Part shown: in pieces, positions 1 to 64,000 of the stretch
Layout: every line of letters begins with the position of its first letter
How positions within the stretch are numbered: the first letter of the stretch is position 1
DNA from: Solitalea longa
GTDB lineage: Bacteria; Bacteroidota; Bacteroidia; Sphingobacteriales; Sphingobacteriaceae
DNA length: 64,000 nucleotides
NCBI RefSeq assembly: GCF_002920915.1
Contig: NZ_PQVF01000006.1
Location: 248,001-312,000, forward strand
Reading direction: 5' to 3'
The notes under the pieces: generated by a model
What the model saw: only the letters and a program-made list of their open reading frames with translations
Told to the model about the DNA's origin: nothing
Database searches by the model: none
Program-made: the position numbers and the translations under genes

Positions 1-198
1 GTAGAAGTGAATGAAAAGAATGTATCAGAGAAAGCTGTGCCGAATGTAGTGGGTATGGGCCTGAAGGATGCTATTTACATATTAGAAAATGCCGGTTTAA
101 GGACAGTTGCAAGAGGTTGCGGTAAAGTTGTAGGGCAATCAATGACTGCGGGTACACCAATAGTTAAGGGTAGAACGATAGGATTAGAATTAAGGTAA
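1..198 (+). CDS. ftsI: C-terminal PASTA domain of penicillin-binding protein (FtsI/SpoVD type), partial
   Basis: The reading frame is open from base 1, so this is only the last 65 codons of a larger gene. The visible protein is one PASTA domain: it starts with the typical VPNVVGMGLKDAIYILENAG pattern and ends with an IVKGRTIGLELR strand. PASTA domains sit at the C-terminus of the septal transpeptidase of Bacteroidota. Its place directly before murE, with one base between the TAA and the murE ATG, fits ftsI of the dcw cluster. The transpeptidase domain lies outside the window, so the identity rests on PASTA plus position. Confidence 0.8.
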   Translation, partial: VEVNEKNVSEKAVPNVVGMGLKDAIYILENAGLRTVARGCGKVVGQSMTAGTPIVKGRTIGLELR

Positions 199-199
199 A

Positions 200-1663
200 A
201 TGAAACAGCTAAGCAATATTTTAGAAAACATTTCTGTGCTTGATGTTAAAGGTTCGCTGAATATTCCGGTGGCTTCTATCACATTTGACTCAAGGGCTGT
301 GGGTAAAGATTGTTTGTTTGTTGCTGTTAAAGGTACCGCTGTTGATGGACATAAGTTTATTCTACAGTCGATAGAAAAAGGAGCAACTGCAATTCTATGC
401 GAAGAGTTTCCAGCAGATATTCAGCCTAATGTAACCTATATTAAAGTTAATGACAGTCACGCCGCCTTAGGTTGGCTAGGAACTTCATTCTATAATCAAC
501 CTTCTTCAAAATTAAAACTGGTAGGAGTAACCGGCACAAATGGTAAGACCACTTGCGCTACCTTGCTTTTCAATTTATTTAGAGGATTGGGTTATAAATG
601 CGGGTTGCTGTCAACAGTTCAGAATCAAATTGAGGACAAAATAATTCCTTCAACACATACCACGCCTGATGCCATTGCCTTAAATGAGTTATTGGCTCAA
701 ATGGTTGATTTTGGTTGCGAATATGTGTTCATGGAAGTTAGTTCTCACGCCGTTGCCCAAAAACGCATAGAAGGGCTGGAGTTTGCCGGTGGAATGTTCA
801 CCAATATTACTCATGACCACCTCGATTTTCATAAAACCTTTGACGAATACTTAAAGGTTAAAAAGGCTTTCTTCGATCACTTGCCTGCCGGTGCTTTTGC
901 ATTAAGTAATGTTGACGATAAGCGGGGAATGGTAATGCTTCAAAATACAAAGGCTAGTAGAAAAACCTACAGCTTACAAAGCATGGCCGATTTCAGAGCC
1001 AAACTATTAGAGGATCATTTTACCGGTATGCTTTTGCACATTGACGGTGTGGAGGCCTGGTTTAAAATGGTGGGTAAATTCAATGCTTATAATTTATTGG
1101 CTGTTTACGCTTCCGCAATTTTGTTGGGGCAGGACAAGCTAGAGGTCTTAAGTGTACTGAGTAATCTAACAGGAGCCGAAGGACGTTTTGATTATATAGT
1201 GGCACCGAATAAAGTAGTAGGTATTGTTGACTATGCTCATACTCCTGATGCGGTTGAAAATGTCTTGGAAACGATCCGCGAAATTCGTCGCCCTTCAGAA
1301 AAAATTATTACGGTAATTGGTTGTGGTGGTGATCGTGATAAAACCAAGCGCCCGGAAATGGCAAAAGTAGCCTGCGAATTAAGCGATAAAGTAATTCTTA
1401 CCTCTGATAATCCTCGCACTGAAGATCCTCAGTTGATTATTAAAGAAATGGAAGCTGGAGTTCCGATTACGAAAAAAGGTTCTACCGTTTCGATTACTGA
1501 TCGTCGTGAAGCAATTAAAACGGCCATTATGCTGGCGCAACCTGGTGATATCATCTTATTAGCCGGTAAGGGCCATGAAAAATACCAGGAAATCAATGGT
1601 GTAAAACATCATTTTGATGATAAAGAAGAAATATTATCTCAATTTGAAAATTTTAGAATTTGA
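200..1663 (+). CDS. murE: UDP-MurNAc-L-Ala-D-Glu:meso-DAP ligase MurE
   Basis: Cytoplasmic ATP-dependent ligase that adds the third residue to the UDP-MurNAc peptide. The 487 residues match the family length. The Mur ligase P-loop VTGTNGKTT is near residue 111, and the ITHDHLDFH segment and the C-terminal domain are present. The motif DNPR (TSDNPRTEDP, near residue 402) is the signature for meso-diaminopimelate rather than lysine. The start is fixed by the neighbouring ftsI stop. The last residues (QFENFRI) are encoded by an AATTTG-rich repeat that continues past the stop, which suggests the original 3' end was replaced or extended when the next gene arrived. Confidence 0.97.
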   Translation: MKQLSNILENISVLDVKGSLNIPVASITFDSRAVGKDCLFVAVKGTAVDGHKFILQSIEKGATAILCEEFPADIQPNVTYIKVNDSHAALGWLGTSFYNQPSSKLKLVGVTGTNGKTTCATLLFNLFRGLGYKCGLLSTVQNQIEDKIIPSTHTTPDAIALNELLAQMVDFGCEYVFMEVSSHAVAQKRIEGLEFAGGMFTNITHDHLDFHKTFDEYLKVKKAFFDHLPAGAFALSNVDDKRGMVMLQNTKASRKTYSLQSMADFRAKLLEDHFTGMLLHIDGVEAWFKMVGKFNAYNLLAVYASAILLGQDKLEVLSVLSNLTGAEGRFDYIVAPNKVVGIVDYAHTPDAVENVLETIREIRRPSEKIITVIGCGGDRDKTKRPEMAKVACELSDKVILTSDNPRTEDPQLIIKEMEAGVPITKKGSTVSITDRREAIKTAIMLAQPGDIILLAGKGHEKYQEINGVKHHFDDKEEILSQFENFRI

Positions 1664-1677
1664 AAATTTGAGAATGA
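1639..1677 (+). repeat. AATTTG-rich left flank of the four-helix-bundle gene
   Basis: Several AATTTG/AAAATTTG units in tandem cover the murE stop codon and end just before the next ATG. Read on the opposite strand, the segment after that gene (2032-2067) shows the same AATTTG unit repeated about every eight bases, so the two form imperfect inverted flanks. Confidence 0.6.
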
Positions 1678-1680
1678 GCC

Positions 1681-2031
1681 ATGAGGAACGATAAGGATAA
1701 TTTAATTGTAACAATGACTTTTAAATACTCTCTTGAAATTATTGAGTATACAGAACAATTGGAACTCTTAAAAAAGTTTAACATGGCAAATCAGTTGTTT
1801 CGATCGGGAACAAGCATTGGAGCAAATGTTTGGGAGGCCCAGAATGCCGAAAGTAAAGCTGATTTTATTCACAAAATGAAGGTAGCAGCAAAGGAAGCGG
1901 ATGAAACGGAGTACTGGTTGAAACTATGTACAGAGAGTTCTAGCTATCCAAGGTGCGATAAATTGATAAATAAGTTAGAAGAAGTTATAAAAATACTGAG
2001 CAAAATAATTAGTTCATCAAAAAAGGGCTAA
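1681..2031 (+). CDS. Four-helix-bundle protein (23S rRNA intervening-sequence protein family)
   Basis: A 116-residue all-helical protein. The segment FRSGTSIGANVWEAQNAESK followed by a DFIHKMKVAAKEADETEYWLKL-type helix pair is the hallmark of the S23/IVP family, first known from ORFs inside 23S rRNA intervening sequences and common as stand-alone genes in Bacteroidota. The molecular function is unknown; family members form pentameric bundles. It sits between murE and mraY, which are normally adjacent, so it is an insertion in the dcw cluster. It is bordered by AATTTG-rich inverted repeats on both sides. Same strand as the cluster, so it is probably co-transcribed. Confidence 0.88.
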   Translation: MRNDKDNLIVTMTFKYSLEIIEYTEQLELLKKFNMANQLFRSGTSIGANVWEAQNAESKADFIHKMKVAAKEADETEYWLKLCTESSSYPRCDKLINKLEEVIKILSKIISSSKKG

Positions 2032-2067
2032 TTATCAAATTGCCAAATTATCAAATTCACAAATTAT
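2032..2067 (+). repeat. AATTTG-rich right flank (inverted relative to 1639-1677)
   Basis: Four CAAATT units spaced 8 to 9 bases apart lie between the four-helix-bundle stop codon and mraY. On the reverse strand they read as AATTTG repeats like the left flank. Confidence 0.6.
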
Positions 2068-2073
2068 AATAGG

Positions 2074-3318
2074 ATGCTATACTATTTGTTCACTTGGCTA
2101 GATAAACAATATGATTTCCCTGGAGCAGGAGTGTTTCAATACATTTCTTTCCGTACGGCCATGTCGGTAATTGTTTCTTTAATTTTTACCACAGTTTATG
2201 GACGTCGACTGATCAATTTATTGTTAAGGTTACAGGTGGGAGAAACAGTTCGTGATTTGGGTTTAGCCGGACAAAAAGAAAAGCAAGGCACCCCAACCAT
2301 GGGAGGTCTTATCATCTTAGGCGGTATACTTATTCCTACTTTATTATTCGCTAAACTGAATAATATATATGTGATCCTGATGATCATTACCACCGTTTGG
2401 ATGGGAGGAATCGGTTTTTTGGATGATTATATCAAGGTTTTCAAAAAGGATAAAGAAGGTTTAGCTGGTCGTTTTAAAATTTTAGGTCAGGTAATTATCG
2501 GGTTAATTGTTGGAGTAACGATGTACTATCACAAGGATGTAGTTATCCGTGAAAAACTTCCTGCTCATCAAATTCAGGCTACACAAGTTAAAAGCTATGA
2601 TGCCAAAGCCATTAGCTCAAGCCATTTTGGTCCTAATACAAAATCAACCAAAACCAATGTCCCTTTTTATAAAAATAATGAATTTGATTACGCAAAGGTT
2701 TTGAAATTCTTGCCTGATTATGAGAAATATACACCTATTATTTTCATTCTGGCGGTAATAATCATCATTACGGCAGTTTCGAACGGGGCAAATATAACCG
2801 ATGGAATTGATGGCCTGGCCACCGGAACTTCGGCTATTATTGGGGTGGCTTTAGGGATACTGGCTTACTTGTCGGGTAACTTAATTTTTGCCGATTACCT
2901 TAACATCATGTACATCCCTGACTCAGGAGAATTGATGGTATTTGCAGGTGCGTTTATTGGTTCATGTATTGGATTTTTGTGGTATAACGCTTTTCCTGCC
3001 CAAGTATTCATGGGTGATACAGGCAGCTTGGCACTGGGTGGCATCATTGCCACATTTGCTATAATTATCCGTAAAGAATTATTGATCCCTGTTTTATGCG
3101 GCATTTTCCTGGTAGAAAACCTATCGGTGATCATGCAGGTTTCTTATTTCAAATACACCAAGAAAAAATTTGGGGAAGGTCGACGCATCTTTTTAATGTC
3201 TCCTTTACACCATCATTTTCAGAAAAAGGGTTATCATGAATCTAAGATCGTAACCCGTTTTTGGATCATAGGTATTATTCTGGCAATCGTTTCCATCGTA
3301 ACTCTTAAACTGCGTTAA
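2074..3318 (+). CDS. mraY: Phospho-MurNAc-pentapeptide translocase MraY
   Basis: Integral inner-membrane enzyme that transfers phospho-MurNAc-pentapeptide to undecaprenyl phosphate, giving lipid I. Conserved pieces seen: GTPTMGG, the catalytic GFLDDYIKV aspartates, [24 protein letters not shown] and [10 protein letters not shown]. At 414 residues it is about 50 longer than the Escherichia coli enzyme; the extra length is a hydrophilic insert around residues 155-225 between membrane helices. The stop is two bases before the murD ATG. Confidence 0.97.
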
Positions 3319-3320
3319 TC

Positions 3321-4664
3321 ATGGCCCAACAAAAGAAAATAGTGATTCTTGGTGCCGGTGAAAGCGGGGTGGGCAGTGCTGTATTAGCGCTGAAACAGGG
3401 TTTTGAAGTGTTCGTTTCTGATTTTGGAGCCATCGCCGATAAGTATAAAAATCAGCTTACAGCACGTGGTATTCGATTTGAAGAATTGCAGCATACGGAG
3501 GAGGAAATCCTTTCGGCTGATGAAGTGATCAAAAGCCCCGGTATTCCTGATAAGGCTCCTATCATTAAAAGAATCATTGAAAAGGGGATTCGGATCATCT
3601 CGGAAATCGAATTTGCCGGTCGCTATACCAATGCGAAAACCATCTGTATTACAGGTAGTAATGGTAAAACCACTACAACCATGCTTATTTACCATATCTT
3701 AAAAAAAGCTGGTTTTAATGTGGGATTGGCAGGTAATGTGGGTCAGAGTTTTGCACGCCAGGTGGCTGAAGAAAACTTCGATCATATTGTGTTAGAACTA
3801 AGCAGTTTTCAGCTTGATAACATGTATGAGTTCAAGGCTGATATTGCCTTGTTGCTTAATATCACCCCTGATCATTTGGATCGATACGATTATAAAATGC
3901 AGAATTATGTGGATTCAAAATTCCGCATCACTCAAAATCAAACATCTGCAGACGCACTTATCTATTGCCTTGACGATGAAGAAATAATGAAAGTAATGGC
4001 TGATCGTACTTTTTCAGCTCGATTATTTCCATTCTCTCTTGATCAAAAGGTAGAAGAGGGAGCTTATGCATCAAACGATACTATAAATATTCAAACCGAT
4101 AAAAAACAATTTAGCATGAACATCTCAGAATTAGCATTGCAGGGAAGGCACAATGTAAACAACTCTATGGCGGCAGGAATTGCAGCGAAATTACTCGAAA
4201 TCCGCAGCGATAGTTTGCGTGAGAGTTTGGGTGATTTTCAAAATGTTCCTCACCGATTAGAGCATGTTGCTAAAATTCAAGGCATTGAATTTATAAATGA
4301 TTCAAAAGCCACTAATGTTAATTCGGTTTGGTTTGCGCTCGAAAGCATGAACACTAAAGTAGTTTGGATTGCCGGTGGCGTTGATAAGGGCAATGATTAT
4401 TCAATGCTTTTCGACTTGGTTAAAGATAAAGTGAAAGCCATAGTTTGCCTTGGCAAAGACAATAAAAAAATCCACGATGCATTTGAGGATAAGGTGGAAA
4501 TTATTGTGAATACAGCATCGGCTAAGGAAGCGGTGAATGTGGCCTATCATTTAGCTGCTAAAGGCGAAACTGTATTGCTTTCTCCAGCTTGCGCCAGCTT
4601 TGATTTATTCAAAAGCTACGAAGATCGCGGCGATCAGTTTAAAGCTACAGTGAAGGAACTCTAG
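3321..4664 (+). CDS. murD: UDP-MurNAc-L-alanine:D-glutamate ligase MurD
   Basis: Cytoplasmic ligase adding D-Glu to UDP-MurNAc-L-Ala. The N-terminal nucleotide-fold GAGESGVGSA, the P-loop ITGSNGKTTTT near residue 112, the LNITPDHLDRYD segment and the C-terminal NDSKATNVNSV and SPACASFDLFKSYEDRG motifs are all present. The 447 residues are normal for the family. It follows mraY by two bases; a 127-base gap then separates it from ftsW. Confidence 0.97.
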   Translation: MAQQKKIVILGAGESGVGSAVLALKQGFEVFVSDFGAIADKYKNQLTARGIRFEELQHTEEEILSADEVIKSPGIPDKAPIIKRIIEKGIRIISEIEFAGRYTNAKTICITGSNGKTTTTMLIYHILKKAGFNVGLAGNVGQSFARQVAEENFDHIVLELSSFQLDNMYEFKADIALLLNITPDHLDRYDYKMQNYVDSKFRITQNQTSADALIYCLDDEEIMKVMADRTFSARLFPFSLDQKVEEGAYASNDTINIQTDKKQFSMNISELALQGRHNVNNSMAAGIAAKLLEIRSDSLRESLGDFQNVPHRLEHVAKIQGIEFINDSKATNVNSVWFALESMNTKVVWIAGGVDKGNDYSMLFDLVKDKVKAIVCLGKDNKKIHDAFEDKVEIIVNTASAKEAVNVAYHLAAKGETVLLSPACASFDLFKSYEDRGDQFKATVKEL

Positions 4665-4791
4665 AAACTTCCGCTCTCAATGTGGAAATGTTGATAGATT
4701 TTATTCATGAACAACGATATAATTTGACATTTTAAGGCTCAACATTAAAACCGAGCCTGTTTATATACAACCAAAAAGAGAACAGGAATAC

Positions 4792-5955
4792 ATGAACTGG
4801 ATTTTACGACAAACGCGGGGCGACAGGTGGATTTGGCTGGTGGTGTTTGCTTTATCGATGATATCGGTGTTGGCCGTGTACAGTTCTACGGGTACATTGG
4901 CTTACAAAAGCGATGTCAATCCCTTTCATTTCTTAATTAAGCACGGAACCATGATCGTGGCCGGTTTGGCCATCATGTATTTCGCTCATTTGCTTGATCA
5001 TCGCTACTATTCTCGTATTGCTCAATTACTTCTTTGGCTATCTATTCCTTTGCTGCTTTATACCTTGTTTTTTGGTAGCAGTATTAATAATGCCAGCCGT
5101 TGGGTTACTTTGCCAATTATCAACCAAACATTCCAGTCTTCCGATTTGGCCAAACTGGCCTTGTTCATGTATTTGGCTCGCGCTATAACAAAGCGCCAGG
5201 AGAAGATCAAGGATTTTAAGGAAGGATTTCTTCCGATTTTTATAGCGGTTATAGGTGTTTGTGGATTAATAGCTCCTGCCAACCTTTCAACGGCCTTAAT
5301 GGTTTTTGGAACCAGCATGCTGTTATTGTTGATCGGTCGCGTGAGTTTTACACAAATGGCCATTGTGGGTATTGCGGGTGCGGTTTTGGTGGCTTTTGTA
5401 GTTTTCTTTGGACCTCGCCGTGGTGTTTACAAAGCCCGGGTCGAGGCATTCTTGCATCCCGAAATGGTGCATTCTGATAAGAACTACCAAAGTGATCAGG
5501 CTAAAATCGCCATTGCTACCGGTGGTTTTCTTGGTAAAGGGCCGGGAAATAGTACCCAACGTAACTTTTTGCCATCACCCTATGCCGACTTTGTTTATGC
5601 TATTATTATTGAAGAATACGGAATGGTTGGAGGCTTGGTTATTCTGGCCTTGTATCTAATATTTCTATATCGATGTGTAAAAATAGTAACCCGAAGTCCT
5701 AAGGCCTTTGGGGCTTTGTTGGCGGCAGCATTAAGCTTTAGCTTGGTTATACAAGCGTTTGCAAATATGGCGGTTGCTACCAATTTATTTCCGGTAACGG
5801 GGGTTGCCCTACCTTTAGTAAGTATGGGTGGAACTTCAATTTTATTTACAAGCGCGGCCTTTGGAATTATTCTGAGTATTAGTCGCGATTTGGAAGAGGC
5901 CGAAAAGGCGGAAAAGAAAGAATCTACTGCTCCATCAAATGTTGTGATGGCATAA
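4792..5955 (+). CDS. ftsW: SEDS-family peptidoglycan polymerase FtsW
   Basis: Septal glycosyltransferase that polymerises lipid II with the class B PBP. The 387 residues are strongly hydrophobic with roughly ten membrane segments. Family landmarks include NNASRWVTLP, the KGPGNSTQRNFLPSPYADFVYAIIIEEYG loop (shown as landmarks, residues about 255-283) and GVALPLVSMGGTSILF near the end. The position between murD and murG supports FtsW rather than RodA. Confidence 0.95.
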   Translation: MNWILRQTRGDRWIWLVVFALSMISVLAVYSSTGTLAYKSDVNPFHFLIKHGTMIVAGLAIMYFAHLLDHRYYSRIAQLLLWLSIPLLLYTLFFGSSINNASRWVTLPIINQTFQSSDLAKLALFMYLARAITKRQEKIKDFKEGFLPIFIAVIGVCGLIAPANLSTALMVFGTSMLLLLIGRVSFTQMAIVGIAGAVLVAFVVFFGPRRGVYKARVEAFLHPEMVHSDKNYQSDQAKIAIATGGFLGKGPGNSTQRNFLPSPYADFVYAIIIEEYGMVGGLVILALYLIFLYRCVKIVTRSPKAFGALLAAALSFSLVIQAFANMAVATNLFPVTGVALPLVSMGGTSILFTSAAFGIILSISRDLEEAEKAEKKESTAPSNVVMA

Positions 5956-5982
5956 ATGTACAGTGAAAAAGAAGTTTAACGA

Positions 5983-7089
5983 ATGAACAACAAACAACAT
6001 AAAATAGTAATTAGTGGTGGAGGAACAGGAGGTCATTTGTTTCCGGCATTGGCTATTGCTGATGCATTGAAGCGAATCGAACCTACAATTGATATACTAT
6101 TTGTGGGTGCTTTGGGTAAGATTGAAATGGATCGGGTGCCAGCTGCGGGATACAAAATTATTGGTCTTGATATTCGCGGTTTACAACGTAAGCTTACAAT
6201 TGATAACCTGATGTTTCCTGTTCGATTGATCAAATCGTTAGCAAAGTCATTTAGCATCGTTAATGAGTTTAAACCCGATGTGGCTGTTGGTGTTGGAGGT
6301 TATGCTTCGGGTCCATTATTATATGCGGCAAGTCGTAAAGATGTTCCTACGGTGCTGCAGGAACAGAATTCGTACCCTGGAATTACCAATAAACTGTTGG
6401 CAAAGAGAGCTTCAAAAATATGTGTTGCTTATCAGGGCATGGAACAGTTTTTTCCAGCCGATAAATTAATGTTAACCGGTAATCCTGTTCGTCAGGATAT
6501 TTTGGAAATAGAAGGGAAGAAAGAAGAAGCTGCTGATTTTTTTGGTCTATCGGCCCAAAAGAAAACGATCTTCTTAACTGGCGGTAGTTTAGGTGCTCGC
6601 ACACTGAACGAAAGTATTTTGAATCATCTTGAATCGTTCAGAAACGAGGAGATTCAGTTGATTTGGCAGTGTGGTAAGTTTTATTACAATACGCTTAAAC
6701 AACAGTTTAAGGAAGCTGAATTTCCAAATGTAAAGTTGATGGAGTTCGTTTCGAGGGTAGATTTAGCTTATGCCCTTGCCGATGTGATTGTGGCAAGAGC
6801 CGGAGCGAGTACCATTTCAGAGCTGTGTTTGGTTAAAAAACCAGCCGTGTTAGTGCCTTCACCAAATGTTGCTGAAGATCATCAAACTAAAAATGCCATG
6901 GCATTGGTGAGTAAGCAAGCTGCAATATTGGTTAAAGACGATGTGGCAAAAACAGAGTTGGTTGATGTTGCTATTCGCCTGATCAACAATGAAGAAAAGA
7001 AACAAAAACTGGCAGCTAATATTGCTACACTAGGCTTGAAAAACTCAGCTGATGTAATAGCAAAAGAGATATTAAAATTAGTTAAGTAG
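5983..7089 (+). CDS. murG: UDP-GlcNAc:lipid I GlcNAc transferase MurG
   Basis: Peripheral membrane GT28 enzyme making lipid II from lipid I. The N-terminal GGGTGGHLFPALAIAD glycine-rich loop, VGVGGYASGP, LQEQNSYPGITNK and the C-terminal ARAGASTISEL donor-site motif are all seen. The 368 residues match the family. Confidence 0.97.
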   Translation: MNNKQHKIVISGGGTGGHLFPALAIADALKRIEPTIDILFVGALGKIEMDRVPAAGYKIIGLDIRGLQRKLTIDNLMFPVRLIKSLAKSFSIVNEFKPDVAVGVGGYASGPLLYAASRKDVPTVLQEQNSYPGITNKLLAKRASKICVAYQGMEQFFPADKLMLTGNPVRQDILEIEGKKEEAADFFGLSAQKKTIFLTGGSLGARTLNESILNHLESFRNEEIQLIWQCGKFYYNTLKQQFKEAEFPNVKLMEFVSRVDLAYALADVIVARAGASTISELCLVKKPAVLVPSPNVAEDHQTKNAMALVSKQAAILVKDDVAKTELVDVAIRLINNEEKKQKLAANIATLGLKNSADVIAKEILKLVK

Positions 7090-7100
7090 ATACAAGGTAG

Positions 7101-7214
7101 GAGAGATTAGATAAGAGAATTATGCAAAATTCCGGATCTAAATCTCAGGTTAGAAAAATAAAGAAATGAGTTTTCGTTGGATCAAGAGATATTAATTCTC
7201 AAGTCTGACCTCTC
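7101..7214. repeat. Imperfect inverted repeat between murG and murC
   Basis: A 22-base arm (7101-7122) and its imperfect reverse complement (7193-7214, 17 of 22 positions) enclose about 70 bases. The right arm runs on into CTCAAAT units repeated every seven bases (to about 7233). It could form a hairpin or be a worn miniature element. Confidence 0.5.
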
Positions 7215-7236
7215 AAATCTCAAATCTCAAATAAGA

Positions 7237-8598
7237 ATGAAACTGGAGTCGATTAGTAAAGTTTATTTGATTGGAATTGGCGGAATTGGCATGAGTGGAT
7301 TGGCACGTTGGTTTAAGCACCGCGGTTGCACAGTTGCTGGCTATGACCGTACAGAAACCCCATTGACCAAAGAATTAGTGAGTGAGGGCATTCCGGTTAC
7401 TTATATCGATGAGGTTAATAATATTACGGCCCCATTTAACGAAAACGCTGTTTCTGAAGATATACTGATCATCTATACCCCGGCAATTCCTAAAGACAGC
7501 CCAATTCTTAATCATTTTAAAAATGTGGGCTACGATCTTAAAAAGCGTTCACAGGTTTTGGGAATAATTAGTCAAGGCAGCTTTTGCATTGCAGTGGCCG
7601 GAACACATGGCAAAACAACCACTTCAACAATTATTGCTCATGTATTAAAAGATACAGGTTATGATTGTTCGGCTTTTTTAGGTGGAATCAGCTCTAATTA
7701 TAATACTAACCTTTTATTAGGTGAGAATAATGTGATGGTCGTGGAGGCGGATGAGTTTGACCGTTCCTTCCTTACCCTGCATCCTGATATTGCGGTTATT
7801 ACCTCAATGGATGCTGATCATTTGGATATTTATGGCGATGCATCTCATTTGCATGAATCCTTTAATCTATTTGCTTCACAATTAAGCGAAAATGGTTTGC
7901 TGATCCATAAAAAAGAGTTGCCACTTCAGCGTAAAGGAGTTTCATATACGGTCAATTCATCTGACGCAGACGTTCGTGCAGAGAACATTCGTATAGAAAA
8001 CGGCAATTATTATTACGATTACGTTTCTGCTGATAAGATCATAAAAGATTTAAGTTTGGGACTTCCTGGATTGCATAATGTGGAGAATTCAGTAGTTGCA
8101 GTAAGAGTTGCCCTGGAACTAAAGATTGATGATGATAAGATTCGTAAGGCATTAGCTTCATTCAGGGGTGTAAAAAGAAGGTTTGAATACATTGTCAAAT
8201 CTGAGAACCTGGTTTATATTGATGACTATGCACATCACCCTGAAGAATTGAATGCTTGCTTAAATTCTGTTCGTCAGTTGTATCCTGGCAAAAAGCTCAC
8301 TGTGGCTTTTCAACCGCATTTGTTTACACGTACACGTGATTTTGCTTCTGAATTTGCCGCTAGCTTAAGTAAAGCTGATGAATTGTTCCTTTTGGAAATT
8401 TATCCGGCACGTGAGCTGCCAATTGAAGGGGTAAACTCACAAATGGTTCTTGATATGGTGACTATCAACAACAAACATTTGTGTTCAAAAACCAATTTGG
8501 TTGATTTAATTAATAAGGAAGATATTGAAGTTTTAGTAACTGTTGGAGCCGGCGATATTGATACGCTGGTAGAGCCATTAAAGCTGAAACTGAGTTAG
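7237..8598 (+). CDS. murC: UDP-MurNAc:L-alanine ligase MurC
   Basis: First Mur ligase, adding L-Ala to UDP-MurNAc. GIGGIGMSGLARW at the N-terminus, the P-loop VAGTHGKTTTS, DADHLDIYG and YIDDYAHHPEELNAC are diagnostic. I place the start at the ATG at 7237 (MKLESISKVYLIG). An upstream in-frame ATG at 7177 would add 20 residues, but these are encoded by the CTCAAAT repeat and look non-coding. The product is 453 residues, normal for the family. Confidence 0.95.
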   Translation: MKLESISKVYLIGIGGIGMSGLARWFKHRGCTVAGYDRTETPLTKELVSEGIPVTYIDEVNNITAPFNENAVSEDILIIYTPAIPKDSPILNHFKNVGYDLKKRSQVLGIISQGSFCIAVAGTHGKTTTSTIIAHVLKDTGYDCSAFLGGISSNYNTNLLLGENNVMVVEADEFDRSFLTLHPDIAVITSMDADHLDIYGDASHLHESFNLFASQLSENGLLIHKKELPLQRKGVSYTVNSSDADVRAENIRIENGNYYYDYVSADKIIKDLSLGLPGLHNVENSVVAVRVALELKIDDDKIRKALASFRGVKRRFEYIVKSENLVYIDDYAHHPEELNACLNSVRQLYPGKKLTVAFQPHLFTRTRDFASEFAASLSKADELFLLEIYPARELPIEGVNSQMVLDMVTINNKHLCSKTNLVDLINKEDIEVLVTVGAGDIDTLVEPLKLKLS

Positions 8599-8603
8599 GA
8601 ACT

Positions 8604-8680
8604 GATAGTCCATGGTCAATAGTCCATGGGGTGTAAAAATATATAAGAAACCATGGTCCATCGACTGTGGTCTATTGACT
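8604..8680. repeat. CCATGG-centred inverted repeat upstream of ftsQ
   Basis: The left arm (8604-8629) repeats AGTCCATGG twice around TCAATAGTCCATGG. The right arm (8651-8680) reads as its imperfect reverse complement, with CCATGGTCCA and TCTATTGACT. It lies in the murC-ftsQ gap and has no coding capacity. Confidence 0.6.
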
Positions 8681-8734
8681 TTGCACAACGAAAGATCTGA
8701 GAAGAGACATTTTTACTAATTATAACAAAAAACA

Positions 8735-8758
8735 AAAGCCCCTTTAGGGGTTTGGGGT
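8735..8758. repeat. GCCCCTTTAGGGGT hairpin abutting ftsQ
   Basis: CCCC-TTTA-GGGG forms a short hairpin followed by TTTGGGGT and then directly the ftsQ ATG. This would place a structure over the ribosome landing site of ftsQ. Confidence 0.5.
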
Positions 8759-9595
8759 ATGAAAAATATCAATTGGAAACGAGTATTCGCCTTATCTGCC
8801 TGGACTGTGAGCCTGGCGGGATTGGTTGTGCTCTTGAGTTTTGTTTCCAAGCGCCAGGATACAACGGTTTGTAAAGGTGTTAAGATCAATATTGAAGGAA
8901 AAAACTTTTTGGTTGAAAAGGGAGATATACTTGCTTTAATGAATAGGGTATTACCCCAGTTCGTTTCAAAACCATTGGATCAAATACCGGTGGAGCAAAT
9001 TGAAAAGGCAGTTAAAATGAATCCTTATGTTGATCGTGCAGATATCTTTATCGATCTGGATGGTATGGTTCGGGTAAATGTTACCCAGCGTGAGCCAGTG
9101 GTTAGGGTGATCAATAAAAATTACCAGAGTTTTTATATTGATAAGAATGGGCGTAAAATGCCGCTTTCTACTAATTTTTCACCAAGAGTTTTAGTTGCAA
9201 ATGGCAATATTGATGAACAGCCCGCTTATAATGATACGTTGAAAACTGCTTCGGCAAAAGCTATTTATGAAGTGGCCCGGTTTATCGAAAATGATAAGAA
9301 TGAGTTTTGGAAAGCGCAAATAATTCAGGCCTATGTTAATGAAAATGCTGAATTAGTGCTTATTCCACGTGTAGGAGAGCAGAAGATCTTAGTGGGAAAT
9401 ACGGAAGATCTTGAAATCAGAATGAATAATTTAATGATGTTTTATAAGAAAGCGCTTCCTCGTGTTGGCTGGGAGCATTATAAGGTCATCAATATAAAAT
9501 ACCAAAATCAGGTGATTGGTATACGCGATACCTTGATTAAGGAACAAGTAACATCAACCGATACAGTAAAAACAGACAGCACAAGAATTAATTAG
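8759..9595 (+). CDS. ftsQ: Cell division protein FtsQ/DivIB
   Basis: Bitopic division protein that links early and late divisome proteins. A short cytoplasmic part is followed by one membrane helix (about residues 8-28) and a POTRA-like segment (about residues 40-115, with VEKAVKMNPYVDRADIFIDL-type strands and VNVTQREPVVRV). The 278 residues and the place between murC and ftsA fit. Sequence conservation of FtsQ is low, so the context carries weight. The next gene, ftsA, starts two bases after the stop. Confidence 0.9.
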   Translation: MKNINWKRVFALSAWTVSLAGLVVLLSFVSKRQDTTVCKGVKINIEGKNFLVEKGDILALMNRVLPQFVSKPLDQIPVEQIEKAVKMNPYVDRADIFIDLDGMVRVNVTQREPVVRVINKNYQSFYIDKNGRKMPLSTNFSPRVLVANGNIDEQPAYNDTLKTASAKAIYEVARFIENDKNEFWKAQIIQAYVNENAELVLIPRVGEQKILVGNTEDLEIRMNNLMMFYKKALPRVGWEHYKVINIKYQNQVIGIRDTLIKEQVTSTDTVKTDSTRIN

Positions 9596-9597
9596 TT

Positions 9598-10905
9598 ATG
9601 GAACAATCAGATATAGTTGTTGGATTAGACATAGGTACTACAAAGATCTGCGTAATTGTTGGACGCAGAACCGAGCATGGAAAGATTGAGGTGTTAGGTA
9701 TGGGCAAAGCCGATTCTCCTGGCGTTAGTCGTGGGACGGTTACCAATATCGAAAAAACCGTACGTGGCATTCGAGAGGCCGTTGAAATGGCCGAATTAAA
9801 GTCGAATGTGGAGATACGTGTGGTAAACATTGGTATTGCCGGGCAGCATATTAAAAGTCATCAGCACCGTGGTATGCTTACACGTAACAATACAAATGAA
9901 GAGATTAGTCATTCAGATGTGGATAAACTGATCTCTGATATGCATAAGCTTGCCATGAACCCAGGAGAGAAGATCATTCACGTTCTTCCACAGGAATATG
10001 TGATTGATAATGAGCCGGGAATTGTTGATCCGGTGGGGATGTCAGGTGTGCGCATGGAAGCAAACTTCCATATCATTACCGGCCAGGTTACTTCGGTTCA
10101 AAACATTATAAAATGTGCAACCAAAGCTTCATTAGGTTATGATGACATTATTCTTGAACCTTTAGCTTCTGCCGAGGCAGTATTAAGTCCGGAAGAAAAA
10201 GAGGCTGGCGTTGTTTTGGTTGATATAGGAGGTGGAACAACTGATGTGGCTATTTTCTATCGTGGTATAATTAGACACACAGCCGTAATTCCTTTAGGTG
10301 GAAATATTGTTACTGAGGACATGGTGGAAGGCTTGTCAATTTTAAAGGCACAAGCGGAAGTTTTAAAAACCCGCTTTGGTTCAGCATTGGCTGATGAAAA
10401 TGCCGAAAATGAGATCATTTCTATCCCTAGTCCGGTAAAAGGTCGTCAGCCTAAAGAAGTGTCGGTAAAAAACCTGGCTTATATTATCCAGGCTCGTATG
10501 GAAGAGATTATTGAGCATGTATACTATGAGATCCAATGTTCGGGTTACGAGAAAAAATTGATTGCAGGTATTGTGTTAACAGGAGGAGGTTCGCAATTGA
10601 AACATTTGCCTCAATTAGTTGAATATATTACCGGTTTAGACGCGCGCATCGGTTATCCAAATGAGCATATCGCTAAATCAAATCATGCTGAAATTGTAAG
10701 TCCAATGTATGCAACAGGTATTGGTTTGGTTATTAAAGGGCTGCAGGCAATTGAAGAAGACAGGATGAAAAATGAACATTTGCCAGCTTCCGATACACAG
10801 GTACGTCAGCCTCAGGCCGACCGAAAACAGTGGTTAAAGAAGTTTATTGACCCGATAAAAGAGTTTATCCGCGAGGATATTGATGATAAAGACTATTTGA
10901 AATAA
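9598..10905 (+). CDS. ftsA: Cell division protein FtsA
   Basis: Actin-like ATPase that ties FtsZ to the membrane. Phosphate-1 motif VGLDIGTTKICVIVG, phosphate-2 VVLVDIGGGTTDVAIF and the adenosine motif GIVLTGGGSQLKHL are in order. The SHS2-type 1C domain lies between. The 435 residues end in a basic/amphipathic stretch (WLKKFIDPIKEFI) that can serve as membrane anchor. Confidence 0.96.
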   Translation: MEQSDIVVGLDIGTTKICVIVGRRTEHGKIEVLGMGKADSPGVSRGTVTNIEKTVRGIREAVEMAELKSNVEIRVVNIGIAGQHIKSHQHRGMLTRNNTNEEISHSDVDKLISDMHKLAMNPGEKIIHVLPQEYVIDNEPGIVDPVGMSGVRMEANFHIITGQVTSVQNIIKCATKASLGYDDIILEPLASAEAVLSPEEKEAGVVLVDIGGGTTDVAIFYRGIIRHTAVIPLGGNIVTEDMVEGLSILKAQAEVLKTRFGSALADENAENEIISIPSPVKGRQPKEVSVKNLAYIIQARMEEIIEHVYYEIQCSGYEKKLIAGIVLTGGGSQLKHLPQLVEYITGLDARIGYPNEHIAKSNHAEIVSPMYATGIGLVIKGLQAIEEDRMKNEHLPASDTQVRQPQADRKQWLKKFIDPIKEFIREDIDDKDYLK

Positions 10906-10966
10906 AAACGAAATCGAATTAAGAAAATACTTATACGATAAAGGGCGGTTAATAAAATGTCAATAA

Positions 10967-10994
10967 TTATCAACAATGGGCGGGTTTTTCCACA
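10967..10994 (+). promoter_or_regulatory. Two DnaA-box-like 9-mers upstream of ftsZ
   Basis: TTATCAACA (10967-10975) and TTTTCCACA (10986-10994) each differ by one base from the DnaA box TTATCCACA, have the same orientation and start 19 bases apart in the ftsA-ftsZ gap. Function is not shown. Confidence 0.3.
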
Positions 10995-11089
10995 TTGGGA
11001 GGTTTCATAGGCCCAAAAAGGCATTTAAATCGCTATTATTACATGTTAAATGAGAATTCAACAATTTACGTCGCTTAAACATCTGGATA

Positions 11090-12718
11090 ATGGAATTCGA
11101 AATGTATAAAGAAAAATCATCGATTATCAAAGTAATCGGTGTTGGAGGTGGAGGTGGAAACGCAGTCAATCACATGTACCGTCAGGGTATAAAGGGAGTT
11201 GACTTCATTATCTGTAATACCGATGCTCAGGCACTCGAGCTAAGTCCAATTCCTAACAAAGTACAGTTGGGAGCTAGCTTAACCGAAGGTCGTGGAGCAG
11301 GCTCAATACCTGAAGTTGGCCGCAACTCAGCCATTGAAAACGTAGAGCAACTGCGCGAAATGCTGGGAGCCAATACCAAAATGGTGTTTATTACTGCCGG
11401 AATGGGTGGTGGTACAGGTACAGGAGCTAGTCCTATTATTGCAAAAGCAGCAAAGGACATGGGTATTCTTACTGTAGGTATCGTTACTACACCTTTTAAA
11501 TTTGAAGGCCCTCGCCGTAAGGTTCAGGCTGATCAGGGTTTGGAAGAACTTAAGAAGAACGTTGATACACTACTGGTTATTTCTAATGAAAAGGTGCGCC
11601 AAATGTGTGGTAACCTTGAGTTGAAAAGTGCTTTTGCACAAGCTGATAATGTATTAACAACTGCTTCAAAAGGTATTGCCGAAATTATTACTGTTCCCGG
11701 TTATATCAACGTCGACTTTGAAGATGTTAAAACAGTAATGAAAGATAGTGGTGTTGCGATTATGGGTTCTTGCTCTGCTGAAGGAGAAAATCGTGCACGT
11801 AAAGCAGTTGAAGGAGCTATGGCTTCACCATTATTGAATGATAATGAGATCGAAGGAGCCCGTTACATTCTTTTAAATATTACTTCTGGCAATAAAGAGG
11901 TGTTAATGGATGAAGTATCGGAAATCACTGATTATATTCAATCCAAAGCTGGCGCCACTGCCGATATCATTTGGGGTAATTGTAATGACGAGTCATTAGG
12001 TGATGCAATTTCGGTTACGCTTATTGCAACAGGTTTCAATACTCGTTCGCAAAGGGAAGAGTTTATAGTAGAAAAGCAAATTGCTGAGCAGCCGGTAGTT
12101 CCACAAGAACCAGAGCGCATTGTGATCAACTTAAATGACGATCCTATTAAAGAGGCTGAAACACTTGTAAATACCTTAAAGAACAGGTCTTTAGAGCCTT
12201 CGATGAAAGTTGTAGAAAATCCGCAGATGCCATCGCAGCCAACCCAAATAAATATACAGCAGCCATCAGCCGCCCCGGCTTTGCGTCAGGTATCTATGTT
12301 TGATTTATTTGGAGTGGAGTCTAATGATGCCCAGGTTTCAAATAACACATTTGAATTTACGGTTAGCAACAAGATCAAAGAAGAAACTAAAGTAGAAATA
12401 GCTCCAGTACAGCCTGAACCGGAGAATATATTGCCGCAAAATTTAGAAGAGGAACTTTCTGAAGAAGAAATGATGAAAAGAAGTTTGCAGCAATCTCGTG
12501 ACCGGATCATGAAGCTGAAAAACTTTAGCATTAAGCTTAACAGTAATAATGGATTGAATGAATTGGAGAATGTTCCTGCTTATGTTCGCAAGAATATGAA
12601 GTTAAAAGAAACACCACATTCCTCAGAACAGCATATTTCGCGATTTACCTTGTCGAATGATAATGATGGAACGGAAATAAGACCAAATAATTCCTTTTTG
12701 CACGACAACGTAGATTAA
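11090..12718 (+). CDS. ftsZ: Cell division GTPase FtsZ
   Basis: Tubulin homologue forming the Z ring. VIGVGGGGGNAVNHM begins the Rossmann part, GMGGGTGTGASPIIA is the tubulin signature, and the synergy domain follows to about residue 320. The protein is 542 residues, long for FtsZ: a poorly conserved linker of about 150 residues is followed by ENVPAYVRKNMKL, which resembles the C-terminal peptide that binds FtsA, and then by another roughly 40 residues ending NNSFLHDNVD. A second in-frame ATG lies at 11102. The dcw operon ends here at a terminator. Confidence 0.97.
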   Translation: MEFEMYKEKSSIIKVIGVGGGGGNAVNHMYRQGIKGVDFIICNTDAQALELSPIPNKVQLGASLTEGRGAGSIPEVGRNSAIENVEQLREMLGANTKMVFITAGMGGGTGTGASPIIAKAAKDMGILTVGIVTTPFKFEGPRRKVQADQGLEELKKNVDTLLVISNEKVRQMCGNLELKSAFAQADNVLTTASKGIAEIITVPGYINVDFEDVKTVMKDSGVAIMGSCSAEGENRARKAVEGAMASPLLNDNEIEGARYILLNITSGNKEVLMDEVSEITDYIQSKAGATADIIWGNCNDESLGDAISVTLIATGFNTRSQREEFIVEKQIAEQPVVPQEPERIVINLNDDPIKEAETLVNTLKNRSLEPSMKVVENPQMPSQPTQINIQQPSAAPALRQVSMFDLFGVESNDAQVSNNTFEFTVSNKIKEETKVEIAPVQPEPENILPQNLEEELSEEEMMKRSLQQSRDRIMKLKNFSIKLNSNNGLNELENVPAYVRKNMKLKETPHSSEQHISRFTLSNDNDGTEIRPNNSFLHDNVD

Positions 12719-12739
12719 TCAACACATTGTGAAAATAAG

Positions 12740-12764
12740 AATCCCGGTTTTACCGGGATTTTTT
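12740..12764 (+). terminator. Rho-independent terminator after ftsZ
   Basis: A nine-base-pair stem (AATCCCGGT/ACCGGGATT) with a three-base loop is followed by a T run; it closes the dcw operon. Confidence 0.9.
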
Positions 12765-12830
12765 ATAACTTTCGCGCTCAGATTACTTCAAGTAAATAAA
12801 TTATAATCAAACCATTATTATTTAACCAGG

Positions 12831-12861
12831 TTGATAAATCTGCAATTATCTTATATTTTTG
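12831..12861 (+). promoter_or_regulatory. Bacteroidota-type promoter (TTG ... TATTTTTG)
   Basis: TATTTTTG at 12854-12861 matches the TAnnTTTG -7 element and TTG at 12831-12833 lies 20 bases before it. It would drive the PLP enzyme gene at 12899. Confidence 0.55.
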
Positions 12862-12898
12862 CAGCCTTTTCATGGTTTAACAACTAAAATTTAAAGCA

Positions 12899-14146
12899 TT
12901 GGATATTTTTGAGAAGATTAAGGAGAAAAGAGGTCCTATCGGGCAACATTCAAAATGGGCCCATGGATATTTCGCATTTCCTAAATTGGAAGGTGAAATT
13001 GGCCCTCATATGATGTTTCGTGGTAAGGAACATCTTGTTTGGAGTTTGAACAACTACTTAGGTTTAGCTAACCATCCGGAAGTTCGTAAAGCTGATGCTG
13101 AAGGTGCTGCTCAATATGGTTTAGCCTCACCTATGGGTGCCAGAATGATGTCGGGTAACTCTAACAATCACGAAGCCTTAGAAAAAGAACTGGCCGATTT
13201 TGTTGGTTTTGAAGATGCTTTCCTGTTAAACTATGGCTACCAGGGAATGGTGTCTATCATTGACAGTTTGGTTGATCGTCATGATGTAATTGTTTATGAT
13301 GCCGAATCTCATGCATGTATTATAGACGGTCTTCGTTTACACCAGGGCAAACGCTATGTTTATACGCATAACGATATGGAAAGCCTTGAAAAACAATTGC
13401 AGCGTGCTGAAAAATTGGTAGAAGGTACTCCAGGAGCTATTTTAGTGATCACCGAAGGTGTATTTGGAATGTCAGGTGTGCAGGGTGACTTAAAAGGTAT
13501 CGTTGAATTAAAGAAAAAATATAATTTCCGCTTATTGGTTGATGATGCCCATGGTTTTGGAACAATGGGGAAAACAGGCGCCGGTACACACGAGGAGCAA
13601 AACTGCGTTGAAGGCATTGATGTTTACTTCGGCACTTTTGCAAAATCAATGGCTGGTATTGGTGGTTTTGTTGCCAGCAGTGAGCAGGTTGTTGAGTTCT
13701 TGCGCTATAACATGCGTTCTCAAACTTTTGCCAAGTCTATCCCAATGCCAATGATCGTTGGTTTGCGCAAACGCCTTGAGTTATTAAAAACCAATCCTCA
13801 GCTAAAAGCTAAGCTTTGGGAAATTGTTAATGCATTACAAGGTGGTTTAAAAGAGTTAGGTTTCGACATTGGAAAAACCAACAGCCCGGTAACACCTGTA
13901 TTTATGCATGGTTCATTAACCGAGGCAACTAACTTAATTGTTGATCTCCGCGAGAATTACAGTATTTTCTGCTCAATCGTTACTTATCCGGTTATTCCGA
14001 AAGGTTTATTGATGTTACGTTTAATTCCAACTGCAGCTCACAGCCTTGAAGACGTTAAGCGTACGCTATCGGCCTTTAGTGAAGTTAAAGTTAAATTACA
14101 GGAAGGTGCATACAAAGAGACAGAAGAGTTTGCTGCTCCCCGCTAA
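12899..14146 (+). CDS. Alpha-oxoamine-synthase family PLP enzyme (serine palmitoyltransferase / KBL / AONS-like)
   Basis: Fold-type I PLP enzyme that condenses an amino acid with an acyl-CoA/ACP. Typical pieces: WSLNNYLGLANHP, the DAESHACIIDGLRLH histidine that stacks on PLP, VDDAHGFGTMGKTGAGTH and the Schiff-base lysine in GTFAKSMAGIGGF (about residue 246). The 415 residues are usual. Bacteroidota use such enzymes for sphingolipid (serine palmitoyltransferase) and sulfonolipid (capnine-type) synthesis; which substrate applies here cannot be read off. No biotin or threonine-degradation genes are nearby. The start is a TTG at 12899 with no ATG close by; this fits the family N-terminus. Flanked by its own promoter and terminator, so monocistronic. 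Confidence 0.85.
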   Translation: MDIFEKIKEKRGPIGQHSKWAHGYFAFPKLEGEIGPHMMFRGKEHLVWSLNNYLGLANHPEVRKADAEGAAQYGLASPMGARMMSGNSNNHEALEKELADFVGFEDAFLLNYGYQGMVSIIDSLVDRHDVIVYDAESHACIIDGLRLHQGKRYVYTHNDMESLEKQLQRAEKLVEGTPGAILVITEGVFGMSGVQGDLKGIVELKKKYNFRLLVDDAHGFGTMGKTGAGTHEEQNCVEGIDVYFGTFAKSMAGIGGFVASSEQVVEFLRYNMRSQTFAKSIPMPMIVGLRKRLELLKTNPQLKAKLWEIVNALQGGLKELGFDIGKTNSPVTPVFMHGSLTEATNLIVDLRENYSIFCSIVTYPVIPKGLLMLRLIPTAAHSLEDVKRTLSAFSEVKVKLQEGAYKETEEFAAPR

Positions 14147-14168
14147 TAATATTTAACCAAAAATATAG

Positions 14169-14201
14169 ATCCCATAAGCCAATAGCTTATGGGATTTTTT
14201 C
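14169..14201 (+). terminator. Terminator after the PLP enzyme gene
   Basis: An 11-base-pair stem (ATCCCATAAGC/GCTTATGGGAT) with a five-base loop runs into a T6 tract. Confidence 0.9.
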
Positions 14202-14477
14202 TTTCCGCGCAATAGCCGTTAGCCTCCCTTCAAAGTTTTTCGCCTTAAATAAAGCTCAAAAATAGCAGTGTATCAAAATGTTATAGGTAATGTATTGAAA
14301 CCTCGACATTCTATTTAGTCTATAGAAATTATATAAAATTAAATGAAATGAAATACGATTTCTTAAAAGTAACTTTTAGTTAATTATTTGTTTTATGAAT
14401 AAATTTTAAGCGAAAATAGAGGAATAGATATGATAATGTTGCTTTTTGGTTTGAAAGTTGACTATTGAAGAGTACAA
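14202..14477. other. Non-coding AT-rich leader of the tRNA cluster
   Basis: No gene is visible between the preceding terminator and the first tRNA. The promoter for the tRNAs must lie here, but no clean TAnnTTTG element stands out. Confidence 0.5.
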
Positions 14478-14548
14478 GATCGGGTGGCCGAGCGGTTAGG
14501 CAAGTGTCCGCAAGACGCTGTACAGTAGTTCAAATCTGCTCTCGATCT
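14478..14548 (+). tRNA. tRNA-Cys(GCA), copy 1, with C33
   Basis: Full cloverleaf by eye: acceptor GATCGGG/CTCGATC with T73 (the cysteine discriminator), D arm GCC/GGC, anticodon stem AGTGT/ACGCT, variable loop GTAC, T arm AGTAG/CTGCT with loop TTCAAAT. The anticodon loop is CCGCAAG, giving anticodon GCA at 14510-14512 but C at position 33, where almost all tRNAs have U, and G at 38. This copy is followed by a genomic CCA (14549-14551). Confidence 0.85.
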
Positions 14549-14571
14549 CCAACTTTCACCTTAAAAAAACA

Positions 14572-14642
14572 GATCGGGTGGCCGAGTGGTTAGGCAAGTG
14601 TCCGCAAGACGCTCTACAGTAGTTCAAATCTGCTCTCGATCT
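14572..14642 (+). tRNA. tRNA-Cys(GCA), copy 2, with C33
   Basis: Differs from copy 1 only in the D loop (AGTGG for AGCGG) and the variable loop (CTAC for GTAC). The anticodon loop CCGCAAG, including C33 and G38, is the same. No encoded CCA (TCAA follows). Confidence 0.85.
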
Positions 14643-14664
14643 CAAGCTTTCGTATTTAAAAAAA

Positions 14665-14735
14665 GATCGGGTGGCCGAGTGGTTAGGCAAGTGTCCGCAA
14701 GACGCTGTACAGTAGTTCAAATCTGCTCTCGATCT
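14665..14735 (+). tRNA. tRNA-Cys(GCA), copy 3, with C33
   Basis: Same body as the other two (variable loop GTAC, D loop AGTGG), again with C33 and G38 around the GCA anticodon. No encoded CCA. The spacer between copies is about 22 bases. Confidence 0.85.
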
Positions 14736-14786
14736 CACAAATGCCTTCTATCAAGAATTTAATGCTTAACTTTTTTCATTTTGAAA

Positions 14787-14813
14787 AAGCCTCCAATATT
14801 TGGGGGCTTTTTT
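14787..14813 (+). terminator. Terminator of the tRNA cluster
   Basis: AGCCTCC / GGGGGCT stem with a seven-base AATATTT loop and T6 tail, about 50 bases after the third tRNA. Confidence 0.85.
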
Positions 14814-14814
14814 G

Positions 14815-14830
14815 CTGACAAATTTGTCAG
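14815..14830. promoter_or_regulatory. Perfect 16-base palindrome
   Basis: CTGACAAATTTGTCAG is a perfect palindrome right after the tRNA terminator. It could be a dimeric regulator site for what follows; no partner is known. Confidence 0.35.
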
Positions 14831-14879
14831 TTTTAATTACTTGCGTAGTTATACGTTAGGTAAATACAATTAGGGTTAT

Positions 14880-14990
14880 TACTTTTGAATCGGAAAGCAA
14901 AAACAATAGCAATCTACCTCTGAAATCCGAAGGCCGGAATATTAATCTATAAGCGCTTTATAGATTATAATCCCGGCTTTCTTTATTTAT
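14880..14990 (+). ncRNA. Candidate small RNA with strong 3' hairpin
   Basis: TACTTTTG (14880-14887) is a perfect TAnnTTTG -7 box. About 45 bases later comes a long hairpin (14929-14981, about 20 pairs, AATCTATAA / TTATAGATT core and GGCCGG / CCCGGCTT base) followed by a T-rich tail. No ORF lies between. It may be a small RNA with an intrinsic terminator. It matches no RNA family I recognise. The rest of 14991-15097 shows nothing. Confidence 0.3.
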
Positions 14991-15097
14991 TTCACTTTTC
15001 TAAATTATTTTCAGCTGTATATACAATCTTCATGTATATTTTATTGAATTATTCATGAAAATGAAGTGAGATTGTAAAAAAGAGCTGATATGTAATG

Positions 15098-15574
15098 TTA
15101 ATTCGTTTTATTCTCAATAAAAAAACGCTCTAGGCACTTTTCTCTGAAATAGCCGAATTGTGATATCCCTAAAAGAACTAAGCAAACTGCTTTAACGCTA
15201 TCCAATACAATATAAAGTTTGTGTAAATAAGAAGCCGGTGGAATTTGACCCTCAATTATCAATTGAATTCGCTCGTGTAAAGCTGGTAATAGCCAGAAAG
15301 TTTGAGCCCCAAGAATAATGGCCAATAAACAGAGAAAGATAATGATTGTACGATGGAAGGAGTTTATAAACACCAGGCCTATTGAGCATAAGCAAAAAAT
15401 AATTTCAATTCGATTTAAGGCTTTAAATACCACCCGGCCAACTTCTACGCCGACTTCCAGCGTTAAATGAGGTGCGGTAAATTTTATCGGGGCTTCCATA
15501 AAACTTATAGAACAAATAAAGCCCAGCCATAAAAATGTAATTACAATAGGAAGTGAATGTTTTAACTTGCTCAT
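15098..15574 (-). CDS. Four-helix integral membrane protein, DUF4149-like
   Basis: The 158 residues have about four membrane segments (roughly 8-25, 52-72, 75-95, 128-145). The pattern LGFICSISFMEAPIKFTAP, followed later by an FWLLPALHERI segment, resembles small membrane proteins of the DUF4149/TMEM205 type. Function unknown. It starts directly after the stop of the truncated haemoglobin gene with no gap, so the two are co-transcribed. A role in the same stress response is an inference. Confidence 0.6.
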   Translation of the reverse strand: MSKLKHSLPIVITFLWLGFICSISFMEAPIKFTAPHLTLEVGVEVGRVVFKALNRIEIIFCLCSIGLVFINSFHRTIIIFLCLLAIILGAQTFWLLPALHERIQLIIEGQIPPASYLHKLYIVLDSVKAVCLVLLGISQFGYFREKCLERFFIENKTN

Positions 15575-15979
15575 TTAAATTATAGATAGGTTACCATTGG
15601 TTCGCATATGTTCAATTTTAAAATTAAACATTTCGGCCATGCGCTCAGCTCTCCAAATAGCCTCATTTGCTTTTTCACCTTCAAAATGTTCATTCACCGT
15701 TTTATTAAATAGCTCAATCCAATGTTCGAAATGAGATTTTTCAATGGGAAGCTTAGCATGTGGAGGAAAGGGACTTCCGGTGTAGCCGGGTTCCGAAAAT
15801 AGAACTGTATTCCAAAACTTGTACATTTTTTCCAAATGTACATCCCACTTATCTTTAATAACGGCATTAAATATTGGCCCTAATAATTTGTCTTCTCGAA
15901 TATTGTTGTAGAAACTGTTGACTAACAATTGAATGTCATCAAAGGTACTGATATCCGCTTTATTTACATTGTTAGCCAT
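15575..15979 (-). CDS. Group III truncated haemoglobin
   Basis: A 134-residue haem protein. FYNNIREDKLLGPIFNAVI (helices A-B), WDVHLEKMYKFWNTVLF (with B/C/E region), PFPPHAKLPIEKSHFEHW containing the proximal-helix histidine (F region) and NEAIWRAERMAEMF near the end match group III (P-type) trHbs. Members bind oxygen or NO; the physiological role is not settled. A -7 element lies 27 bases before the start on the same strand. Confidence 0.9.
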   Translation of the reverse strand: MANNVNKADISTFDDIQLLVNSFYNNIREDKLLGPIFNAVIKDKWDVHLEKMYKFWNTVLFSEPGYTGSPFPPHAKLPIEKSHFEHWIELFNKTVNEHFEGEKANEAIWRAERMAEMFNFKIEHMRTNGNLSII

Positions 15980-16005
15980 ATTAGAACTTGCATGTTTATT
16001 AAGTA

Positions 16006-16013
16006 CAAATTTA
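16006..16013 (-). promoter_or_regulatory. -7 element for the haemoglobin operon
   Basis: On the minus strand this reads TAAATTTG, a perfect TAnnTTTG box, 27 bases upstream of the haemoglobin ATG. No clear -33 TTG at the ideal distance. Confidence 0.45.
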
Positions 16014-16275
16014 ATAAGAAAGTGTTTGTATTAGCTGACCAATATCAGATTTAAATAGCCATTAAAATGTTTTTTTTTACTGAAAAATCAATACTCTTTA
16101 TTTAATTAAAGATTATAAAATAATATAAAATCAGCATATTTTTTTACTATTAATAAAATAATATAAATAATTAATATTCAATGTGTTATATAGCTTTATT
16201 TATGCATGTTAATAAATGATAAACCTAAATTTCATCTAACTATTCTTGATTTTTTGGATCTGAAAATGGTGGAAA

Positions 16276-16284
16276 TGTGGATAA
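16276..16284 (-). promoter_or_regulatory. Perfect DnaA box
   Basis: TGTGGATAA is the exact reverse complement of TTATCCACA. It lies about 120 bases upstream of the Hc1-like gene. A single match to a 9-mer may be chance. Confidence 0.35.
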
Positions 16285-16349
16285 AAACACGTTTAAAGGC
16301 CCTTTTTTATACTTGTAAAGTTTGCATTCTGTATTAAAAGCTATTACAT

Positions 16350-16357
16350 TAGCTTTG
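16350..16357 (+). promoter_or_regulatory. -7 element for the Hc1-like gene
   Basis: TAGCTTTG matches TAnnTTTG, with a TTTG 25 bases upstream (16321-16324). Transcription would start about 40 bases before the ATG; an AAAGGAG stretch serves as ribosome binding site, unusually strong for this phylum. Confidence 0.5.
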
Positions 16358-16405
16358 AAAATAACCTAATCAGTATTTACCAAACATTTAAAGGAGTATC
16401 TAAAA

Positions 16406-16588
16406 ATGAAAAAATTTAATGAATTCAAAGCTTTGTTGGCCTCGTTAGAAGGTGATGCAGATAAGTTTTACAACAAAGGTAACAATGCTGCCGGTACTCG
16501 CGTACGTAAAGGAATGCAAGATTTAAAAAATCTGGCACAGGAAATTCGTATGGAAATTCAAGAAACCAAAAACAAGGCTGAAGCTTAG
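16406..16588 (+). CDS. Histone H1-like (Hc1 family) nucleoid protein
   Basis: A 60-residue, charged, helical protein. The core FYNKGNNAAGTRVRKGMQDLKNLAQEIR matches the N-terminal Hc1-type domain found in nearly all Bacteroidota (given here as residues 22-49). Unlike chlamydial Hc1 it lacks the long lysine-rich tail. Likely an abundant DNA-binding protein: good ribosome site, own promoter and terminator, monocistronic. Confidence 0.88.
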   Translation: MKKFNEFKALLASLEGDADKFYNKGNNAAGTRVRKGMQDLKNLAQEIRMEIQETKNKAEA

Positions 16589-16620
16589 TCTTCAACTGTG
16601 AAAACCTTGAAGAAAAAGAA

Positions 16621-16657
16621 AAGTCCAGTTCAATTGATTTGAACTGGACTTTTTTTA
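16621..16657 (+). terminator. Terminator between the Hc1-like gene and dapA
   Basis: Perfect 13-pair stem AAGTCCAGTTCAA / TTGAACTGGACTT with a T8 tail. It also lies at the 3' side of dapA, which is convergent, so it may work both ways. Confidence 0.9.
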
Positions 16658-16672
16658 TAAGGTTAAAACAGA

Positions 16673-17548
16673 TTAATAGTTTTGAGCTGCTTTTACAATT
16701 TTAGCTTTTAATCCATCGCTAACATCAACCAATGGCAAACGAACAGCAGATCCACAAATACCTAACTGGTTCAAAAAGGTTTTAACCCCTGCCGGGCTTC
16801 CTTCTGCAAACAGCATGTTTATAATATCTGTTAGTTTGTAATGTAATGGACGAGCTTCTTCAAATTTCCCCTCCAAACATTTTCTGATCATGGTTGAAAA
16901 ATCTTTAGGGAATGCGTTTCCTACAACAGAGATCACTCCGTCAGCCCCTAAAGCAATCATTGGTAACGCAACCGCATCATCACCCGATATAAACAGAAAA
17001 TCTTTTGGTTTGTATTTTAAGATTTCCATGAATTGTTCAAAATTTCCAGAAGCTTCTTTTATACCAATTACATTATTTAACTCAGCCAAACGCAAAGTGG
17101 TTTGGGCTGTCATGTTTGAACCTGTGCGTCCAGGAACATTGTACAAAAGAATAGGAAGTTTTGAGTTTTCAGCCACTTGTTTATAGTGCTGGTAGATTCC
17201 TTCCTGAGCTGGCTTATTATAATATGGGCTCACCGATAAAATCGCTGAGAACCCTTCTGATTTAAAGTTTTTTACCTGATCAACAACAGCTGCGGTATTA
17301 TTACCTCCAATACCCGCAACTAACGGAACACGCTTATTAGTAATTTCGAGTACAAAATCAAAAACCTTCTGCTTTTCTTCCTTTGATAAGGTTGCAGTTT
17401 CGCCGGTGGTACCCATAGGCACTAAATAGTTAACACCACCAGTGATTAAATGTTCAATAAGATTTTTTAGGCCCGGAAAGTCAATACTTCCATCCGGATT
17501 AAAAGGGGTAACCAATGCAACACCCGTTCCTCTCAATTGTGTACTCAT
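16673..17548 (-). CDS. dapA: 4-hydroxy-tetrahydrodipicolinate synthase DapA
   Basis: Condenses pyruvate with aspartate semialdehyde, the first step to DAP and lysine; DAP is the substrate of the MurE in this window. TIM-barrel aldolase signatures: PMGTTGETATLS, VSPYYNKPAQEG with the catalytic tyrosine, and the Schiff-base lysine in GIKEASGN. The 291 residues are normal. Its first four bases overlap the end of the preceding gene (ATGA), so they are translationally coupled. Confidence 0.97.
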   Translation of the reverse strand: MSTQLRGTGVALVTPFNPDGSIDFPGLKNLIEHLITGGVNYLVPMGTTGETATLSKEEKQKVFDFVLEITNKRVPLVAGIGGNNTAAVVDQVKNFKSEGFSAILSVSPYYNKPAQEGIYQHYKQVAENSKLPILLYNVPGRTGSNMTAQTTLRLAELNNVIGIKEASGNFEQFMEILKYKPKDFLFISGDDAVALPMIALGADGVISVVGNAFPKDFSTMIRKCLEGKFEEARPLHYKLTDIINMLFAEGSPAGVKTFLNQLGICGSAVRLPLVDVSDGLKAKIVKAAQNY

Positions 17549-18072
17549 TTTTTAATTAATGAAAGATAATGTAATACTTGGGCCGTAAAATTAACAATAC
17601 TTGTGTCTTTTTTACAATCTATCATCAAATCGTAAATAAAACTTTGATTTTGTTCGTATTTTGAAATTTTAAATCTGGAATTGGCTTTTAGTGCCAAATA
17701 AGATATGGTGGAATTGATTTCTTGTGAAAGATTAATTAATACATCGAATTGAACTTTTTGCAGTTCTTTAACTTTATCTTCTTTAGGTATCTTCAGATAG
17801 TTGAGATCTTTGTTCGTAATGAAGTTAAAATCACGTGCTTCCGTTCTGAACTCAGGTAGATCCTTCTCGTTAATTAACCCCCAAAAGGTGAGTTTTTTCT
17901 GCCTTAAATCAGGTGTTAAGGCAAGGTCTTTCACCTCTTTTAGATCCTCAATATTTTCGGCACAAAAAATAAACAGAAAGGATTCCACCTCCTTAAGTCC
18001 ATTAAACTCTAGCTGAGTTATGATCTTACCAGCTTCTCGTTTTAAAATATAGTTGGTTAATTGTGATTTCAT
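17545..18072 (-). CDS. Conserved hypothetical protein, DUF6913-like
   Basis: A 175-residue protein without signal or membrane segment. It shows alternating strands and helices (FLFIFCAENIEDLKEV, KLTFWGLINEKDLPEF, QFDVLINLSQEINSTI), the last resembling a glycosyltransferase-like DVLINLS pattern. It sits between ligA and dapA in one operon, an order seen in Bacteroidota. Function unknown. Confidence 0.65.
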   Translation of the reverse strand: MKSQLTNYILKREAGKIITQLEFNGLKEVESFLFIFCAENIEDLKEVKDLALTPDLRQKKLTFWGLINEKDLPEFRTEARDFNFITNKDLNYLKIPKEDKVKELQKVQFDVLINLSQEINSTISYLALKANSRFKISKYEQNQSFIYDLMIDCKKDTSIVNFTAQVLHYLSLIKK

Positions 18073-18081
18073 TGTTTTGGT

Positions 18082-20791
<2,710 letters not shown>

Positions 20792-20797
20792 TGATTA

Positions 20798-20996
20798 GAT
20801 TACACAGATTTTAAAATAAGGTTTCAACGATTGCTATCAATTTTTACCGATTTCTTGCTGTTACGTCCTATTTCAAGCTAACTCAAATTAAGCATAAATA
20901 ATTATCTTTGGCATTCTCGTTATGAAATCTGTTTAAATCATTTTTCATTTGTGGAATCAATGAAGAACGGTGTAATCACCACTAATCTGTGTAATC
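20798..20996. repeat. 13-base perfect inverted repeat across the acpH-tyrS gap
   Basis: GATTACACAGATT (20798-20810) and its exact reverse complement (20984-20996) frame the divergent promoter region. A partial third copy (TGTAATCACC) sits at 20971. Confidence 0.65.
20903..20910 (+). promoter_or_regulatory. -7 element for tyrS
   Basis: TATCTTTG matches TAnnTTTG exactly, about 100 bases before the tyrS ATG. No good -33 box at the standard spacing. Confidence 0.4.
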
Positions 20997-21009
20997 ATAT
21001 TAAACTAGA

Positions 21010-22293
21010 ATGAACTTTGTAGAAGAATTGCGTTGGCGCGGCATGCTGCATGATATTATGCCTGGTACCGAAGAAAAATTGAATAGTGGTGTTATTGCCG
21101 GTTATATTGGTTTTGACCCAACTGCCGATTCGTTGCATGTTGGTCACCTTACCCAAATTATGACCCTGATTCATTTTCAAAAGGCCGGACATAAACCTTA
21201 TGCTTTAGTTGGCGGTGCTACCGGTATGGTTGGCGATCCATCGGGCAAGTCGGAAGAACGTAATTTACTTTCTGCAGATATTCTTAATCATAATCAGGCT
21301 TGTATTAAAGCGCAGCTCGAAAAATTCCTTGATTTTGGCTGTGGCGCTAACAGCGCCGAAATGGTGAATAACTATGACTGGTTCAAAGAGTTTTCTTTCC
21401 TTGATTTTATTCGTGATGTTGGAAAACACTTAACGGTTAACTACATGATGGCAAAAGATTCGGTGAAAAAACGCTTGGAAGGAGATAGCGGTCTTTCTTT
21501 TACCGAGTTTAGTTACCAGTTAATCCAGGGCTACGATTTTTACTATTTGTGGAAACACAAAGGTTGTTTTCTGCAGATGGGTGGTTCTGATCAGTGGGGA
21601 AATATTGTTACTGGTACAGAATTGATCAGAAGGAAAGATCGGGGAGAAGCATTTGCGTTAACTACTCAGCTAATTAAAAAGACTGACGGTACCAAATTTG
21701 GTAAAACCGAAAGCGGAGCAGTTTGGTTAGATCCGGCTAGAACTTCACCTTATAAATTCTACCAGTTTTGGTTAAATGCGAGTGATGATGATGCTAAAAA
21801 CTGGATCCGCATTTTCACGTTAAAGTCTAAGGAAGAGCTGGAAGCCTTAGATGCGGAACATGCTGCGGCACCTAATTTGCGCGTATTGCAAAAAGCCTTA
21901 GCGAAAGACATAACCATTCGCGTTCACTCGGAGGCTGATTATGAAACCGCAATTAAATCATCAGAGTTCTTGTTCGGTAATGGTTCTATCGATTTTTTAA
22001 CCGGCATGAGCGATGATAACCTATTGGGTATTTTCGATGGCATTGAGCAATTCAATATTTCAAAAGAAGAGCTTTCTGCCGGAATTAATATAGTTGACTT
22101 ATTAGGAGATAAGGCAAAAGTATTTCCATCAAAAAGCGAAGCTAAAAAAATGATCCAAGGTGGTGGTGTAAGCTTAAATAAAGCTAAAGTTGGCGGCGTT
22201 GAAGAAGTGATCAATCACTCAAGCCTGATCAATAATAAATTCATTGTTGCTCAAAAGGGTAAGAAGAACTATTACTTGCTGATTGTAGAATAA
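21010..22293 (+). CDS. tyrS: Tyrosyl-tRNA synthetase
   Basis: Charges tRNA-Tyr. Class I synthetase with [14 protein letters not shown] (HIGH motif), the tyrosine pocket [21 protein letters not shown] and the KMSKS-type loop [10 protein letters not shown]-terminal S4-like domain (residues about 355-425) binds the tRNA. The 427 residues are standard. Confidence 0.98.
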
Positions 22294-22331
22294 AAACAAT
22301 TATAGACTCTCGAAAGAGAAAAGATATAACA

Positions 22332-22365
22332 AAAATAGCCTCGGGTTTAAACCTGAGGCTATTTT
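22332..22365. terminator. Terminator after tyrS
   Basis: A 15-pair stem ending in A and T tracts (AAAATAGCCTCGGGT with its complement), loop TTAA. Confidence 0.9.
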
Positions 22366-22397
22366 GTTATATTTAATTATCTAAATCACTCACGTTC

Positions 22398-22976
22398 ATG
22401 AAAAAAAACATCTTATTCCTTACCGGCGATTTTGCCGAAGATTATGAAACAATGGTTCCTTTCCAAATGCTGACCATGATTGGTCACGAAGTGCATGCGG
22501 TTTGTCCGGATAAGAAAAAGGGAGACTATATCACCACTGCCATTCATGATTTTGATGGCTTTCAAACTTATAGCGAAAAGCCAGGACATCGTTTCGTGCT
22601 GAATTATTCGTTTGCCGATGTTGACCCTTCTAAATACGATGCTATTGTGCTGGCAGGAGGGAGAGCTCCTGAATATCTTCGCTTAAACCTTAACGTGATT
22701 GAGCTGATAAAACACTTTGCTGATAATAATAAACCAATCGCAGCTATCTGTCATGGCATTCAAATTTTAACGGCTGCCAATGTAGTAAAAGGTAAAAAAC
22801 TGACGGCTTACCCGGCTGTAGGTCCTGAAGTGACATTGGCCGGAGGAACCTTTGTTGATGTGCCCGCCACTGAAGCTGTGGTGGACGGTAATTTAGTTAC
22901 ATCACCGGCTTGGCCGGGACATCCCAAATGGATAGCTGAATTTTTAAAGCTATTGGGTACAAAAATTGAAATATAA
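22398..22976 (+). CDS. DJ-1/PfpI-family protein
   Basis: A 192-residue flavodoxin-like glutamine amidotransferase-fold protein. [19 protein letters not shown] opens the fold with the conserved glutamate, and [13 protein letters not shown] carries the nucleophilic cysteine on its elbow. Members act as chaperones, deglycases or peptidases; the substrate here is open. Monocistronic: terminators on both sides. Confidence 0.9.
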
Positions 22977-22984
22977 ACTATAGT

Positions 22985-23018
22985 GATATCCTGAAGTTAA
23001 GTTTAATGCTTCAGGATA
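22985..23018 (+). terminator. Probable terminator after the DJ-1 gene
   Basis: An 11-pair stem ATATCCTGAAG / CTTCAGGATAT with a 12-base loop, followed by a TTTAATTA tail rather than a clean T run. Confidence 0.55.
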
Positions 23019-23256
23019 TTTAATTATAAGTGGGAATTATTTACATTGTTTGAGAAGCAATTGCCGCATTATTGTGTTGTCCTAAGACCTTCTTTTTTCC
23101 CCCTTAGTTTTTAAAATAATAGCATCTGTATTCCTGAATTCGGTTTTTAGCTGCATGTTGATCATTTTATTAGAATTGGCAGTTAAGTTGTTTTAGCTAG
23201 GAAACAATAACTCTTTTCCCCCAAAAGAGAAATTAAACCATCCAAAAATTAGTAAA

Positions 23257-23856
23257 ATGAGTAAAGTAGTAATTCGTATTGCCGCTACGTGTTTGTGCTG
23301 TATCAGTATAAACGTAAATGCTGCGGGCTTACAAAACGGCCCCAGTTTACAAAGCCAGTTCGATGCAATAATTGAAAAGGCTAATAATTACCAGGATTAC
23401 AAAGTTGTTAAAACGGCATCGCTTCGTTATTTATGGAAGAATGCAAACGACTCATTGGTAAAAGAACGACAGAAAAATGCCACTTCCTTAACTAAGATTG
23501 CTAAAAACAAAATCGAAATCGATTCATTAAAACAAGGTTTGAACCAACAGGAAGCCAGTCTTCAGGCATCTACTTCAATCAATAACTCCATTGGCTTTTT
23601 AGGAATTAACTTTTCAAAGACCGGTTATAATACCTTCATGTGGAGTTTGATTGTAGGTCTTGCAGCCGTATTGGCTTATTTAAGTTTTTTGAATGGCAAT
23701 TTTAAGCGAGAAGCGCAATATCGAATTAAATTGTTTGACGATTTAACGGAAGAATTTAAAACTCACCGAATGAAATCAAACGAAAAAGAAAAGCGACTGG
23801 CTCGTGAACTTCAAACTGAACGGAATAAACTCGAAGACATCCTGGCAGGTAGTTAA
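23257..23856 (+). CDS. Conserved Bacteroidota membrane protein with coiled coils
   Basis: The 199 residues hold a signal peptide (about 1-22), a NYQDYKVVKTASLRYLWK motif, a coiled coil (about 70-105), one membrane helix (about 130-148) and a charged C-terminal coiled coil. Proteins of this layout are common in the phylum and have often been misnamed tRNA (guanine-N1)-methyltransferase; nothing here supports that activity. Function unknown. Confidence 0.75.
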   Translation: MSKVVIRIAATCLCCISINVNAAGLQNGPSLQSQFDAIIEKANNYQDYKVVKTASLRYLWKNANDSLVKERQKNATSLTKIAKNKIEIDSLKQGLNQQEASLQASTSINNSIGFLGINFSKTGYNTFMWSLIVGLAAVLAYLSFLNGNFKREAQYRIKLFDDLTEEFKTHRMKSNEKEKRLARELQTERNKLEDILAGS

Positions 23857-23880
23857 AGATATTCGCTCTATAAAACTCTA

Positions 23881-23920
23881 AAGAAAGCAGCCGAAAGTAT
23901 TAACCGCTGCTTTCTTTTTT
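23881..23920 (+). terminator. Terminator after the coiled-coil protein gene
   Basis: AAGAAAGCAGC / GCTGCTTTCTT stem, 11 pairs, with a T-rich tail. Confidence 0.85.
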
Positions 23921-24015
23921 TAGTTATAAATTATGCATGAATACTTTAGGAAAAAATTAAATCAGTTAAACTTAATTTATCATTTATACTATATTTATCG
24001 AATCAATTTATAGTT

Positions 24016-25161
24016 ATGAATGCAATATTAAAAAAATCGGTTTTCCTTTTCCTTTTAATGGTTTCGGCGTTGGTTCAGGTTAGAGCTCAGGCACCGGCTA
24101 CAGATTACTTCTTGTTGGTAGGAACCTATACTGATACAAAAAGTGAAGGGATCTATGTTTATCGTTTTAATCCTGTTACGGCCAAGTTTACTTACGTTAG
24201 CACAACTAAATCTGAAAATCCTTCCTATCTGGCCATCTCTCCAAATAAAAAGATCGTTTATGCTGTAAATGAAAATGGAGACAATAAAGGTTCGGTAAGT
24301 TCTTTTACCTTTAGCAATAAAACTGGGGCACTAAAATTGGTTAGCAAACAGCCTACAAATGGAAGCCATCCATGTTTTGTTGATGTTGATAACTCAGGAA
24401 AAAATGTAATTGCCACCAATTATTCCAGCGGTGATTTCGTGGTTTTTAAGGCCAATGGAGATGGTTCTTTAACCCCGGCGGTACAAACCATTAAAGATGA
24501 AGGCAGTGGTGCCGTTGCCGATCGCCAGGAAGCTCCACATGTACACAGTGCTCAATTCTCTCCTGATGGAAACTTTGTGTTTGTAGCTGATCTGGGTAAC
24601 GACCGTTTTTATAAGTATAATTTTTATCCTGCTAGTCCTTCGGAGGTTTTAACTCCGGCAAGTCCTGCATTTTATTCAGTTCCTGCAGGTTCAGGACCTC
24701 GTCACTTTGCGTTTCATCCAAATAGAAAAAACTGCTATTTGTTAAACGAATTAAGCGGTAAACTTATAGCTTACAACTACACACAGGGCGATTTAAAAGA
24801 AATTCAATCAATAGTCTCTGATAAAACCCCAGGTGAAAACAATAAAGGTTGTGCAGATATACACTTAACACCTAATGGTAAATTTTTATATACCACCAAC
24901 CGCGTTACCAGTAATGAGATTGTGGCTTATGGTGTTGGGGTGGATGGAAAGTTAACGGAAGTTGCACGGTACAAAACAGGCACTCACCCTCGCAACTTTG
25001 TTATTGATCCATCAGGTAAATTTTTATTGGTAGCCAGCAGAGATAGCAATAGCATTGTTCTTTACAAGATTAACCAGGAAACCGGCAAATTGGAGGAAAC
25101 GAAAGTTAGCTTAACTATTGACAAACCTGTTTGTTTAAAAATGATCAGAATTGCTAAGTAA
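24016..25161 (+). CDS. Secreted lactonase-type beta-propeller (6-phosphogluconolactonase-like, YbhE family)
   Basis: The 381 residues begin with a signal peptide (cleavage after VRAQA, about residue 25). The rest is a seven-bladed propeller with repeated strands such as NPSYLAISPNKKIVYAVNE, HVHSAQFSPDGNFVFVAD, GPRHFAFHPNRKNCYLLNE and HPRNFVIDPSGKFLLVA, which are the Lactonase/Pgl family signature. Export makes a cytoplasmic pentose-phosphate role unlikely; an extracytoplasmic sugar-lactone role is an inference. Confidence 0.88.
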   Translation: MNAILKKSVFLFLLMVSALVQVRAQAPATDYFLLVGTYTDTKSEGIYVYRFNPVTAKFTYVSTTKSENPSYLAISPNKKIVYAVNENGDNKGSVSSFTFSNKTGALKLVSKQPTNGSHPCFVDVDNSGKNVIATNYSSGDFVVFKANGDGSLTPAVQTIKDEGSGAVADRQEAPHVHSAQFSPDGNFVFVADLGNDRFYKYNFYPASPSEVLTPASPAFYSVPAGSGPRHFAFHPNRKNCYLLNELSGKLIAYNYTQGDLKEIQSIVSDKTPGENNKGCADIHLTPNGKFLYTTNRVTSNEIVAYGVGVDGKLTEVARYKTGTHPRNFVIDPSGKFLLVASRDSNSIVLYKINQETGKLEETKVSLTIDKPVCLKMIRIAK

Positions 25162-25171
25162 TTTTAGCTTT

Positions 25172-25190
25172 ACCTATAAATGCAAAAGCG
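25172..25190. repeat. 19-base direct repeat, copy 1
   Basis: Identical to 25334-25352. Each copy leads into a GC-rich hairpin with the same GTTTT loop. The pair marks a duplication of about 162 bases. Confidence 0.8.
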
Positions 25191-25215
25191 CCCCGGTTTT
25201 CGGGGCGCTTTTTTT
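25186..25215 (+). terminator. Terminator after the lactonase gene
   Basis: AAGCGCCCCG / CGGGGCGCTT ten-pair stem, GTTTT loop, T7 tail. A near-copy lies at 25350-25374. Confidence 0.9.
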
Positions 25216-25231
25216 ATTGCTTGGTTTAGAA

Positions 25232-25312
25232 TTAAGAAACGTGTGATTCTTCTGTTTTGATATCCGAATAAATGATATTTACCATGGTGAAGACTGGATT
25301 ACAATGATCTCA
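25232..25312 (-). pseudogene. Decayed copy of the 3' end of the sugar-kinase gene
   Basis: Read on minus, the 26 codons before a TAA at 25232-25234 end in VNIIYSDIKTEESHVS. This lines up without gaps with the end of the kinase downstream of it (VNTVYSEIKSEVA), with 8 identical and several similar residues over 20. The frame is broken by a TGA at 25310-25312. With the duplicated terminator it is the remnant of a second kinase copy or of a partial tandem duplication. Confidence 0.6.
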
Positions 25313-25333
25313 ATTGACATTAATTTCAGCATG

Positions 25334-25352
25334 ACCTATAAATGCAAAAGCG
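25334..25352. repeat. 19-base direct repeat, copy 2
   Basis: Exact second copy of 25172-25190, offset 162 bases. Confidence 0.8.
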
Positions 25353-25374
25353 TCCTGGTTTTCAGGACGCCTTT
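25350..25374 (-). terminator. Terminator-like hairpin at the end of the kinase gene
   Basis: GCGTCCTG / CAGGACGC stem with a GTTTT loop, flanked by A4 on the left (T4 on the minus strand) and CTTTT on the right. It lies 26 bases after the kinase stop. Confidence 0.65.
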
Positions 25375-25399
25375 TACTCGGTTAAGGTATATTAAAAAT

Positions 25400-26527
25400 T
25401 TATGCTACTTCTGATTTAATTTCAGAATAAACAGTATTTACAATGCTTGAAAGCTGCGTTGCATGCGCTTCAATTTCTTTAAGGAGTTTAATTTGCGCTT
25501 TGGTGCGTTGCAGGTTATGTTCTTTGAAACTGATCTTGTAATAAACATCATCTTCGAGGTAATCAGTTAAAAAGCGAACCGCCTGCATGTAGGGGAAAAG
25601 CAATACACCATGCATCAATGATTCAACTTCAATATCTGTTAAAAAATGGCAGGCTTCTCTTAAATACCCTATGGTGTAAGCCTCAAACAATGGAATATTC
25701 AGCTTTATTTTATCGAGTTCTTTCTCATCTTCGGAAGCGGAATTAATGATCGTACGAATAGCATCACCAAAATCATAAGCTACAAATCCGGGCATAACCG
25801 TATCTAAATCAATAACGCACTGTACTTCGTCATTCTTGTTGAGCAAAACGTTATTAAACTTAGTATCATTATGGGTTATTCGCAGTGGAAGTTTACCTTC
25901 TCTACCCAACTTGAGAATGGTTTTCATCTGCTCTGTACGCGCATTGATATATTCAATTTCTTCTGTAACAATATGTTTTCTTGCCGCGCTATCATTCTCT
26001 AAAGCCTGATAAAATCGGTTTAAGCGCATTTCAATGTTTAGGAAGTTCGGTATGGGTTCAATTAGCAGACTGGCATCCAAATCGGCAAGCATTGCCTGAA
26101 AACGTCCAAATGCTTTTCCTCCCTCATTAGCCTGCACCTCTTTCTCAACCAGGTCGTAGCTGTTCGTGTCTTTTATAAAATGAAAAATTCTCCAATAGTT
26201 GCCCTCTTCATCTTTATAAAATAACTCACCTCTATGTAATGGGACAATTGTTAGTACTTCTGTTGCTGCTGCTGCTTCTGAAAGTTTCGATTTTAGATGA
26301 TCAGTCACCAATTGGATGTTTTTCATCAACCCAGGCACATTGGTGAAAATGCTATGATTGATCCGCTGCAACAAGTAATCAGGGTATGAATCATTTTCGT
26401 TTTTCAGCAAATAAGTATCATTAATATGGCCCGAACCAAATGCTTTTATTTCGATAATTTTTCCTTCTATATTAAATCGATCAATGATCGTTTCAACATT
26501 TTTGGGAGTTTGGTGGTTTAAGTTCAT
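25400..26527 (-). CDS. APH-fold sugar kinase, candidate N-acetylhexosamine 1-kinase
   Basis: A 375-residue aminoglycoside-phosphotransferase-fold kinase. The Brenner-type catalytic loop HNDTKFNNVLLN (about residue 200) and the metal-binding DLD in VIDLDTVMPGFVAYDFGDAIR are intact. The GSGHINDTYLL N-terminal nucleotide loop resembles NahK-type HexNAc 1-kinases. The divergent neighbour is a GH109-like enzyme, whose family releases GalNAc, so GalNAc phosphorylation is a sensible inference, not proven. I chose the ATG at 26527; the frame reaches a GTG nine bases earlier. LacI-type operators lie in the divergent gap. Confidence 0.75.
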   Translation of the reverse strand: MNLNHQTPKNVETIIDRFNIEGKIIEIKAFGSGHINDTYLLKNENDSYPDYLLQRINHSIFTNVPGLMKNIQLVTDHLKSKLSEAAAATEVLTIVPLHRGELFYKDEEGNYWRIFHFIKDTNSYDLVEKEVQANEGGKAFGRFQAMLADLDASLLIEPIPNFLNIEMRLNRFYQALENDSAARKHIVTEEIEYINARTEQMKTILKLGREGKLPLRITHNDTKFNNVLLNKNDEVQCVIDLDTVMPGFVAYDFGDAIRTIINSASEDEKELDKIKLNIPLFEAYTIGYLREACHFLTDIEVESLMHGVLLFPYMQAVRFLTDYLEDDVYYKISFKEHNLQRTKAQIKLLKEIEAHATQLSSIVNTVYSEIKSEVA

Positions 26528-26763
26528 GTACTGCACATTTGAAATGAGAAAGTGTATTCTGAAGAGCTTAGCTTAATAAATTTAAATTATTCTTAACAAA
26601 GATCAGGGTGGCTATACCCAAATCCTTTAATTGCGCTAATGGTTCAATCTTTACATTTTTTAATTATATGTTTGAATTAAAAAGATGGTTTAAGGACCTC
26701 GAAATAAATTAAATATGGGGCAAGATGCGAATTTTGATTAGACCTGCAATGGGGGAACGTAAG

Positions 26764-26775
26764 GCAAACGTTTGC
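26764..26775. promoter_or_regulatory. LacI-family operator, site 1
   Basis: GCAAACGTTTGC is a perfect 12-base palindrome with the central CG typical of LacI/CcpA/PurR-type operators. Confidence 0.75.
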
Positions 26776-26795
26776 GGAATTTTTTATTTTTTTAG

Positions 26796-26807
26796 ACAAA
26801 CGTTTGC
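26796..26807. promoter_or_regulatory. LacI-family operator, site 2
   Basis: ACAAACGTTTGC shares the ten-base palindromic core CAAACGTTTG with site 1. The centres are 32 bases apart, close to three helical turns. It lies just before the -33 zone of the GH109-like promoter. Confidence 0.75.
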
Positions 26808-26832
26808 GTAAAATATTTCAGCTTTCAATTTA

Positions 26833-26840
26833 TAGGTTTG
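26833..26840 (+). promoter_or_regulatory. -7 element for the GH109-like gene
   Basis: TAGGTTTG matches TAnnTTTG. With operator site 2 about 30 bases upstream, repressor binding would cover the promoter. Confidence 0.5.
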
Positions 26841-26885
26841 CCTTCGGGCTATTCAAAATAGCTCCAGCCAACTAAATTGTTTTAT

Positions 26886-28235
26886 ATGCTTCGTAGAGAT
26901 TTTATAAGGAACACAGCAATTGCTGCAGCCGGCATTAGCATTCTTCCGTCGAGAGTGATTTTTGGTAAAGACAATGACAAAGTTCGATTAGGTTTCATTG
27001 GAGTAGGCGCGCGTGGGCAAAACCATATTCAGGAAGGTCTTTTACGTAATGACGTTGAAATAGTAGCCATTTGTGATTTGCAGGAATGGGCCCTGAGCGG
27101 TACTCGTGAAATGTTTAAAAAGGCGGGCAAAAAATTACCGGTTGAATACACCGGTGGTTTAGATGCTTATAAAAAACTCATCGAGCGTAAGGACATTGAT
27201 GCTGTGATCATCTCTACTCCATGGCAGTTTCATAAAGATCAGGCAATTGATGCTATGAAAGCCGGCAAATATGTGGGTTGCGAGGTAATTGCAGGTTTAA
27301 CAATGCAAGATCATTGGGATATTGTTAATACTTCTGAGAAAACAGGGATGCCTTACATGACCCTTGAGAATGTTTGTTACCGCAGGGATGTGATGGCCGC
27401 TTTAAACATGGTTCGCAAAGGTTTATTTGGCGAGATCGTGCATTTAGAAGGGGGATACCAGCACGACTTACGCGGAGTATTATTTAATAACGGTAAAGAT
27501 TGGTACGGAAAAGGTGTGAAATACGGACCGGATGCAATTAGTGAAGCTCAATGGCGTACTCAGTTTAATATCGATCGCCAGGGAGATATTTACCCTACCC
27601 ATGGTGCCGGCCCGATGATGCAAATGGTAGACATTAACAGAGGTAACCGCTTTACAAACCTGGTTTCGTTTGCATCAAAAGCAAGAGGATTAGGTGCCTA
27701 TGTAGAAGAACTGGCTCCTGGAAATCCTGCCGCTAAACTTAATTACAAGAACGGTGATATTATTACCACAGTACTTAATTGTGCTAACGGCGAAACCTTA
27801 GTGTTAAGTCACGATACGCACTTACCTCGTCCTTATTCATTAGGTTTCAGAGTTCAGGGAACTAAAGGAATTTGGATGGATGTGAACAAATCAGTTTATA
27901 TCGAAGGTAAGTCTCAAAATTATGACCAGTGGGATTCCACTAAAGAGTGGTTTACTAAGTACGATCACCCACTTTGGAAAAAATATGAAAAAGAAGCTGA
28001 AGGTGCGGGTCACGGAGGTATGGATTGGTTCGTGTTTAATGCCTTTGTACAGGCCGTTAAACAGAAAAAACAAACCCCAATTGATGTGTATGATTCGGTA
28101 ACGATGAGTGCGATAATGCCGCTTTCTGAAAAATCAATTAAAGAAGGTAACGCACCTCAAAAATTCCCTGATTTTACCCGTGGTAAATGGCAAAGTAGGA
28201 AGAATGTTTTTGCACTAGACGATAGTGGTTTTTAA
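26886..28235 (+). CDS. Gfo/Idh/MocA-family protein, GH109-like (alpha-N-acetylgalactosaminidase type)
   Basis: The 449 residues start with a twin-arginine type signal (MLRRDFIRNTAIAAAG). The Rossmann motif VRLGFIGVGARGQNHI binds NAD; family landmarks are STPWQFHKDQAIDAMKAGK, GGYQHDLRG and the late GHGGMDWFVFNAF. GH109 enzymes use NAD+ in a hydride-transfer mechanism to cleave alpha-GalNAc. The whole-length pattern fits GH109, but other secreted Gfo/Idh proteins look alike. I chose the ATG at 26886 because the longer frame would need a TTG and spoils the Tat signal. Operator sites precede the gene. Confidence 0.8.
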   Translation: MLRRDFIRNTAIAAAGISILPSRVIFGKDNDKVRLGFIGVGARGQNHIQEGLLRNDVEIVAICDLQEWALSGTREMFKKAGKKLPVEYTGGLDAYKKLIERKDIDAVIISTPWQFHKDQAIDAMKAGKYVGCEVIAGLTMQDHWDIVNTSEKTGMPYMTLENVCYRRDVMAALNMVRKGLFGEIVHLEGGYQHDLRGVLFNNGKDWYGKGVKYGPDAISEAQWRTQFNIDRQGDIYPTHGAGPMMQMVDINRGNRFTNLVSFASKARGLGAYVEELAPGNPAAKLNYKNGDIITTVLNCANGETLVLSHDTHLPRPYSLGFRVQGTKGIWMDVNKSVYIEGKSQNYDQWDSTKEWFTKYDHPLWKKYEKEAEGAGHGGMDWFVFNAFVQAVKQKKQTPIDVYDSVTMSAIMPLSEKSIKEGNAPQKFPDFTRGKWQSRKNVFALDDSGF

Positions 28236-28268
28236 TTTGAAGTTGAATTGAATTGAATTGAATTTGAA

Positions 28269-28305
28269 TTGGCATCCGGAAGGGAAACCTTTCGGATGTT
28301 ATTTT
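28269..28305 (+). terminator. Terminator after the GH109-like gene
   Basis: CATCCGGAAGG / CCTTTCGGATG imperfect stem followed by TTATTTTAT. It comes after a short GAATT microsatellite (28240-28270). Confidence 0.65.
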
Positions 28306-28326
28306 ATCCCCCCTCTATAAAATCCC

Positions 28327-29655
28327 ATGCATATTTTAGTGAAATTTAAGCTGATAGGTTTACTCGTGTTGGTACTTACCTGTTTCAAAAGCTTTGGAGC
28401 TTGTACCAAAATAACTGATCCTAAGGTTACTATCCCGTTTGGAGGCAATGCCTGGATAATCAATAATCCTTCAAACTCCGATGCAGCCTTAATAACTAAC
28501 CAAGGCGTTACAAACTGGAAATCAGCGAAAAGTGTAATTACCGCTTATATATATGTCGAAAAGACTGGAACATTTGATCTTTCGCTAAAGCTTAAAGTTT
28601 TAAAAGGAACTTCAACGATAAAGCTAGAGGTGGCGGGCTCCTCAATCATATTTCAGGCAAGTAATGATACATATGATACGCCAAGAATAGGTACGGTAGT
28701 TTTTAAAAAGGCCGGCTATAATATTGTAAAAATTCAAGGCATAAATAAAGCCGGAGATACCTTCGCCGAAGTTTCGGATCTGATTTTAAGTGGGGCATCA
28801 GTAAATGATGCGCTAACCTTTACTAAAAATAACGACGATAATTTTTTTCACTGGGGAAGAAGAGGACCCTCGGTTCATTTAAATTACATAGTACCAGAAA
28901 CGGTAAAAGATCAAGTCGAATGGTTTTACTCCGAAATTACTGTTCCTAAAGGAGATGATCCAGTGGGTTCGTACTATATGTCCAATGGATTTAGTGAAGG
29001 ATATTTTGGTATCCAGGTGAATTCTCCTACAGAACGCAGAGTTTTATTCTCTGTTTGGAGCCCTTTTAATACCAATGATCCCAAGAGCATTCCTGACAGT
29101 ATGAAAATTGTTTTACTTAAAAAAGGAATGAATGTGAGGAGTGGGGAATTTGGTAATGAAGGGTCTGGTGGACAGAGTTTCATGGTCTACAATTGGGAAG
29201 CTGGTAAAACATATAAATTTCTTACACACGTTAAACCCGTAGATCAGTCGCATACAGAGTACACGTCCTACTTCTTCGATATAAAACAAAATAAATGGTT
29301 GTTGCTGGCTAGTTTTAAACGCCCTCAAACGCATACTTACTTAAAGAGCCCACATTCTTTCCTCGAAAACTTTGCACCTGATAAAGGAAATATTGACCGC
29401 TTGGCCAATTATGGTAATCAATGGGTAAGAGATATGAATGGAAATTGGTATGAAGTTACGGAAGCGTATCTATCAGCCGACCTTACTGCTCGAAAAGGAT
29501 ATAGAAGAGATTATGCCGGTGGATTGAGTAAGAGCAATACCTCATTTTATATGCGAAATGGCGGATTCTTTAATGAGTCGGTAACTTTAGATCAAAAATT
29601 TATTAGAAAGCCGATGAATAAAGAACCCAATATTGATTTTGACGCTTTACCATAG
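28327..29655 (+). CDS. Secreted DUF5077-DUF3472 protein
   Basis: 442 residues with a signal peptide (cleavage near CFKSFGA, about residue 25). The N-terminal part (about 30-155, IPFGGNAWIINNPSN onwards) looks like the carbohydrate-binding-like DUF5077; the C-terminal part (about 165-430, with HWGRRGPSVHLNY and GGQSFMVYNWEAGKTYKFL) is DUF3472. Such proteins occur in glycan-use loci of Bacteroidota; their activity is unknown. The position behind the GH109-like gene suggests glycan binding or processing. Confidence 0.75.
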   Translation: MHILVKFKLIGLLVLVLTCFKSFGACTKITDPKVTIPFGGNAWIINNPSNSDAALITNQGVTNWKSAKSVITAYIYVEKTGTFDLSLKLKVLKGTSTIKLEVAGSSIIFQASNDTYDTPRIGTVVFKKAGYNIVKIQGINKAGDTFAEVSDLILSGASVNDALTFTKNNDDNFFHWGRRGPSVHLNYIVPETVKDQVEWFYSEITVPKGDDPVGSYYMSNGFSEGYFGIQVNSPTERRVLFSVWSPFNTNDPKSIPDSMKIVLLKKGMNVRSGEFGNEGSGGQSFMVYNWEAGKTYKFLTHVKPVDQSHTEYTSYFFDIKQNKWLLLASFKRPQTHTYLKSPHSFLENFAPDKGNIDRLANYGNQWVRDMNGNWYEVTEAYLSADLTARKGYRRDYAGGLSKSNTSFYMRNGGFFNESVTLDQKFIRKPMNKEPNIDFDALP

Positions 29656-29770
29656 AATGTAAATTTTATAATTACACTTCGCTTATGGCAAATTGTAATC
29701 ATTTTATAATCAGGCTGAAGCGAATAAATTGTAGACTTCCAAATCTAGATAAGTTTGAATTTGATTGGTG

Positions 29771-29800
29771 AGAGTCGGTTAATAGCCGGCTCTTTTTTTT
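29771..29800. terminator. Terminator between DUF3472 gene and lacI-family gene
   Basis: AGAGTCGG / CCGGCTCT stem (one GT pair) with a T8 tail on plus. The two genes are convergent. Confidence 0.8.
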
Positions 29801-30830
29801 ACAAATGTTTTATCAGCTCCGAGTCAAAAATTATTTGCTGATTACTCAACGGTTCTGTTGATTCATCTGTTGAGGATTGAGATTCGATGAACGAGAATAA
29901 AATTTCAGAAGCCTTTTCTCCCTGCCTGTATGGGAACTGCTCAATAGAAGCTAAAGGACGATTATCCATGTATTCCCAAATAGGCAAATTTGCGAAGCTT
30001 ATAATACTAACATCTTTATTTATTACAAGTCCATGTTTTTTGGCAATGGCAATAGCATCTAAAGCTACGTAATCGTTAAAGGTGATAATTGCCGTAGGCC
30101 GGTCTTTTAATTCAAGCAAAGAGCTGGTTGCCTGTTGGTTACTTTCTTTTGAAAGGCTCGAAGAAACCATTAATTTTTCATCAGGTTTAATATTGTTGTC
30201 GGTTAAACCTTTAAGATAAGTTTCTTTACGCTGGTTACTGGCAATTAGTTGGTCTGGGCCATTGATCAAGCCAATTTTTCGGTGTCCTTGCTCTATTAGC
30301 AGGTTTAACGCCTGTAATAAACCACTTTCCAAATTACAAGCCACATAACTGATATCTTTTTTTTCGGGTATACGATCAAAAAATACAATTGGGATATGAT
30401 ATTTAGTGAGCTGGTCAAAATGGTCGTAGTTATCGGTATTCTTTGTAATGGAAACGATCATTCCGTCAACCCGATGTGTTTTCATTGTTTCGATGATCCT
30501 CTTTTCTCTTTCAGGATCATCGAGTGACTGGCCCAATAGCACGTTATAGTTTTTGGTGGCTGCAAAGTCTTCAATCCCACTGATTGCTGTTGAGAAGAAG
30601 GCTTCCGACAAATTGGGTAATACTACGCCAATGGTATATGTTTTACGCTGTTTAAAGGAAATAGCGGTGAGATTGGGTTCGTAACCAAGCTCTTCTGCCA
30701 ATTTATGAACTCTGTAAGTGGTAATATAACCAATGCTCGGATGGTTGTGTAATGCTCGCGAAACGGTAGAAGTAGAAACCTTCAAGCGTTTGGCAATTTC
30801 TTTAATAGTAGGAAGTTTATCGCGCTGCAT
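29799..30830 (-). CDS. LacI-family transcriptional regulator
   Basis: A 343-residue repressor. The N-terminal helix-turn-helix TIKEIAKRLKVSTSTVSRAL and the hinge helix KLAEELGYEPN are typical, followed by a periplasmic-binding-protein-like sensor (about 60-335, beginning YTIGVVLPNLSEAFFSTAI). It is the only LacI-type protein in the window and lies 3 kb from two CAAACGTTTG operators, so it is the best candidate regulator of the kinase/GH109-like pair. No such site is seen before its own gene. Confidence 0.95.
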   Translation of the reverse strand: MQRDKLPTIKEIAKRLKVSTSTVSRALHNHPSIGYITTYRVHKLAEELGYEPNLTAISFKQRKTYTIGVVLPNLSEAFFSTAISGIEDFAATKNYNVLLGQSLDDPEREKRIIETMKTHRVDGMIVSITKNTDNYDHFDQLTKYHIPIVFFDRIPEKKDISYVACNLESGLLQALNLLIEQGHRKIGLINGPDQLIASNQRKETYLKGLTDNNIKPDEKLMVSSSLSKESNQQATSSLLELKDRPTAIITFNDYVALDAIAIAKKHGLVINKDVSIISFANLPIWEYMDNRPLASIEQFPYRQGEKASEILFSFIESQSSTDESTEPLSNQQIIFDSELIKHL

Positions 30831-31057
30831 TTTTTATCAGTAACTGTTTTAATTGCTCTAATAGCCTTTTAAACTTATTAGAGAATTGAAAATTAACATT
30901 TCTTTAGTGGTGCAAATTTTTCAGTCAGCCTCCATAAAATGGCCGTTTCTGTTTTATTTATTACCTGTTGTATTTAAAATGAATATAATAATATACGGTT
31001 TTGGTGCTACAAATATTGTTAATTAAATTAAATCCGTGTTTCCCTTAATAAGTTCAG

Positions 31058-31065
31058 TATTTTTG
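31058..31065 (+). promoter_or_regulatory. -7 element for the helicase-like gene
   Basis: TATTTTTG matches TAnnTTTG, 28 bases before the GTG start. The -33 side is weak. Confidence 0.4.
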
Positions 31066-31092
31066 TTGCTTTAAGTTTAAACAAAGAAGATC

Positions 31093-32385
31093 GTGTCGTT
31101 AGATAAATTAAAACTAAGCAAGCCGCTAGCATCGGCAATGATAGAAGCAGGTTTTACCTCTGCCCGTCAGATTCAGGAAAAAGTTGTTTCGCGTATCATT
31201 GGCGGACAGGATGTGATTGCTTTAGCCCCTGAGGGGAGCGGTAAAACTACCGCCTACATTATTGGTATCTTGCTAAAACTGAGATACCCTATTGATGAAC
31301 CTCCGCGGGCTTTGGTTTTAGTACCTAACGCTGAACAGATCGTTGAGGTGGTTGAACAATTTCAACTGTTGAATAAAAATAAACTGGTTATTCACGGCTG
31401 TTCACCAACAGGGGGAATTCAATCGCAGATTAATGCTATTGCCGAAGGTTGTGATGTGGTAGTTACCACACCCGACAGGGCGAAGGCGCTCTATATGAAA
31501 GCTGGAATTAACGCCAATAAGGTTCAGGTGATGGTGATTGATAATGCCGATCAGATGATCAAAAATGGCATGCAATTGCCTATTTATGAATTAGGAAGAG
31601 GCTTTTTAAAGTGCCAGCATTTGGTGTTTACCGAAGTGATGCACGATAAGTTGAATAATCTGCTGGAACCGTTTATGAAACTACCGGCAACAATAGAAGT
31701 TACGGATCTTCCAACACCTTCTGTTGAAACGATTGAGCAGATCTTATATCACGTTCCTAATTATAAAACTAAACTTAACCTGATCAATTTACTCATGAGT
31801 GATGACGAGTACTTTACCAAGGTTATTGTTTTTGTAAACACCCGCTTTACGGCTCAAAAGTTATTTAAAAGCTTGGATAAGCGAATTCCAGGGGCGGTAG
31901 CATTGCTGAAGCCAATGTTTTTTGATATTCCGGGTTTTAAAAATATCAATGATTTTAAGGCCGACGAAAAATCAAGAGTATTTATTGTTTCAAATGAAGA
32001 TGAGGTGGAAGAAGAGTTAAACGGAATACCATTCATTTTGCATTTTGATTTGCCGGAAGAGAAAAAGGTATTCATCAACCGGGTGGTGAAGCCTGCTACA
32101 GATGATGAAGCTATCGCCCTCACTTTTTCTACCGATATTGAATTAACCCTGATCAATAAGATCGAGCAAACCGTTGGTAAGAAAATGGAGCTGGTAGATT
32201 TGCCTGCAGGCTTGATCATTGAGAACAATCCGAATAAAGAAAAGGCTGCTCAGAAGAAGGTACAACGGAAAAAAGAGGAAGAGGAATTCATTGGAACTGC
32301 CTTCCACGAAAAAAAGGCAAAGAATGCTAAGGATTACAATTTCAGTTCTAAAGAAAAGGCTAAAATGAAATATAAGTACAGGTAA
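31093..32385 (+). CDS. DEAD-box helicase-like protein with decayed catalytic motifs
   Basis: The 430 residues follow the two-RecA-domain plan of DEAD-box RNA helicases. Walker A is intact (APEGSGKT, 45-52). Motif II reads DNAD (149-152) rather than DEAD, motif III SAT is replaced by FTE, motif V (TDxAARGxD) by SNEDEVEEELNG (299-310), and motif VI (HRIGRTGR) by INRVVKPA with the arginine finger pattern lost. A basic lysine-rich tail (about 380-430) may bind RNA. It may bind ATP but unwinding looks unlikely. Starts with GTG. The next small gene begins six bases after the stop. Confidence 0.85.
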   Translation: MSLDKLKLSKPLASAMIEAGFTSARQIQEKVVSRIIGGQDVIALAPEGSGKTTAYIIGILLKLRYPIDEPPRALVLVPNAEQIVEVVEQFQLLNKNKLVIHGCSPTGGIQSQINAIAEGCDVVVTTPDRAKALYMKAGINANKVQVMVIDNADQMIKNGMQLPIYELGRGFLKCQHLVFTEVMHDKLNNLLEPFMKLPATIEVTDLPTPSVETIEQILYHVPNYKTKLNLINLLMSDDEYFTKVIVFVNTRFTAQKLFKSLDKRIPGAVALLKPMFFDIPGFKNINDFKADEKSRVFIVSNEDEVEEELNGIPFILHFDLPEEKKVFINRVVKPATDDEAIALTFSTDIELTLINKIEQTVGKKMELVDLPAGLIIENNPNKEKAAQKKVQRKKEEEEFIGTAFHEKKAKNAKDYNFSSKEKAKMKYKYR

Positions 32386-32391
32386 TATTTT

Positions 32392-32712
32392 ATGCCAGAT
32401 AGCGAAGACTACCATCAATTACTGCAGTTCAGCACCCGCGATTTAAGTGTGGCAAAGCCCAACCTGCCAGTCTTTAATTCACCGGAAGAACAGTTTCAGC
32501 AATTGCGTAAACTGATAATTGAACGAATTATAGTGTTGATGGATAGCAACTTTTCTTCATTAATAAATTTATTGTATCGGGCCGATGTGGATGAGTTCAA
32601 ACTCAAAAAAGCATTGGCCGAAAACCCTGATAACCCTGCCGAAATCATAGCTGATGCCTATATCCAGCGTCAGCTTCAAAAAATAGAAACCCGCAAGAAA
32701 TACCGAAAGTAA
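32392..32712 (+). CDS. Hypothetical 106-residue protein
   Basis: Soluble and mostly helical; no known domain recognised. Acidic N-terminal half and a basic end (RKKYRK). Its start is six bases after the helicase-like gene, so the two are likely an operon; a partner role is possible. Its coding frame is plausible by length and spacing. Confidence 0.65.
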   Translation: MPDSEDYHQLLQFSTRDLSVAKPNLPVFNSPEEQFQQLRKLIIERIIVLMDSNFSSLINLLYRADVDEFKLKKALAENPDNPAEIIADAYIQRQLQKIETRKKYRK

Positions 32713-32759
32713 AATCAACTGAAATAGCCTAAATTAATAGAAAATTAATTCTATTGATT

Positions 32760-34301
32760 ATGTTCAACTATCGGATAAGGGCTGTTTTGCTCATTCAGTT
32801 GCTGGTTCTTTTTGTTGCACAGTGCTTTGCTCAGTATATTCCCGATCGCGATTTAAAGGAGCTTTTTAGAGATGTTCAGCTTCAGAAAATATTTGCCGAT
32901 TCAAAAACCTTTGCCGATTGTTCTCCCATTAACTCCAGCGATTCAATTCTAAAAGCCTATAGGATTGCCAAACAACAACCGGGTTTTGCCCTTAAGAGTT
33001 TTGTTGAAAAAAGCTTTACACTCCCTCCAGCCAAAACACCTTTTCAAACCCAGAGCTCATTTTTACCTATAGATGATCATTTACAGGAATTATGGAAAGT
33101 TCTTCAACGTCATCAGCAAAATTCAGTCGGAACATTGATCGGATTGCCAAAACCTTACATTGTTCCGGGAGGAAGGTTCAATGAGATTTACTACTGGGAC
33201 AGCTACTTTACCATGTTGGGTTTAAAGGCTTCAGGGAAGGTGGATCTGATTGAAGATATGGTGGATAATTTTGCCTATTTGATCGATCAATACGGACATA
33301 TTCCAAACGGAAACCGCACTTATTATCTAAGCCGATCACAACCTCCTTATTTTTCCCTGATGGTTGAATTGTTGGCTGAAATAAAGGGGACATCTGTGTA
33401 TGCTCAATATTTACCACAGCTTTTAGCTGAATACACCTTTTGGATGAAAGGATCGGAGCAATCAAAAACAACTAATAGGGTAGTGAAATTACCGGATGGG
33501 AGCATCTTAAACCGCTATTGGGATGATGCAGCCACACCCAGGGCCGAATCTTATCGTGAAGATGTGGAGTTGGCCAATGAAAGCAAAAAACCAGTAGTTT
33601 TATATCGGAATATCCGCGCTGCCTGTGAATCGGGATGGGATTTTAGCAGCCGTTGGTTTAAAGATGGAATAAGCTTAGGTTCTATCCATACCACCGAAAT
33701 TATTCCTGTTGATTTAAACTGTTTATTGTTTCAGCTCGAAATAACTATCGCAAAGGCTTATCAACAAAAAGGAGAAACTACCAAGGCCTCCTTGTATAAT
33801 CAAAGGGCTGAAAAGCGAAGGAAAGCGATTTTGAAATATTGCTGGAGTGAAAAAGTAGGTTTTTTTATGGATTATGATTTTATAGGACATAAGCCAACTT
33901 CAGCGTTTACACTTGCTGGTTTGTTTCCCCTGTTTTTTAAAATAGCTGATGCTCAACAAGCGAATGAAGTTGCCGATAAAGTAAACCGTTACTTTTTGTT
34001 TAATGGCGGACTTGCAACTACCGTTACGCTTAGCTCTCAGCAATGGGATGCTCCAAATGGCTGGGCTCCCTTGCAATGGATAGGGTATAAAGGGTTAAAA
34101 AATTACGGTCAAACCGCATTGGCTGATTCTGTAAAAGTAAAGTGGATCCGGACTGTTGAACGTCAATATTATCAATCAGGTAAGTTGCTGGAAAAGTATA
34201 ATGTGTTGTATCCTGAAATTCCTGGCGGTGGCGGTGAATATCCAACCCAGGATGGCTTTGGTTGGACGAATGGGGTGTATCTGCAAATGAAAAAGGAGTA
34301 A
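32760..34301 (+). CDS. treA: Secreted (periplasmic) trehalase, GH37
   Basis: Splits trehalose into two glucoses. 513 residues with a signal peptide (LLIQLLVLFVAQCFAQ). Both family signatures are exact: PGGRFNEIYYWDSY (about residue 138) and QWDAPNGWAP (about residue 428), and GGGGEYPTQDGFGWTNG near the end. The ATG at 32760 is preferred to an in-frame TTG six bases earlier. Confidence 0.96.
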   Translation: MFNYRIRAVLLIQLLVLFVAQCFAQYIPDRDLKELFRDVQLQKIFADSKTFADCSPINSSDSILKAYRIAKQQPGFALKSFVEKSFTLPPAKTPFQTQSSFLPIDDHLQELWKVLQRHQQNSVGTLIGLPKPYIVPGGRFNEIYYWDSYFTMLGLKASGKVDLIEDMVDNFAYLIDQYGHIPNGNRTYYLSRSQPPYFSLMVELLAEIKGTSVYAQYLPQLLAEYTFWMKGSEQSKTTNRVVKLPDGSILNRYWDDAATPRAESYREDVELANESKKPVVLYRNIRAACESGWDFSSRWFKDGISLGSIHTTEIIPVDLNCLLFQLEITIAKAYQQKGETTKASLYNQRAEKRRKAILKYCWSEKVGFFMDYDFIGHKPTSAFTLAGLFPLFFKIADAQQANEVADKVNRYFLFNGGLATTVTLSSQQWDAPNGWAPLQWIGYKGLKNYGQTALADSVKVKWIRTVERQYYQSGKLLEKYNVLYPEIPGGGGEYPTQDGFGWTNGVYLQMKKE

Positions 34302-34338
34302 TTACGATATTTGTAAACAGCATAAATATATCAGATAA

Positions 34339-34365
34339 ATGAAAATATACGCGACTGAAATCTGA
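34339..34365 (+). pseudogene. Possible C-terminal relic of a HigB toxin gene
   Basis: A mini-frame coding MKIYATEI and a TGA lies five bases before the antitoxin start. HigB-type toxins of this operon type often end in a KIDATTI-like tail (from memory), and KIYATEI resembles it. The frame is closed by a TAA just upstream, so nothing else of a toxin remains. Confidence 0.3.
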
Positions 34366-34370
34366 AGACA

Positions 34371-34727
34371 ATGAATATTAAGCCAATTAAATCGGAAAAG
34401 GATTATAATGATGCAATGAAAAGACTTGAATTTCTTTTTGATGCAAAAAAGGGTTCGTTGGAAGGAGATGAATTGGAAATTCTTGGAATACTGATTGATC
34501 AATTTGAAAAGGAGCATTTTCCTGTAGGGTTACCCGATCCGGTTGAAGCCATTAAGTTCAGAATGGAAAAATTGAATTACAGCCAATCGGATTTGGCAAA
34601 AATCATTGGGTTAAAGAGCCGTGCCAGTGAAATTCTGAATAAGAAAAGAAAATTGTCATTGGAAATGATACGTCAGCTTCATGAAAAGTTGAATATTCCA
34701 ACTGATGTTTTAATTCAAATCTATTAA
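34371..34727 (+). CDS. Orphan HigA-type antitoxin (XRE helix-turn-helix)
   Basis: 118 residues. The N-terminal KPIKSEKDYNDAMKRLEFLFDAKKGS region and LEILGILIDQFEKEHFP are typical of HigA antitoxins in which the N-terminal arm neutralises the toxin; the C-terminal part is an XRE domain (YSQSDLAKIIGLKSRASEIL). No toxin ORF lies next to it on either side, only a possible relic upstream. It may act as a stand-alone regulator or anti-addiction factor. Confidence 0.85.
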   Translation: MNIKPIKSEKDYNDAMKRLEFLFDAKKGSLEGDELEILGILIDQFEKEHFPVGLPDPVEAIKFRMEKLNYSQSDLAKIIGLKSRASEILNKKRKLSLEMIRQLHEKLNIPTDVLIQIY

Positions 34728-34735
34728 ATGATAAA

Positions 34736-34800
34736 ACCACAGCGTTGCACTGAGTAACACATCGTTTTAAACTCTGATAAACACTGCACAACTCTGTGGT
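34736..34800. repeat. Inverted repeat ACCACAG..GTTGC / ..CTCTGTGGT
   Basis: A 20-base arm (34736-34755) and its imperfect complement (34782-34800) face each other between two convergent genes, followed on plus by a T-rich stretch. It may serve as a bidirectional terminator or be a dispersed repeat. Confidence 0.6.
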
Positions 34801-34809
34801 CATTCTTTT

Positions 34810-35652
34810 TTATTTGTTTGCCATTTGCATGTTCCAAACACCGCTTTTGGCTGTTTCTTGAGCGTATACCGAGAAGTCTTTAGCTTTTCTTCCCAATACT
34901 TTCTCAATGTCGTTAGTTACCGAAGAATTTCGTCCGTCGAGCACTTCTGTAAAGAGGTAGTTTACCAACCAGATAATTTCTTCCGGAACCTGGTAATCAC
35001 GAAGCATAGCAGTATAGTCTTCCAACGAAAGTCCTTCAAACTGAATTTTTCTTCCGGTGGCATTGGCAATTTCAGCAACAGCCTGTCCAAATGTTAGCAG
35101 GCGAGGGCCGGTAAGCTCATAAACCTGCCCATTGTGCTTATCGTTGATCAGTGCCTGTACAACAACGTCAGCAATATCATCGGCATCGGTAAACGGTTCC
35201 TGTGCCTCGGCTCTAGGCAAAGCCACATATCCGGCTAGCACCGGTTCAAGGAAAATACTTTCGCTAAAATTTTGATTGAACCAGCTTGATCGAACAATGG
35301 TCCAGTTGAGAGCTGTATTCATTACCACTTGTTCGCAGGCCTGGGCTTCCTTTTCGCCACGGCCCGAAAGCAACACCATTTTGGTAATGCCGTTTTCAGC
35401 AGCAAGGGTAGTGAAATTACGAATGGCGTCTACCGACGAGGGAATGGCCAAATCAGGCTGAAAGGTGATGTAAACGGAATCCATTCCAGCTATGGCGTCT
35501 AACCATGTTGCGGGATTTTCCCAATCAAAAGGAGGGTTTGCATTTCTTGATCCGATACGGAGATCGGTATGTCCTAACTGAGTTAATTGTTCAGCAACCC
35601 TGCGACCTGTTTTTCCTGTGCCGCCTAGGATTAAAATTTTGTTACTTTTCAT
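34810..35652 (-). CDS. NmrA-like NAD(P)-binding protein
   Basis: 280 residues with an N-terminal Rossmann fold (ILILGGTGKTGRRVAEQLTQLG) and the NmrA/SDR-atypical pattern (KMVLLSGRGEKEAQACEQ, WTIVRSSWFNQNF). The YxxxK pair of classical SDRs is absent, so a redox-sensing or quinone-reductase-like role (as in QOR2/YtfG) is possible. It is followed upstream by a divergently reading frame on the same strand (AraC regulator); a shared regulation is a guess. Confidence 0.85.
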   Translation of the reverse strand: MKSNKILILGGTGKTGRRVAEQLTQLGHTDLRIGSRNANPPFDWENPATWLDAIAGMDSVYITFQPDLAIPSSVDAIRNFTTLAAENGITKMVLLSGRGEKEAQACEQVVMNTALNWTIVRSSWFNQNFSESIFLEPVLAGYVALPRAEAQEPFTDADDIADVVVQALINDKHNGQVYELTGPRLLTFGQAVAEIANATGRKIQFEGLSLEDYTAMLRDYQVPEEIIWLVNYLFTEVLDGRNSSVTNDIEKVLGRKAKDFSVYAQETAKSGVWNMQMANK

Positions 35653-35727
35653 GACGAGAATGTTTTTATCTGTGATACAATCAAAGTTGCTATAGTATTG
35701 ATAAAAACATTTATCGGAAAGGAACTA

Positions 35728-36603
35728 TTATTTGTTCGAAAAGGAGTTTTGTTTTACTTCATTGGGCCGAACCCCAAACTTCTTCTGAAAAGCGTTAGAA
35801 AAGGAACTTAAGCTTTCATAACCCACATACCATGCGGTTTCTTGTACGCCCATTTCACTGTTTCCCAGCAACTCATAGGCTTTGCTTAAGCGTTCCTCCT
35901 GCAGGTATTTAAAAACGGGTAGACCAAATAACTCCCGGAATTTTGTTTTTAGCTTATTATTATTCAAGCCCACCAGTTTCGACAATTCATTTAATGATGG
36001 AGGTTTTGAAATGTTATTGATAACAATATCCCTTGCCTGAAACAATTTGTCTTTGTCAAATGAATTAATGTCGCCTTTCTTTTCACTTTCAAGCAATGCA
36101 AAGTAGTGGGAGAGTAGCTCATTTACCTGGCTTTTCAGAAACATGATCCGGGTGTTACCGCTGTAAGTATTGTTAAAGATCTTTTGAACTGCATTTTGCA
36201 TATCGCGGGTCATGTAAAATTCCGGGCCTTTTACAAAATGTTCAGTGGGGTTTAATAATTGGGGTAAATGCTCCTGAAAAATGTCTTTCTCTGCCTGCGG
36301 CAATGTTTGCATGGTTTTGATCCTGGCAAATATGCTAATGGACTGAAGTGGCCTATCAGGAGCGATTTTATGCGAGAAGCCAACCTTTTCATTGCCAAAA
36401 AATGAAACAGCTAACCCTGTGGTATTGGTCAGGTATTTGGTTTGACCATTATGTTTAATTTCCAGCTCAACATTCCCCGATCCGTAAAAGGCAAAACCTA
36501 TCACATCTCCATCCATTTCACATTTTTGAACAAATGTTTTTGAAGCATTTGATTGCTCAATCAGCACAATGAGATTGTTAAACTCTAAAATGTCGGTAGT
36601 CAT
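35728..36603 (-). CDS. AraC-family transcriptional regulator
   Basis: 291 residues. The C-terminal AraC double helix-turn-helix spans about 190-288 (PPSLNELSKLVGLNNNKLK and ETAWYVGYESLSSFSNAFQKKFGVRPNE). The N-terminal part is a ligand-sensing region without clear family. It lies 76 bases upstream of the NmrA-like gene on the same strand and could control it. Confidence 0.92.
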   Translation of the reverse strand: MTTDILEFNNLIVLIEQSNASKTFVQKCEMDGDVIGFAFYGSGNVELEIKHNGQTKYLTNTTGLAVSFFGNEKVGFSHKIAPDRPLQSISIFARIKTMQTLPQAEKDIFQEHLPQLLNPTEHFVKGPEFYMTRDMQNAVQKIFNNTYSGNTRIMFLKSQVNELLSHYFALLESEKKGDINSFDKDKLFQARDIVINNISKPPSLNELSKLVGLNNNKLKTKFRELFGLPVFKYLQEERLSKAYELLGNSEMGVQETAWYVGYESLSSFSNAFQKKFGVRPNEVKQNSFSNK

Positions 36604-36623
36604 TACAGTAAACAGCTAAGCAT

Positions 36624-36923
36624 TTATGCAGCGCTCCCTTCCAAGGGTTTGATATTATTTATTTCTTTCTCTTTCTGATTTTTCTCTTCTTCGAGATCAT
36701 AATCATTCTGAAGCCCCAGCCAAAATTTGGCACTTGTTCCGAAAAATTTGGAGAATCGCAATGCGGTATCAGCTGTTATTCTACGATTACCTTTTATGAT
36801 CTCAGAAATGCGTGTTTGTGGGAGAAAAGTTTCTTTCGCCAATCGATAGGCCGAAATTTCCATTGGAATTAAGAATTCCTCTAAAAGTATTTTCCCTGGA
36901 TGAATATTTTCAAGCTTTTCCAT
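36624..36923 (-). CDS. higA: HigA antitoxin (XRE)
   Basis: 99 residues starting MEKLENIHPGKILLEEFL, the standard HigA opening, followed by an XRE helix-turn-helix (ISAYRLAKETFLPQTRISEI) and FGTSAKFWLGLQNDYDL. The alternative start at 36947 is a TTG. The toxin gene is just upstream: its stop lies 11 bases before this ATG. A full HigBA type II pair. Confidence 0.93.
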   Translation of the reverse strand: MEKLENIHPGKILLEEFLIPMEISAYRLAKETFLPQTRISEIIKGNRRITADTALRFSKFFGTSAKFWLGLQNDYDLEEEKNQKEKEINNIKPLEGSAA

Positions 36924-36933
36924 GCCTGTATAA

Positions 36934-37215
36934 TTAATGATAATCAACTATTTTAATTTCGTAAGCATCATTATTAATCCATTGAAAGATGATTCTCCAT
37001 TGATTGTTAATGCGAATGCTGTAATGATCTTGAAGATCTCCTTTTAATTTTTCCAATCTGTTGGCAGGTGGGATTCTTAGGTCATTTATATCATGAGCAT
37101 TATTGATCATTCTAAGTTTCCGTCGTGCAACATCCTGAATTTCGTTTGGCAATTTTTTCGACCGAATCCCATTCCAAATTTTTTCGGATTCTTTATCGCC
37201 AAAGGTTTTGATCAT
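36934..37215 (-). CDS. higB: HigB/RelE-family toxin
   Basis: 93-residue ribosome-dependent mRNA interferase type. DKESEKIWNGIRSKKLP and LRMINNAHDINDLRIPPANRLEKLKGD followed by YSIRINNQWRIIFQW are diagnostic of the HigB/killer family. Toxin-first order with the antitoxin behind is typical for higBA. Its upstream sequence has AACGTTAGTAAC, a possible junction mark (see finding). Confidence 0.93.
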   Translation of the reverse strand: MIKTFGDKESEKIWNGIRSKKLPNEIQDVARRKLRMINNAHDINDLRIPPANRLEKLKGDLQDHYSIRINNQWRIIFQWINNDAYEIKIVDYH

Positions 37216-37398
37216 TGATAATGAGTTACGTTACTAACGTTAAAGGTAAGTATTTGTTTTTTTATGGACAAGTTTGCTGGTTGGTAATACTTTAAATCAA
37301 TGAAGCATGTTTCTCACTCTCTGAAAAATTAAACATAGTAGCGTTTCTTAAGATTGCTTATTATAAAATGGGACTTTTAACAAGCATTAAGGCATTGA

Positions 37399-38043
37399 TT
37401 ATGGTTTCCGCGCCCGCAGTTCACGAAATGTTTTTGTTTTTTCGTCAAATAAGTAAATAATAGGCTTGCAATGCGAACAATCAAAATAGAAGCCACTCGT
37501 GTCAGGAGGGTTAACTATTAACATTCTACTACTTACTTTAAAGTCATATCCTACAGATGCGCTGGGAGAATCATATATTTTTCCTGTTTTTCTATCTATT
37601 AATAAACTGCTCTGACAAGGAGAACCACATCCCCAAAAAACAAAGGAATAATGTCCAGCAAAATTTGCTGTGTCCGCACGATAACCTTCTCGAAGGTTAG
37701 TTCGAAAGTTATTTGCCTCATTGTTTGATTTTAAATCAAGATTTGCATATTTCTCATGGTCAATTTTATCAACCGGGAAATCTTCAAATCCTATATATAG
37801 TTCAAATTTTAAGTAAGCATGTGAGATTTTACTTCTATCAATTGTACTGTCCCCATATAGTCGAACATTTTCTGTTTCGTAAATAACGCCATTAATTGTT
37901 TTTGGGGAAGTTTTATTTAAATCACTTCTTGGTCTAATGGAAATTGAAATACTGTCTTTCGCTGCAGTGTCCTTTGTCTTTTGTTTGTCGTAACAACTAT
38001 TGCCAAGTATTAAAAAAGTCAGTGCGTACACAATGTTCTTCAT
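37399..38043 (-). CDS. Lipoprotein of unknown function
   Basis: 214 residues from the preferred ATG at 38043 (MKNIVYALTFLILGNSC), which gives a lipoprotein signal with the lipobox LGNSC. An in-frame ATG at 38067 would add eight residues. The C-terminal half contains NFAGHYSFVFWGCGSPCQSSLLIDRKTGKIYD-like strands (short form: GHYSFVFWGCGSPCQS), seen in other uncharacterised secreted proteins. Codirectional single gene in the small-gene array; 183 bases separate its stop from higB. Confidence 0.75.
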   Translation of the reverse strand: MKNIVYALTFLILGNSCYDKQKTKDTAAKDSISISIRPRSDLNKTSPKTINGVIYETENVRLYGDSTIDRSKISHAYLKFELYIGFEDFPVDKIDHEKYANLDLKSNNEANNFRTNLREGYRADTANFAGHYSFVFWGCGSPCQSSLLIDRKTGKIYDSPSASVGYDFKVSSRMLIVNPPDTSGFYFDCSHCKPIIYLFDEKTKTFRELRARKP

Positions 38044-38049
38044 ATATTT

Positions 38050-38088
38050 CTGACTAAGGGTTTTCATTTATTGGCTTAGTGTAATAAT
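38050..38088 (-). repeat. 39-base leader shared with 38844-38882, copy 1
   Basis: 33 of 39 positions match the segment in front of the neighbouring lipoprotein gene. It covers an ATG at 38067 and a TTAGTC motif just before the real start. Confidence 0.7.
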
Positions 38089-38110
38089 TCTTAAAAGAAC
38101 CAGTGGGTAT

Positions 38111-38839
38111 TTATTTAATTGGTTCTCCATTGAAATATTTTCTATTCTTATCCTTAGCGTCAATTGTGTCAAGGTTTAGGAGTGTGAATGTTTTAGGATC
38201 AGCACCTTTAATTTTCTGCAATCCATAATAAACATTTTTGTCATCTATAAAATAACAATTACTGCAATTCCAACAACCTCGTTCCGGGTTCAATACTTTA
38301 ATTGTCTTAGGATCGGCTCCGTCTATTTTAGAAAAATCCTCAGGTGGTCCACCATAAAAAACAGATTTTTTGTCTGTTCCACCAGCAATACTATCAAATG
38401 GAACAAATGTTTTAGGGTCTGCTCCAACAACCTCAACTGGATATTCACCATCTGAATTACCCCACCATAAATAGACTTTCCCTCTAGTTATAAAAAATCC
38501 ATCTTTTACTGTTCGAAATGTTTTCAAATCAAAAAAGTCTGTTATGTCTTTAAAGTATTGGGTGGTGAGTAAAGTATCCTCACTTATCGTTCTGAAACAT
38601 GCAGTCAATTTGTAAATCTTGTTTTTATTGTCCTTATAGATATTGTCGACTATTTTTTTATAGCTAATTGTGTCGTCAACTGGATCAACAAACATTTCTT
38701 TATGCTTTTTATCCTGGACAAACTCCACCAGATTGTTGCCTGGCAAATTTCTATGAACATTAGGTTTTTGTTTTTGCCCGCAAGCTGTTAAAATCGCAAA
38801 AAGTGTAAATGATAATATAAGAAGTGATAATCTCATCAT
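38111..38839 (-). CDS. DKNYY-family lipoprotein
   Basis: 242 residues with lipobox (FAILTAC). Repeated units of a colour-coded pattern, such as KSVFYGG..DFSKIDGADPKTIKVL and KNVYYGLQKIKGADPKTFTLL, are the DKNYY family signature (WD-like short repeats; function unknown). Two cysteine pairs in GCWNCSNC may bind metal or form a disulfide. A start codon ATGATG follows an ATTAGGC motif by a few bases. Confidence 0.8.
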   Translation of the reverse strand: MMRLSLLILSFTLFAILTACGQKQKPNVHRNLPGNNLVEFVQDKKHKEMFVDPVDDTISYKKIVDNIYKDNKNKIYKLTACFRTISEDTLLTTQYFKDITDFFDLKTFRTVKDGFFITRGKVYLWWGNSDGEYPVEVVGADPKTFVPFDSIAGGTDKKSVFYGGPPEDFSKIDGADPKTIKVLNPERGCWNCSNCYFIDDKNVYYGLQKIKGADPKTFTLLNLDTIDAKDKNRKYFNGEPIK

Positions 38840-38843
38840 AGTG

Positions 38844-38882
38844 CTGCCTAATGTTTTTCATTTATTGGTTTAATGTAAGAAT
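38844..38882 (-). repeat. 39-base leader shared with 38050-38088, copy 2
   Basis: See copy 1. Contains ATTAGGCAGC (minus strand) next to the start codon of the DKNYY gene. Confidence 0.7.
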
Positions 38883-39031
38883 AAACCGCTTTTTTCTCTC
38901 TCCGTTTAGTTTTTATTCCTATGCTAAACCTTAGCGGGAGAGGTGATTTTTTCAATATATGTTGAATTGCCGTTAATGTTAAAGCTGGCCAATGGTTGTC
39001 TGGTATCAAGGTTTATCTCATGCATTGGTTT

Positions 39032-39640
39032 TTAATTAACCCTTTGTTCAATTATTTCCGTCATCTTAATTTTTCCGTTGCCTGAAACTTTACCAGTCAT
39101 AAAACGAATATACTTTTTCATTGTATTTTCCTTTGGACCGATACTGTCACATTCGCAGCTCCGTATGGAGTCAACCGAATATATTGTCATGTCTTGATTT
39201 ATTTTAATGCTCTCCTTACACCAAAAACAGCAATCGGAGCCACAACCACCTACTCCTAAATATTGCTCATTTATTCTTTGTCCTTTCTTTGAAAATGTTG
39301 TAAGGACAGGAACTAACATTTCAGCTGGTGCAAGCCAAATAATTTTGTACGTTTTGCTTGTATCAGGAAGTAGTCCATAGCTCCATATCTCGTTTGGATA
39401 TTCAGAATTAATGAAAGTATTGTCTTTCTCGTTTAGTCTTTTTAGTGAGGAAGTTGCTTGGATTTCGTCTGTATTTATTGTCAGAGGTAGTGATAACACT
39501 TTAAACTTCCTTATGAATTGTCTAAAGTTTGTTTGATTTATGGCGCTAATTGTCTTTTCATTTGAGTCTTTCCCCGAATTTGTCGAACAACTTAGAAGTA
39601 AGAAAAGGGGAAGGATATGGAAATATTTTAAAAATTTCAT
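39032..39640 (-). CDS. Lipoprotein of unknown function
   Basis: 202 residues with a lipoprotein signal (ILPLFLLLSC). The middle has GVGGCGSDCCFWCKES and a later CECD, a cysteine cluster that may be disulfide-bonded. No family recognised. The start codon lies two bases after an ATTAGAC motif. Confidence 0.7.
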   Translation of the reverse strand: MKFLKYFHILPLFLLLSCSTNSGKDSNEKTISAINQTNFRQFIRKFKVLSLPLTINTDEIQATSSLKRLNEKDNTFINSEYPNEIWSYGLLPDTSKTYKIIWLAPAEMLVPVLTTFSKKGQRINEQYLGVGGCGSDCCFWCKESIKINQDMTIYSVDSIRSCECDSIGPKENTMKKYIRFMTGKVSGNGKIKMTEIIEQRVN

Positions 39641-39726
39641 TGTCTAATGGTCGATGGCTGGTGTTTGAACTTGCTGGTAACGTTAAAAATTGTCGAAAGC
39701 GCGATGTAAACACCTTTATATTTTCG

Positions 39727-40077
39727 TCAAATAAGCTTTCGGTTATAAACATCTTCAACTCGGTCTTTTAACAGTACAATTAATTCAGTCTGCATATAGT
39801 CATAGTCGTCGGGAATGTATAGGCATACAATTTTCTTGTTTTTATAGATGTCAGGAAAATGTTCTCTTATATGATTCCTATGGTGTTTTTCCATTACCAC
39901 AACGCTGTCTGCCCAGTTCAATAATTCTGATGTTAAAACTGTGTTTGCGGTTTTATCTGTTCCTGCTGACTTTACTTCAAAACGATTGTCATTCTCGTAA
40001 ATTTTATGTGCAGTTGCACTTCTCATTCTATTAATAGTGCATACAAATAGCAGTTTTAATTTTTCTTCGCTTGGCAT
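39727..40077 (-). CDS. Low-molecular-weight protein-tyrosine-phosphatase-like protein
   Basis: 116 residues. The LMW-PTP fold opens with LLFVCTINRMRSATAH, matching the CX5R(S/T) P-loop (Cys about residue 12), and the general-acid aspartate could be in LYIPDDYDYM. Shorter than typical LMW-PTPs (about 150), as in several small stand-alone phosphatase-like proteins. Start codon directly after a GTTAGAAT motif. Single gene in the array. Confidence 0.85.
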   Translation of the reverse strand: MPSEEKLKLLFVCTINRMRSATAHKIYENDNRFEVKSAGTDKTANTVLTSELLNWADSVVVMEKHHRNHIREHFPDIYKNKKIVCLYIPDDYDYMQTELIVLLKDRVEDVYNRKLI

Positions 40078-40080
40078 ATT

Positions 40081-40267
40081 CTAACTATCTCTATTGTCTT
40101 TTCAAAATTGTCAATGGAGTCGAACGTTTTGCACATTTGTAATGGTTGGGAGTTACAGCGTAAATGTTAATTCGAAGAACAGAACTTCAATAACCACAAA
40201 CTGTCTGCTGATCAAGAAACCCATCATATTGCAAATGTGCTATTACCTGCAGGCTTTCTGTCGTTAG
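40081..40267. repeat. attC-like inverted-repeat element
   Basis: Outer CTAAC/GTTAG arms (40081-40085 and 40263-40267) and inner arms GCACATTTG (40131-40139) and CAAATGTGC (40232-40240, extended on both sides by GGG/CCC) make a nested inverted repeat. The outer right arm contains the stop codon of the next gene, and the left arm abuts the start codon of the previous one. This is the architecture of integron recombination sites, though longer than usual and without a perfect GTTRRRY. Confidence 0.45.
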
Positions 40268-40611
40268 TCAAGTTGTATCTCAATTATATTTCTCATGGTG
40301 TCAATGTTGAGCCAGTTTTGTTTATCGGGGCTTGGAACACATTCTTTTATGTCCAAGTTTCTGGCAAATCGACTTAATGCTTTTTTCCCAAACTTTAAAA
40401 TCAATTCATATTGAGTTTGTCCGTTTTGGCCAAGAAATGCTTTTAGCGAAACTTGTCTATTGTCATTTACAAATTTTTGAGAATAACAACTGTCAGGCTG
40501 GTTTAATAAGACACCGTCACACCAATATCCTTTTATTTGGTCATAATTTGATTGTTCAAAGGCTTTACAGATTTCATATTCTAAATATTCGCAAAAATCC
40601 TGATCTAGCAT
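40264..40611 (-). CDS. Hypothetical 115-residue protein
   Basis: Soluble alpha/beta protein, no family recognised. Ends in DKQNWLNIDTMRNIIEIQLD, which resembles the tail of DUF-type immunity-like proteins, but nothing firm can be said. First gene of the codirectional array; no junction motif is visible before its start. Confidence 0.6.
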   Translation of the reverse strand: MLDQDFCEYLEYEICKAFEQSNYDQIKGYWCDGVLLNQPDSCYSQKFVNDNRQVSLKAFLGQNGQTQYELILKFGKKALSRFARNLDIKECVPSPDKQNWLNIDTMRNIIEIQLD

Positions 40612-40663
40612 TTTTATTTATTTTAGTTGTCCATGAGTGATAAACAAGTTTGCAGCCAACCAA

Positions 40664-41317
40664 TTACCCCATCAACTCCTTCATCAGCTTGTTAAAAGCT
40701 TCTTTTAGTTCAGCCAGTTCGATTTCAACTTTTTCTAAACGGGCTTCGAGTTCAGCTACTGGTTTGCTGGCAATAGGCATATCCGGTTCATCCTCTTCTT
40801 CAATAGATGGTGTTCCTCCCAATAGGTGCATGTAACGCGCTTCTTTTTGTCCTATGCGTTTAGGCATTTGAACAACAAATTGAAGTTCGGGGTTGGAAAG
40901 TTTTTCCAGGATCTCCTGAATTTCTTCCAATGACTCGTATTCATACATTCTTCCGGAGTTGGTATTTAACTCACCAGGAGTTTGTGGTCCACGAAGAAGA
41001 AGAAGACAGATGATACTTACTTCGGCTGGAACTATTGGAAAAACGATTCCCAGGTTATGCTTGTATTTAATGGAACGGCTGCTTCCTCCGGTGGCGGTAG
41101 AAACCAGGCCTTTCTTTTTCAGGATATTTAACGCTTCAATAATGGTGTCATCATCAAAGTTAACAACCGGCTTTCGCGCCGATTTTTGGTTGCAGGCTGC
41201 AGCCAAACTGTTAAGCGTTAATGGATAATATTCAGGTGTGGTCCTGCTTTTTTCAATCAATGCACCCAAAACACGCTGCTCAACAGCATCTAATAAAGGT
41301 AAGGTTTGTGATTCCAT
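40664..41317 (-). CDS. YceH/DUF480-family protein
   Basis: 217 residues with two winged-helix domains: LDAVEQRVLGALIEKSRTTPEYYPL and CLLLLRGPQTPGELNTNSGRMYEYESLEEI (abridged: RGPQTPGELNTNSGRMYEY) are the family signatures. A C-terminal coiled coil (about 185-217) follows. Function unknown; probably DNA binding. Confidence 0.95.
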   Translation of the reverse strand: MESQTLPLLDAVEQRVLGALIEKSRTTPEYYPLTLNSLAAACNQKSARKPVVNFDDDTIIEALNILKKKGLVSTATGGSSRSIKYKHNLGIVFPIVPAEVSIICLLLLRGPQTPGELNTNSGRMYEYESLEEIQEILEKLSNPELQFVVQMPKRIGQKEARYMHLLGGTPSIEEEDEPDMPIASKPVAELEARLEKVEIELAELKEAFNKLMKELMG

Positions 41318-41403
41318 GCCTAAAGATAAAAAACAGTTTTATTGCTCAAAATTGATTTGCCAATATCGCCATTTGGTTAATTAATAGGCATAGTACAAAA
41401 AAA

Positions 41404-41440
41404 GAGGTTCCTTAATAAAAGAAACCTCTTCAAAATATCA
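41404..41440 (-). terminator. Terminator after ferritin
   Basis: AGAGGTTTCTT / AAGGAACCTCT stem with A- and T-rich flanks on both sides. Transcripts from the ferritin gene on minus would end here. Confidence 0.8.
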
Positions 41441-41451
41441 GAGGAGATGGG

Positions 41452-41973
41452 TTAGTCTTGCATTAATTTTTCGATCTCATGATCGATACGGAATAATCCG
41501 GTGCCTTCAGTGCCAATTAGTTCGTAAAGCTCAATGGCTCTGCGGGCAGTTTGTTCTTCTTCGAGTTGTTCATCCAAAAACCAGTCTAAGAATTTCGCGG
41601 TTTGAAAATCTTTTGATTTATGGCACTGGTCAACAATTCTATTAAAGTTTTCAGTGATCTTAATTTCCATTTCAAGCGCCATAATCAACAAGTCATGTAA
41701 GTTGTTAAAGTTCTTTGGTACATTTTTAACCTCTGGAGAAGCAGGGTGGCCACCGGCATCGTTAACGAAGTCGAAGATCTTCATCATATGAGTGCGTTCT
41801 TCGGCAGATTGATGACGATAGAATTTTGCCGCACCTTGTAATCCCTGAACATTGCACCAAGCCGACATGGCTAAATAAGCTGCTGATGAATGAGCTTCCA
41901 TTGCAATTTGCTCGTTCAAAAGCTCTTCGATATTTTCTTGTAATGAGGTTTTAAGTCTTAATGAAGTTTTCAT
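41452..41973 (-). CDS. ftnA: Ferritin (FtnA-like)
   Basis: Iron-storage protein; 173 residues. The ferroxidase site residues lie in NEQIAMEAHSSAAYLAM, HQSAEERTHMMKIFDFV and DEQLEEEQTARRAIEL. Non-haem ferritin length. Monocistronic. Confidence 0.95.
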   Translation of the reverse strand: MKTSLRLKTSLQENIEELLNEQIAMEAHSSAAYLAMSAWCNVQGLQGAAKFYRHQSAEERTHMMKIFDFVNDAGGHPASPEVKNVPKNFNNLHDLLIMALEMEIKITENFNRIVDQCHKSKDFQTAKFLDWFLDEQLEEEQTARRAIELYELIGTEGTGLFRIDHEIEKLMQD

Positions 41974-42068
41974 GGCATTATTATTTATATAGCAATTTAC
42001 AGCATAGAAATAATAATGTTTGTATTAAACAGCAATTTGGAAATTTTATAAATAAGGTAGAAAGGAGT

Positions 42069-42440
42069 TTAGTAAACTGCCAATTCTTCTTCTGAAGGGA
42101 TATTTAAGTTGTATTCCATACTTACGCCCGAACGGGTAAGTACATCTTTTAGTGAAAAATAGAAATGCGCAGTATTCAGTAAATCGCGTAAACGGAGGGT
42201 TTCCGTTAGATCGTAAATAGTTGATTTGCTTCGGATGGTGAAACTGAATTGGTGAAAATCATCGTCGGTATTGGTGTCTAATAAAATTCCTTCCCAGTCA
42301 ATGTCGTTAACACGCTGACGCAGCAATAAAAATTCGCAGATACGTAATGATGACTTCTTTCCATTTACTTCTAACAATAAACCGGCTTTAGCTGCATCAA
42401 TGTAAATTCCGCCTAACTCGTTCTTGCACACTAATTTCAT
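42069..42440 (-). CDS. Hypothetical 123-residue protein
   Basis: Mixed alpha/beta, no signal or membrane segment, no family recognised. The start LVCKNELGGIYIDAAKAGLLLEV and the charged tail look like a genuine soluble protein. 82 bases separate it from the response-regulator gene. Confidence 0.6.
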   Translation of the reverse strand: MKLVCKNELGGIYIDAAKAGLLLEVNGKKSSLRICEFLLLRQRVNDIDWEGILLDTNTDDDFHQFSFTIRSKSTIYDLTETLRLRDLLNTAHFYFSLKDVLTRSGVSMEYNLNIPSEEELAVY

Positions 42441-42521
42441 GGCTACAAAAATACATTTATTTAGATTGGTTACAAATAGAAAGAAGAATAATTAAACGCT
42501 AAGTTTAATACTCAAACTTAC

Positions 42522-43160
42522 CTATTGAATTAATCCTCTTTTGATGGCTTCTTTCACTAATCCAGCCGTGTTTTTAATGTTTAATTTCTGAGAAAGATTC
42601 AGGCGATGTGTTTCAACTGTTCGTAAACTGATAAACAAAAGGTCAGCTATTTCCTGGTTGCTTTTTTCTTCGGCTACCAGTTTAAGTATTTCTTTTTCCC
42701 GTTTGGTGAGTGGTATCTCGTACGATGAAACTTTTTTACCCGACAGGCTTTCTTCGAGCAATATTTTCTGAATTTGCGGGTCGATAAATTGCTGTCCGTT
42801 ATAAACCGCTTCAATCGCTTCTATTAGCGTATTTTGATCAGTGTTCTTTAACAGATAGCCCGAAACACCATTACGGATCATCTGTTTTACGTAATGCGAT
42901 TCTTCAAAACTGGTTAGTGTGATGATTTTTATACCTGGGTAGGTTTTAACAATTATGGGACAAAGTTCTATCCCTGTCATTCCGGGCATTTGAATATCCA
43001 ACAGCAAAACATCGGGTTGCGCAAGAGCCAGCGAATCCAGCAATTCTTTTCCATTAATATTGGTTGAAATAATGGAAATCCCATCGTGCTTCTCCAGCAT
43101 TGTTTTCAACCCGTTTATAACCATAATATGGTCGTCGGCAATAGTTAAAGTAATCGGCAT
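42522..43160 (-). CDS. NarL/FixJ-type response regulator
   Basis: 212 residues. Receiver domain with the phosphoacceptor Asp in DVLLLDIQMPGMTG (about residue 54), Thr and Lys in TSFEESHYVKQ and YLLKNTDQ, then a LuxR helix-turn-helix (LTKREKEILKLVAEEKSNQEIADLLFISLRTVETH; key residues E, N, T, V). Encoded 14 bases after the sensor kinase, which it surely pairs with. Confidence 0.96.
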   Translation of the reverse strand: MPITLTIADDHIMVINGLKTMLEKHDGISIISTNINGKELLDSLALAQPDVLLLDIQMPGMTGIELCPIIVKTYPGIKIITLTSFEESHYVKQMIRNGVSGYLLKNTDQNTLIEAIEAVYNGQQFIDPQIQKILLEESLSGKKVSSYEIPLTKREKEILKLVAEEKSNQEIADLLFISLRTVETHRLNLSQKLNIKNTAGLVKEAIKRGLIQ

Positions 43161-43174
43161 ATTATTCCCCTTTA

Positions 43175-45127
43175 TTAAGCTAATTCACTGCTTGCAAGTA
43201 CTTTTAGTCGGGCTATATCAAATTCAAGGTAAATAGTGGTGCCCTTTTTCTCTTCCGAATCAATTTTCATGCTGCCATTAAACGATTCGACCCTTGAGTG
43301 AAGGCTTGACAAGCCAATACCATTTTTGCTCGTTCCATTTTGATTAAAACCTTTACCATCATCTTCTACCGTAATAGACAATAGCTCATCGTGGCAGCTG
43401 ATCTGCACAATGGCTTCTTTCGCTTCCGAATGTTTGATCACATTGTTAACCAGCTCCTGCACAATTCGATATACCGAAAGTTCAAAGCTTTGTTTAAAGC
43501 GCGGAATATCACCAAGGGCGACAAACTCAACGTATGTTAAAGGATTGTTTATGCGCTGGCAGAAGAGTGCTAATGCCTCTTTAAGTCCGTGAGTTAATAG
43601 CAACTCCGGCATCAGGTTATGGGAAGTTTTACGCACTTCGGTGGCCGATTCATCAAGTAAACTCAGTGCCGTATCAAATCCCTGGATGTTATTCATTTGA
43701 GGATTCTCATTTTTGATCACACTAAAATGCATTTTGGCCGCCGATAACATTCCACCAACTCCGTCGTGCAAATCTTTGGCAATACGGGTGCGTTCTTTTT
43801 CTTCGCCGTTGATCATGGCCTCCAGTAGCTGTACCTCTTTTTCTTTATCGAGTGCGATCAGTTTTTGTTTATGTAGTTTTTGTCTGTTCTGATAAGTCAG
43901 GTAGGTAATTAAAACAATCGTCAGCAATAATCCAATAACCGATATCGTAATGGTGATCCAGGTGTTTCTCCACTGTATCTGTAAATCTTTTTCAGCTATT
44001 TGTAATTTATTGCTTGTCAGTTGTTTGTCTTTTTCAGAGGTTTGGTATTTAACCTCCAGTTCATGTATCGTCTTTACCTGAGTTTCATTAAATATTTTAT
44101 CGTTTAGTTCTTTAGCCAGTTTTTGATATTTGTAAGCTTGTTTAAAGTCATTTTTGGTCTCATAGAGTTCCTGTAAAATAGTATAACAATCTAGGGTAAT
44201 GTCTGATGCTTCAATCTTTTTTGATTGTTCGAGTGCATCAAACAGCATGGATTCCGCCTTTTTGTAGTTTCCGCTTAAAAAATAAAACCGGGCAATTATT
44301 GGTTTAATACGTTCGGTCTCATAGGGGATACCCATTAGCAGCGAGTATTGCAAACTTCTTTCGGAATAAATAATAGCCGATTGATAATCTTTTTTGGTGC
44401 CAAAATAATCACCAATGTTAAAGGATGCGAGTTTCATTACATAGTTGTTATGAGATAACTCGCCAATTTTTAAAGCTTCCAACTGTTTTTGATAAAACTC
44501 TTCTTTTTTACCAAGGTCATCCATAATTGTTCCCTGGTTAATGAGCGCTATGCCCATGGTAGTCGAATCTTTGCTTTTTTTAGCCAGCTGAAATGCTTTT
44601 AAATAGTAATCATACGCTTTTTGAGGCTGTTTTAACTTGCGGAACACCATGCCCATATTGCTGTATCCACGTCCCGCCGATTCGGTAAGGCCATATTGTT
44701 GCGAAACATCAACCGCTTTTTGGTAATAGAGTAAAGCACTGTCTGATTTATCCTGAAGCTGGTAAGTGTTGCCAATGTTGCTAAGGCAAGAACTGATGCC
44801 TTTACCGTGTTTTATGGGCCGGTATTGAGCAATGGCCTCATGAAAAAACTTGCGGGCTTTTTCATATTCGGCCAGTTCATAATTGATGATACCCGTATTA
44901 TGCAGCGATTTAGCCACACCAAAAGGATAATTGATCTTTTTGCTGGTGGTGATAATAGTTTGATAGAGGTTCAAGGCTTTCTGCTTGTCAATATCTATCA
45001 ATACAGAAGCCGAATCCAGTAATTTTTTAACGGAATTACTGTCTTGCTTTTGTCCATATACAGTTGTTGCACTCCCCACAGATAAACAACAAACTGCATA
45101 AAAACAGAATGATCTTTTGAATAACAT
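43175..45127 (-). CDS. TPR-containing membrane sensor histidine kinase (HisKA_3)
   Basis: 650 residues from the ATG at 45127. Signal peptide, then about seven TPR-like repeats (residues about 55-340) in the periplasm, a coiled region, one membrane helix (about 385-405) and a C-terminal HisKA_3 / HATPase_c pair. The phospho-His is in RIAKDLHDGVGGML; the N box is VIVQELVNNVIKHS-like (ELVNNVIKHSEAKEA) and the G box DDGKGFNQNGTSKNGIGL. Typical Bacteroidota NarL-type sensor. A TTG nine bases upstream is the alternative start. Confidence 0.94.
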   Translation of the reverse strand: MLFKRSFCFYAVCCLSVGSATTVYGQKQDSNSVKKLLDSASVLIDIDKQKALNLYQTIITTSKKINYPFGVAKSLHNTGIINYELAEYEKARKFFHEAIAQYRPIKHGKGISSCLSNIGNTYQLQDKSDSALLYYQKAVDVSQQYGLTESAGRGYSNMGMVFRKLKQPQKAYDYYLKAFQLAKKSKDSTTMGIALINQGTIMDDLGKKEEFYQKQLEALKIGELSHNNYVMKLASFNIGDYFGTKKDYQSAIIYSERSLQYSLLMGIPYETERIKPIIARFYFLSGNYKKAESMLFDALEQSKKIEASDITLDCYTILQELYETKNDFKQAYKYQKLAKELNDKIFNETQVKTIHELEVKYQTSEKDKQLTSNKLQIAEKDLQIQWRNTWITITISVIGLLLTIVLITYLTYQNRQKLHKQKLIALDKEKEVQLLEAMINGEEKERTRIAKDLHDGVGGMLSAAKMHFSVIKNENPQMNNIQGFDTALSLLDESATEVRKTSHNLMPELLLTHGLKEALALFCQRINNPLTYVEFVALGDIPRFKQSFELSVYRIVQELVNNVIKHSEAKEAIVQISCHDELLSITVEDDGKGFNQNGTSKNGIGLSSLHSRVESFNGSMKIDSEEKKGTTIYLEFDIARLKVLASSELA

Positions 45128-45263
45128 TTCTCTCAATTAAAGGCTTTGATAGGTAAAAAATAGCCAGGCAATGCATAAAACCGCAGAAATCCGTAAAGCT
45201 AAGTACTACTACTTATACTAATAAACCAGTATTTCCACAGAAAAAACGCCGCTTTTCAGCTGC

Positions 45264-45271
45264 TAAATTTG
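45264..45271 (+). promoter_or_regulatory. -7 element for the OM beta-barrel gene
   Basis: TAAATTTG is a perfect TAnnTTTG box, 67 bases before the ATG. The -33 zone shows no TTG. Confidence 0.35.
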
Positions 45272-45337
45272 CTTCAGTAAACTTAATAACTAATTGTTTA
45301 CCAATTACATTTCAAATAAAAATAAAAAAAAACAACA

Positions 45338-45865
45338 ATGAAAACATTCAAATTTCTACTGATCGCATTTGTTTTAACATTAACCTGCATTAAAACGCAT
45401 GCACAAACTACCCTGGGCAAGTATTCGGTAAATGCCGGGTTTGGGGTTGGTACTTATGGTTTTGAAGGCTCAGGCGGTCTGCCGCTAACTGCTTCGGTTG
45501 AGCGCACATTTGCAAGCAACATCAGCGCAGGTGTACATCTAATGTATGTACAAACCAAATACGATTCGGATATCAGGTATTCCAATATGGTGCTTGGCTT
45601 AAGAGGATCGTATCATTTCAATGAACTATTTAAAATTGAAAATCCCAAGATCGACTTGTATGGTGGTGCCGGATTGCTTTATCGTCATTATAAAGTGAAA
45701 TATACCGGCGACGATGAGTTCTATGGAATTTCATCATCAGATGGTGAGGTTGGTGTTGACCTGCACGTAGGGGGTCGCTATATGTTCACCAACCATGTGG
45801 GTGCCCACGCCGAATTAGGCTACGGGGTTTCACCAGTGCAATTGGGTGTTGCCTTTAAGTTTTAA
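45338..45865 (+). CDS. Small outer-membrane beta-barrel protein
   Basis: 175 residues with a signal peptide (FVLTLTCIKTHAQ). Eight amphipathic strands ending in F (GVAFKF) suggest an OmpW/OmpX-like barrel. Divergent from the sensor kinase gene; possibly its target. Confidence 0.8.
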   Translation: MKTFKFLLIAFVLTLTCIKTHAQTTLGKYSVNAGFGVGTYGFEGSGGLPLTASVERTFASNISAGVHLMYVQTKYDSDIRYSNMVLGLRGSYHFNELFKIENPKIDLYGGAGLLYRHYKVKYTGDDEFYGISSSDGEVGVDLHVGGRYMFTNHVGAHAELGYGVSPVQLGVAFKF

Positions 45866-45975
45866 TAGTTGATAAACATCTACTGTCACGTTGCTTTCCA
45901 CAAAAATCTTTGCTCTCAGATGAGGGAAATTAAACGAGAATCAAATAAATATTGAAAAATAAAAACAAAACGAAC

Positions 45976-46482
45976 ATGAAAACGAACAAAATGATTACAC
46001 TGATCTTAACAGGAGTTTTATTGATCAGCGGATTTACAGCATGCAAAAAAGATAAAGATGATGATGGACCATCTGGCGGATCTAAATCTGAATTGTTGGA
46101 CAAAAAATGGAAAATCACTGGGATGACCATTGCTCCGGGTCTGGATATTGATGGCGACGGAGATTTAGAAACCGATGTATTTGGCTTTACTCAGGAGTGT
46201 GCAAAAGATGATTACGTGATCTTTAAAAAGGGTGGAGTATCTGAAGCCTACTCGGGTAATACTCTTTGCGATGGTGAAGATGGTAAAGTTGAAAAAGGAA
46301 CCTGGTCTTTTGAATCGAACAATACAAAAGTGAAAGTGATAGATAGTGATGGTATCACTTACATCTGGGACATAATTTCTCTCAATAACAACACATTTAA
46401 AGTAAGCTACACCGAATCATTTGAAGTTGAAGAAGGTCAGGAAGTGACACAAACTGTTACGGCTACATTACAAGCGTTTTAA
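45976..46482 (+). CDS. Lipoprotein, lipocalin-like
   Basis: 168 residues from the ATG at 45976 with lipobox (ISGFTAC), an Asp/Lys-rich spacer (KKDKDDDGPSGG) and a lipocalin-like beta domain beginning LLDKKWKITGMTI. An in-frame ATG at 45952 would spoil the signal. Typical of the lipocalin-like DUF4923/5004 group; no enzymatic motif. Confidence 0.75.
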   Translation: MKTNKMITLILTGVLLISGFTACKKDKDDDGPSGGSKSELLDKKWKITGMTIAPGLDIDGDGDLETDVFGFTQECAKDDYVIFKKGGVSEAYSGNTLCDGEDGKVEKGTWSFESNNTKVKVIDSDGITYIWDIISLNNNTFKVSYTESFEVEEGQEVTQTVTATLQAF

Positions 46483-46526
46483 TTGTTGTTGGTTCAAACT
46501 TTGGGACCCCCAATCTCGAAGTGTTA

Positions 46527-46553
46527 AAAGCCGCTGATAAAGCGGCTTTTTTG
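46527..46553 (+). terminator. Terminator after the lipocalin-like gene
   Basis: AAAGCCGCT / AGCGGCTTT stem, loop GATA, T6 tail. Confidence 0.85.
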
Positions 46554-46582
46554 TTGTCATCTCAACTTAACTACTTTTAATT

Positions 46583-49201
46583 TTATCCTTTAAAGCTCAA
46601 TAACCGGTAGGTAAAGCTCAGCATAAAATACTGCCGAACCGTATTCGATAATCGATCTTCAATTTGATTATTGGTGATGCTGCGGCTGGTATTGGTGTTT
46701 TGGTTTAATAGGTCAAAGGCCTCTAAACTTAACTTAGCTTTTTTACCTTTCAAAAACTCCTTATTCAGGCTTGCATTTAACAGGGTAACACCTTGTTTGG
46801 CCGATTGAATCTGGCTGGTATTTTTAGTATAGGTTAAGTCACTGCTCAGCGTAAAATTTCCCGGTAAAAAATAGCTGCAATTAAAATTGGAAGACAGGTT
46901 AAAATATTTGGCGTCTTTCAATCGGGGATCTGCATGGCTAACATTGTTATAATTAGCATTACAGTTTAAAAGCAGGTCTATTTTATTGTTATAGCGATAG
47001 TTCATGCCATACAGTAATCCATAACGACCGTTAATGGTGGCGCTAAGCACTCCATTTATGTTTGAAATACTTTTGCTAATAGCGGTGTTCAAGCCCGGTT
47101 TAAACTGAATCTTTTTGTAAGGCAAACCCCAGTTTACGAACAAATTAAGATTATAATTGCCCGACACGTTTTCAGGTTTGCTGATTTGCTTACCGGTAGT
47201 TGCATCAAATATATTGCTGTAGGTTATCTGGTTAAGAACAGTCGTAAAGTTCAGGTTGGCAAACATGCTTTGGTTAGAAGCCGGATTGAAACTTCTAAAG
47301 TTAAAACCTATTGAATTATTAAACTCCGGCTGAAGATTCGGATTTCCCATTCGTATGTATAAGGGGTTGCTGTTATCCGGAACCGCTTGTAAGTCGCTAA
47401 TGGCTGGCTGACGAATGTCTCCCTTATAATTGGCTCCAAAGCTTTTATTTTTTGAAATGGAGTAGTTTAAAGATGCCTGAGGGATGATACTGAACTTGTT
47501 TTGGGTGTAAACACTGTCTTTCGATAATGATTTACCTCTTAGATCCGTTTTTTGAACCGAAACACCCACCGAATAATCCATCTTAGTAGCACTTTCTCTT
47601 TTACTGTTAAGAGATAATCCTAACCGGTTATAATTAGTTCTGTTTCGGTATACATTGCTCAATAAACTGTTTTCTTTATCAAACTCATTGCTAAGCTCAT
47701 TGAAATCGTATGTATTTCGCGAACTGTTTTCAATACCGCTGTTAAAATCATACATCAATTTTATCGAAAGATTCTTAAAAACAGGTTCGGAATAAGCTAT
47801 ATTCACCGCATTACTGCTCGAACTGGTGTTATTTACTTTCTTTTGATTGATGACCGTTTGCTGCAATGCTTCATTCAAATAATAGTTGCTTAGCGAATAA
47901 TTTAAGCCATCCTGATTATTTGATCGGAAACTGTTTGTAACCAACAGCATCAGGTGCCTTTGTGAGTTTTTAAATCGTTTCGAATAATTAATAGTGTTAA
48001 TAAAATCAGGGGATTTTGTATCGGAACCTGAACTTCGATCACCATCGTTTACTTTTTGATCATTATTTAACGATTCAAAAATATTGGATGATCGGTTACT
48101 ACTTGTGCGATAATTAATTCGTGGAGCAACTCTTAGTTTCGAAGAAGGATTGATCTTATATTCAAATTCTAAGTTAACTCCGTGGTTTTGACTGTTAGTT
48201 GAATTCGTTGACCGATCGGAGTAGAGTAAAGATCCTTCCTGAAGCGTGGTGTTTCTATAAAGCCTGCTCAATGATTCACCATTATTTAAGTTAAGCTGAT
48301 AGGAGAACGACAGGCTTGCCTTTTTACCGATAGGATTATTGAAATTGATGGCAGCCGTATAGATCTTTGACACGCCACCCTCGTTATCGGTACTATTGGC
48401 CGAACTCATTAACGACAATTGCTGCTCATTATTAAACCGATTTACGTTTAAATTACCTTTATACTGATTGTTGGTTCCTACTCCCGCTGAGGTATTACCG
48501 AAAATCCCTTTCTTTTTGTCTTTTTTAACAGTAAGGTTGATGATAACTCCTGTCAGGCCGTTTTCAGATTTTTCAGGATCGATCTGGATCACCTGGACCT
48601 TATTGATAATGCCTGCAGGAAGATTTTTCGTTGCCATTTTTAGGTCGTTTCCAAAAAATGGTTTTCCATCCACCAAAACGGTAGTTACTTTTTGTCCCTG
48701 GGTAGTAATGCTCCCGTCTTTATCCACTTCAATGCCTGGCAATTGCTTAATAACATCCTCTATTACGGCATGTTCAGGTGTTTTAAAAGAACCGGCATTA
48801 AATTCAACGGTATCTTTTTTTAAGATGATAGGAGGGGCTTCAGCAATTATCGTTACCTCATTAAGGCTGATCATTAATGAATCGAGTAAAATGTCGCCGA
48901 GGTTATGCTCAGGTTTTTCTTTAGTAAGTGTGAAAGTTTGGGTGGTGTTTTTATAGCCAAAAAAACTTGCGAATAGTTTATAATGAGCAGGGGCAAGATT
49001 TTTTATTGTAAACGAACCATTTTTGTCGGTCATCCCTCCACGAATGGTCGAATCTTGCAAATTCATTACAGAGATAATACTTCCTTCAATTGCCTGAAGG
49101 TTCTTTGAATCTTTAATTTTACCACTAACTATGCCATGACTTTGGGCAAAAAGATCAGACGTAGCAATGCACAGTAATATTAGGATAAAGAAAGATCGCA
49201 T
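46583..49201 (-). CDS. Large OM beta-barrel receptor with carboxypeptidase-regulatory domain
   Basis: 872 residues. Signal peptide (about 1-19), a CarboxypepD_reg-like domain (about 23-105), a TonB-plug-like segment (about 130-225, VTTVLVDGKPFFGNDLKMATKNL abridged as VDGKPFFGNDLKMATKNLP) and a long C-terminal beta barrel ending YFMLSFTYRLLSFKG. This is the OMP_b-brl_3 type rather than a SusC. No SusD partner nearby; the ligand is unknown. Confidence 0.88.
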   Translation of the reverse strand: MRSFFILILLCIATSDLFAQSHGIVSGKIKDSKNLQAIEGSIISVMNLQDSTIRGGMTDKNGSFTIKNLAPAHYKLFASFFGYKNTTQTFTLTKEKPEHNLGDILLDSLMISLNEVTIIAEAPPIILKKDTVEFNAGSFKTPEHAVIEDVIKQLPGIEVDKDGSITTQGQKVTTVLVDGKPFFGNDLKMATKNLPAGIINKVQVIQIDPEKSENGLTGVIINLTVKKDKKKGIFGNTSAGVGTNNQYKGNLNVNRFNNEQQLSLMSSANSTDNEGGVSKIYTAAINFNNPIGKKASLSFSYQLNLNNGESLSRLYRNTTLQEGSLLYSDRSTNSTNSQNHGVNLEFEYKINPSSKLRVAPRINYRTSSNRSSNIFESLNNDQKVNDGDRSSGSDTKSPDFINTINYSKRFKNSQRHLMLLVTNSFRSNNQDGLNYSLSNYYLNEALQQTVINQKKVNNTSSSSNAVNIAYSEPVFKNLSIKLMYDFNSGIENSSRNTYDFNELSNEFDKENSLLSNVYRNRTNYNRLGLSLNSKRESATKMDYSVGVSVQKTDLRGKSLSKDSVYTQNKFSIIPQASLNYSISKNKSFGANYKGDIRQPAISDLQAVPDNSNPLYIRMGNPNLQPEFNNSIGFNFRSFNPASNQSMFANLNFTTVLNQITYSNIFDATTGKQISKPENVSGNYNLNLFVNWGLPYKKIQFKPGLNTAISKSISNINGVLSATINGRYGLLYGMNYRYNNKIDLLLNCNANYNNVSHADPRLKDAKYFNLSSNFNCSYFLPGNFTLSSDLTYTKNTSQIQSAKQGVTLLNASLNKEFLKGKKAKLSLEAFDLLNQNTNTSRSITNNQIEDRLSNTVRQYFMLSFTYRLLSFKG

Positions 49202-49224
49202 TAATGGTTAGGTTAAATCGGGGC

Positions 49225-49232
49225 CAAATATA
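49225..49232 (-). promoter_or_regulatory. -7 element for the OM receptor gene
   Basis: On minus TATATTTG matches TAnnTTTG, 23 bases before the ATG; a TTG sits 24 bases further upstream. Confidence 0.5.
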
Positions 49233-49294
49233 ATGATGTGAAAGTTGGTTTATTTTCAATTAGCATTTTCGTTACAAACAACCTTTAAATTCTG

Positions 49295-49326
49295 CTAAAA
49301 GAAAAAGGGCAATTTCTCAATTGCCC
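49295..49326 (-). terminator. Intrinsic terminator on the minus strand without a visible gene
   Basis: Minus strand: GGGCAATT / AATTGCCC eight-pair stem followed by T5CTTTT. It lies upstream of the receptor promoter and no ORF reads into it from 49330-49834, so it may end a small RNA. Confidence 0.6.
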
Positions 49327-49329
49327 CTC

Positions 49330-49834
49330 TCTTGGTTTATTGTTTGGTTAAATATTATCGCTCTGAAAATCTTTGCATTAAGATTATTCAAATATCCTTC
49401 TTATTGTTATGTCAACCAATGGATTATACAATGTTAATCATGCACTTTTCCACTATTTTACAGTTGTTTTATTGTTGATTATCAATGTGTTAGTTGGTGT
49501 TTCTTGCCTGCCGGATTAAATGGATTTTTCAAGGCTTCTAAGCATCAATAAAAAATCAATCTTTTTTGAGTTGAAATGGCTTTTAACTGCAAGAGAGTAG
49601 CTTTTTTAAGGCTGAATACTGTTCGAATTTTCAAGCGAAAGCGAATAATTATAAATTTTTTGTATCTTAATATAACCCTGTTTTACAGTTCTTTAACTAA
49701 AAAAACAATTGGTTTTAAAAGCGCATTCCTTTCTTGTTAAGCGAAATCACTCTTGTTTAAGATTAATTACTATTACTAATTCTTTAAAAATCGCGACTTA
49801 AATACTGCGATTAAATCTTAAGATCAGGTATTGA
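49330..49834. other. AT-rich region without ORF
   Basis: About 500 bases with no gene on either strand. It must hold the promoter of the channel operon on plus, but no clean TAnnTTTG box is found. It may also hold the small RNA suggested by the minus-strand terminator. Confidence 0.5.
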
Positions 49835-50275
49835 ATGTTTTTACAAGTTGTAATCAGCCTTGCCATCATTTCGGCAACTATCATTATTCATGGCCTGGGT
49901 TCTTCATGGGGGCTGAAATATTTATTACGAAGACACGACCCCCAAGATCGTGTATATGGCTTTGTTAAAACCATAAAAATTCTTTCAGCAACGGCAATTA
50001 TTTTAATGCTGATGCACTACCTGGAAATTGCCCTTTGGGCCATTGCCTATTTGTCGATTCCTGAACTTGATAAACTGAGCCACTGGGAGGAAGCCATTTA
50101 CTTTTCAACAGTTACCTACACAACTCTGGGTTATGGAGATATCACTCTTCCTCCAACATGGCGAATTATGAGTGGTTTTGAGGCTATGAACGGTATACTG
50201 CTGTTCGGCTGGTCAACTGCCATGTTTTATGCGGTGGTGCAGCGATTAGTGGTGTCAACGAAGCTAAAAGTCTGA
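49835..50275 (+). CDS. Two-helix potassium channel
   Basis: 146 residues. The pore signature YTTLGYGDIT (about residue 95-104) is the K+ selectivity filter. Membrane segments lie at about 5-22, 50-70 and 115-135. No RCK domain or cyclic-nucleotide domain, so gating is unknown. First gene of the channel-AI-2E-efflux operon; the next gene is 27 bases downstream. Confidence 0.9.
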   Translation: MFLQVVISLAIISATIIIHGLGSSWGLKYLLRRHDPQDRVYGFVKTIKILSATAIILMLMHYLEIALWAIAYLSIPELDKLSHWEEAIYFSTVTYTTLGYGDITLPPTWRIMSGFEAMNGILLFGWSTAMFYAVVQRLVVSTKLKV

Positions 50276-50302
50276 TCCTTTATATAATAAAACTCTTAGG
50301 CT

Positions 50303-51391
50303 ATGAACAACGAATTACAAAATAATTCATCATCAGAAGGAAAGGTGATCAACCTTTCCATCAAGCTATTATTGATATTCATTCTGGTCTCCTGGTGTGC
50401 CATGATTGTTTTTCCGTTTGTAACCCTGGTGCTTTGGGCCGTTATATTAGCAGTTACCATTTATCCGCTATATTATAAACTGCTTAATTTACTGAAAGGT
50501 AAAAATGCCATTGCCAGTAGTGTGGTAACAATTATTTTGCTTGGTATATTACTGGTTCCCACCATATTCATGATATCGGCAATCGTTTCCGAGGCCGGTG
50601 AATTAAAAACTGCCATTGTAAATAAAACACTGGTAGTGCCACCACCTAATCCTAAAGTTGCCGAATGGCCCCTGGTAGGAAAGGAGATCTATAAAGTATG
50701 GGCCTCTCTGTCAACCAATTTAGAGTCGGCGCTTGTTACCTATCATGATCAGATATTGGAAGTAGGTCAGCGAATAGTGGGTGCCATGCGTAGTGTGTTT
50801 TCTAACATTATGATGTTTGCCTTTTCAATTATTATAGCAGGCGTTTTTTTGGCCTATAGTGATGAATCGGAAAAGTCAACTTTGGCATTTGCCAGAAAGC
50901 TTGTTGGAAATAAAGGCAATGAGTTTAAAGACCTGGTAGTACAAACCATTCGAAATGTATCAAAGGGAATTTTGGGTGTGGCATTTATACAATTTGTGAT
51001 CATGGGCTTGTGTTTTATGCTTGCCGGTGTTCCACTTGCCGGACTGTGGGCAATCCTCGTATTTCTGATTGCTTTGATACAACTGCCGGGCGCAATTGTG
51101 GCCATACCGGTTATTATTTATATCTACTCTGTGAAAGAACCTGTTCCTGCAACCATTTGGTCTGTCATTATTCTGATCTGTGGATTGAGCGACAATGTGC
51201 TTAAACCGTTGTTAATGGGCAAAGGAGCGCCTGTTCCTATGATCGTCATTTTTCTGGGAGCAATTGGCGGCTTTATGTTATCAGGATTCATCGGTTTATT
51301 TACGGGTGCGGTGGTGCTTTCCTTGGGTTATAAACTTGCCGGTATATGGGTTAATTATGATAATTCGTCTCCGGTAATAAAAAGTGAATAG
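50303..51391 (+). CDS. AI-2E-family transporter
   Basis: 362 residues with the typical eight membrane segments in two groups of hydrophobic stretches. Conserved C-terminal half: LPGAIVAIPVIIY-like, GLSDNVLKPLLMGKGAPVP and FLGAIGGFMLSGFIGLFTGAV. Members include the TqsA AI-2 exporter and Na+/H+ antiporters; the substrate here is open. Confidence 0.93.
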   Translation: MNNELQNNSSSEGKVINLSIKLLLIFILVSWCAMIVFPFVTLVLWAVILAVTIYPLYYKLLNLLKGKNAIASSVVTIILLGILLVPTIFMISAIVSEAGELKTAIVNKTLVVPPPNPKVAEWPLVGKEIYKVWASLSTNLESALVTYHDQILEVGQRIVGAMRSVFSNIMMFAFSIIIAGVFLAYSDESEKSTLAFARKLVGNKGNEFKDLVVQTIRNVSKGILGVAFIQFVIMGLCFMLAGVPLAGLWAILVFLIALIQLPGAIVAIPVIIYIYSVKEPVPATIWSVIILICGLSDNVLKPLLMGKGAPVPMIVIFLGAIGGFMLSGFIGLFTGAVVLSLGYKLAGIWVNYDNSSPVIKSE

Positions 51392-51434
51392 GTTCGATTG
51401 AATCATATTGTTAAAGAGAGGTTTAGCTTGATAA

Positions 51435-52775
51435 ATGAAGAAACAACACCTTCTTATTTTTCTGTATGTTATTTCATTAGTGCTGGGTAATGCCACCATT
51501 GGATGGGCGCAAAACCGGGCAGCTTTACCTGTAAGAGAAATTAACCTTGATGAGCTTATTCAATATGCCAGGCATAATAATCTGGAACTGAAAATGACAC
51601 AAAAAGACAGTGCTATAGCGGTGGAGGATATTAAGCAGGCAAAAATGGCAAGGGCCCCTTTTTTAAATGTAGGCGGGCATTATAACTATATTGGCAACCC
51701 GGTTTTGTACCGTGATTTTTATTCCAGAGACACGAGTATTAATTATTATCATCATCAGGCCAGCTGGAGCCTTGGAGCGGGTGTTCCCATTTATTTAGGC
51801 GGAAAGATTAAAACGCAAATCTCACAAAGCGAAATTATCAGCCAGATCAGGAATGAAACCTTACTGATGACCGACAATCAATTGAAACTCGCAATGATCT
51901 CGCAGTTTTATGCGCTGTATAAACTGTATCGGGAAGTTGAGATCATTGAAGCCAACATCAGCAACGTAAAAGTCAATATCAAGCAATTGGAATCGAAGGT
52001 GGCAAACGGGCAAAACCTGGTCAGCGACCTTACCCGTACCCAACTGCAATTGTCGAATTTTCAGGTCGACGTTTTTAAAACCTGGAACAGCATTGATCTG
52101 CTTAGCAATTATATATCTATTCAGGCCGGACTGCCAACCAATACCCGACTTCAGCCCAAAAATGTAGTTTTAAAAGTTCCGGAGGATCAGTTGCAATATG
52201 AACAGTGCCTGGAGGCTGCGTTTGCAAACCGGAATGAAATAAAGCAATCGCTGTTGCAAAAGAACTTTTCCGAGATGTCGTTAAAATTGACAAAGAGCTT
52301 TTATAAGCCTTATATATCCGGGAATGCCATCTATAATTCCAATTTTCCGGTGCCGGGCACCTTTCCACCTCAACCTGATATATTAAATTATTGGGCTGTG
52401 GGTATAGGCGTAAGCTATGACCTTTCGAGTTTGTATAACCTGACTCATCGGGTTCGGGCCGACAAGCTGCAGATCTCTAAAGAAGATGACAATATATTGA
52501 GAGTTAGAAACGCCATCGATCAGGAGGTAAAAGCGGCCTTTGTTCAATTTATAGAAAGTCGAACCAATATCATTACCTATCAGAAAAATGTTGAAATGGC
52601 TGAGCTTAACTACCGGGTGGTAAAAAGCCGGTACGACAATGATTTTGCATTGATCATTGATATGATCGATGCCGAAGTGCAGGTTAATGATTCGAAATTG
52701 TCATTGAACAAGGCTATTGTGGAAGCGATCATTCAATATCATTCATTATTGTATTCAATGGGTAAACTGAATTAA
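51435..52775 (+). CDS. TolC-family outer-membrane efflux protein
   Basis: 446 residues with a signal peptide (ends WAQ, about residue 26). The two OEP coiled-coil repeats (about 35-235 and 255-440) include the long helices of the periplasmic tunnel. Outer-membrane part of the efflux pump encoded with the next two genes; only two bases separate it from the HlyD gene. Confidence 0.93.
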   Translation: MKKQHLLIFLYVISLVLGNATIGWAQNRAALPVREINLDELIQYARHNNLELKMTQKDSAIAVEDIKQAKMARAPFLNVGGHYNYIGNPVLYRDFYSRDTSINYYHHQASWSLGAGVPIYLGGKIKTQISQSEIISQIRNETLLMTDNQLKLAMISQFYALYKLYREVEIIEANISNVKVNIKQLESKVANGQNLVSDLTRTQLQLSNFQVDVFKTWNSIDLLSNYISIQAGLPTNTRLQPKNVVLKVPEDQLQYEQCLEAAFANRNEIKQSLLQKNFSEMSLKLTKSFYKPYISGNAIYNSNFPVPGTFPPQPDILNYWAVGIGVSYDLSSLYNLTHRVRADKLQISKEDDNILRVRNAIDQEVKAAFVQFIESRTNIITYQKNVEMAELNYRVVKSRYDNDFALIIDMIDAEVQVNDSKLSLNKAIVEAIIQYHSLLYSMGKLN

Positions 52776-52777
52776 TC

Positions 52778-53842
52778 ATGACCGACGGAAAAACTACGGA
52801 TACAGGAGAAAAAAAGCAGGAGAAAAAGCGGAACCGGCTTATCGAAATTGTTGCTATTGTGTTTCTAGTAGCAGGTATCCTTTGGATTGGCTCCTTGTTT
52901 TTTGATTTTAGTAGTGATATAAGAACCAACAATGCCCAGGTTGATGCCGAAATAGCGGCAATAACTTCTCGGGTATCTGGAACCATTAAAGCCATACGGT
53001 TTAATGAATATGGCACGGTAAGGGCCGGAGATACCATTGTAGTACTTGATGATGAAGAATTTCTAATTAAGGTGGCCCAGGCCGAAGCTGATCTTGAAAT
53101 TGCCAAAGCCAACCTTGCCACTGCTAAACAGACCATTGTAACTTCAGTTTCTTCACAGCAAGCAACCCAGGCCCGCATGCAGGGTAACGTTGCCAATCTG
53201 GAAAAGGCCGAGAAAAACTATAAACGCTTCACCAATATGTACCGCGATTCGGCGGTAACGCTTAACCAGTTCGATCAGGTAACGGCCCAATTAAAATCAG
53301 AACAAGCCAACCTGCAGGCCATGCGTAATGATGTGGGTACCAGCAAGTCGGTAATTGCACAAAATCAGTTAAACATTGAATCATTAAAAGCTACTATTAA
53401 ACGTAAAGAAGCAGATTTGGCAGCCGCTCGTTTGCAGTTGACCTATACTAAAATTATTGCCCCGGTTGAAGGAATTGCCGGTGAGCGTACCATTCACCTT
53501 GGCGAATTGGTTAATGCCAACCAGGTGGTAGCTGAAATTGTTGCTCAGCATAAAAAATGGGTGGCGGCAAATTTTAAAGAAACCCAAATGGATGAAATTA
53601 AAGTAGGGCAGAAGGCTGATATTATAGTCGATGGGTTGGGTGGGAAAACCTTTAAAGGGGTGGTTAAAGATCTTTCACCAGCTACAGGCGCCAAGTTTTC
53701 GATGGTGGCACCGGATAATTCAACCGGAAACTTTGTGAAAATAACCCAACGCATACCTGTTAGGGTGGAGTTTACCGATAGCCCCGAAAAGCTTTCCGAA
53801 ATAAAGCCTGGTATGAATGTTACTGTGGAAATTAAAAAATGA
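52778..53842 (+). CDS. HlyD/EmrA-type membrane fusion protein
   Basis: 354 residues. One membrane helix (about 22-42), the biotinyl-lipoyl-like segment (NNAQVDAEIAAITSRVSGT onwards), a long coiled coil (about 100-215) and the second half-lipoyl with IIAPVEGIAGERTIHLGE. Periplasmic adapter between the MFS pump and TolC; starts directly after the TolC gene. Confidence 0.94.
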   Translation: MTDGKTTDTGEKKQEKKRNRLIEIVAIVFLVAGILWIGSLFFDFSSDIRTNNAQVDAEIAAITSRVSGTIKAIRFNEYGTVRAGDTIVVLDDEEFLIKVAQAEADLEIAKANLATAKQTIVTSVSSQQATQARMQGNVANLEKAEKNYKRFTNMYRDSAVTLNQFDQVTAQLKSEQANLQAMRNDVGTSKSVIAQNQLNIESLKATIKRKEADLAAARLQLTYTKIIAPVEGIAGERTIHLGELVNANQVVAEIVAQHKKWVAANFKETQMDEIKVGQKADIIVDGLGGKTFKGVVKDLSPATGAKFSMVAPDNSTGNFVKITQRIPVRVEFTDSPEKLSEIKPGMNVTVEIKK

Positions 53843-53847
53843 GATAG

Positions 53848-55413
53848 ATGGGATGGAAAAAAGCCGAATTGATTAAAGTCACCGGACTATATCTGCTGAT
53901 AATTCCTTTTCTTAATATCCTCAATGCTACCGGTTATGAAAGTTCTCAGATTCAGGGTCATTTTGGTGCCTCTTCTGTAGAATTCATGTACATCAATTTA
54001 ATTCCTGTTTTTTCCCTGGTCGCTGGCTTGCCATTAGCCCTTGAACTTTCTAAAAAGTTCCCCTTAAAGTCGATGATGCTATCCATCACAATTATTTCCA
54101 TAATTCTAAATACCTGTTCAGCATTCGCCACTTCAATTGTATGGTTTACCATTTGGCGCTCCTTACTGGCCTTCTTTTCCATCTTCGGCATTGTAGCGGC
54201 TTTAATTCCTATCGTACTGCTTTATAATCCAACACTAAACATGGCCATTATGTATGGCATTATCCAGTTTATTCTGCAGGGAAGCAGCAATTTGTATAAG
54301 TTTTTAGGGGCCCATTTTGCAAACATCTATAACTGGCGCACTTCATTACTGATGCTTAATATTAATTTTTTCCTGTGCATACTGCTCACATTTGTTTTTA
54401 TCCGTAAAGATGTCGCTTTGGGTAAGCAGCCCTTTCAGTTTGATTTTAAAGGCTGGGGTTTTCTTATCCTTTTTTTACTGCCCCTATTATTTATTGCAGC
54501 CGAAGGCCAAAACCGCGAATGGTTTTCTGATTCCAAAATTATGCTTGCGGTAGCGCTTTGGCTGGTAATAATAGGATGCTATATTTTTTATGCGATTAAC
54601 ACAAAAAATCCAATAATCAGTTTCGAGGTTTTCAAACATAATAATGTTGTACTAGGCACTTTATTCTTCTTCCTGATAGGATTGGCAAATGGAACCGGTA
54701 GTGTAATAATGGCCTATATGGCAGGTTTGCTTGGTTTTAATGATTTGTACATTGCCCATACCCATTTATATATTTTCCTCGGATTGGTTATATCCATACC
54801 TGTTTGCACCTATATGATGTACCATAAGGTCTATTTAAGTGTGGCCGCAATAATAGGTTTCTTTGCTTTTTCCTTATACCACCTGCTTATGTATTTCAGG
54901 TTTTATCCCGGAATAAGCGAAGATGATTTTGCTTTACCATTGGTTATTAAAGGAATTGGTATTGGTTTTTTATACCTTTTGAGTGCGTTATACATTTCTG
55001 AAAATGTGCCGAAACAACTGAGTACATCGAGAATGATGAGCGGAATATTGGCTCGAATTGTTTTTGCAACCATTATTGGCGGTTCGGTTTTAAGTACTTT
55101 TATGGCGAACACCACTGTTTTGCATAAAACCGGGATTGGGCAGCAATTAACAGCCGGTAATGAAGCTGCTGCTCAAAAATATTCCAATACAAAGAGTTAT
55201 TATCTGTTGAAGGGCTTAAAGCCTACAGAGGCCGGTAAAATGGCCGATAATCCACTGCAAGCCGAAATGGCTGAGCCCGCAACTCTGCTTACCTACAAGG
55301 ATATTTACTTGGTGATGGCGGCCGTAAGCTTCATTCCTATTTTGTTGATCCTGTTTTTAAGAATAGGAAGACGACCATTGGAACGCATCGAAGTTGAGCC
55401 TTTACCCTTATAA
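53848..55413 (+). CDS. MFS transporter, EmrB/QacA (DHA2) type
   Basis: 521 residues with about 14 hydrophobic segments, the DHA2 topology. N-terminal loop PLALELSKKFPLKSMML and the mid-loop FKGWGFLILFLLP-type helix are recognisable. Inner-membrane pump of the tripartite system; five bases separate it from the adapter gene. Likely drug or metabolite export by proton exchange. Confidence 0.9.
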   Translation: MGWKKAELIKVTGLYLLIIPFLNILNATGYESSQIQGHFGASSVEFMYINLIPVFSLVAGLPLALELSKKFPLKSMMLSITIISIILNTCSAFATSIVWFTIWRSLLAFFSIFGIVAALIPIVLLYNPTLNMAIMYGIIQFILQGSSNLYKFLGAHFANIYNWRTSLLMLNINFFLCILLTFVFIRKDVALGKQPFQFDFKGWGFLILFLLPLLFIAAEGQNREWFSDSKIMLAVALWLVIIGCYIFYAINTKNPIISFEVFKHNNVVLGTLFFFLIGLANGTGSVIMAYMAGLLGFNDLYIAHTHLYIFLGLVISIPVCTYMMYHKVYLSVAAIIGFFAFSLYHLLMYFRFYPGISEDDFALPLVIKGIGIGFLYLLSALYISENVPKQLSTSRMMSGILARIVFATIIGGSVLSTFMANTTVLHKTGIGQQLTAGNEAAAQKYSNTKSYYLLKGLKPTEAGKMADNPLQAEMAEPATLLTYKDIYLVMAAVSFIPILLILFLRIGRRPLERIEVEPLPL

Positions 55414-56041
55414 GTCCCCGCTATTCACCCTATAACCTCCTCGTTTAACTTAAAAGCTCTAATATTTCTTAAAATGAAATTAGAGGAACAGCAGAAAGTA
55501 AAGCGATTAATTATTGTTTTCTTGTTTTGAATCTCATTTAATTTCAGCAAAAAATTACACTCCCCCAGTTGCATTGATGGATAATTCAACAAATAAGGAT
55601 CAAGCTGAATAAGAATGGTTTTAATTGATTGTTGTTTTAATCCTCCCAAACACAAGATTTTATCTTCTTAATGAATCAATTCCTGAAAATGTCTATTCAA
55701 AATTCTCTTTTGAGAAATCATAGATAATTACCAAAAAATAGTTGAATAGTCCATTGTTTGAGCCTGTCAAAAAAATCAAATTTGGAATTCAAGTAAAGGA
55801 TGCTTTTAATATTCTGAGAATTCCTGAAATGTCAGATAATTTAAAAAATGTATTCAACCAATAAACCATAATCTCCGGAAGGGCATTGAGAGGAGTGATT
55901 GAGATGATTTTTGACTTAAACCATTAATTCTATAAAAATGAATAATGCATCAGTAATTAATACAGGTATGTTTTTATACATCGTTTGTTTTTCACTGTAA
56001 CCAACGGTTTATTAATGTGTAACTCCACTAATCTAAATCTA
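55414..56041. other. AT-rich 628-base gap before the SusC gene
   Basis: No ORF worth naming and no clear terminator or promoter box. It must hold the end of the efflux operon and the promoter of the SusCD operon. Confidence 0.5.
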
Positions 56042-59000
56042 ATGAATAAAACCTTTACAAAATTTAGTAGTAGAATGCGATTGAATGGTAGCCTTAGGAA
56101 TAAAGGATTAGCTTCCTTGTTTCTGGTTGCCACTTCAATGAATTTGATGGCTCAATCGGAGCCAAAAAAATCTAATGATCCTATTGCGAAAGCAATTGAA
56201 AAATTGGATAACAAAAAAGCAGTTGAAGTTACCGGATATGTAACCGACGAACGGGGACAACCCTTGGAAGGTGTTACCGTTTTGATAAAAGACACTCGTA
56301 TTGCCGTTAAAACCGATAAAATTGGTAATTACAGTATTAAAATGCTGGAAGGATATGATGTCTTGATGTTCAGTTTTCTTGGTTTTAAATACCAGGAAAT
56401 CAATGTGAAAGGAAAGAGATCGGTAAATGTTTCTCTTGAACCTACATCACATCAACTTCAGGATGTGGTAGTGGTAGCCTATGGTAAGCAGCAGAAAAAA
56501 GACGTTGTTACTGCAGTTGCAACTATTAAGGCTGAAGAAATTATGCAACAAGACCAGGTAAATATTGGTAATGTATTGCAAGGTAAAATAGCTGGTGCGA
56601 CTATTATTTCAGGTGCTGGTACGCCTGGTAGAGACAGACCTAACATTATGATCCGTGGTGGTAATCCAAGCACTGCAAACGGTTCACCTTATCAACCTTT
56701 AATGGTAGTTGATGGAGTGCCACTTTATAATGATAATCCAACGGCTGCAAATGGTATTTCATTAAATGGTTTTACACTCGAAGATATTAACCCGGATGAA
56801 ATAGAATCAATTTCAGTATTAAAAGACAATGCCGCTACAGCTGTTTATGGTACCAGGGGGGCTAATGGAGTTATCATAATTACCACCAAGCGTGGAAAAA
56901 TGGGAAAGCCTAAGTTTACCTATTCTACCAGCTATGGTGTTGATAAGCCAACCCGTTTTCCTAAAATGCTTGGTGGTTACCAATATGCGATTGCTCAAAA
57001 TGAAATTGATAAGAATAACGGGCTTACAAAAGGGACTTATAGTGACACTGACCTGGAAATTATTAAAAACAATTCAGATCCATATAAATTTGGTAATACC
57101 AACATGTATGATCTGTTAGTTCAGGGTGATGCAAGCCAACAAACGCATTCACTAAGTGTTAACGGTGGAAATGAGCAGGTGCGTTATTATATTAACGGGT
57201 CAACCGCGATACAGAAAGGGATCATTGATGCGTATGATTATAAACGTTATACCGTACAATCGAACCTTGATTTTAAATTGACCAGTGATTTAAAATTGGC
57301 TGTGAACACCGCTTTTACCAGTTCAAAAATTGATGGTGCTAATAGTACTGCAGAATCTGTTTTCTCGAGTCTTTTCACAAATAATCCGCTAACCCCGATC
57401 TTTAATGCCGATGGATCTTTATATGGAAACGAGGGTGGTAACAGATGGGCTAATATTATCCCTGAACATTCAGGATATACGATAAACAAATCAAACAACA
57501 TTGTAGCAGCGGCTAATCTTGAGTATTCACCTAAGTTTATTCACGGTTTAACGTTCCGCTTAAACAACAATATCAATTTTAATGCTGCTGAATACAAAAA
57601 CTTCTACAGTTATTATAAAACCTTTGTACCTGATGCAAATTCCCCAACCGGTTATTTACAAAAGGGCGGTTTCAGAGCTAATGAATTACGTAATAACCTG
57701 GGAACAGCTACTTACCTCAACACTGATTTTGGGTTTGATTATTCAAACGCGTTTGGTAAACACCGTTTAGGTGTGATGGTATTGGGAACCAATTATTACA
57801 CCTCATCTAATTCTACCCAGGTTTATCGTGATGGAATTATTAAAGGTCTTGAAACCATTTCTCAGGGAAGAAGCACGATGCAAACAATTAATGGTACAGA
57901 TTCCGAAGACGGTAGAGTTGGTGCTGTAGCACGTGTAAATTATGACTTCAATAGTAAATACACATTAGAAGCCTCCATGCGTGCAGACGCCTCGCTTCAC
58001 TTTCCTAAAGGAAACAGATGGGGATATTTCCCAGGTGGTGCTGTGGCTTGGCGCTTAAGCGAAGAAAACTTCATTAAAAACAGTACGCGTTTAAGCTTTA
58101 TCAATGATTTAAAGATCAGAACCTCTATCGGTTTAGCCGGTATAGATAACCTTGCGCCATACAACTACTTTTATTCATATACCCTTTCTACAACTGGTTT
58201 AAGAAATGGTGGTGGTTATGCCTTTGGTGGTACCTATCAACCTGCTTTTGCTTTAGATAACGGTAGCATTCCTAATCCCGATGTAACCTGGGGTAAAAGT
58301 TTGATGAGAAACATCGGTCTTGACTTTTCATTATGGAAAGGTTTGCTTGCAGGTAACTTTGACCTTTGGGATAAAAAGGTTTACGACCTTCCATATAAGA
58401 AACAGTTTACCTACCCAACTACTTTGGGTATAGATGCTCCAAATTTCAACTTTGCAAAAGAATATTATAAAGGTCTGGAGGCGTCTATTTCTAACAGCAC
58501 CAAGTTAGGAAAAGACATGTCGCTGCAAACAACATTGAATGTAACTTATACTTATTCACGCGTTGTTGACTATGGCGAACCTTCAACCATTACTCCGGCC
58601 AACAAAAAAGAAGGATATAGTGTTACAAGCAATAAATACTATAGAGCTCTTGGTATTTTCCAAAGCCAGGAAGAAATTGATGCTTACGAAGTTAACCAGG
58701 ATGGTAATAAAACCAAGAAAAACTCTACTCTTAAGCCTGGAGATATTAAATACGCAGATTTAACCGCTGACGGTATAATTACCGTTGATGATCAGGAAGT
58801 TTTCAATAATGTGAATATCCCACCAGTATCTGGAGGATTGAATGTTACCTTACGTTACAGATCACTTTCTTTAAATGCGATGTTACAGGGTGCAGGTGGC
58901 AATATGGTTAATTTTGTGCCTAGCAGCTTTAGTGAATATGGCTATGAAAACAGCTGGAGACCGGATAATACGGATGCAATTTATCCACGTTTATCAACCG

Positions 59001-59278
59001 CGAGCAATAACTCTCCTACTTCAAAACCTAATACACTTTATATGTTAAAAGGTGATTACCTGAGATTTAAAAATCTACGCCTTTCATATTCAGTGCCTGA
59101 GCGATTCTTGAAAAAAACAGGTTTATCTAATGTAATGATCACCGCTGGGGCAACCAACTTGTGGGCTACCTCTAAAGTAAAAGATATTGATCCTGAGGTA
59201 TTAAACAAAAACTATAATAACGGTGGATATTATCCTACACAACGCAATTATAGCCTTGGTGTAACTGTTGGTTTGTAA
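56042..59278 (+). CDS. SusC/RagA-family TonB-linked outer-membrane receptor
   Basis: 1078 residues from the ATG at 56042, which starts a normal signal peptide (ends LMAQS). Order: CarboxypepD_reg-like domain (about 55-145), plug with QLQDVVVVAYGKQQKKDVVTAVA and the SusC signature (GVPLYNDNP, VLKDNAATAVYGTRGANGVIIITTKRG), then the beta barrel. No N-terminal STN domain, so no anti-sigma/ECF signalling is expected. An upstream in-frame ATG (56015) is less likely. Pairs with the SusD gene 37 bases later. Confidence 0.95.
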   Translation: MNKTFTKFSSRMRLNGSLRNKGLASLFLVATSMNLMAQSEPKKSNDPIAKAIEKLDNKKAVEVTGYVTDERGQPLEGVTVLIKDTRIAVKTDKIGNYSIKMLEGYDVLMFSFLGFKYQEINVKGKRSVNVSLEPTSHQLQDVVVVAYGKQQKKDVVTAVATIKAEEIMQQDQVNIGNVLQGKIAGATIISGAGTPGRDRPNIMIRGGNPSTANGSPYQPLMVVDGVPLYNDNPTAANGISLNGFTLEDINPDEIESISVLKDNAATAVYGTRGANGVIIITTKRGKMGKPKFTYSTSYGVDKPTRFPKMLGGYQYAIAQNEIDKNNGLTKGTYSDTDLEIIKNNSDPYKFGNTNMYDLLVQGDASQQTHSLSVNGGNEQVRYYINGSTAIQKGIIDAYDYKRYTVQSNLDFKLTSDLKLAVNTAFTSSKIDGANSTAESVFSSLFTNNPLTPIFNADGSLYGNEGGNRWANIIPEHSGYTINKSNNIVAAANLEYSPKFIHGLTFRLNNNINFNAAEYKNFYSYYKTFVPDANSPTGYLQKGGFRANELRNNLGTATYLNTDFGFDYSNAFGKHRLGVMVLGTNYYTSSNSTQVYRDGIIKGLETISQGRSTMQTINGTDSEDGRVGAVARVNYDFNSKYTLEASMRADASLHFPKGNRWGYFPGGAVAWRLSEENFIKNSTRLSFINDLKIRTSIGLAGIDNLAPYNYFYSYTLSTTGLRNGGGYAFGGTYQPAFALDNGSIPNPDVTWGKSLMRNIGLDFSLWKGLLAGNFDLWDKKVYDLPYKKQFTYPTTLGIDAPNFNFAKEYYKGLEASISNSTKLGKDMSLQTTLNVTYTYSRVVDYGEPSTITPANKKEGYSVTSNKYYRALGIFQSQEEIDAYEVNQDGNKTKKNSTLKPGDIKYADLTADGIITVDDQEVFNNVNIPPVSGGLNVTLRYRSLSLNAMLQGAGGNMVNFVPSSFSEYGYENSWRPDNTDAIYPRLSTASNNSPTSKPNTLYMLKGDYLRFKNLRLSYSVPERFLKKTGLSNVMITAGATNLWATSKVKDIDPEVLNKNYNNGGYYPTQRNYSLGVTVGL

Positions 59279-59315
59279 TACTATAAATAGCGCTTAACTA
59301 TAAATAAGAAATTAA

Positions 59316-60962
59316 ATGAAAGCTAAAATATTTGCATTATCTATAATGGTCTGCGGAGCTTTAAGTTTATCCAGCTGTAAAACAGGATTGGATCTTGAAC
59401 CTAATGACCGCCTTACTGATGCTCAACTATGGAGTGATCAGAGCCTGGTACTGATGTACACCAATAACTTTTATGCACAGTTACCAAGTGAATTCAACGG
59501 CATAATTTCACCTAGTTGGTTGTTGAGCAGCCTTACTGATGATGCCATGGTTCCTTCAACCAGTACATCCGCAACATCTGCTCGTGGTATTGCCAATCAA
59601 CTTTTTGATGCCAGTAACTCGCCACTAAATTCAACCTGGAATAGCAGGTATACCTTTATCCGCAGGGCCAATTTATACCTGCAAAATATCGACAAGGTGC
59701 CGGGTGATCCTGCTTTGAATACCCGTTTAAAAGCTGAAGTAAGATTTTTACGTGCTTATTATTATTATGATCTGGTACAGTGGTTTGGGGGAGTTCCTAT
59801 TATTACTACAGCACAAAATTATGATGATGTAGACTTATTCCGTCCAAGAAACACTATTGCTGAGTGTTATGATTTTCTGATCGCTGAAATGGATCTTGCG
59901 GCCAATGACTTGCCGACCTCTTATTCAACAGCTGATGCGGGTAGAATTACCAAGCAAGCAGCATTGGCAATAAAATGCCGTGTGGAGATGTTGAAAGGTG
60001 ATTGGGCTACTGCAGCGGCAACAGCCAAAACGATCATGGATTTTAAGAAAAATCCATTGTTAGCTACCTATACAAGTGTGTTTACCACCCCTGCAGCAAC
60101 TAATACTGAAGTAATATTGGCTGTTCAGCATAATAATAGTAAAGATGAACGTGGTACCCAGTTCGACTTATACTCTATGTCTCCTTATTACGGTGGGTCT
60201 GGAAGTAATTGCCCTACACAAAATCTTGTTGATGATTATGAAATGAAGACTACTGGTAAGGCTATTACCGATCCTACTTCAGGCTATGATCCTACTAAAC
60301 CATATCTAAACCGTGATCCTCGCTTAGATGCAACCATCTTATATGATAACGTAGTTTTCAAAAGCAGAAACATGCAAATGTATACCGGTGGACAGGATGT
60401 TACTGTAAATACCGGATTAGGTATCACTGCTGAAAAAATTTCTCCAACAGGTTACTACCTGAAGAAATTTACCAATGAAGGAAATAACATTATGGATGCA
60501 AACGTGAGAAGCAGTTATAACTGGCCATTGATCCGTTTTGCCGAAGTTTTATTGAACTATGCAGAGTGTCAAAATATGGCTGTTGGTCCTGATGATAATG
60601 TTTACGATGCTATCAATCAAATCCGTAAACGTGCCGGTATGCCGAATCTTCCTGCTAATTTAACTAAAGAGGAAATGATATCTGTGATCCGTCACGAACG
60701 CCGCATTGAATTAGCATTTGAAGGTTTCCGTTACTGGGATGCTAAAAGATGGAAAACAGCGGAGAACTGGTTCTCAAGTGCTGCTAACCCGATTAGAAAA
60801 GCAACCATTACGTATGTTGCTGCAACAAATACCAGAACGTACGACTTTACTAAAACGGTTACTTACAACAGATCATTTTTGGAAAAACATTATGTGTTCC
60901 CAATTCCAAAAACAGAGATGGATAAGCCGGGTAACTTAATGATTCAAAATAAAGACTGGTAG
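59316..60962 (+). CDS. SusD/RagB-family lipoprotein
   Basis: 548 residues, lipobox (LSLSSC), then the helical TPR-like SusD fold. Conserved elements: LRAYYYYDLVQWFGGVP, a SusD-like AINQIRKRAGMP and IRHERRIELAFEGFRYWDAKRWK near the C-terminus. Surface lipoprotein capping the SusC receptor; the ligand is unknown since no glycan-active enzyme is nearby. Confidence 0.96.
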   Translation: MKAKIFALSIMVCGALSLSSCKTGLDLEPNDRLTDAQLWSDQSLVLMYTNNFYAQLPSEFNGIISPSWLLSSLTDDAMVPSTSTSATSARGIANQLFDASNSPLNSTWNSRYTFIRRANLYLQNIDKVPGDPALNTRLKAEVRFLRAYYYYDLVQWFGGVPIITTAQNYDDVDLFRPRNTIAECYDFLIAEMDLAANDLPTSYSTADAGRITKQAALAIKCRVEMLKGDWATAAATAKTIMDFKKNPLLATYTSVFTTPAATNTEVILAVQHNNSKDERGTQFDLYSMSPYYGGSGSNCPTQNLVDDYEMKTTGKAITDPTSGYDPTKPYLNRDPRLDATILYDNVVFKSRNMQMYTGGQDVTVNTGLGITAEKISPTGYYLKKFTNEGNNIMDANVRSSYNWPLIRFAEVLLNYAECQNMAVGPDDNVYDAINQIRKRAGMPNLPANLTKEEMISVIRHERRIELAFEGFRYWDAKRWKTAENWFSSAANPIRKATITYVAATNTRTYDFTKTVTYNRSFLEKHYVFPIPKTEMDKPGNLMIQNKDW

Positions 60963-61011
60963 TTTAAACCATTAAAATTAAATTCAATCAAAATAAACAA
61001 AAGGATAAGTG

Positions 61012-61941
61012 ATGAAAAAGGTTCAAAAAATATTAATTCCAGCAATTGCACTGGGTATGTGCATGCAAAGTTGTTATGCTCAGGCAACTAAAAACACTGC
61101 CCCTGTAACAACTGCTGTTGCAGTAAGCAATAATGATGGCATTGAAGCAAGAAAAGCCAAGGCTTTAAATGGATTGACGGATTTTGCTACAGCTACTCCT
61201 GAATTTTTAAAAGCAATGAATGAAGCTGCTGCAGATAGAAACTTTAAACTGGCAGAACAGCTGTACTACGCTGCAGATTATACCAGCCTTTCGTTTGAAC
61301 AGTACGAGAGATTATTTTATGATCCATCAGGCGAATGGGTAAATGATACCTATGGTGACGTTGGTTATACCAAAAAAGCATTTGTTTTACGCAAAGCTAC
61401 TCCTCAGGAGCAGGAGAAAAAGATCGCATTGATCAAAGCTCGTTATGCACCTAAAACCGGTACCCCTATTGCCAATAACCTGGTTGCCATTAATGATAAA
61501 TTGGTTAACCAGCCAGCGCCAGATTTTACGGTTACAACGCTTGATGGTAAAGAGGTTACACTTAGCAGCCTGAAAGGAAAGGTTGTAGTGTTAAACTATT
61601 GGTTTACGCAGTGCCGTGCATGTGTTGAAGAAATGCCTCAGCTTAACGCTATGGTAAGTAAATACAAAGGCAATAAAGATGTTGTTTTTCTTGCCCTTGA
61701 TGTAGTTCCTCAAACCACTGTAGAAGATATTCAGAAGTTCCAAAAAAGGGTGACTTTCGACTATCAGATCGCATTGGGCGGAAAAGATGCAGCAGCAGCT
61801 TATGAGGCCAAAACATTCCCTGCAAATTACCTGATCGATAAAGACGGTGTAATCCGTATGGGTTGGGTAGGTGCAAACCCTTATTCAGTTATGGATATGG
61901 ATAAAATGATCCCAACGCTTTTAAACGCTAAAGCTAAATAA
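61012..61941 (+). CDS. Secreted TlpA-like thioredoxin-fold protein
   Basis: 309 residues from the ATG at 61012 (preceded by AAGGAT; a GTG lies three bases earlier). Signal peptide, an N-terminal helical domain (about 30-165), then a TlpA/AhpC-like thioredoxin domain with LVNQPAPDFTVTTLDGKEV and the active site CRAC (C201, C204). It lies 49 bases after the SusD gene. The N-terminal domain is shared with the next protein. Confidence 0.9.
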   Translation: MKKVQKILIPAIALGMCMQSCYAQATKNTAPVTTAVAVSNNDGIEARKAKALNGLTDFATATPEFLKAMNEAAADRNFKLAEQLYYAADYTSLSFEQYERLFYDPSGEWVNDTYGDVGYTKKAFVLRKATPQEQEKKIALIKARYAPKTGTPIANNLVAINDKLVNQPAPDFTVTTLDGKEVTLSSLKGKVVVLNYWFTQCRACVEEMPQLNAMVSKYKGNKDVVFLALDVVPQTTVEDIQKFQKRVTFDYQIALGGKDAAAAYEAKTFPANYLIDKDGVIRMGWVGANPYSVMDMDKMIPTLLNAKAK

Positions 61942-62037
61942 TAGCAATTAGCTGTCTTTAATTAGCAGCTAGCGCTAATCACAAAAAATCTTAGTTCAGG
62001 CATTGCAATTTGCAATGTCTGAACTTTAATAATCAAC

Positions 62038-62937
62038 ATGGGTATGTTAGGTAATAAAGTGTTTCTTTCATCTGTTTTATTTGTTTTGTTTTCAACGGGA
62101 ATATTGAAGGCGCAAGTGGCGGATAATTCAAAAATCGATTCGGTTCAGAAGCAAACAGAGGCTCGCAAGGTTAAATACCTTAGCGGTCTTCGAAAAGTAA
62201 ATTCAGATAAGGAATTGAAATATGCTGATTCAGTAGCGATAGCGAAAAATATTTTCCAGTCAGATATTCGGTTCTTATCTCAGGACTATCAGCGAATGCA
62301 ATCAAATGAGTTCAATAGAATGATTGAAACCGGGGAGTATAAATGGATAGCGGATACATATGTTGATGCTGATTTTGTAATTAAGGCAAAAGTTGTTCGA
62401 CCTGCCACTAAAGCGGAAGAGGACAAAGGGCTTAATGAACTTAAAGAATATTTTAAATCGCCTAAAGCCCTCGAATGTGAAAAGGTGATCAATTCACAAC
62501 TAGGCAAACCGGCACCTGCATTTTCAGTTGTGGATGTAAATGGCGTTAAATACGACCTTAACGAATTAAAAGGTAAAGTAGTGGTATTAAACTTCTGGTT
62601 CATTGGCTGTGGCCCTTGCCGTAAGGAAGTGCCTAAACTGAATGAACTGGTAGAGAAATACAAAGACAAAGAGGTGGTGTTTTTAGCTTTTGAGGTGAAC
62701 AATAATACGCCTGATAAAGTTAAAGCTATAACAGAAAAATGGTTCAAGTACACGCAGATCCCAACCAAAAGAACTGAAGTTGCTCAACAATATCAAGTGA
62801 AAGTTTACCCAACTTCTTATGTAATTGATCAGCAGGGGATAGTTAGGTTAGGTTTTTTTGCTTATAATCCATTCAAATTACCTGAACTGGATACTACTAT
62901 TGAAAGTCTTTTAAAGCAAAAGCCGGCAAAGAAGTAA
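62038..62937 (+). CDS. Secreted TlpA-like thioredoxin-fold protein, paralogue
   Basis: 299 residues, signal peptide (ends LKAQ). Same architecture as the previous protein: helical N-terminal part with KWIADTYVDADFVIKAKVV, then a thioredoxin domain with GKPAPAFSVVDVNGVKYDL and active site CGPC (C191, C194). Tandem paralogue. Confidence 0.9.
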   Translation: MGMLGNKVFLSSVLFVLFSTGILKAQVADNSKIDSVQKQTEARKVKYLSGLRKVNSDKELKYADSVAIAKNIFQSDIRFLSQDYQRMQSNEFNRMIETGEYKWIADTYVDADFVIKAKVVRPATKAEEDKGLNELKEYFKSPKALECEKVINSQLGKPAPAFSVVDVNGVKYDLNELKGKVVVLNFWFIGCGPCRKEVPKLNELVEKYKDKEVVFLAFEVNNNTPDKVKAITEKWFKYTQIPTKRTEVAQQYQVKVYPTSYVIDQQGIVRLGFFAYNPFKLPELDTTIESLLKQKPAKK

Positions 62938-62980
62938 TTGCAGATTAGTATATTTTATTACGGCTTTTAAAAAATAGAAA

Positions 62981-64000
62981 ATGAAACTAAAACACATTCT
63001 TTTAAGTGTAAGCTGTCTGTTGGTAAGCTTTGCTGTGAATGCACAAGATAGATCGATCAACTTTGAGCACGACGCCACCTGGGCTCAGATCAAAGCGAAA
63101 GCGGTTAAAGAAAAAAAGATAATTTTTATGGATTGCTATACCAGCTGGTGCGGCCCCTGTAAAAAATTAGCCAAAGAAGTATTTACCTACAACGAGGTAG
63201 CCGACTATTTCAATACGCATTTTATTAATGCCAAATTTGACATGGAAAAAGGGGAAGGGCCTGATTTGGCAAAGCAGTATGGCGTTAAAGCGTACCCTAC
63301 GTTGATCTTTATCGATGCTGAAGGTAAACTTATCAGCAAAAGAGAAGGTGCTTTAGAAATTTCAGCCTTGCTTGATTTTGCAAAAAAATCAGTTTCAGGT
63401 GAGTCCTTGGAATTCCTGCAAGCCGAATATAATAAAGGTAATACCAGTCCTGAGTTTATGAAAAAGTTCATGACTCGTATGGAGGGTCAGCGTGCAAATA
63501 CTTCTGTGGTAATTGAAGATTACTTCACTAAGATTCCTCAGGAAAAATGGCAATCAGCTGATAACTGGTATTTCATTACCAGGTACGTTAAAAATGAGTC
63601 TTCACCGGTTTTCAAGTACGTGCTTCAAAATCAGCAGGCTTATGAAAAGAAATACACTGCGGCGGCTGTATCCGATTATTTTGTAGTAGTATATGGTAAT
63701 ACGATTCAGAAAACGGCAAATAGTATTTTCGCTGTAGATGATTTGAAAGACCTGAAAGAAAGATTCAGTAAAATGAGTTTTACCGGAAAAGGTAAACTTG
63801 AATTAGAATGTGACGCAGTTGCTGCGGATATCAGCAAAGATTATAAAACCTATGTCGACGTGATGGCGACTAAGTTTGCTAAATATCCGGAAAAGGATAA
63901 AGCCGATCACCTGTACAAAGTACACTACTTTTGCTGGAAAATGCTTTCGAAAACAGCCGATACAGCTGTTTTGAAAAAGGTGGCTGATATGGCAGCTGTA
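62981..64000 (+). CDS. Secreted thioredoxin-family protein, cut by window end
   Basis: 340 codons are open to the last base with no stop. Signal peptide (ends VNAQ), then directly a thioredoxin-like domain with WCGPC (W56-C60), DMEKGEGPDLAKQYGVKAYPTLIF containing the cis-proline, and a following long helical region of unknown type (about 150 onwards). Differs from the two TlpA-like proteins: the thioredoxin domain is N-terminal. Third thiol protein in the SusCD operon. Confidence 0.92.
   Translation, partial: MKLKHILLSVSCLLVSFAVNAQDRSINFEHDATWAQIKAKAVKEKKIIFMDCYTSWCGPCKKLAKEVFTYNEVADYFNTHFINAKFDMEKGEGPDLAKQYGVKAYPTLIFIDAEGKLISKREGALEISALLDFAKKSVSGESLEFLQAEYNKGNTSPEFMKKFMTRMEGQRANTSVVIEDYFTKIPQEKWQSADNWYFITRYVKNESSPVFKYVLQNQQAYEKKYTAAAVSDYFVVVYGNTIQKTANSIFAVDDLKDLKERFSKMSFTGKGKLELECDAVAADISKDYKTYVDVMATKFAKYPEKDKADHLYKVHYFCWKMLSKTADTAVLKKVADMAAV

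Follow-up and report, generated by a model that had tools for sequence, protein, structure and literature searches.

A likely decayed integron cassette cluster in Solitalea longa, and insert-free recombinases beside cassette arrays in Bacteroidota

The window (the whole 64,000-nucleotide stretch of the Solitalea longa genome analysed here) contains, between a trehalase-like gene and a DUF480 gene, five open reading frames of 115 to 242 amino acids that all run on the minus strand and are followed by higB and higA. This confirms the small-gene array described in the first-pass annotation of this DNA. Three additional genes lie in the same interval, at 34371-36603.

34302..40663, strand not given: interval from the trehalase-like gene (named by eye) to the DUF480 gene
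40264..40611, minus: 115-aa protein of no known family, with homologues in 2 of 294 other genomes sampled from the class (E<=1e-6)
39727..40077, minus: 116-aa low-molecular-weight phosphatase-like protein (LMWPc, PF01451)
39032..39640, minus: 202-aa protein of no family, lipoprotein-like start (by eye)
38844..38995, minus: element B, a second dispersed repeat, also in the congeners G001 and G003
38111..38839, minus: 242-aa DKNYY-family protein (PF13644), lipoprotein-like start (by eye)
37399..38067, minus: 222-aa protein of no family, lipoprotein-like start (by eye)
36934..37215, minus: HigB-like toxin (PF05015)
36624..36947, minus: HigA antitoxin (TIGR02607)

The annotation had also placed integron crossover motifs closely before the gene starts, a claim that found little support. 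TTRRRY occurs within 20 nt upstream of two of the five starts (38839 and 39640) and GTTRRRY upstream of none. Since TTRRRY is present in 8.2% of the region's 20-mers and upstream of 8 of the window's 53 ORFs that reach 100 aa (our own ORF script), these start motifs are near background. By eye, the quoted CTTAGTC suits an ATG further downstream within the first gene. A search of viral_contigs with the LMWPc protein returned eight pattern matches and no relatives.

The gap between the first two genes (40078-40263) holds two nested pairs of inverted arms, both present as first quoted: CTAAC/GTTAG on the outside, with the TAA stop within CTAAC, and GCACATTTG at 40131-40139 with CAAATGTGC at 40232-40240 on the inside. 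The inner arms belong to the repeat described below; the outer pair lies outside it and does not form the R boxes, which directly flank the inner arms.

40121..40248, minus: partly decayed attC-like recombination site of type A (R1 covariance model)
40241..40247, minus: R'' box GGTAATA (majority of other sites nnnTAACA; alignment A6)
40232..40240, minus: L'' arm, GCACATTTG on the minus strand (paired columns of alignment A6, helix 1)
40131..40139, minus: L' arm, CAAATGTGC on the minus strand (paired columns of alignment A6, helix 1)
40120..40126, minus: R' box CGTTCGA (majority of other sites CGTTAnn; alignment A6)
39689..39715, minus: possible 3'-half remnant of an attC of the genome's own type (nhmmer, E 0.022, weak)

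A covariance-model search had been proposed as a check, and its outcome depended on the model. Rfam, which is not known to hold an attC family, gave three tRNAs and no attC match over the whole window, whereas the lineage-specific model R1, built from nine copies in other genomes with the window excluded, matched 40121-40248 on the minus strand at 72.5 bits (E 1.7e-17), its sole window match at E<=10. The surroundings of the inner arms recur as a dispersed repeat in other genomes at 70-80% identity and, together with the match to a window-free model, this places the arms beyond chance. Folding of the window site is hardly better than that of shuffles (z -0.54 and -0.76). The half site, about 410 bp away within the five-gene stretch, matches positions 91-117 of a model made from three attCs of the same genome and is the sole window match at E<=1. 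No further site was found in the five-gene stretch and none at higBA, and no cassette-end pair in the window array reached 9/9. For clusters of attC sites lacking integrases (CALIN), the IntegronFinder 2 paper sets a threshold of at least two attC sites (PMC9024848) and another paper a spacing of less than 4 kb (PMC9668308). With one full and one weak half site, the usual two-attC threshold is not clearly reached in the window. No integrase adjoins the array, as none of the genome's 12 PF00589 matches falls on the window contig.

Gene order at this place is not conserved in the congeners G001 and G003; its conservation in distant relatives had been named beforehand as an argument against a cassette array. 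The DUF480 and trehalase-like genes of G003 are about 50 bp apart, as opposed to 34302..40663 in the window. The first array gene of G001 is a different one and the 115-aa protein is absent at this place, while a shortened DKNYY gene and a 3'-end remnant of the 222-aa gene are retained. The LMWPc and lipoprotein block is common to the window and G001 at 97% identity and starts at 40121, within the R' box; a recent, independent insertion is thus not required to explain it. Searches with window genes 4 and 5 returned 21 loci from other genomes (19 for gene 4 and two for gene 5), and in the eight of these that were scanned no R1 site lies close to the homologue.

An integrase and more attC copies, which the first-pass annotation had suggested looking for, are present on other contigs. 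The integrase gene (G000:C14:22959-24569) is followed by cassettes, with more cassette runs on C20, C21, C15 and C1. Own-type attCs gave 30 matches at E<1e-3, some of them partial, 16 of which are on C14, C20 and C21. In our cassette-end test, the bases after the GTT that opens a cassette are compared, for complementarity, with those before the AAC that closes it. The genome's own cassettes yielded 22 usable pairs out of 24 (the others having no readable AAC or GTT box), 15 of them at 7/8, with a mean of 5.86 against 3.73 for random pairings (maximum 4.82) and 4.04 within sites. This mean retains one first-cassette row that was indexed one base off (1/8) and that the detector described below pairs at 9/9 (L107, 5697 and 6270); an attI-like junction lies at L107:5697. 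The cassettes begin with GTTR and vary thereafter (e.g. GTTATGAGC, GTTACATGC), a core different from the GTTRRRY of IntI integrons. The cassette sites are shared with G001 and G003, and among DNA matches to C20 and C21 in these two genomes (E<=1e-20) none spans a cassette gene. On these comparisons, cassette content turns over within the genus.

Members of the hairpin family, about 130 nt long, occur in 36 of 60 related genomes. In alignment A6 (46 sites), 91.2% of the stem cells are paired, compared with 59.1% in shuffles (0/500) and 33-43% when the stem is slid, and all 16 stem pairs have changes on both sides. As many as 41 of these sites came from R1, a model that favours such a stem; the alignment was drawn from R1 and own-type matches, with reverse-strand, weak and odd-length ones omitted (e.g. 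L096:6428, L101:4267, L105:4015). These figures point to arms whose structure, rather than their sequence, is conserved, as expected of attC hairpins. R1 finds sites in only 6 of 80 named integrase loci, so site sequences differ between lineages. Type A copies are alike over their full length, loop included, in distant genomes. For several of them (e.g. L045-L048, L054, L056) we noticed no adjoining integrase in an unsystematic look.

Across 28 adjacent-site pairs from 14 arrays, cassette ends are complementary at a mean of 5.29 of 8 positions, against 2.74 within sites and 2.98 at random (sd 0.25, maximum 4.0 of 20,000). Two of the 30 pairs and two of the 44 sites had no readable AAC or GTT box and did not enter these means. 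The R'' end of a cassette thus complements that cassette's own start, a signature suggesting that cassettes pass through a circular form. The predicted 9-nt cassette start was present at 9/9 in all 15 loci tested, which were chosen because R1 places a site past the recombinase gene; L098, L100 and L102 were omitted. In 11 of the 15 its distance to the integrase's near end is 64-212 bp, and we regard these as attI-like junctions. A de novo detector run on 93 loci proposed 110 candidate cassettes, of which 61 lie in the 80 named loci and 49 in 13 loci with arrays already known, compared with 5.3 from shuffles that move 2-base blocks. Among the seven classical-IntI loci of the 80, four had candidates (L165, L170, L175, L187) and L163, L167 and L177 had none. 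Among the named Bacteroidota loci, 18 combine a short integrase with a downstream stretch of 1.5 kb or more; 14 of them carry at least one cassette, 43 cassettes being forward and one reverse in this set, and L135, L136, L141 and L143 had no forward cassette. In the 14 cassette-bearing loci the array follows the integrase on the same strand, which differs from classical integrons, where the array is divergent from the integrase; that divergent layout recurs in L092, L096, L097 and L099, which come from four genomes in the family to which the window belongs.

The recombinases beside these arrays, the S. longa integrase among them, lack the roughly 42-residue insert of IntI. In those measured, the KxxDR-LRHS spacing is 60-66 residues against 102-107 in IntI (measured in 8 of 10 IntI rows), and they do not qualify as IntI-family integrases with the IntI-specific insert. 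The array recombinase of L131 remains below the TIGR02249 cut-off (217 of 265 bits). In the tree, the IntI clade (100/100) excludes all 28 array rows, which may or may not be its sister group; support for the split between IntI and the 56 short rows is 83/81. Both the missing insert and this placement set the system apart from IntI integrons. Fold, catalytic-domain length and best sequence matches are those of XerA/Xer recombinases (PDB 4a8e, 5hxy; NCBIfam NF040815), from which the array recombinases differ in their link to cassette arrays and, in most members, in a C-terminal SP(L/F)D-like motif common to IntI. Pfam HARP was tried on the N-terminal extension of the genome's own integrase and rejected: its 21.2 bits are below the gathering score of 25, so we draw no function for the extension, and 2 of 19 other members match HARP weakly. 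The AlphaFold model of this integrase has a pTM of only 0.56; the structure comparison was therefore limited to residues 90-353, the part spanned by matches.

How did the window array come about? We consider it very likely to be a decayed cassette cluster without an adjoining integrase, part of a Bacteroidota integron system whose main copy is on other contigs. The first-pass annotation was thus right in kind, though its start motifs are near background and its outer arms are not the R boxes. It is improbable that the hairpin is a MITE- or REP-like element inserting behind genes and the cluster an ordinary variable island. The likeness of distant type A copies, loop included, and the copies noticed without an integrase alongside would fit such an element, but matched cassette ends are not expected of a MITE and the arms differ in sequence yet covary; for the integrase-linked arrays this idea is already contradicted. 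Assembly through homologous recombination or through the activity of phages or IS elements, with the attC hitchhiking in a transferred fragment, is unlikely as the full account and may be partly true alongside the cassette reading. It is consistent with the single full site remaining, with element B as a second repeat type and with the gene remnants in G001, while the G001-shared block beginning at the R' end of the site (40121) speaks against it.

A different doubt concerns the enzymes: Xer-like housekeeping or dimer-resolution recombinases might merely neighbour arrays served by classical IntI. The absent insert and the XerA resemblance favour this, and G003 additionally carries two true IntI genes, at neither of which R1 gave a match (L041, L042; E<=1). 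However, a classical IntI above the cut-off turned up just once in a set of 60 genomes and once in a set of 295, several lineages have arrays that begin directly after the short recombinase, and the S. longa genome has two other tyrosine recombinases with HPRA ends, like XerC/D. We therefore think such a bystander role improbable.

In the loci where an integrase, an attI-like junction and mostly single-gene cassettes follow one another, each cassette ending in a covarying hairpin of about 130 nt, the organization is that of IntI integrons (class 1-3, Vibrio superintegrons) and CALIN: cassettes of mostly one gene in the same orientation, the R''/L''/L'/R' layout of attC, complementary cassette ends, and sites alike within a genome while the genes differ. 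The recombinase would bind one folded strand of the attC-like site and cut at the GTT; the cassette would be excised as a circle and inserted at attI or, off target, elsewhere. Some cassettes may have entered the DUF480/trehalase-like interval off target and then decayed.

Reports of complete integrons from Bacteroidetes are few: the IntegronFinder 2 survey names one, in Salinibacter ruber, and the survey before it had only In0, integrases without cassettes (PMC9024848). The phylum is nevertheless not entirely unexplored, as earlier papers list intI genes for the Bacteroidetes/Chlorobi group (PMC2426708) and integrons for Bacteroidota (PMC8618304). Among open papers in PubMed Central we found no report that links attC arrays to insert-free integrases in this phylum; a description may exist in bioRxiv or subscription journals. 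In the section of Smyshlyaev et al. (2021) on the integron-like subgroup, the insertion is called essential for integron function (PMC8138268), in contrast to the insert-free recombinases that adjoin cassette arrays here.

On balance, we favour the view that Bacteroidota harbour a widespread, mostly overlooked second integron lineage that captures and shuffles single-strand-folded cassettes through XerA-like insert-free recombinases, which would make the insert dispensable for integron function. A search demanding the IntI-specific domain would be likely to overlook these integrases. If such recombinases capture cassettes, the insert is not needed, and either capture evolved on two occasions or the IntI branch gained its insert later. 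If they recombine folded attC, the statement in PMC8138268 that the insert is essential would need revision. The origin of integrons would then be testable by comparing the two lineages, and the mobile cassette pool of a major phylum could be searched with a covariance model and the cassette-end test.

The inverted arms reported in the window, at 40131-40139 and 40232-40240, are exact. Of the nested pairs that the first-pass annotation described, the inner one represents the L''/L' arms of an attC-like site; the outer CTAAC/GTTAG is not where the R boxes are located. These lie directly outside the inner arms:

40241-40247, R box
40120-40126, R box

The gap itself (40245-40123, minus strand) is a dispersed repeat in other genomes (DNA search, 41 genomes). 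A covariance model of this type A site (R1), built from nine foreign copies of the repeat (alignment A1), matched the window at 40121-40248 (minus strand; 72.5 bits, E 1.7e-17), with no second match in the window up to E 10. At E<=0.001 the model also matches in 36 of the 60 relatives searched, a listing that includes some reverse-strand matches of the same palindrome, and in several relatives the sites stand in rows adjoining a tyrosine recombinase. Their common plan is nnnTAACA, an arm, an AAAA-like spacer, a second arm, a loop of ~80 nt, two complementary arms and CGTTA. We aligned the stems of 46 sites (41 R1 hits, four nhmmer hits and the window site), whose arm sequences diverge widely. 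All 16 stem pairs showed changes on both sides. Paired cells reached 91.2%; shuffling gave 59.1% (none of 500 as high) and sliding 33-43%. The first value is biased upward, because the structure was taken from these same aligned sites and R1 preferentially recovers sites that have this kind of stem.

In integrons, the two ends of a cassette come together in the circle, and the R'' box that closes the cassette is therefore complementary to the cassette's own first bases. Across 28 adjacent-site pairs in 14 arrays, the same-cassette match beyond AAC/GTT averaged 5.29 of 8, a mean that retains seven pairs with 1-3 matches, all of them spanning >1.5 kb, a distance over which a site could have gone undetected. 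Controls gave 2.74 within a site (42 sites); random pairs averaged 2.98 (sd 0.25) and in 20,000 draws never exceeded 4.0. Additionally, a 9-nt cassette start predicted from the first R1 site of 15 chosen loci was found 9/9 upstream of that site in all 15. In 11 its distance to the integrase gene's near end is 64-212 bp, in three (L106, L107 and L109) a further site overlooked by R1 precedes it, and in one the adjoining sequence is masked. A model-free detector (9/9 ends plus a hairpin) recovered 110 candidate cassettes across 93 loci, whereas shuffled sequence yielded 5.3.

Eighty integrase loci were named among the matches listed in one scan of genome contigs. R1 matched in only six of them, so site sequences differ between lineages. 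Bacteroidota account for 38 of the 80 listed, and the integrase ORF is intact in 37. Among these listed loci the short motif spacing was measured in 30 (seven were not measured), and 18 of the 30 extend 1.5 kb or more downstream. One or more cassettes are present in 14 of these 18, oriented 43 forward to 1 reverse; the genomes concerned include Aquiflexum, Winogradskyella ursingii, Algoriphagus ornithinivorans, Flavobacterium aciduliphilum, Algibacter onchidii, Rufibacter and Seonamhaeicola. A Flammeovirgaceae MAG (L149) differs from the other named Bacteroidota loci: its two cassette candidates and its short integrase are on opposite strands. Outside Bacteroidota, a Spirochaetota MAG (L142) has a short integrase and one forward candidate. 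In another genome (G019, L097:7545-9528), an ATPase and RloB-like gene pair, recognised by eye and possibly defensive, terminates 15 bp short of an attC-like site.

IntI integrases contain an insert that the array recombinases lack, whereas the C-terminal SP(L/F)D is mostly common to both (aligned against three IntI proteins of Bacteroidota and two Xer-like ones). KxxDR and LRHS stand 60-66 residues apart in those array recombinases that were measured; the distance is 102-107 in 8 of 10 IntI rows and 66-68 in the two Xer rows. For some further rows the script returned either no motif or an incorrect one. In a 68-protein tree IntI forms one clade (100/100) with all 28 array rows outside, and the split between IntI and short rows has support 83/81. 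An AlphaFold model of the Algoriphagus array protein (pLDDT 85.3, pTM 0.56) aligned with IntI4 (2a3v) over 255 of 317 residues (rmsd 2.8, Z 21.1) and with archaeal Xer (4a8e) at Z 24.1, rmsd 8.4. NCBIfam NF040815 ("site-specific tyrosine recombinase/integron integrase") matched all 19 proteins scanned; curators have thus already given such proteins the double name. Many array integrases (L107, L131) have an extra N-terminal part, which could aid folded-DNA binding; in the window genome's own integrase it matches HARP weakly, scoring under the gathering threshold. Classical IntI scored above cut-off in 1/60 and 1/295 genomes. The congener G003 has two true IntI genes (L041:7256-8212, L042:8551-9504), In0-like, with no R1 site within the 18-19 kb examined; its tyrosine recombinases at L043:8386-9225 and 16984-18933 adjoin IS91-like transposase genes (by eye), with type A sites in the same 20 kb.

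The window's own genome encodes a 536-aa recombinase on contig C14 (L107:3960-5570), followed by three one-gene cassettes, all with matching ends. Its own attC type recurs on C14, C20, C21, C15, C23, C1, C31 and C32, runs end to end on C20 (4.3 kb) and C21 (4.2 kb), and lies within ~200 bp of the contig ends of C14, C15, C20, C21 and C1. A 7/8 cassette-end match was seen in 15 of 22 adjacent pairs (mean 5.86; random pairs gave 3.73 and within-site comparisons 4.04). Own-type sites recur in the same-genus genomes G001 (78-95% identity) and G003 (81-94%), and no DNA match spanning a cassette gene of C20 or C21 was found there at E<=1e-20. Three of six cassette proteins scanned matched Pfam (ankyrin, leucine-rich repeats, DUF4304); the other three had no Pfam match. 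A second small integrase-less cluster is present at C23:210066-210875 (L057), where an own-type site and a type A site are close neighbours, with ends matching 7/9 by eye.

The window array consists of five small minus-strand genes, as first annotated. Pfam and NCBIfam named an LMW-phosphatase-like protein, a DKNYY protein, HigB and HigA, and gave no family for the remaining three proteins. The proposed GTTRRRY/TTRRRY-like start motifs proved weak: TTRRRY lies <=20 nt from two of five starts and GTTRRRY from none, with TTRRRY present in 8.2% of the region's 20-mers. The 3' half of an own-type site may survive at 39689-39715 (E 0.022). Since no 9/9 cassette ends remain in the array and the site folds barely better than shuffles, the locus is, judged by its sequence, decayed. 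The decay proposed in the first-pass annotation stands, and a cassette origin has support close to the site; for the rest of the array, HigBA included, we only infer one. The interval between the flanking DUF480 and trehalase-like genes measures 6.4 kb in the window and 4.8 kb in G001, where the first gene differs and a TacA/GNAT pair replaces HigBA; in G003 the two genes are separated by ~50 bp (L060:13394 and 13444). Identity to G001 is 97% over block 40121-38888, 84-92% in the adjoining matched pieces and 99% in one 81-bp piece. On the left the block stops at the R' end of the site, and on the right inside element B. This repeat (38844-38995, minus strand; four copies in G001, one in G003) mostly ends in AAACGTTAGTCAGA or near it and fits the attC plan poorly. 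Elsewhere in the window are three tandem tRNA-Cys genes (14478-14736).

The anatomy and covariation of this integron system are demonstrated at the level of sequence. The integrase would bind a folded strand of the site and cut at GTT; cassette circles would then form and be inserted at attI, and off-target insertion may have given rise to the window cluster.
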